Assembly (NCBI GenBank): GCA_030616165.1
Contig: JAUWXV010000032.1
Span: 1-22,707 of the forward strand
Direction of reading: 5' to 3'
DNA length: 22,707 nt
From: a bacterium
GTDB lineage: Bacteria; SM23-31; JAUVVT01
Of this stretch, positions 1 through 22,707 are shown piece by piece. A model generated the notes under the pieces. It was not told the origin of the DNA. It ran no database searches and was given only the letters and a program-made list of their open reading frames with translations. Position 1 is the stretch's first letter, and every line of letters begins with the position of its first letter. Made by a program: the position numbers and the translations under genes.

Positions 1-743
1 ATTGATTTGGCAATGCATAAAATATCGGGATAAACATTATGATGTTGATACGCAAACATCTTCCCGGTTCTGCCGAATCCGGTCTGGATTTCATCAAATA
101 TTAAAATTAATCCCTTTTCATCGCAAATCTTGCGCAGGCTTAAGAAATAGTCTTTATTGCCAATATGAATACCTCCCTCTCCCTGAACTATCTCAATTAT
201 AACTCCTGCAGTGTTTTCATTTATCTTTTCGGCTATTGCTTCAATGTTATTATAAGGAACATGATAAAAACCGGGCACCAAAGGCATAAAAGGTTTTCGG
301 AATTTTTCAGCCCATGTTGCGCTCAAAGCACCAAAAGTTCTCCCATGAAAACTCCTGTTCGCAGCGATAAATTCTGTTTTCCCGGTTGCAAGTCTTGCAA
401 ACTTCAATGCGCCTTCAACTGCTTCTGTTCCAGAATTGCAGAAAAAAAATCTATTTATATTTTCAGGAGTAATGTCGTCAAGTTTTTTCATTAACTCCGC
501 ACGTTTATCATTATAAAACACCGAAGGACAGGTAATTAATTTATTTGCCTGTTCATTAATAGCCTTTATTACATACGGATTAGCATGTCCTATATTTGCA
601 ACACCAAACCCAGCCACGCAGTCAATGTATCTTTCACCATTCTCATCCCAAACTATCGCACCTTCTCCCCTGACAATCGCAATATCCCTCATCGGGTAAC
701 ATCCAGGCGAGTATCTGCTTTCAATTTCAATTATTCTTGACAT
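1..743 (-). CDS. lysJ: LysW-dependent / acetylornithine aminotransferase, 3' end missing
   Basis: Class III PLP-dependent aminotransferase that makes the terminal amino group of lysine or ornithine on the LysW-bound (or N-acetyl) semialdehyde, using glutamate as donor. About 247 residues are visible and the gene runs off the left edge. The phosphate-binding NSGTEA motif lies near residues 103-108, a GEGG motif follows, and FDEIQTGFGRTG carries the PLP-binding Asp near residue 217. The Schiff-base lysine lies beyond the edge. The ATG at 743 is preceded by AAGGA seven bases upstream. It is the last visible gene of the lysX-lysW-argX-lysY-lysZ series, 128 bp after lysZ; that gap is almost entirely hairpin repeat. 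The family assignment is secure. LysJ rather than ArgD is inferred from the LysW context, and it may serve both lysine and arginine. Confidence 0.9.
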   Translation of the reverse strand, partial: MSRIIEIESRYSPGCYPMRDIAIVRGEGAIVWDENGERYIDCVAGFGVANIGHANPYVIKAINEQANKLITCPSVFYNDKRAELMKKLDDITPENINRFFFCNSGTEAVEGALKFARLATGKTEFIAANRSFHGRTFGALSATWAEKFRKPFMPLVPGFYHVPYNNIEAIAEKINENTAGVIIEIVQGEGGIHIGNKDYFLSLRKICDEKGLILIFDEIQTGFGRTGKMFAYQHHNVYPDILCIAKS

Positions 744-764
744 TTTTTTCCTTTTTTAAAATCT

Positions 765-871
765 CTTCTTTCTTTTAAAAAAGAAAGAAGCAAAGAAAAT
801 TTTAACTTATTCTACATCCCTTGTTTCACAAGGGATGTAGAATGGATAAATTTCTTTTCAAAGAAAGTAGG
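765..871. repeat. Composite hairpin repeat, copy 1, with inverted partner
   Basis: The gap between lysZ and lysJ is built of hairpins. Module A (765-790) is a near-perfect 26-bp palindrome with arms CTTCTTTCTTTT / AAAAGAAAGAAG. The linker CAAAGAAAATTTT follows. Module C (810-842) has a perfect 15-bp stem, TTCTACATCCCTTGT against its complement, with a 3-nt loop. An inverted copy of module A lies at about 846-871 and ends one base before the lysZ stop codon. Related copies are annotated at 1714, 3862, 4098, 5332, 10257 and 17549. Confidence 0.8.
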
Positions 872-1678
872 TCAATTTATCACTGTTCCTTTGGCATTCA
901 GGGCATTCGTTACTGGATTTTTTATTCTTGCATCGGCGAAAATCACTTCTTTTACGCCGCCTTCAACGGCTTCAGCGGTACCCATTATCTTTTTCTTCAT
1001 TCTTCTCTTTGCAAACTCCATAAATTCAGATACCTTGCTTCTATCTATATGTTTTATAAGACTTGATTCATCTTCGACATTTTTAAGAAGTCCCGGCACA
1101 TTGGAAAGGATTATTAGTTTATCAGCGTTTAGTTTCACCGCTAGTAATGCGGCAGCCCTGTCCCCGTCAACGTTTATAGCCTCTCCTTCATAACTTGAAC
1201 ATAAAGGGGAAATGACTGGAAGATATCCATTATTTATCAGAAGCATTAACAAATCAATATTAACCTTTTCCACCTTTCCAGTGTTATCCCCGCGGAGAAC
1301 CTTTTTCTTTCCGCCTTCTATTATTTTTAAGGTAGACTTCTTCTGTCCCTCCAGAAGTCTGCCGTCGATTCCTGATAAACCAACAGCGTTTATTCCAAGT
1401 TTTTGAAACTTTTCAACTATAAATTTGTTTACTTTTCCCGAATAAACCATAGCGAAAATTTCCAGAGTCTCCCTGTCAGTATATCTGCTTTCATATCCAG
1501 AAACCGAGGTAACAAACCTTGGCGGTTTTCCGAGTTTTTCAGATAAAACATTCGCCTCATGAGACCCTCCGTGAACAAGAACAATCTTTACGCCTCTCTT
1601 TATTATTCCCGCGATATCTTCACAGATATAGTCGTAATTTATTCCTTCTCCTCCACCAACCTTGATAACGAGCATCAT
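872..1678 (-). CDS. lysZ: LysW-aminoadipate / LysW-glutamate kinase (acetylglutamate kinase family)
   Basis: Amino acid kinase that phosphorylates the side-chain carboxylate of aminoadipate or glutamate attached to LysW; the family also includes acetylglutamate kinase ArgB. The 268-aa length is typical. Visible motifs are KVGGGEGIN near the N-terminus, LVHGGSHEAN near residue 35, PPRFVT and YTDRETLEIF, and GLSGIDGRLL and VDGDRAAALLA further on. From memory these match Thermus LysZ (PRFLT, SRLTDRKTLEIF, GLSGLDGRLF) better than classical ArgB, which supports LysW-bound substrates. The protein starts MM: AAGG lies 4 nt before the first ATG and 7 nt before the second (1675), so 1675 may be the true start. 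It lies 163 bp downstream of lysY. Only one kinase gene is visible, so it may handle both pathways. Confidence 0.92.
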   Translation of the reverse strand: MMLVIKVGGGEGINYDYICEDIAGIIKRGVKIVLVHGGSHEANVLSEKLGKPPRFVTSVSGYESRYTDRETLEIFAMVYSGKVNKFIVEKFQKLGINAVGLSGIDGRLLEGQKKSTLKIIEGGKKKVLRGDNTGKVEKVNIDLLMLLINNGYLPVISPLCSSYEGEAINVDGDRAAALLAVKLNADKLIILSNVPGLLKNVEDESSLIKHIDRSKVSEFMEFAKRRMKKKIMGTAEAVEGGVKEVIFADARIKNPVTNALNAKGTVIN

Positions 1679-1713
1679 AATACCTTATAAATAAAAAATA
1701 CTTAAATTTTTTT

Positions 1714-1793
1714 CTTACTTTCTTTGAAAAGAAAGTAAGCAAAGAAACTTTATACATATTTCTAATTCATTGCAAAGCAATAAATTAGAAATT
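1714..1793. repeat. Composite hairpin repeat, copy 2
   Basis: Module A (1714-1739) is a 26-bp palindrome with perfect 12-bp arms (CTTACTTTCTTT and its complement). The linker GCAAAGAAACTTTA follows. Module C (about 1759-1793) is a hairpin of the form TTCTAATT-ATTGC / GCAAT-AATTAGAA. The inner stem differs from copy 1 on both arms, keeping it paired. A further T-rich hairpin (about 1806-1834, TGTGCATCTTTTTT-type arms) lies between this copy and the lysY stop. It has no U-tract after it on the minus strand, so I do not call it a terminator. Confidence 0.8.
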
Positions 1794-1841
1794 TAAAATT
1801 TTTTGTGCATCTTTTTTATAAAAAAAGATACACATATAAAA

Positions 1842-2882
1842 TCAAATAGGGTGGAGGCCCGGGAATTCAAGTCCTTTATTTTCATCGAAACCGCACATAA
1901 CATTCATAGACTGAATTCCGTTGCCTGCGGCACCTTTCATCAAGTTATCTATCGCCGACATAACCACAAGCCAGTTAGAGTGTTCATCTTTCTCAAAACC
2001 TATATCACAGTAATTTGACCCTGTTAAAATTTTCGGTTCGGGATACCTGTACAAACCTTTCTTTTCTTTGACAATTCTAATAAACGGTTCATTCCCGTAT
2101 TCTTTTCTGTATATGCTCCAAATATCCTTCTCGGTCAAATCGCTATTTACCGAACAGTGGCATGTAGCAAGAAGCCCCCTTACCGCTTCTATAGAGGTTG
2201 CAGAAAACCTTATTTTTGGTATATTACCATTAAAAGTGAGTTCCTGGACGATTTCGGGAGTATGTCTGTGTCCTGTCGGCTGATACGACCGAATAACACC
2301 ACTCCTCTCCGGATGATGAGTCGAAGGATGACTTTTATTCCCTCCTGCTGAGGAACCCACTTTAGCCTCTATCGTGATTTCATTTTTCCCAACTAATCCA
2401 TTTTTCATCAAGGGCATCAATGCAAGAATAGATGCCGTTGAAAGACATCCTGCTCCAGTAACATAATTACTTTTTTTTATTTCTTCACGATGAAGTTCTG
2501 GTATTCCATAAACAAACTTTTTGAGGAGTTCGGGATTAGGATGAGGTTTGCCATAGTAAATCACGTAATCTTCCGGATTATGCAGTCTGAAATCTGCGCT
2601 TAAATCAATAATCTTTGGAGCAATCGATAAAAACTTATCTATCATACTTGCAGAACTTCCGTGTGGAAGTGCCAAAAACAAAAAATCACATTCTTTAATA
2701 TCATTTACACTAACAAATTTCAGAAGAGACCTCTTTCTGAGATTGGGATGGACGGAATGAACATACCTTCCTGCGTAAGTCTCGGAAGTTATTTGAAAAA
2801 CCTCCACTTCTGGATGGTCAATCAGAAGTCTCAGCGCTTCTCCTCCCACATAACCTGAAGCACCTATAATGGATACTTTCAT
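1842..2882 (-). CDS. lysY: LysW-aminoadipyl-/glutamyl-phosphate reductase (ArgC family)
   Basis: NADPH-dependent reductase that turns the acyl-phosphate on LysW-bound aminoadipate (or glutamate) into the semialdehyde; the family includes N-acetyl-glutamyl-phosphate reductase ArgC. The 346-aa length is usual. The N-terminal dinucleotide-binding motif GASGYVGGE lies at residues 7-15. The catalytic cysteine is C146 in GAGCLSTAS. The conserved segments IIDLSADFRL (91-100) and AGGNKSHPSTHHPE are present. The start codon overlaps the argX stop by four bases (ATGA), implying translational coupling and one operon. The coupling, plus lysW two genes upstream, favours LysW-bound substrates over N-acetyl substrates. 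One copy next to two ligases suggests a shared lysine/ornithine enzyme. Confidence 0.92.
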   Translation of the reverse strand: MKVSIIGASGYVGGEALRLLIDHPEVEVFQITSETYAGRYVHSVHPNLRKRSLLKFVSVNDIKECDFLFLALPHGSSASMIDKFLSIAPKIIDLSADFRLHNPEDYVIYYGKPHPNPELLKKFVYGIPELHREEIKKSNYVTGAGCLSTASILALMPLMKNGLVGKNEITIEAKVGSSAGGNKSHPSTHHPERSGVIRSYQPTGHRHTPEIVQELTFNGNIPKIRFSATSIEAVRGLLATCHCSVNSDLTEKDIWSIYRKEYGNEPFIRIVKEKKGLYRYPEPKILTGSNYCDIGFEKDEHSNWLVVMSAIDNLMKGAAGNGIQSMNVMCGFDENKGLEFPGLHPI

Positions 2883-3718
2883 TTTTTTGCCACCTCCATT
2901 GCATAATCAACCATCATTCCAGCAATATCTACTCCGGTTGTTTCGTGTAAAAGTTTGAATTCCGGAGTGTAATTAATTTCTATAACAAGATATTTATCTT
3001 TATCTTCAAGGATATCCACAGCAAGAATTCCACCTCCTACAGCCTCTGCTGCTTTCAGCGAGAGTTCTTCAATTTCGCTTGTAACAGTAAAAGCCTCTGC
3101 TGTAGCACCTCTTGAGGCATTAGTAAGCCAGTGAGATGATTTCCGATAGATGGCAGTTGCTATTTTATCCCCAATAACCAATACTCTTATATCTCTTCCC
3201 GGCTTATCAATATACTTTTGAATATAGAAGGAAGAGTGATGATAAGTCCCGAGAGTTTTTTTATGCTCAACCAACCCTTCTGCGGCTTCGCGGTCATTAA
3301 CCTTACTTATTAATCGCCCCCAAGAACCTATTGCCGGCTTGAGAACTACGGGGTAATCCATCTCTTCTATCGCCTTTAGAGCCGATTCAGGACTGTATGC
3401 TATCATCGTGTGGGGCATTGGGATTCCTTTACTGACTAATACTGAAGTGGTGAGCGATTTATCACCACAAATATTTGCAACTTTCCAATTATTTACTGTT
3501 TTTATACCCCAATCATTAAATATCTTGAGACACTGAAGAGAACGAGTGTGGCTTATTGACCTGTCAAGAATTAAATCATAAGATGTATTATCCCTCTGAT
3601 AATCAAGGATTATCTCATTATCATAAATCTTATCAAACTTGATATTCCTTGCCTGCAAAGCCTCAAAAATCTTCTTTTCTTCAAACCTCACGTATGATAC
3701 AAGTATCCCAAATTTCAT
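2879..3718 (-). CDS. argX: LysX-family ATP-grasp ligase, probable glutamate-LysW ligase
   Basis: ATP-grasp ligase (RimK/LysX family, 279 aa) that joins an amino acid through its amino group to the C-terminal glutamate of LysW. It aligns without gaps to the lysX product at 4424-5275 over most of its length, including VVLKPAIGSWGRL (124-136), GRDIRV and GGGILAVDIL. It differs where substrate choice is expected: NASRGATAEAF (200-210) against [11 protein letters not shown], and IEINYTPEFKLL (246-257) against [12 protein letters not shown]. The other paralog matches Thermus LysX as I remember it, so this one is inferred to be ArgX, acting on glutamate for arginine. It could instead be a divergent LysX. 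It overlaps lysY by 4 bp. No clear Shine-Dalgarno site precedes the ATG, and its first codons are duplicated 99 bp upstream. Confidence 0.75.
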   Translation of the reverse strand: MKFGILVSYVRFEEKKIFEALQARNIKFDKIYDNEIILDYQRDNTSYDLILDRSISHTRSLQCLKIFNDWGIKTVNNWKVANICGDKSLTTSVLVSKGIPMPHTMIAYSPESALKAIEEMDYPVVLKPAIGSWGRLISKVNDREAAEGLVEHKKTLGTYHHSSFYIQKYIDKPGRDIRVLVIGDKIATAIYRKSSHWLTNASRGATAEAFTVTSEIEELSLKAAEAVGGGILAVDILEDKDKYLVIEINYTPEFKLLHETTGVDIAGMMVDYAMEVAKK

Positions 3719-3819
3719 AATGTATTAACTTATATTATCAGGGTTTTTAAGTTAAAGGTGTGTTGGTGTTGTCACCAACACACAGATTACGTATGATACA
3801 AGTATCCCAAATTTCATAA
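3690..3819. repeat. 31-bp direct repeat of the argX 5' end flanking a 68-bp hairpin segment
   Basis: Bases 3690-3720 (the first argX codons) recur exactly at 3789-3819. Between them lie 68 bp (3721-3788) containing a perfect 11-bp stem, GTGTGTTGGTG at 3758-3768 and its complement at 3773-3783, with loop TTGT. The flanks outside the 31 bp do not match. The upstream copy includes an ATG at 3817 that opens a 21-codon frame. That frame begins MKFGILVSYV exactly like argX, then reads through the hairpin to a TAA at 3752-3754. Confidence 0.85.
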
Positions 3820-3861
3820 CAGATAATCTGGTTATTATTTAAATAATTAAAAAATTTGCTA

Positions 3862-3887
3862 CCTACTTTCTTTGAAAAGAAAGTAGG
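3862..3887. repeat. Composite hairpin repeat, copy 3 (module A only)
   Basis: This is a perfect 26-bp palindrome (CCTACTTTCTTT, GA centre, complement) followed by the usual linker CAAAGAAACTTTA. The lysW stop codon is reached directly afterwards at 3904-3906. Module C is absent, so the element abuts the coding sequence. Confidence 0.8.
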
Positions 3888-3903
3888 CAAAGAAACTTTA
3901 TTC

Positions 3904-4068
3904 TTACTCACCCCAATCTTCTTCTTCTTTTGGGGCGGGAGCGAGTTCAATAGGATCGATGCTTACTACTTCCAGTTCGATTCCACATTCAGGACATTCA
4001 ATAATTTCACCTTCTTCTGTATCTTCAGGTATATCAATATTACCCTCACATACTATACATGCTGCCAT
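3904..4068 (-). CDS. lysW: LysW amino-group carrier protein
   Basis: Small acidic carrier protein of 54 aa. Its C-terminal glutamate is linked to the amino group of aminoadipate or glutamate, shielding it while kinase, reductase and aminotransferase act. The sequence shows a zinc-ribbon-like pair, C4-X2-C7 and C25-X2-C28, and the block [15 protein letters not shown]. The terminal EDWGE (50-54) is the LysW hallmark with the acceptor Glu last. The ATG at 4068 has GGAGG nine bases upstream. It lies between the two ligase genes, which supports both ligases using this carrier. Length and motifs match Thermus LysW as remembered. It is shorter than usual gene-calling cut-offs and easily missed. Confidence 0.95.
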
Positions 4069-4423
4069 TTTTCTTAACCTCCGCTTTTTTAATTAAACCT
4101 ACTTTCTTTTGAAAAAGAAAGTAGGCATAGAAAACTTTCTAATATTTCTAATGAATCCCGAATATTCAGGATGAATTAGTGATCAGACAGACAGGAATGT
4201 CTGTCCTACTAAATATATGTGAAAGTGACTATTTTTCAAACTTTACATCTGTGATTGGACAGACCCCAAGGCAAGCCCACAGGGCAGGCAGGAATGTCTG
4301 TCCTACTAAATATATGTGAAAGTGACTATTTTTCAAACTTTACATCTGTGATTGGACAAACCCCAAGGCAAGCCCACAGGGCAGGCAGGAATGTCTGTCC
4401 TATTAAATATATGATGAAATTGA
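4069..4423. other. lysX-lysW spacer, repeat-filled
   Basis: This 355-bp gap within the putative operon contains the lysW ribosome-binding site (GGAGG near 4078), composite hairpin copy 4 and most of the 97-bp tandem repeat. I see no additional gene, promoter or terminator in it. Confidence 0.7.
4098..4179. repeat. Composite hairpin repeat, copy 4
   Basis: Module A (4098-4125) is a 28-bp palindrome with CCTACTTTCTTTT arms. The linker GCATAGAAAACTTTCT follows. Module C (4148-4179) has outer arms CTAAT / ATTAG and inner arms based on ATCC / GGAT. The element sits just upstream of lysW, so it would be transcribed in the lysX-lysW spacer. Confidence 0.8.
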
Positions 4424-4448
4424 TTATTTTTCAAACTTTCCCTCTGCG
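4187..4448. repeat. 97-bp tandem repeat reaching into the lysX 3' end
   Basis: About 2.7 copies of a 97-bp unit. CTGTCCTACTAAATATATG begins at 4201 and 4298, and a one-base variant begins at 4395. Each unit carries the block CACAGGGCAGGCAGGAATG (degenerate in the first copy) and ends with TTTTTCAAACTTT. On the minus strand that last block encodes the final lysX residues (KFEK) before the stop. The copy at about 4424-4445 is the real gene end; the copies farther from lysX are non-coding versions of it. A 16-nt stretch, CTGCCTGCCCTGTGGG, also occurs at 14834-14849 in reverse complement of the unit. Confidence 0.85.
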
Positions 4449-5275
4449 ACTTCAATAACATAGTCGATTATCTTTGCAGGTATGTCGACACCTGTGACCT
4501 TAATACTATTCCTGAATTCCATAGTGTAATTTACTTCGTTTACAAGATATCCGTCAGGAGTTTCAAAAATATCAAGTGCCACAACACCTCCACCAACTGC
4601 TTTTGCGCCACGAATAGAGATATCATTCAACTCATCAGTAATTGGACAGTTAGAAGTTATTCCTCCTCTTGCAGTATTTGTTATCCAGTGCGGTGAACTT
4701 CGGTATATTGCAGCAATGGTTTTATCTCCGACCACGAAACTCCTTATATCTCTGCCGTTTTTAGGAATATACTCCTGAATGTAGAAAACAGAATGATGAT
4801 ATGAGCCGAGAGTAGTCTTATGTTCAAGCACGGTTTCAGCAGCATCTCTATCATTAATTTTTCCTAAAAGTCTTCCCCAAGAACCCACAGCAGGCTTAAG
4901 AACAACTGGATATCCAAACTCTTCAATTGCTTTTAGTGCGCTCTCAGGAGTATAAGCAATTTTTGTTTTTGGTATCGGAACATTATGCTTGGAAAGGGCG
5001 GCTGTCGTCAGAAGTTTATTACCGCAGGTATTTGCAACCTCATAACTATTTATCGTTTTTATTCCCCAATCATTCATCAGTTTCAATGTGTATAACGCCC
5101 GTGAATGGTTTATGCACCGCTCTAAAACTGCATCATAATGTTCCATCTTATTATCATAATCGAGAATTATCTCACGAACATCTACCTTTTCGTAATCAAT
5201 TCCTCTCTTTTTTAATTCAGCAAAAAGAAGTTTTTCTTCTTTTCTTATTATTGAACACAAAGCACAGATTTTCAT
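4424..5275 (-). CDS. lysX: Alpha-aminoadipate-LysW ligase LysX
   Basis: ATP-grasp ligase (283 aa) that couples alpha-aminoadipate to the C-terminal glutamate of LysW, the entry step of the AAA lysine pathway. The ATP-grasp core [13 protein letters not shown] lies at residues 124-136. The substrate-region motif [10 protein letters not shown] lies at 196-205 and [12 protein letters not shown] at 246-257, followed by TGVDIP. These blocks agree with Thermus LysX as I recall it. The start at 5275 has AAAGGG eight bases upstream. It is the first gene after the 5735-5763 promoter and the terminated leader. A paralog lies two genes downstream (2879-3718), with lysW between them. The last codons coincide with the unit of the 97-bp tandem repeat, so the C-terminal KFEK tail may have been shaped by that repeat. 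Confidence 0.92.
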
Positions 5276-5331
5276 TTTTTAGCCCTTTAAAACTAATAAC
5301 AAAATTCAAGTAAATTTTTATTTTTTTATCT

Positions 5332-5446
5332 GCTTTCTTTTTAAAAAGAAAGTATGTTCCGCCAGGGCGGCTCCCCCGAGTATTCGGGGGAAAAGAAAAC
5401 TTGCTAATATTTCTAATTCATCCCGATTCTTCGGGGTGAATTAAGA
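5332..5446. repeat. Composite hairpin repeat, copy 5, with inserted GC-rich module B
   Basis: Module A (5332-5354) is followed by an extra GC-rich module B (5355-5391) absent from most copies. B consists of the small palindrome CCGCCAGGGCGG and the 18-bp palindrome CCCCCGAGTATTCGGGGG. The usual linker AAAAGAAAACTTGCT resumes after it. Module C (about 5410-5446) has inner arms TCATCCCGA / TCGGGGTGA. It lies between the leader terminator and lysX. Confidence 0.8.
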
Positions 5447-5557
5447 ATGATTAAACTTTACCTCTATTGAGAAGTGAAAACAAAGGCTTATAACATTTTT
5501 TGTAAATTATTCGAAAATCATTAAAGTTTTGACTAATAAAACAAGATGCTTATTAAC

Positions 5558-5600
5558 AAAAAAAAACCCGCCAATTTTAATCTTTCAAATCTGGCGGGTT
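5558..5600 (-). terminator. Rho-independent terminator of the lysX leader
   Basis: On the minus strand the arms AACCCGCCA (5600-5592) and TGGCGGGTT (5573-5565) form a perfect 9-bp stem. The last two stem bases continue into a run of nine Ts (5566-5558). Orientation and T-run fit termination of minus-strand transcription about 170 nt after the promoter at 5735-5763 and before lysX. Confidence 0.85.
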
Positions 5601-5728
5601 GAAGTAGTTTTTATATAAATATATAAAAACATACCTTTCTCAGCCAGTTCCAATATGTTTGAACCTCCTGAAAAGAATGTAATATTTTAACAGCTGAGAT
5701 TTATTACCCATGATTAACCTCGATTTAG
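5558..5728 (-). ncRNA. Candidate leader RNA / attenuator or small RNA upstream of lysX
   Basis: The segment between a near-consensus promoter and a strong terminator should give a transcript of about 170 nt. It contains a 7-bp long-range pairing (TCTCAGC 5699-5693 with GCTGAGA 5644-5638) and a perfect AT hairpin (GTTTTTATATA arms, about 5630-5607) just before the terminator. It also has two short frames. Frame 1 (5711-5640) is 23 codons with GAGG before the ATG and tandem Arg codons AGG AGG. Frame 2 (5653-5585) starts at TTG ten bases after a perfect AGGAGG, and its last codons lie in the first terminator arm. This geometry fits translation-linked attenuation of the lysine operon. A free small RNA such as a 6S-like RNA is an alternative. 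I recognise no known riboswitch consensus. Confidence 0.5.
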
Positions 5729-5734
5729 CTTACT

Positions 5735-5763
5735 AATATAATATATTTTTTTCTTTTTGTCAA
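5735..5763 (-). promoter_or_regulatory. Sigma70-type promoter for leader/lysX operon
   Basis: On the minus strand, TTGACA (5763-5758, perfect -35) is followed after exactly 17 nt by TATATT (5740-5735, five of six matches to the -10). Transcription should start near 5728. It lies just downstream of the yraN stop codon and reads toward the leader and lysX. Confidence 0.8.
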
Positions 5764-5794
5764 TAAAAAATTTTTATGGTGTTTATATTCAAAT

Positions 5795-6169
5795 TTAGAA
5801 TGCATTTTCTATATGGACAATCTTTTCTTTATTATCTTTTCCTAATGTGATACCAATCACATCAAACCTGCAGTTAACATCTGTTATATCTTTTTCACTT
5901 AAATAAAAATTTGCCAGTTTGATTAACTGATTTTGTTTTTTAAAATCGACCCATGTCTCTGGTTCGCTGAAATCTGCACAAGATTTTGTTTTTACCTCAA
6001 CAAATACAAGGTAGTCCCCGTCCATTGCAATTATATCTATTTCCCCATATTTGTTTTTATAATTTTTTTCTATAATTTTAAAACCATTTTTTTTCAAAAA
6101 TTTTTCAGCAATCTTTTCGCCTTTTTCCCCGAGTATTTTTCTGTGGTCTTTTTTTGTTTTTGTAGTCAT
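5795..6169 (-). CDS. yraN: UPF0102 / YraN family putative nuclease
   Basis: A 124-aa protein of the YraN family, which has a restriction-endonuclease-like PD-(D/E)xK fold; its cellular role is not well settled. The diagnostic motifs are GEKIAEKFLKKNGF (about 17-30), KYGEIDIIA with the metal-binding Asp at residue 45, and FVEVKT with E58 and K60. The length is typical. In many genomes yraN lies beside rnhB; here rnhB is about 11 kb away. There is no clear Shine-Dalgarno site before the ATG. Upstream is a repeat-rich gap, and downstream is the separate lysX promoter, so it is probably transcribed alone. Confidence 0.88.
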   Translation of the reverse strand: MTTKTKKDHRKILGEKGEKIAEKFLKKNGFKIIEKNYKNKYGEIDIIAMDGDYLVFVEVKTKSCADFSEPETWVDFKKQNQLIKLANFYLSEKDITDVNCRFDVIGITLGKDNKEKIVHIENAF

Positions 6170-6211
6170 TTTAGATTCAAATTAATAACTGAAAATTGCA
6201 TTACGAGAAAA

Positions 6212-6325
6212 ATGTCATTTTGAGCGGAGCCCGAAGGGCGAAGTCTCCTCCGATGGGGGACTGCCTTTTGGCGGAGAGAAATTTCTAAAAAAAAAGAGAT
6301 GTCTCGACTTCGCTCGACATGACAT
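6212..6325. repeat. REP-like palindromic element
   Basis: Outer arms TGTCATTTTGAGCG and CGCTCGACATGACA face each other across about 85 bp that include smaller palindromes (GAGCCCGAAGGGCGAAG; CTCCGATGGGGGACTGCC region). It belongs to the TGTCATTTCGA...-type repeats seen also at 13396 and 16770. Confidence 0.7.
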
Positions 6326-6453
6326 AGTTGTGTTTCTTTCGATAAAGACAAATTAAGGGATATTTAAGTTAAGTACTGAACTTTGGTAAATTTTATAAAA
6401 TTTAATACTTTTCGCAAAATTTGCATATTACTTTTAAATAAAACCTACTACTT

Positions 6454-6572
6454 TGTCATTCCGATCCTGAACATGTTTCAGGATCTTCGGAATCTATTGT
6501 TTAATTAAAGTTTAGATGCTGAAACAATACTGAATCAAGTTCAGCACAGGGTTCAGCATGACAGAAGTCTCT
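6454..6572. repeat. REP-like element with GATCCTGAA hairpin
   Basis: TGTCATTCCGATCCTGAA (from 6454) forms a hairpin with TTTCAGGATCTTCGG (about 6461-6490). It is followed by two facing GCTGAA/TTCAGC segments that end in CAGCATGACAG near 6570. TGTCAT at one end and ATGACA at the other give an overall inverted repeat. Confidence 0.6.
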
Positions 6573-6707
6573 TACTTTAATTTAAACTATGTTAAATAAA
6601 TTTACTAAAGTTTTGTTAAGTAAATAAATTAAAAATTATTAAATAACAATGATACTTTCTTATGTTTTTCTGCAACTAAATCGGGAATGAACCAAAAATT
6701 TTAATGT

Positions 6708-6745
6708 GTAGATGCTGATCCCGAAGTTTCGGGACAGCATGACAA
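6708..6745. repeat. Short REP-like hairpin
   Basis: GATGCTGATCCCGAAGTTTCGGGACAGCATGACA: the arms GCTG..CCCGAA and TTCGGG..CAGC pair around a 2-nt loop (about 6714-6737). The same AGCATGACA ending occurs in the element at 6454-6572. Confidence 0.6.
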
Positions 6746-6820
6746 AAGTGATTAGTTCCTCTTTTATAAGATTATGAGCAAACCAATGGTTCGCCCATAC
6801 ATTAACATATATGTTTGCCC

Positions 6821-7861
6821 TTACAGACTTTTGCTTTCGCCTGGTTCCTCTTTTATTGCAAAAGGTTCTACCGTTCTGGTAATGAGTTCTTCCTCTTCCG
6901 GTGAAACAACTACTCCTTTATATAATGACATCTGAGATGAAAAAAATGTGCATTTAAGCCATATTTTTAATATAATATAGACCTGCTGGATTCCAAATAC
7001 TATTCCAATATTCCTTAATGTATTAGTGGTAAAAAGTGGTTCAATATATGTGTAAAGTGCGATGAAAATTATACCAATAAATACGAGAAAATAATAAAGA
7101 GAAAATGTTTTTATTATATGCACAAAAATAAAACCCAGGGATCTAAAGAATGATACAATTATATTTCTTCTCTGTTCAACCACAGTGATTATTTTTGCAT
7201 AATCAAAAAGCATTCCGATAAAAAATAAAATTATTACAAATATGAAATTTTTGAGCCTGTCAAATAGAAAAGGTATTTTTTCCTCAGTTGCATTTTTTAC
7301 CCATCCGAGGCTGCTGAAAGCACTATTAAGCCAGGGGAAGAAAAATCGCTGCAGAACGACATAACATGCAACGGCAATTATCATCAGGAAGAGAAATCGA
7401 ATAAAATATTTTCCGCAGTCTTCGAAAAAATTCCCGAATGAAAATTTTCTTTCCGGTGAATTAAAGGCTCCAAGTATCCCCCCATTAAGAAAAGAACCAA
7501 ATAGTAGATATAACAAGCCTAATATTAAAATAGTACCAGGAATACTTCTTATATTAAAAAGATTCCCACTTTCAATGGATACGAAGTTATTTAGAATTGC
7601 ACCTATACCCATAATTGATGGGCTAAATGAAGAAGCAAAACCACTTACTTCGTTCCGAAATTCTCCATACCATAATGTATCAAAACCTTCCAGCATATTT
7701 TCACTGACTTTACTATCGCCGAAAGAATCCTGAAGGGTATAGAACATTGGAATACTCAAAACAAGAACAAAAATGATGTTTATTATTAACAGGAATATAA
7801 CAATTCCAAATTTTCGGGTCGTAATTCCAGAGCCTATCTTTAAAGCGGATAAAGCTTTCAT
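6821..7861 (-). CDS. Polytopic membrane protein of unknown function
   Basis: I do not recognise the family. The 346-aa protein has a hydrophobic segment near residues 18-40, a periplasmic or extracytoplasmic-looking stretch to about 105, and then roughly five further hydrophobic segments (about 110-130, 153-172, 206-222, 245-270, 285-305). A soluble acidic tail rich in Glu (VSPEEEELITRTVEPF and on) ends the protein. The start at 7861 has AGGAG six bases upstream. It begins 57 bp after the end of the M1 peptidase on the same strand, so the two are probably co-transcribed. It may be a membrane partner for the secreted peptidase; this is context only, with no sequence evidence of activity. Confidence 0.75.
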   Translation of the reverse strand: MKALSALKIGSGITTRKFGIVIFLLIINIIFVLVLSIPMFYTLQDSFGDSKVSENMLEGFDTLWYGEFRNEVSGFASSFSPSIMGIGAILNNFVSIESGNLFNIRSIPGTILILGLLYLLFGSFLNGGILGAFNSPERKFSFGNFFEDCGKYFIRFLFLMIIAVACYVVLQRFFFPWLNSAFSSLGWVKNATEEKIPFLFDRLKNFIFVIILFFIGMLFDYAKIITVVEQRRNIIVSFFRSLGFIFVHIIKTFSLYYFLVFIGIIFIALYTYIEPLFTTNTLRNIGIVFGIQQVYIILKIWLKCTFFSSQMSLYKGVVVSPEEEELITRTVEPFAIKEEPGESKSL

Positions 7862-7918
7862 TTCTAACTCCTATATTTTTAAATCACAGATAATCCAGGA
7901 TTAAATGTAATGAAATAA

Positions 7919-9970
7919 TTAACTAAAAAATGCAAAGAGTTCTAAGAAATTCTGGAGCCAGAACATCCATTTTGATGTCCATTTCAGAGGTGCTTTGTTA
8001 TCCTCTTTCACTATTTTACTATTATTAGTATAATTTATATCGAGCACATATTTGTGTTCAGGGTCAACAACAGCAGATTTTATTTTTGCTGGCTTTTTAT
8101 AGATGAACTTTTTCCACTTGTATTGACCATCCCAGGATTCATTGATAGTTTCGCCATTATCGAAGTTTACCTGAATCTCAACTGGCATTTTTACTTCACC
8201 TAATCTTCTTACCAGAACTTCACTGGTATAAATCTTTTCCTTTTCTTCTTTTTCCTCGACCTCTTCGGTTTTTAATGTAGTGTCAGGTTCAATCTTTGCT
8301 TCCTCTTCCTCTTGGGCAGTTTCTTCTTCAACAAAATCCCTTCCCCACTTGGTTAATATTCCAATTGAATCAGGCTCTAATCTGCTTGATATCCTGTCGA
8401 TTGAATAATCAAGAACATCTGAACCGTAAACGAATTGGTCAAAAAACCAGTTCATATCTTGCCCGCTGACTTCACCAACAACTTCAAAAAAATCTTGCGG
8501 CTTAGGATGTTTGTACCACCATCTAAGACTGTAGGTCTTCATAATATTATCAAAAACCTCTTTTCCGAGATAATTTTTCAGAGTCCGAAGCATAAGTTCA
8601 GGTTTATCATATGCATTGACATCATAACTTGAGGAGGTCATATATTCCCAGGCATTTCTCTGCATTATGTCCTGTTTGGCTATTCTTCTGTATCCATTAA
8701 GACCAGTGAATCTTTGTTCATATTTGACATCGGGAAAAGCAACAGGAAAACCAAAATACCTCAACGAAAAAAGATTAGGACCATATGCAGTTTCAAGAAC
8801 TTCAGATTCTGAAAAGGAGGTAAATCCCTCATCAAGCCAGGCATCCTCAAATTCATTATTTCCAATGAGTCCATACCAGTATCCGTGTCCAAATTCATGC
8901 ACGGTAACGCTCTCTGGTCTTAATACTCCTTTTGGTGATTCAATCCAGTTTGTCCTACCAGTAAAAATTGTTGGATACTCCATCCCATCTGCTTCGCTCC
9001 TGTAGGCAGGGTCAATGACTGTTACTGTGGAATATGGATATTCTCCATACCACTCGCTATAATATTTGATGGCGTGTTTTGTTGCAGTTAAATATCTTTC
9101 ACTCTGCTTTTCGTGCTCTGGCATAATAAGTAAAGTAATATCTACTCCGCCCGAAGGAAGTGGACATTCATCGAATACTTCTATATAATCTTCGCAAGCA
9201 GTCCAGGCAAAATCATGAACACTTTCCTGGAAAAAATTATATGTGATTGTCCCGTTTGGGTTTTCTATGGCTGTTCTCTTTTCACCGGTTGCACCTACTA
9301 TATAATCGGAAGGCACTGTAATATTAACATCATAGATTCCATAATCGGCAAAGAATTCTGAGCGGGCATGATATTGGTGACAGTTCCATCTGCCATCCCA
9401 GAATACTCCTATCTTCGGAAACCACTGCGCCATAAAAAAATAATCCTGATAATAACCACTCCTTCTAATTGTTCTTGGGAGTTTTGTGACAAAATCTATT
9501 ACTAACTGGATTTCTCCATTTGGAGGAACAACGCGCGGCAATTTTACCCTTATCACCGTCTGGTCATCTTTATTGTCGTCGTCAGGCTGAACAAACTCTA
9601 TTGTTGCCGTAATATCTGCCTCTTCCATATAATCACTCTCCAACACCTTCATAGAAATTATGTCGCAATACCCGAGTTCAATAGGTTTAATATCCTTTTT
9701 CAAAGGTCTCCCTCTTTCCCTCATCATTGAACTTTTATTATTTTTAAAAGCGTTCATATACAGGTGGAAGTAAAGCTCATCAACATAATAGTAAGAATCA
9801 TTGAGCCAGGTTAACATTTCACTTCCTTCAACGGTTTTCTTTTCAGGGAAAAGTTCAACGTCCATTTTATAATTCGCAATATGCTCACAGACAGGAGGCT
9901 GCCCGTGTAATAATTTCGGATAAAGAAAAGTAGTCATAATTAGAAATAAAAAAACAAATTTTAATCTCAT
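7919..9970 (-). CDS. Secreted M1-family zinc metallopeptidase
   Basis: Gluzincin peptidase (683 aa), probably exported: a hydrophobic signal-like segment occupies residues 3-17. The zinc site is complete: HEFGH at 358-362, then 18 residues to E381 in LDEGF. The upstream GMEY (329-332) occupies the place of the GAMEN substrate motif of M1 aminopeptidases. A Tyr in SYDVNAYDKPELM is a candidate transition-state residue. An N-terminal beta domain precedes the catalytic domain. Near residues 545-590 lies a strongly acidic Glu/Lys-rich linker, then a beta-rich C-terminal domain and a short hydrophobic end (WMFWLQNFLELFAFF). A strong AGGAGG site lies 5 nt before the ATG. Aminopeptidase activity is inferred; many such proteins in uncultured bacteria are uncharacterised. 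Confidence 0.9.
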   Translation of the reverse strand: MRLKFVFLFLIMTTFLYPKLLHGQPPVCEHIANYKMDVELFPEKKTVEGSEMLTWLNDSYYYVDELYFHLYMNAFKNNKSSMMRERGRPLKKDIKPIELGYCDIISMKVLESDYMEEADITATIEFVQPDDDNKDDQTVIRVKLPRVVPPNGEIQLVIDFVTKLPRTIRRSGYYQDYFFMAQWFPKIGVFWDGRWNCHQYHARSEFFADYGIYDVNITVPSDYIVGATGEKRTAIENPNGTITYNFFQESVHDFAWTACEDYIEVFDECPLPSGGVDITLLIMPEHEKQSERYLTATKHAIKYYSEWYGEYPYSTVTVIDPAYRSEADGMEYPTIFTGRTNWIESPKGVLRPESVTVHEFGHGYWYGLIGNNEFEDAWLDEGFTSFSESEVLETAYGPNLFSLRYFGFPVAFPDVKYEQRFTGLNGYRRIAKQDIMQRNAWEYMTSSSYDVNAYDKPELMLRTLKNYLGKEVFDNIMKTYSLRWWYKHPKPQDFFEVVGEVSGQDMNWFFDQFVYGSDVLDYSIDRISSRLEPDSIGILTKWGRDFVEEETAQEEEEAKIEPDTTLKTEEVEEKEEKEKIYTSEVLVRRLGEVKMPVEIQVNFDNGETINESWDGQYKWKKFIYKKPAKIKSAVVDPEHKYVLDINYTNNSKIVKEDNKAPLKWTSKWMFWLQNFLELFAFFS

Positions 9971-10256
9971 TGAATCCTCCTTGCTGATTGTTTTATATAA
10001 AAATTTTTAAAGTTATATTTAAGTTTAATTTTATTCCAAGGATTTTAATCCTAAATAATATTTTCAAAATGAAAACGTATATTATTATGTGAACATTCAT
10101 CAGGGCGGGATACCACGAAATGAAATTATTTTTATTTAGCATAAATATATTAGTATTAATTAGAAAAGTCAAATATTTTTTTGCTTTTTACAATTCTCTT
10201 AAAATTTTTATTAATTTAACTTAACTTTTGTAAATTTTTATTTTTTAATAAATCTT

Positions 10257-10335
10257 CTACTTTCTTTTGAAAAAGAAAGTAGCAAAGAAAACTTAAAACT
10301 ATTTCTAATTAATTGCAAAACAATAAATTAGAGAT
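10257..10335. repeat. Composite hairpin repeat, copy 6
   Basis: Module A (10257-10282) is a perfect palindrome with CTACTTTCTTTT arms. The linker CAAAGAAAACTTA follows. Module C (about 10301-10335) has outer arms CTAATT / AATTAG and the inner ATTGC / CAAT. It most resembles copy 2. Confidence 0.8.
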
Positions 10336-10445
10336 TCTTAAATTACTCCACTATGGGGGATAAATACTGCTTTTTTTATTATATTTTTATTAAATAGACT
10401 ATATTATTGATATAACAATGAATAAGAAAGATTTTAGTATTTTTA

Positions 10446-10483
10446 ATTTTTCATTTCCCCGAGTATTCGGGGGAATGAAAAAT
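10446..10483. repeat. Long hairpin containing CCCCGAGTATTCGGGG
   Basis: The arms ATTTTTCATT and AATGAAAAAT extend the palindrome CCCCGAGTATTCGGGG to an almost perfect stem of about 18 bp. The GC-rich core also occurs in composite copy 5 (5370-5391) and, as GAGTACTC variants, at 13412 and 16790. Confidence 0.75.
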
Positions 10484-10606
10484 AAAATATGGATATACAA
10501 TTATTAATTTTTACCTTATATTACTGTATTCAGGCTATTAACTCAATTTTGTGAATTAATCAGGTAACCTAATATAAAAATATTTTCTGTAGTTATATTG
10601 AAATAA

Positions 10607-10635
10607 TTGACTTTGAATTAAATATTTTTTATTAT
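10607..10635 (+). promoter_or_regulatory. Promoter of the aldo/keto reductase gene
   Basis: TTGACT (10607-10612) and TATTAT (10630-10635) are separated by exactly 17 nt, each matching five of six consensus bases. Start would be near 10642, leaving a leader of about 35 nt before the ATG at 10678. That leader has GGAG seven bases before the start. Confidence 0.6.
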
Positions 10636-10677
10636 TAAAAAGTATAATAAATCGGTACATAATAATGGAGAAGTAAA

Positions 10678-11913
10678 ATGGGAGTTTTAAAAAATAGCAA
10701 AAAATTTACGAGAAGAGATTTCTTGAAACGAACTACCGCAGGTATATTTAGTTCTGGAGTTTTGGTAAATAGAGGAAAATATTTTCGGGTGAAAGGAGAA
10801 AAATTTCCCGCAAACGATGTGGAAATGAAATACAGGATACTTGGCAGAAGCGGATTAAAAGTATCAGAAATTGGTATGGGAACATGGGAAGCACCTAATG
10901 AAAATGTGATGAGTTATGCTATAGATAAGGGTATTAACTATATCGACACAGCCCCAGAATATAAAGAAGGGGAAGAGGAGAGAATGATAGGGAGGGTAGT
11001 AAAAAACAGAAGGGATAAAGTGGTAATCGCTTCAAAGATTTTTACCACATCCAAGTCAACAAAACAGGAAACAATGAAATCTATTGAAGCCATCTTAAAA
11101 AGGATGCAGACCGACTATATTGATATAATTATGATTTATCAAGTTGGGGAAATTCTTCCAAGACGTGGAATAACCAAAGGGATTGAAAGACTGAAAAACG
11201 AAAATGTAATAGAAGTAGCAAATCAAGCCAAAAAAGATGGAAAAATCAGGGCACTCGGGGTCAGCAGTCACGGCGGAGACCTAACAGGTTATATGAATTA
11301 TGCTATTGACTCTGGAAACTTTGATATGATTATGATAAAGTATAATTTTATGACTTTTCCGGAAGAGGAAAAAATAACAAAGAAGGCAAAGGAAAAGAAT
11401 GTTGGTTCTGTGGCATTCAAAGTTGTCGGCGGTGCATACGACCAAAAAATAAAGGGTTATGAAAATTCAAGAACACCCGAGTTCCGAAGGGCAGCAATTA
11501 AATGGGTTTTATCGAATCCCAATATTACTACCCTTGTAATAAGGATGCCTACGTTTGAAGAAGTGAACAACTGCCTTAAATCACTATCTGAAAAAATGGG
11601 ATATAATGACAAAAAAATGCTCGAAAGATATGCTTCAGCGGTAAAACCATATTTTTGCAGATGGTGTGGTACCTGCACTCAAGCCTGTCCGTATTCTGTT
11701 GCTATTCCTACAATTCAGAGATATTTGATGTATTACACTAACTTTAATCACCAGAGAACAGCGATGCAGAAATATGCAAAACTGCTTCCTGAACAGAGGG
11801 CTGAGTATTGTTTTGAATGCAGCGCTCTCTGTGAAAAAATATGTCCCAATAATATACCGATAAAGGAGATTTTAACGGAGGCACATAGGACTCTTAAATC
11901 TGATATTACATAA
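10678..11913 (+). CDS. Tat-signal aldo/keto reductase with C-terminal ferredoxin-like domain
   Basis: A 411-aa protein. A consensus twin-arginine signal TRRDFLKR (11-18) and hydrophobic stretch suggest folded export. Residues 50-320 form an aldo/keto-reductase TIM barrel (RILGRSGLKVSEIGMGTW, GINYIDTAPEY, ALGVSSHGG). D90, Y95 and K120 fit the catalytic Asp, Tyr and Lys. The His position reads Tyr (Y154 in DIIMIYQV). The C-terminus has two cysteine clusters, C327-X2-C330-X2-C333-X3-C337-P and C378-X2-C381-X3-C385-X3-C389-P, suited to two [4Fe-4S] clusters. This architecture is known in cytoplasmic and Tat-targeted AKRs of many uncultured bacteria; substrates are mostly unknown. It is the only plus-strand gene, with its own promoter, convergent with the nitroreductase. 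Confidence 0.9.
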   Translation: MGVLKNSKKFTRRDFLKRTTAGIFSSGVLVNRGKYFRVKGEKFPANDVEMKYRILGRSGLKVSEIGMGTWEAPNENVMSYAIDKGINYIDTAPEYKEGEEERMIGRVVKNRRDKVVIASKIFTTSKSTKQETMKSIEAILKRMQTDYIDIIMIYQVGEILPRRGITKGIERLKNENVIEVANQAKKDGKIRALGVSSHGGDLTGYMNYAIDSGNFDMIMIKYNFMTFPEEEKITKKAKEKNVGSVAFKVVGGAYDQKIKGYENSRTPEFRRAAIKWVLSNPNITTLVIRMPTFEEVNNCLKSLSEKMGYNDKKMLERYASAVKPYFCRWCGTCTQACPYSVAIPTIQRYLMYYTNFNHQRTAMQKYAKLLPEQRAEYCFECSALCEKICPNNIPIKEILTEAHRTLKSDIT

Positions 11914-11932
11914 ATTTGAAAAAAGTTGGGGT

Positions 11933-11944
11933 GGTTCGCGAACC
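11933..11944. repeat. GGTTCGCGAACC palindrome after the reductase gene
   Basis: A 12-bp perfect palindrome 20 bp after the stop codon, inside the phrase GGGGTGGTTCGCGAACCGC. There is no following T-run, so it is not called a terminator. It looks like a short member of the dispersed GC-rich repeats. Confidence 0.5.
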
Positions 11945-11991
11945 GCTTCTACGGAGCTATTAATTCTATACTACGTTCATTGCTAAAAGGA

Positions 11992-12066
11992 TGCAGGGGC
12001 GAAGCATTTTTTTATCTATATTGTAAATTATTAGAAAGCTTTTTAGTTGAATGCTTCGCCCCTGCA
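11992..12066. repeat. 17-bp perfect inverted repeat between convergent genes
   Basis: TGCAGGGGCGAAGCATT (11992-12008) faces its exact complement at 12050-12066 across a 41-nt AT-rich loop. It lies between the convergent reductase and nitroreductase genes. It may be a small mobile-type repeat and might act as a two-way transcription barrier. A degenerate CGGATTTGATAAATTGAATCCCT segment follows at about 12097-12119 and resembles 13594-13617. Confidence 0.75.
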
Positions 12067-12154
12067 TTCTGTTTTCTAAATTAATTGTATTATATACGGA
12101 TTTGATAAATTGAATCCCTAAAAGTATAATTATGTTAAAAAAAATAATTATTTC

Positions 12155-12667
12155 TTATTCCCACTTATCATACATCACAATTTCATCAAGGGATGTTCTT
12201 CTTTTTGGTTTGGGTGAATCATCTGGATAGCCAAGTGTTAGAAGTTGTACCACTCTTATTTTTTCAGGTATATCAAGAATATCCTTTACCTGGTCTTCAT
12301 AAAATGCCCCGACCCAGCATGTTCCAAGCCCCTCCTCGACAGCTGCCAAGGTTATATGGTCAACCGATATTGCAACATCTATCGGATAACATAATTGACC
12401 GCAGGACATAACGTGATTGTCCGTTTCGGCACAGGCAGCAATCACAATCGGTGCTTCGCCTACAAAACTTTGATTTTTTGCCGCAACCATAAGTCTTTGA
12501 ATTTTTTGTTTATCCCTGACGACTACATACCTCCATTCCTGTCTGTTTCCTGCTGATGGTGCAAGTCTGCCTGCTTCAAGTATTTTGTTGAGTTTTTCCT
12601 CCTCAACTGTTTTTTCTTTGTATTTTCTAACACTATATCTTGATTTTATTGCCTCCATTACATTCAT
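12155..12667 (-). CDS. Nitroreductase-family FMN oxidoreductase
   Basis: A 170-aa member of the nitroreductase superfamily, FMN-dependent and usually dimeric, reducing quinones, nitro compounds or flavin-type substrates with NAD(P)H. The N-terminal SRYSVRKYKEK (about 9-19) is the FMN phosphate-binding signature. APSAGNRQEWRYVVV (36-50) and the central GLGTCWVGAF (about 114-123) are typical. The start at 12667 has AAGGAGG seven bases upstream. It is single-domain and short, as in many ferredoxin-free family members. The gene ends facing the plus-strand reductase. The natural substrate cannot be told from sequence. Confidence 0.92.
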   Translation of the reverse strand: MNVMEAIKSRYSVRKYKEKTVEEEKLNKILEAGRLAPSAGNRQEWRYVVVRDKQKIQRLMVAAKNQSFVGEAPIVIAACAETDNHVMSCGQLCYPIDVAISVDHITLAAVEEGLGTCWVGAFYEDQVKDILDIPEKIRVVQLLTLGYPDDSPKPKRRTSLDEIVMYDKWE

Positions 12668-12731
12668 TTCTTTACCTCCTTAAATTTTTTTGGACTTTAT
12701 AACTACAAAGCTCCCTTCTCCAAAACCAGTT

Positions 12732-13307
12732 CTAAATGGGTGAATCGATTTGGTTTGTTTTTTCAAAGACTGTTTGAATTATTTCATAATTTAAAAAACC
12801 TGTTTTTTTCAAACATTTAATAATTTTGCTTGTAGAATAAAATGTGGCATCACCGTAAAATTTACTTTTCTTTCTCTCTTTCTGATATTCCTTTCCCAAT
12901 GTGCTTTTTTTGTCAATAAATCCTATTATAAAACTTCCATCAGACTTTAAAATTCTTTTAACTTCTTTAAAAGACTGTGATAAATCATCAACAAAACAAA
13001 CAGTCGTTATCATTAAAGCAAAATCGATAATCTCTTCCTTAATTGGCAGTTGTTCTGCAATCCCTTTAAAAACCTTTAAACCTCTATTCTTTGCGACTTT
13101 TATCATTTGTTCGGAAGGGTCTAAACCAAATTGAATATTCAAAGGCACAGCAAACCTACCTGTGCCAACACCAATCTCAAGACCTACCTTACGAGGGGGT
13201 GTAAAATGTTTAACGGCATTTAATTCAGATTGATAGATATGTTTGTTCTTTACAAACCAATTGTCATATTCATTGGTATGAATATTAAAGGATTTTATTC
13301 TTGCCAT
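12732..13307 (-). CDS. Class I SAM-dependent methyltransferase
   Basis: A 191-aa methyltransferase of the type-11 kind. Motif I, GLEIGVGTGRFAVPL (about 43-57), binds S-adenosylmethionine. LDPSEQMIKVAKNRGLKVFKG carries the acidic post-motif position, and IDFALMITTVCFVDD and LKSDGSFIIGFID are the later strands. The N-terminus (FNIHTNEYDNWF) fits the small-molecule methyltransferase group. No Shine-Dalgarno site is evident. It lies 64 bp upstream of the nitroreductase on the same strand, so co-transcription is possible. The substrate is unknown. Confidence 0.88.
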   Translation of the reverse strand: MARIKSFNIHTNEYDNWFVKNKHIYQSELNAVKHFTPPRKVGLEIGVGTGRFAVPLNIQFGLDPSEQMIKVAKNRGLKVFKGIAEQLPIKEEIIDFALMITTVCFVDDLSQSFKEVKRILKSDGSFIIGFIDKKSTLGKEYQKERKKSKFYGDATFYSTSKIIKCLKKTGFLNYEIIQTVFEKTNQIDSPI

Positions 13308-13395
13308 ATGTAAAATAATACTATTAACAGAACTTAAGTAAATTTACATTTATTGTTAATAAGCCCTATCCTTACATACATTTAAATATATTTTA

Positions 13396-13492
13396 ACATG
13401 TCATGACGATTCACGAGTACTCGGGAGGACTTCGGTCGAAATGACATTCTATAATATCATGAAATTCAACATTTATGAATATATCAGTTTAA
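13396..13492. repeat. REP-like element with extended conserved tail
   Basis: It contains CGAGTACTCGGG, GGACTTCGGTCGAAATGACATT and then a tail of about 50 bp (ATTTATGAATATATCAG). The tail is matched closely at 16801-16867, so the repeated unit is longer than the palindrome itself. Confidence 0.7.
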
Positions 13493-13593
13493 TAGCAAAT
13501 TTAAAATAATTGCTATTTTAAATATTTTTCTAATCGTTTATCCCGAAAATAGAATATATTTTAAAATTAAATGAATATGAATATTTAAATTAT

Positions 13594-13661
13594 CGGATTC
13601 GATAAATCGAACCCCTACAAATGTTATTATTATAATTTTAGGGGCTTGATTTATCAAGCCC
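13594..13661. repeat. Paired palindromes CGATAAATCG / GGGCTTGATTTATCAAGCCC
   Basis: TTCGATAAATCGAA with CCCCTA beyond it faces TAGGGGC with a perfect GGGCTTGAT-TT-ATCAAGCCC palindrome (13642-13661). The CCCCTA / TAGGGG pair closes an AT loop. A degenerate copy of the first half lies at 12097-12119. Confidence 0.65.
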
Positions 13662-13796
13662 TTAATATTAAATTTTTGTTGAATCTGCACTTACATAATT
13701 AATCCAGAAAATAGAATATATTTTCATGTTTCGTGGTGATCCAAAGGAGCATGAATATTTAGTTTGTTTATGGAGTACTGACCCCATGTTAAAAAA

Positions 13797-14768
13797 TTAT
13801 GGAGTATTTATATCATGCCATATTTCTTTTATATATTTAGTATTATCTCTAACATGATATGGCAAAAACATTCCAACAATGACAGCATCACCTTTTTTAA
13901 TATTTTTTAATGCATATTCAAAAGAGTTTCTTGTATCTTCGGGCGTTTTAGCATTTCTGCTTGCAGCAAGGATTTTATACCCGAAACAGAATTTTTTCGT
14001 TTGTCGAATAAATTTACACATTGCTGCTCTGTCTTCGTCTCCATAATATTCACCTCGAAAAGGTTTTCCTGTTTTTTCATCTATTTTTCCCTGCATCTTA
14101 TTAGGATAGTAAAAACATGCCATATAAAAATCGACGTCCCAATCTTTCTCTTCAATATATTCCAAAACCTCAGGGATGTGGCTGCACATTCCGACAAGGA
14201 CGCCTTCATCTCTTATCATTTTGGGGATATCCCTCAGTTTGTCTATTTCTCCCCGATTCCAATACAGGTCGGTAGTTAAACCCCAGTGATAAAAAGCAAG
14301 CGGTTTTCTTGTCATGAGCCATTTCAGATTTTGAGGAAATTCTTCGACGGTTCTCACAGAGGACGATACAATCCAGTTCAACTTTCCTTTTTGTTCTCTA
14401 TGGGCATCCAAAAGGTTCATAAATTGTTCGGTTCCATGTGACTGCCACGTATTTATACCAAGTTCTTCACACATACGGAATAATTCCAGTAAATTTTCAT
14501 CTGAACAATATTCTAACATTAAATTGCTCATTTTTCCTGAATAATGGGAAACTCCCTCCATTGGATTGCTGCCAATAACAAGTTTTGAGACCTTATAGTT
14601 ACCAAATTTTACCATTGGCATTGGTGGTAATTCCAACCTTTCTTCTTTAGTCAAATCATCAAATACCCCAAACCTATTTTTACACATTTCAGGAAAAACA
14701 AGCATTCCTCCCACAGCAGTTATTCTCTTTAAAAAATCTCTTTTGGTTATTTTTTCTCTTTCTTTCAT
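13797..14768 (-). CDS. Tat-like signal TIM-barrel protein related to aldo/keto reductases
   Basis: A 323-aa protein with an N-terminal TKRDFLKRITAVGGMLVF segment, a twin-arginine-type signal in which the first Arg is Lys. The body resembles aldo/keto-reductase-like barrels: KFGNYKVSKLVIGSNPMEG (about 52-70), a LGINTWQSHGTEQF strand, and a C-terminal YALKNIKKGDAVIVGMF like the last barrel strand of AKRs. No clear Asp-Tyr-Lys-His set is visible and there is no ferredoxin tail, so enzymatic activity is uncertain. The start has GGAG six bases upstream. Its signal peptide resembles that of the reductase at 10678. I know of similar proteins only as uncharacterised. Confidence 0.7.
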   Translation of the reverse strand: MKEREKITKRDFLKRITAVGGMLVFPEMCKNRFGVFDDLTKEERLELPPMPMVKFGNYKVSKLVIGSNPMEGVSHYSGKMSNLMLEYCSDENLLELFRMCEELGINTWQSHGTEQFMNLLDAHREQKGKLNWIVSSSVRTVEEFPQNLKWLMTRKPLAFYHWGLTTDLYWNRGEIDKLRDIPKMIRDEGVLVGMCSHIPEVLEYIEEKDWDVDFYMACFYYPNKMQGKIDEKTGKPFRGEYYGDEDRAAMCKFIRQTKKFCFGYKILAASRNAKTPEDTRNSFEYALKNIKKGDAVIVGMFLPYHVRDNTKYIKEIWHDINTP

Positions 14769-14805
14769 TTTTTTCTCCAGTTTAAATTTCGCGTAATGTC
14801 AAAAT

Positions 14806-14860
14806 TTAACCACAGAGAACACAGAGTATTCCTCTGCCTGCCCTGTGGGTGGTTTCTGTT
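14806..14860. repeat. AACCACAGAG-type repeat fragment
   Basis: AACCACAGAGAACACAGAG is followed by CTGCCTGCCCTGTGGG. The second segment is also part of the 97-bp tandem unit at 4187-4448, in the opposite orientation. It lies in the 162-bp gap between the PL11 gene and the TIM-barrel gene. Confidence 0.55.
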
Positions 14861-14930
14861 GATTCATATTTTATCCTCGTTTTTCATAGAACTTTTGACA
14901 CTACCTAAATTTCATATATATTATTTTATT

Positions 14931-16637
14931 CTACGGCATCGTTATACCACCGAGTTGGGGTGGATAATAATAACCCATCGAAGCGGCGACCACTCCAATA
15001 CGATACTGACGGTCCTGCATAAGGCAGACTCGACGAGTTTCAGATGGAATTGTTGTGGAATATATTCTCAGTTCTCCATTAATACTGGTTAAAATTTCTT
15101 CACGCCAGTCACCAAGACAATCAGCAATTCCTATTACCCTTCCTTCAATTTCTATAAGTGTATCTCCATTATATTTGAAAAGTTTTTTATTAGCGACAAT
15201 CTCCTTTTGAGGGTCAGCATCCCACCATGCGGCCCTCGGAGAAAGTGTTCCAAGACTCTTATCCGAAATCCTCTTACCATCTGCACTATAAAGCCAAAAC
15301 TGACTTCCATCACTCTCTCCAGTATAGCATTCCATTCCGGGATAATTTGGGTCGATGTCAGCAGCCATTCCCTGACCGTGGACATGTTTTGTGGGTCCGT
15401 CATATCCCCATAAAATTTTACCATCCACTGCTGAAACAAGACACACAGCATTGCTATTTCTTCTTGGTTCTATACCATAAAATATTTCAAGTCCGGGATG
15501 TTCAGGGTCAATATCAGCAACATAACCAACATCAGGGTGGCCGAGACCAGTTGTCCATAATGCTTTTCCATTATCATCAATAACCGCCGAGCCAATGACC
15601 AACTCATCTCGTCCATCCCCATCAATATCTGCAGAAATAAGACCGTGCTGTCCTTGTCCCCTGTATTTTTCGTCTGAACCTGAAGCCTCCCAATACCATA
15701 CCTGATTCATATTACCATCACAGGCAGAAGTCTTTATGATAGTATATGTTCCCCTCTGCATTATAAGGGATGGTTCATTACCGTTTAAGTATGCAACAGT
15801 GAGAAAATTACGAGAAAAATAATTATAATTCTCAAACCCATCTCGACTGAGCCAGTTTATTTTCTTAACTATTTTTCCAGTTCTGCCATCAATCTTAACC
15901 AGATATTCCGATCCCTCAATAACATGTCCATCAAGTTCCCTTGGGTCTCCTTCCCCTGCTTTTGCATAGACTTCAGCAAAACCATCACCATCAATATCAT
16001 AAACAATGTATGGTGAATACCACATCCCTGTTTCAATTGCCCATCCCATACTATAACGCCACATAAATTTTCCATTTGAACTATATGCTTCAAGTTTATA
16101 AGGTTCTTTGCTTCGTCGCCAATAACCCGGCTCACGCCATGGGTCTGTGTTAAAAGCAGGCTGTTTTATCACATAATCATACTTTCCATCACCATCAAGG
16201 TCAGCAATAGCAAGATTCTGAGCCCTGTAATCACCCTGAAATAGTATTGATATATACGGTTTGTTCCACGGGAATGCGAAAACATAAGCAGGCCCTTCGG
16301 TCTCCTCCTCTTTTCCGTTTATAACAGTCTTTACTCTATATCTATATGCATTTCCGGGAACTACTTCTCTATCAACATAATTTGTTGAATTGAGAATAGG
16401 TTCATCGTTGACCTTTTCATATTCATTTTTCCCGATTTCCATGCGATAAACATTAAATCCAATATCCTTCGGATCAGATGAAAGTTGTCTCCATCCTACA
16501 TAAACCACACCTCTATCTTTGGGCAGAGCAATTAATCCTCTATCTATCTTTTCACTGAAGGAACTTTCTCGAGAACAACCAATGAATATTAAAGACGATA
16601 TGAATATTACAAGAAAAAATATACTGAAATATCTCAT
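14931..16637 (-). CDS. Rhamnogalacturonan lyase, polysaccharide lyase family 11, lipoprotein
   Basis: A 568-aa PL11-type lyase that cleaves the rhamnogalacturonan I backbone of pectin by beta-elimination. The N-terminus MRYFSIFFLVIFISS... ends in the lipobox IFIGC, with C21 as the lipidated residue, so it should be membrane-anchored outside the cytoplasm. A fibronectin-like N-domain (GVVYVGWRQLSSDPKDIGFNVYR) leads to an eight-bladed propeller with repeated calcium-binding DxDGDGxxD loops (IADLDGDGKYD, VYDIDGDGFAE, SADIDGDGRDE). The blades also carry HGQG motifs, and the end reads GYYYPPQLGG. A strong AGGAGG lies five bases before the ATG. No other pectin gene is adjacent, so substrate use rests on family knowledge. 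Confidence 0.9.
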   Translation of the reverse strand: MRYFSIFFLVIFISSLIFIGCSRESSFSEKIDRGLIALPKDRGVVYVGWRQLSSDPKDIGFNVYRMEIGKNEYEKVNDEPILNSTNYVDREVVPGNAYRYRVKTVINGKEEETEGPAYVFAFPWNKPYISILFQGDYRAQNLAIADLDGDGKYDYVIKQPAFNTDPWREPGYWRRSKEPYKLEAYSSNGKFMWRYSMGWAIETGMWYSPYIVYDIDGDGFAEVYAKAGEGDPRELDGHVIEGSEYLVKIDGRTGKIVKKINWLSRDGFENYNYFSRNFLTVAYLNGNEPSLIMQRGTYTIIKTSACDGNMNQVWYWEASGSDEKYRGQGQHGLISADIDGDGRDELVIGSAVIDDNGKALWTTGLGHPDVGYVADIDPEHPGLEIFYGIEPRRNSNAVCLVSAVDGKILWGYDGPTKHVHGQGMAADIDPNYPGMECYTGESDGSQFWLYSADGKRISDKSLGTLSPRAAWWDADPQKEIVANKKLFKYNGDTLIEIEGRVIGIADCLGDWREEILTSINGELRIYSTTIPSETRRVCLMQDRQYRIGVVAASMGYYYPPQLGGITMP

Positions 16638-16688
16638 TTTTGCCTCCTAACATGATCTTTTCAAAAATATTATTTTTTTATTTCATAA

Positions 16689-16722
16689 GGACAGAACGAT
16701 GCCTGCACACTGTGTTCTGTCC
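16689..16722. repeat. GGACAGAAC inverted repeat
   Basis: GGACAGAAC (16689-16697) pairs with GTTCTGTCC (16714-16722) around a 16-nt loop, upstream of the PL11 gene. The GGACAGA...TCTGTCC arms recall those in the 97-bp tandem unit (GGACAGACC...TGTCTGTCC). Confidence 0.6.
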
Positions 16723-16769
16723 CTACAATTAATAAATTTAATTTAAGAGTAAACTTTTATAATGCACTT

Positions 16770-16867
16770 TCAGGGATTTCTCGATTTCGCCCCCCGAGTA
16801 CTCGGGGGACTTCGCTCGAAATGACATTTTATCATATTATGCGATTCAGGATTTATGAGTATATTAG
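16770..16867. repeat. REP-like element with nested CCCCCGAGTACTCGGGGG
   Basis: Outer arms TCTCGATTTCGC and CTTCGCTCGA flank an inner perfect palindrome CCCCCGAGTACTCGGGGG. The same AATGACATT tail as at 13396-13492 follows and extends to ATTTATGAGTATATTAG. It lies between rnhB and the PL11 gene. Confidence 0.75.
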
Positions 16868-16879
16868 GTTATAAGGATT

Positions 16880-17545
16880 TTATATATTATCATAATTTTT
16901 AATAAATTCAACCTCGATTTGCTCGGATGATAGAATTTTTCTGCAGAATGTTTTTCTGTGGATTGGGCAGAGGCCTTCTCTTTTTACCGCGTTTATGTGT
17001 TCTTGTGTTCCATATCCTTTGTTTTTGAAGAATGAATATATGGGATAAATATCGTGGTAATCAATCATAATTCTGTCTCTTGTGACTTTTGCGATAATGG
17101 ATGCTGATGCTATTAAAAAGGATAGGGAATCCCCTTTTATAATCGCCTTTGAAGTGTAATCGGTATCTGGAATTCTGTTTCCATCAATGAGTAAAAATTC
17201 GGGTTTGATTTTCAGGTTTTCAACTGCCTTCTTCATAGATAATAATGCTGCATTAAGAATATTTATTTTATCAATATCTTTTTCACTGACAATTCCAATA
17301 CCATAACATAAAGCTTTCTTAATAATGATTTCATATAATTTTTCTCTTTTAAGGGGAGTTAATTTCTTTGAATCATTAACACCATCAATATATTCACCCT
17401 TATTAAAGACAACGGCAGCGGAAACGACAGGACCTGCAATTGGACCCCTTCCAGCCTCATCAATCCCCGCAATTAATTTTATGCCTTTATTCCAGAGATT
17501 TTTTTCAAATTTTAGCAAATTATTGTTCATATTTTTAAAAAACAT
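16880..17545 (-). CDS. rnhB: Ribonuclease HII
   Basis: Cytoplasmic nuclease that nicks RNA-DNA hybrids and removes ribonucleotides from DNA; 221 aa from the chosen start. The signature AGIDEAGRGPIAGPVV carries D29 and E30. LLIDGNRIP and SASIIAKVTRDRIM supply the other acidic residues, and YGTQEHINAVKREGLCPIHRKTF is the usual C-terminal block. The open frame continues to 17662, but those 39 extra codons translate the composite hairpin repeat at 17549-17625 and are unlikely to be protein. I prefer the ATG at 17545 (GAAAG upstream), with 17530 as an alternative. The neighbouring upstream gene on the strand is comEC. Confidence 0.9.
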   Translation of the reverse strand: MFFKNMNNNLLKFEKNLWNKGIKLIAGIDEAGRGPIAGPVVSAAVVFNKGEYIDGVNDSKKLTPLKREKLYEIIIKKALCYGIGIVSEKDIDKINILNAALLSMKKAVENLKIKPEFLLIDGNRIPDTDYTSKAIIKGDSLSFLIASASIIAKVTRDRIMIDYHDIYPIYSFFKNKGYGTQEHINAVKREGLCPIHRKTFCRKILSSEQIEVEFIKNYDNI

Positions 17546-17548
17546 AAT

Positions 17549-17625
17549 TACTTTCTTTTGAAAAAGAAAGTATGCTCCGCCAAGGCGGATCCGCCTAAGG
17601 CGGAAAAGAAAACTTTCTAATATTT
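17549..17625. repeat. Composite hairpin repeat, copy 7, with GC-rich module B
   Basis: Module A (17549-17572) has arms TACTTTCTTTT and complement. Module B (17573-17604) reads CTCCGCCAAGGCGG then TCCGCCTAAGGCGGA. The linker AAAAGAAAACTTTCTAATATTTC follows, and module C is truncated or replaced by CTCCTGTCG. Insertion of B at the same junction as in copy 5 shows modular assembly. It abuts the rnhB start. Confidence 0.8.
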
Positions 17626-17725
17626 CTCTCCTGTCGAAAAGAAAGAAATTAATGCCGGACAATTTTTTGAATTATTTAAATTTGCAAAAATTATTTTAAA
17701 TAAAAAAGTGAAAAATATAAAAAAA

Positions 17726-20098
17726 TTATCTGACTCTTACAAGTTTTTTCCCCGCCGAAGTAAAGACTGCTGAACCATTTAAATCTGTTCTTATTACCTC
17801 TGTATTTATGGTTTTAAGTCTTGAAATAACAGATGAATCTGGAAAGTTATAAATATTATATTCACCTAATGGTATAACTGCATACTTTGGCTTTACTTTA
17901 CTTAAAAAATCTGAACTTGTTGAGGTTTTACTTCCATGATGTGATACCTTCAAAACATCACTCTGAAGAAAATCATTATATCTCATTAACATTTCTTCAA
18001 CAAAACTTTCTATATCGCCGGTAAAGAGAAATTCACTTTCACCATAAACTATTTTAATTACTATTGAAAAATTATTGGTATTTCTATAAATTTCTGAAAT
18101 AAATTCTTTTGTTGGATGAAGAATATAAATACGGTATAATTCACTATCATTAACTCTCATTCCGCTGAATATTTGCTTTCTGGGAATATTTTTTGCGTTT
18201 ATTTCATTTTCTAATTCTTTATAAATTTCTGAATCCTCTTTGACTCCCATTTCCAAAACACTGCCTATTTTAAAGTTTTTAATAATAAACGGGATACCAC
18301 CAATATGGTCACTCTCGGGATGAGTAATAACAACCCAATCGATGAATTTTATTCCATTACGCTTTAGATAAGGGGCGATATTATATTCACCCGCATCAAA
18401 ACTCAATCTTTTATCCCCGCCGTCAATAAGCATCTTTTTATTGTCGGGAAACGTTATTAGTGCCGAATCACCCTGACCGACATCAAAAAATATAATCCTC
18501 ATTTCGCCAATACGATGAAATAAAATCCTATCCAATATCAATATGTTAGCAAGTAAAAGCAAATATATGAGCAATCTTCTTTTTTTTCCTTCAGCGATGG
18601 ATTTATATCCAAGATAGAAAAAAATACAAAAGATTACAATTAAAATAACAGTTTCCCTGCTGACATCCATATATGAATATATTAATTTGTTCGAATAGTC
18701 TGCTATAAATATTAATAACTTCAGTAAATAATGCAGGACAATATTGAACGGTTCGCATATGTTAGGAATAAAATACCCGACTATTAAAGAGTAAAAACCC
18801 AATCCCACAATAACTCCTGTGGTCGGAATAACTATTAAATTTAGAATGACAGCAATAAATGAAAGTCTACTGAAATAATACCCGCTGAAAGGCGAAATGA
18901 AAAGAATGACTCCAAAAGAAATAATAAGCGGAATAATAATGTATTTTTTAAAAATTCTTATTAAGAAAGATTTAGGCAAATATTTAAATGCATTCCCGAT
19001 AAAGTCCTCAAAAGCCGAAGTAATAAAAATAATTCCTGAAACGGCGGCGAAAGAGAGTTGAAAACTTGCACTGAAGAGGTCATCTGGTCTAAATAAAAGC
19101 AGAATCAGCCCTGCGGTTCCAATACTGTTCAAAGGTTCAATCCTTCTTTCGGCGAAGAAACCCAATAAAACTATACCATAGATTAAGGATGCTCTTACAA
19201 CAGGTGGTCTGCTGCCAGTCAAACTTGCATAAAATACTATTCCCAATATCACGAGAATAATTTTAAATAACTTTGGAAATCTCAATAATGATACAAAGAA
19301 TCCAAGTAAAAAAATGACAAATCCGACATGTAATCCCGAAACAGCGAGAATGTGAAAAATTCCCGACTTTGCAAACTGTTCTTTGAGGTCGGGGTCAATC
19401 CCTTCTCTTTCTCCAAGCAAAAGCCCTTTTAAGATTTCCTTTTCCTGCCCAGAAAAGTTTTTACTTATTCTATTAATGAAATCAAATTTAATTTTCTCAA
19501 CTATCTCCCTTCTGAACCAGTTTCCATTTTTTTTATTGGCAAATCTTATCTCGCTTTTAGAGCCAAGGTTAATAATCGCAAATATTCCCTTATTCCTCAG
19601 ATAACCTGCATAATTAAATTCGCCGGGATTCTTTGAGCCCCTTGGTTTTAGAAGTCTTCCTTTAATATAAACTTCCTGACCATATCGGAAATTATTATCC
19701 TCGATGTATCGATTAACCAGCACTCTACCGTTTGTATTTTTATAATATTTTCCGTCCCATATTTTAGTCAATTCTACGGTATATTTTGTTTTCTCATCGA
19801 AATAATTTCTCTTGTCTTTTATCCAGCCTCTAATCTCAACCCAATTTCCAAAAGAGTTAGTATAAATTATGTGGCCTTTATTTGGAACCGAAATAAAGGC
19901 ACCATACCGAAGCATACCTAATAATACAATCCCAAGATAAAGTAAAATATTTCTGTAATGTTTTGGGATAAGAAAAAAAATGATAAGAGATAATGCAATT
20001 ATTGAAAATATATACCAAGTAGAAATGCTGGCATATTTTTCAACAATAATTCCAATAATAAAAGCAATTGCTACCTTACATGCCGGTCTTTTGCTCAT
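17726..20098 (-). CDS. comEC: ComEC/Rec2-family DNA uptake channel
   Basis: A large membrane protein (790 aa, normal for the full-length family) that carries single-stranded DNA across the inner membrane during natural transformation. Order of parts: a hydrophobic N-terminal cluster (1-70), a beta-rich DUF4131-type OB domain (about 80-185, including VEIRGWIKDKRNYF), the Competence membrane domain (about 215-530, with GIFHILAVSGLHVGF and GSRPPVVRASLIYGI), and a C-terminal metallo-beta-lactamase-like domain. In that domain VGQGDSALI lies near 540, IDGGD follows, THPESDHIGG lies near 593-602, and VSHHGSKTS occurs further on. The presence of the metal-ligand motifs suggests a functional nuclease-like domain. 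No strong Shine-Dalgarno site precedes the ATG. No other competence gene is in the window. Confidence 0.95.
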   Translation of the reverse strand: MSKRPACKVAIAFIIGIIVEKYASISTWYIFSIIALSLIIFFLIPKHYRNILLYLGIVLLGMLRYGAFISVPNKGHIIYTNSFGNWVEIRGWIKDKRNYFDEKTKYTVELTKIWDGKYYKNTNGRVLVNRYIEDNNFRYGQEVYIKGRLLKPRGSKNPGEFNYAGYLRNKGIFAIINLGSKSEIRFANKKNGNWFRREIVEKIKFDFINRISKNFSGQEKEILKGLLLGEREGIDPDLKEQFAKSGIFHILAVSGLHVGFVIFLLGFFVSLLRFPKLFKIILVILGIVFYASLTGSRPPVVRASLIYGIVLLGFFAERRIEPLNSIGTAGLILLLFRPDDLFSASFQLSFAAVSGIIFITSAFEDFIGNAFKYLPKSFLIRIFKKYIIIPLIISFGVILFISPFSGYYFSRLSFIAVILNLIVIPTTGVIVGLGFYSLIVGYFIPNICEPFNIVLHYLLKLLIFIADYSNKLIYSYMDVSRETVILIVIFCIFFYLGYKSIAEGKKRRLLIYLLLLANILILDRILFHRIGEMRIIFFDVGQGDSALITFPDNKKMLIDGGDKRLSFDAGEYNIAPYLKRNGIKFIDWVVITHPESDHIGGIPFIIKNFKIGSVLEMGVKEDSEIYKELENEINAKNIPRKQIFSGMRVNDSELYRIYILHPTKEFISEIYRNTNNFSIVIKIVYGESEFLFTGDIESFVEEMLMRYNDFLQSDVLKVSHHGSKTSTSSDFLSKVKPKYAVIPLGEYNIYNFPDSSVISRLKTINTEVIRTDLNGSAVFTSAGKKLVRVR

Positions 20099-20160
20099 AA
20101 ATTAAAACAAATTTTTGTTTTAAAATGAAGGAAGTAAAAATCGGGTAAATACAAAGAAAC

Positions 20161-20182
20161 TACCTTCTTTGGAAAGAAAGTA
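20161..20182. repeat. Degenerate module A hairpin
   Basis: TACCTTCTTTGGAAAGAAAGTA is an imperfect palindrome of the module A type in the 232-bp gap between the sugar-phosphate transferase and comEC. No module C is seen. The rest of the gap is AT-rich without recognisable signals. Confidence 0.5.
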
Positions 20183-20330
20183 TGTGTACTGTTTTTCTTA
20201 AAATTATAATTTTGGCCTATGAAAATAATTCGTGGTTTCCCCGAAAAATTGTTATAATAATTAATTAAATATAGCAGGAGACTACAATTTGTAATCGAAA
20301 TAAATGCAGTCATCAGGAGGGATATTTGAC

Positions 20331-21407
20331 TCACTTTTTATTTTTACCAGGAAAAATATATCCGGGATAACCGATTTTAAAAAGAGTTATCAGAATAAAC
20401 AAATAGACTACTAATAATATAGGAGCAATAAAATAAGGAGATAATATGGTCAAAAGATATGCAGATATTCCGAAAAACAAACTCGCTCCGTAAATATAAA
20501 AAACAGTTCTTTTATATCCAACTTTCATGTTGAGCAGATAGTGATGGATATGCATTTTATCGCCTCTGAAAGGATGTACACCAGCAACTATTCTTCTTGC
20601 AAGTGCAAGAACAGTATCTATAATTGGAACGCCAAGAACTATTATCGGTATAAACACTGCCTGAGAATTCGGAACTCCAAAAAAAGTATCAATTGAAATG
20701 CAAGCAAGGATAAAACCAATAAACTGGCTTCCCACATCCCCCATAAAAACCTTTGCCGGATTAAAATTATACCATAAGAAAGCTAAAGTTGTTCCTAATA
20801 ATAAAAACGAGAGTATAACACCAGAAAAATCACCTAATTTATATGCAATCACAATGAAGGTCAAGGCAACAATTGAGCCAATTCCCGATACAAGTCCATC
20901 AAGACCATCAATAAGATTAATCGCATTTGTTATTCCCGTTATCCATAAAATTGTCACAGGTATTGAAAATATACCAAGTGATAGGTTATCCCCAAATGGA
21001 TTCGAAATAAAATTTATTCGGTATCCAAATTTAATAACAATCAAAGAGGCGGCTATCTGAAATCCAAATTTTTTCCAATAGTTAGCACCTTTAATATCGT
21101 CATATATACCCTCAATAAGTATTAAGAACGAACCAATAATAATACCCAAAAAATGATTAAAAAAGTTGTTATCAATAATTGAAAAATAGTACTTTGTAAA
21201 GAAAAGCCCGACAAAAAAACCAAAGAATATTCCTACTCCTCCAAGCGTGGGCGTATAATTTTTATGAATTGAATGCTCCTTTGATAACGGTTCTATCCTA
21301 TATCTCAGTCCTGCTTTGATAATTAGAGGCATTATAAGAAAGGTAACTGCAAAAGATATAATAAACGTGTAGATTATTCCGCTCATTCCACCCATATTTG
21401 ATAACAT
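20331..21407 (-). CDS. WecA/TagO/MraY-family polyprenyl-phosphate sugar-1-phosphate transferase
   Basis: Integral membrane enzyme (358 aa, about ten hydrophobic segments) that transfers a HexNAc-1-phosphate from UDP-sugar to undecaprenyl phosphate, starting a surface glycan or O-antigen-type chain. The family signatures are HKNYTPTLGGVGIF (about 44-57), the Asp-rich TNAINLIDGLDGLVSG near 165, FNPAKVFMGDVGSQF near 215, and the cytoplasmic loop PFRGDKMHIHHYLL near 280 with the His motif characteristic of the WecA/MraY superfamily. Its ATG directly follows the stop of the upstream glycosyltransferase (TAAATG), so the two are translationally coupled. It is more WecA/TagO-like than MraY by the HIHH loop and by context. 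The exact sugar is unknown. Confidence 0.9.
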   Translation of the reverse strand: MLSNMGGMSGIIYTFIISFAVTFLIMPLIIKAGLRYRIEPLSKEHSIHKNYTPTLGGVGIFFGFFVGLFFTKYYFSIIDNNFFNHFLGIIIGSFLILIEGIYDDIKGANYWKKFGFQIAASLIVIKFGYRINFISNPFGDNLSLGIFSIPVTILWITGITNAINLIDGLDGLVSGIGSIVALTFIVIAYKLGDFSGVILSFLLLGTTLAFLWYNFNPAKVFMGDVGSQFIGFILACISIDTFFGVPNSQAVFIPIIVLGVPIIDTVLALARRIVAGVHPFRGDKMHIHHYLLNMKVGYKRTVFYIYGASLFFGISAYLLTILSPYFIAPILLVVYLFILITLFKIGYPGYIFPGKNKK

Positions 21408-22583
21408 TTATTTTTTGAGTTGACGCAACACTTTTTTAACTTTGTTCATTACAATTTTATCGGAATATTTTTCCTCAATCAGTTTTCTTCCATTCAAAGC
21501 AATTCTATTTCTTAAATCCGGGTTTTCCATCAAACTTATAATTTTCTCAGCGAACTCATACTTATCATCACTTATTAATATCTCCTCATTTGGAATTGCA
21601 TCAATCCCTTCAATCCCAATAGTAGATGTAACTACAGGTGTTCCCAGTGCCATTGACTCTAAAATCTTATTTAGAATTCCTGAGCCGACTCGTAATGGAC
21701 AGACAGAAACTACTGCTCTCCTTATATAAGGTCGAATATCATCAACCTCCCCAGTAACGATAACGTTTTTTCTTTTTCCTAAAGCAAATACTTCTCTTGT
21801 AGGATTTGCCCCAACTATGTAAAATTTCACATCAGGATATCTTCTTAACACTATTGGAAATATTGAATCGTAGAAATATTTAACCGTATCATTATTAGGA
21901 TATGTCCTCATATTACCCATAAAAACAATGCACTTAGCATCGAAGTTATTCTCATTATAGGAAAAATATTCTAAATCAACTCCATTCGGTATTATTTCCA
22001 CACCTTCTGTTTCTGCATACCCATTCAGATAATTTTTATCAGTTTCTGAAACGAGAAAATTTCTGTTAAAGTCTTTAATTATCTCAATTTCATACTTTAG
22101 AACGCGGTCTTTTTCTATTCTGCTAATAAGATATTTTAATCCTTTTTGATATTTAATACTTCTCCGGTAGTTCAGCGAAATGGCATCGGTCAGGTCAAGA
22201 ATCTTTGGAATCATTTTAAATCTTTTCACATATTCAGCCATCCTAATGAGGTGAACAAATATCAAATCGAAGTTTTTTATCTCCTTTTCTATCAATCTTC
22301 TCATCCTTTTGGAGCGGTAATAGTAAACTTGAAGTGGCAATTTCCCAAACAGCCCAATTATACAATTTAGATAAGAAATATAAGAAGGAAGATATATTAT
22401 TTCAATTCGAGAAAAATATTTCTTGTAAACCTCAATATCAGGAATTTGAAATTTATTATCTATAAATAAAAACAAGGTAATATAATTTTCTTTTGATAAA
22501 AATTCAAGAAATTTAAATACCCTAAGTTTATCACCACCTATAGGAGGGAATGGGGGTCTCGATGTTAAAAATAGAATATTCAT
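21408..22583 (-). CDS. Glycosyltransferase, GT-B fold, family 4 type
   Basis: A 391-aa retaining-type glycosyltransferase that uses a nucleotide sugar to extend a glycan at the cytoplasmic membrane face. The N-terminal Rossmann domain begins MNILFLTSRPPFPPIGGDKLR with the acceptor-side glycine loop. The C-terminal donor domain includes VEIIPNGVDLEYF, VFMGNMRTYPNNDTVKYF, KFYIVGANP and the E-X7-E-like block GSGILNKILESMALGTPVV. It resembles the exosortase/PEP-CTERM-associated branch (PPFPPIGGDKLR opening, ILDLTDAISLNYRR), but that link is tentative. The stop codon touches the start of the WecA-like gene, so both likely belong to one surface polysaccharide pathway. No clear Shine-Dalgarno site is seen upstream. 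Confidence 0.9.
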   Translation of the reverse strand: MNILFLTSRPPFPPIGGDKLRVFKFLEFLSKENYITLFLFIDNKFQIPDIEVYKKYFSRIEIIYLPSYISYLNCIIGLFGKLPLQVYYYRSKRMRRLIEKEIKNFDLIFVHLIRMAEYVKRFKMIPKILDLTDAISLNYRRSIKYQKGLKYLISRIEKDRVLKYEIEIIKDFNRNFLVSETDKNYLNGYAETEGVEIIPNGVDLEYFSYNENNFDAKCIVFMGNMRTYPNNDTVKYFYDSIFPIVLRRYPDVKFYIVGANPTREVFALGKRKNVIVTGEVDDIRPYIRRAVVSVCPLRVGSGILNKILESMALGTPVVTSTIGIEGIDAIPNEEILISDDKYEFAEKIISLMENPDLRNRIALNGRKLIEEKYSDKIVMNKVKKVLRQLKK

Positions 22584-22707
22584 TTATAATATGCATTAAA
22601 CTTAAGAATTAACAATTAATTTTAGTGAATTTACTATTCAACAAGTATAATAATTTTTATAGCAAAATGCAATATACTTTAAAAATAATTATTTTTTCCA
22701 ATATTTC

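Follow-up and report, generated by a model that had tools for sequence, protein, structure and literature searches.

Gene organization of the locus

The window analysed here, that is, the whole stretch of 22,707 nucleotides of contig JAUWXV010000032.1, contains a LysW-dependent arginine/lysine gene cluster encoded on the minus strand, and ahead of it a structured leader on the same strand. The cluster and the spacer that precedes it comprise the following features:

5301..5464, minus strand: dispersed multicopy repeat, part of the gap between the leader terminator and lysX
4424..5275, minus strand: lysX, first gene downstream of the leader, LysW ligase with a TtLysX-like EFRNS signature
3904..4068, minus strand: lysW, 54-aa carrier protein with C-terminal EDWGE
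2879..3718, minus strand: second LysX-family ligase, possibly ArgX, with EFKLL at the signature
1842..2882, minus strand: argC/lysY
872..1678, minus strand: lysZ, [LysW]-aminoadipate kinase family
3..743, minus strand: lysJ/argD aminotransferase, truncated where the contig stops

Two LysX-family ligases (window positions 5275-4424 and 3718-2879) are hence encoded around one lysW. The logic by which the signature position distinguishes LysX from ArgX has been published (PMC10433800); its location in both ligases is our own reading of the alignments. The leader terminator and lysX are 282 nt apart. When this spacer was used as query, 66 matches were obtained in the genome to which the window belongs, most of them inside query positions 94-257. 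A+T-rich dispersed intergenic repeats with hairpins are present at window positions 5464-5301, 4229-4414 and 3890-3859, and on many other contigs. A scan of 4.5 kb listed no minus-strand terminator between that of the leader and lysX, and no promoter better than 9/12 was found in this interval.

A promoter, a short leader ORF and a terminator ahead of lysX

The leader region contains the following elements:

5763-5758, minus strand: -35 hexamer TTGACA, a perfect match
5740-5735, minus strand: -10 hexamer TATATT, 17 nt from the -35 hexamer
about 5728-5558, minus strand: predicted terminated leader transcript of about 171 nt
5718..5721, minus strand: Shine-Dalgarno sequence GAGG of ORF1, 6 nt ahead of its ATG
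5711-5640, minus strand: ORF1, ATG start, 23-aa leader peptide MGNKSQLLKYYILFRRFKHIGTG followed by the stop codon
5658..5669, minus strand: proposed control codons AGG AGG TTC AAA (Arg15 Arg16 Phe17 Lys18)
5558..5600, minus strand: intrinsic terminator, arms 5600-5591 and 5574-5565 plus T tract

The preliminary description of this DNA had reported a perfect -35 hexamer, a 17-nt spacer and a good -10 hexamer. All of these are present; the promoter matches at 11 of 12 positions and ranks first among the 25 promoter-like sites of the 4.5 kb scanned. A promoter of similar shape and sequence precedes rplU in the nearest relative (G001, locus L101), and this type of promoter is therefore normal in the lineage. 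The transcript of roughly 170 nt that had been proposed to end at the terminator agrees with our prediction, to which we add the strand, left unstated at the time. Likewise, the terminator with nine Ts was recovered, these nine including the last bases of the stem. With a predicted stem of 10 bp followed by a T tract, and located ahead of structural genes, it has the form and position expected in an attenuator.

The leader RNA folds with a z-score of -4.3, and none of 200 shuffled sequences folded as well. Three hairpins make up the predicted fold (5699-5638, 5636-5602 and the terminator, 5600-5565). A comparison with Rfam, suggested earlier because of 6S RNA and riboswitches, gave no match at the gathering score to these or to small RNA families; the best weak match of the leader was to PyrR, with 25.6 bits against a cut-off of 54. 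We consequently discarded 6S RNA, riboswitches and other Rfam families as its identity. The leader is single-copy, as no further copies were found in its own genome. When the 1.04 Mb of that genome, window included, were scanned for a promoter, a Shine-Dalgarno sequence with a short ORF, a terminator and a downstream gene, this site alone was returned; no other convincing leader was found in the 1.04 Mb, and none of this kind was seen ahead of the genome's own hisG, trpE and argG.

ORF1 is a translatable short frame near the 5' end of the transcript, some 17 nt separating the predicted transcript start from its ATG. Its adjacent Arg codons AGG AGG (5669-5664), which had already been noticed to overlap an AGGAGG motif, are codons 15 and 16; AAA codons for lysine occur at positions 4, 9 and 18. 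The two Arg codons and the last Lys codon lie 9, 8 and 6 codons ahead of the stop. At least two control codons for an amino acid of the pathway are thus available, a modest number for an attenuator. Lysine and arginine account for 5 of the 23 codons, an overall content which is not significant (P 0.13), and a long run is absent; from codon usage, at least three of these residues within four codons have a chance of 0.007. A Shine-Dalgarno sequence followed by an ATG-initiated ORF of 12-35 aa appeared in 1.6% of 5,000 dinucleotide shuffles of the leader. When at least three Lys/Arg codons at positions -9 to -6 were demanded as well, a test of placement that was chosen after the data had been seen, the proportion fell to 0.02% of the 5,000 shuffles.

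Predicted mutually exclusive folds of the leader

Folds were computed on the RNA left free by the ribosome, before the 3' arm of the terminator is made. The elements considered, together with a second short frame, are:

5638..5699, minus strand: hairpin 1:2, arms 5699-5689 and 5649-5638, -16.3 kcal/mol
5643..5653, minus strand: predicted antiterminator 5' strand UUGGAACUGGC, immediately ahead of the ORF1 stop codon
5602..5636, minus strand: A+U-rich hairpin within the antiterminator, with a counterpart in the his leader of G001
5584..5595, minus strand: predicted antiterminator 3' strand GCCAGAUUUGAA, overlapping the 5' arm and the loop of the terminator
5653-5585, minus strand: ORF2, TTG start, AGGAGG upstream, ending in the 5' half of the terminator

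With a ribosome placed at Arg15/Arg16, UUGGAACUGGC is predicted to pair with GCCAGAUUUGAA in such a way that the A+U hairpin is enclosed (-19.8 kcal/mol, on the partial transcript). With the ribosome placed at the ORF1 stop codon the antiterminator is lost (-5.0 kcal/mol) and the terminator can then form. The predicted folds accordingly contain an antiterminator that excludes the terminator, that is freed by stalling and that is blocked at the stop. Taken by itself, the antiterminator surpasses shuffled strands only to a modest degree, 7.5% of them being as good, and for this reason we rely on the layout and on the analogues described below.

We consider it likely that this RNA acts in the classical manner, as a ribosome-mediated transcription attenuator controlling the arginine/lysine cluster that depends on LysW. 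RNA polymerase would start at about 5728, followed by a ribosome on ORF1. Should tRNA charged with arginine, and perhaps that charged with lysine, be scarce, the ribosome would stall on AGG AGG (and AAA), leaving UUGGAACUGGC free to pair with GCCAGAUUUGAA and to enclose the A+U hairpin. As this pairing would consume the 5' arm of the terminator, transcription would continue into lysX. With the amino acid in plentiful supply, the ribosome would reach the stop codon and cover UUGGAACUGGC, the terminator would form and an RNA of about 171 nt would be released. If ORF1 were not translated, hairpin 1:2 would hide the antiterminator strand, making termination the default. Stalling, arginine as the main signal and read-through reaching lysX are what we infer; target and sensed amino acid are to be taken in this sense, since the exact leader was detected in none of the relatives and dispersed repeats occupy part of the gap ahead of lysX.

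A different route to read-through had been put forward in the preliminary description, namely that ribosomes translating ORF2 occlude the 5' arm of the terminator. The frame itself was found as reported, with AGGAGG ahead of its TTG and its end within the first terminator arm. Nevertheless, it starts with TTG, its apparent Shine-Dalgarno sequence is explained by Arg codons 15 and 16 of ORF1, no frame of this type was noticed among the His, Trp, Arg and Lys leaders inspected in relatives and in other phyla, and occlusion by ORF2 offers no link to amino acid supply. We regard ORF2 as a real frame that is probably incidental, and control through its translation as highly improbable when compared with stalling on ORF1.

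Related leaders in the phylum

The phylum was sampled with six genomes, that of the window and five others. None of the relatives was found to carry the exact leader, and a DNA search of the family and the order with the leader gave as sole match the promoter ahead of rplU. The only relative that has lysX is G003, and its lysW-lysX genes lack a leader. Conservation at the same gene was hence not observed; for attenuators, it constitutes supporting evidence and not a strict requirement. The comparison with related genomes that had been suggested as a check detected this leader nowhere else ahead of lysX, and revealed analogues at other genes: the same layout recurs in relatives ahead of hisG, trpE and argG.

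A covariance model built from this leader alone retrieved one further convincing site, the hisG leader of G001 (L118:566-780; E 8e-4). Like the leader ahead of lysX, it comprises a promoter of this kind and a terminator, and its peptide, MKNIYFTHIYIHFHYWYWNHKSRGLP, includes four His codons. Its predicted antiterminator, GGUCUGC:GCAGACC, encloses a similar middle hairpin, and the strand ends close to the stop codon. Plain His-run leaders precede hisG in G003 (L144), G004 (L143) and G005 (L142), which brings the genomes with a His leader ahead of hisG to four. Trp leader peptides with WWW/WW runs are located ahead of trpE in G005 (L238) and G004 (L240). Ahead of argG of G004 (L237) there is an Arg-rich leader (IRRFRR), reading MKIINSENIRRFRRNSLRGRK..., with a terminator after it; the peptide echoes LFRRFKH of the window peptide, and the leader lacks a strong predicted antiterminator.

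The preliminary description had also considered a stand-alone small RNA, in which case lysX would merely be the next gene, with a weak promoter of its own. A strong promoter, a terminator and a stable fold are what such a gene would have, the 282-nt gap holds dispersed repeats, and the leader is not conserved beside lysX in G003. The leader nonetheless carries a Shine-Dalgarno-led ORF with control codons at the position expected in an attenuator, and its predicted folds toggle at the stop codon. Moreover, the position of the related leaders ahead of hisG, trpE and argG marks them as cis elements, no Rfam small RNA family matches at the gathering score, and nothing between the terminator and lysX scores above 9/12 as a promoter. 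We therefore judge a stand-alone small RNA to be unlikely, and less likely than an attenuator.

Leader peptides ahead of LysW-type clusters in other phyla

We then considered 80 lysX loci from other lineages. In at least 14 or so of them, mostly from Chloroflexota, a Lys/Arg-rich leader peptide and then a terminator precede the lysine cluster. Loci with such leaders are L044, L055, L057, L060, L061, L062 and L065; further ones are L067, L072, L084, L090, L093, L094 and L095. The commonest form in Chloroflexota is SKQxKRxKKPxxRSG followed by the stop codon, SKQLKRVKKPAFRSG being an example of these conserved K-rich peptides, and in most of these leaders KK sits 8-7 codons ahead of the stop. A hairpin lies within the predicted antiterminator, GGUCUGGUUAGC:GCUCACCAGACC. 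Immediately downstream follows a gene with the length of homocitrate synthase, the family being confirmed for L060 only. One pair of the terminator helix varies in a compensatory manner (UA to GC in 5 of 11); no such variation was found in the antiterminator, the strands of which are too conserved to be informative.

A bacterium of KSB1 (L038:5555-5762) has a Lys/Arg-rich leader ORF, an antiterminator and a terminator directly ahead of lysW-lysX. The antiterminator predicted there is strong with the ribosome stalled (-39 to -44) and amounts to little once the ribosome occupies the stop codon (-5.1).

Taken together, the architecture, the position of the control codons and the analogues in relatives and in other phyla support the attenuator reading of the window leader.

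The amino acid that may be sensed

Both arginine and lysine are possible products of the cluster, and we therefore favour arginine as the more likely signal, with lysine as a possible second one. For the speF ORF34 leader, a pair of adjacent Arg codons is all that is needed to sense arginine (PMC6386406).

An attenuator working as proposed but responding to lysine, through the AAA codons 4, 9 and 18, would be in keeping with the Lys-rich leaders of the LysW clusters of Chloroflexota and KSB1, with the TtLysX-like character of the first gene of the cluster, and with a homocitrate-synthase-like gene in the same genome, which scores below the curated cut-off. Against it, the only tandem control codons are those for arginine, and the sole Lys codon of the control region is AAA, a frequent codon that accounts for 326 of the 443 Lys codons counted here. 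The genome encodes in addition a LysA-DapF fusion of 709 aa (diaminopimelate decarboxylase plus epimerase; L232:1489-3618, G000:C42), which implies lysine synthesis by the DAP route; two lysine routes may thus coexist in this genome. We consider sensing of lysine in place of arginine rather doubtful. It is no more than tentatively that we propose, with similar reserve, a single attenuator that would sense both amino acids through its mixed codons (AGG AGG, AAA) and co-ordinate two ligases, one of each type, that share a single LysW.

Comparison with known systems

A survey published in 2010 described regular leader-peptide attenuators as known solely in Proteobacteria and Actinobacteria, apart from the Firmicutes cases that it added itself (PMC2965389), and genes for lysine and arginine have usually been associated with riboswitches and T-boxes (PMC1262725). 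A sparsely sampled phylum now offers leaders for His, Trp and Arg/Lys, and Lys-rich ones occur at LysW-type clusters elsewhere; these sequences suggest that the LysW pathway is widely controlled by leader peptides. The window leader looks functional, and what is new here is probably the locus, in a poorly sampled lineage, and not the mechanism. The undescribed attenuator of a lysine/arginine cluster suggested in the preliminary description is thus supported as a probable attenuator by its architecture, control codons and analogues, whereas "undescribed" is true for the locus only, the kind of mechanism being classical.

With the trp and his operons of E. coli and Salmonella (PMC1183508) the leader shares a promoter, an ORF with control codons, an intrinsic terminator and a biosynthetic cluster downstream as the presumed target, as well as the alternative hairpins 1:2, 2:3 and 3:4, here as predicted. 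Unlike these attenuators, it has only two or three control codons, for arginine and lysine, and a long, repeat-bearing spacer. Like ORF1, the short frame of the speF ORF34 leader (PMC6386406) has two Arg codons side by side, but this leader acts through Rho termination, translation and RNase G decay on a catabolic gene, and not through an intrinsic terminator of a biosynthetic cluster.

The Chloroflexota and KSB1 leaders belong to the same pathway and share with the window leader the terminator, the enclosed hairpin, an antiterminator strand around the stop codon and, in most of them, a K/R cluster shortly ahead of the stop. They differ in being richer in lysine and in GC, and the gene that they precede is usually not lysX but one as long as homocitrate synthase. 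Leader-peptide attenuation has also reportedly been described, by Tsubouchi et al. in J Biol Chem in 2005, for the lysine cluster of Thermus thermophilus. In that organism, which belongs to a different phylum, a leader peptide and a terminator are likewise said to lie ahead of a LysW-type lysine cluster.
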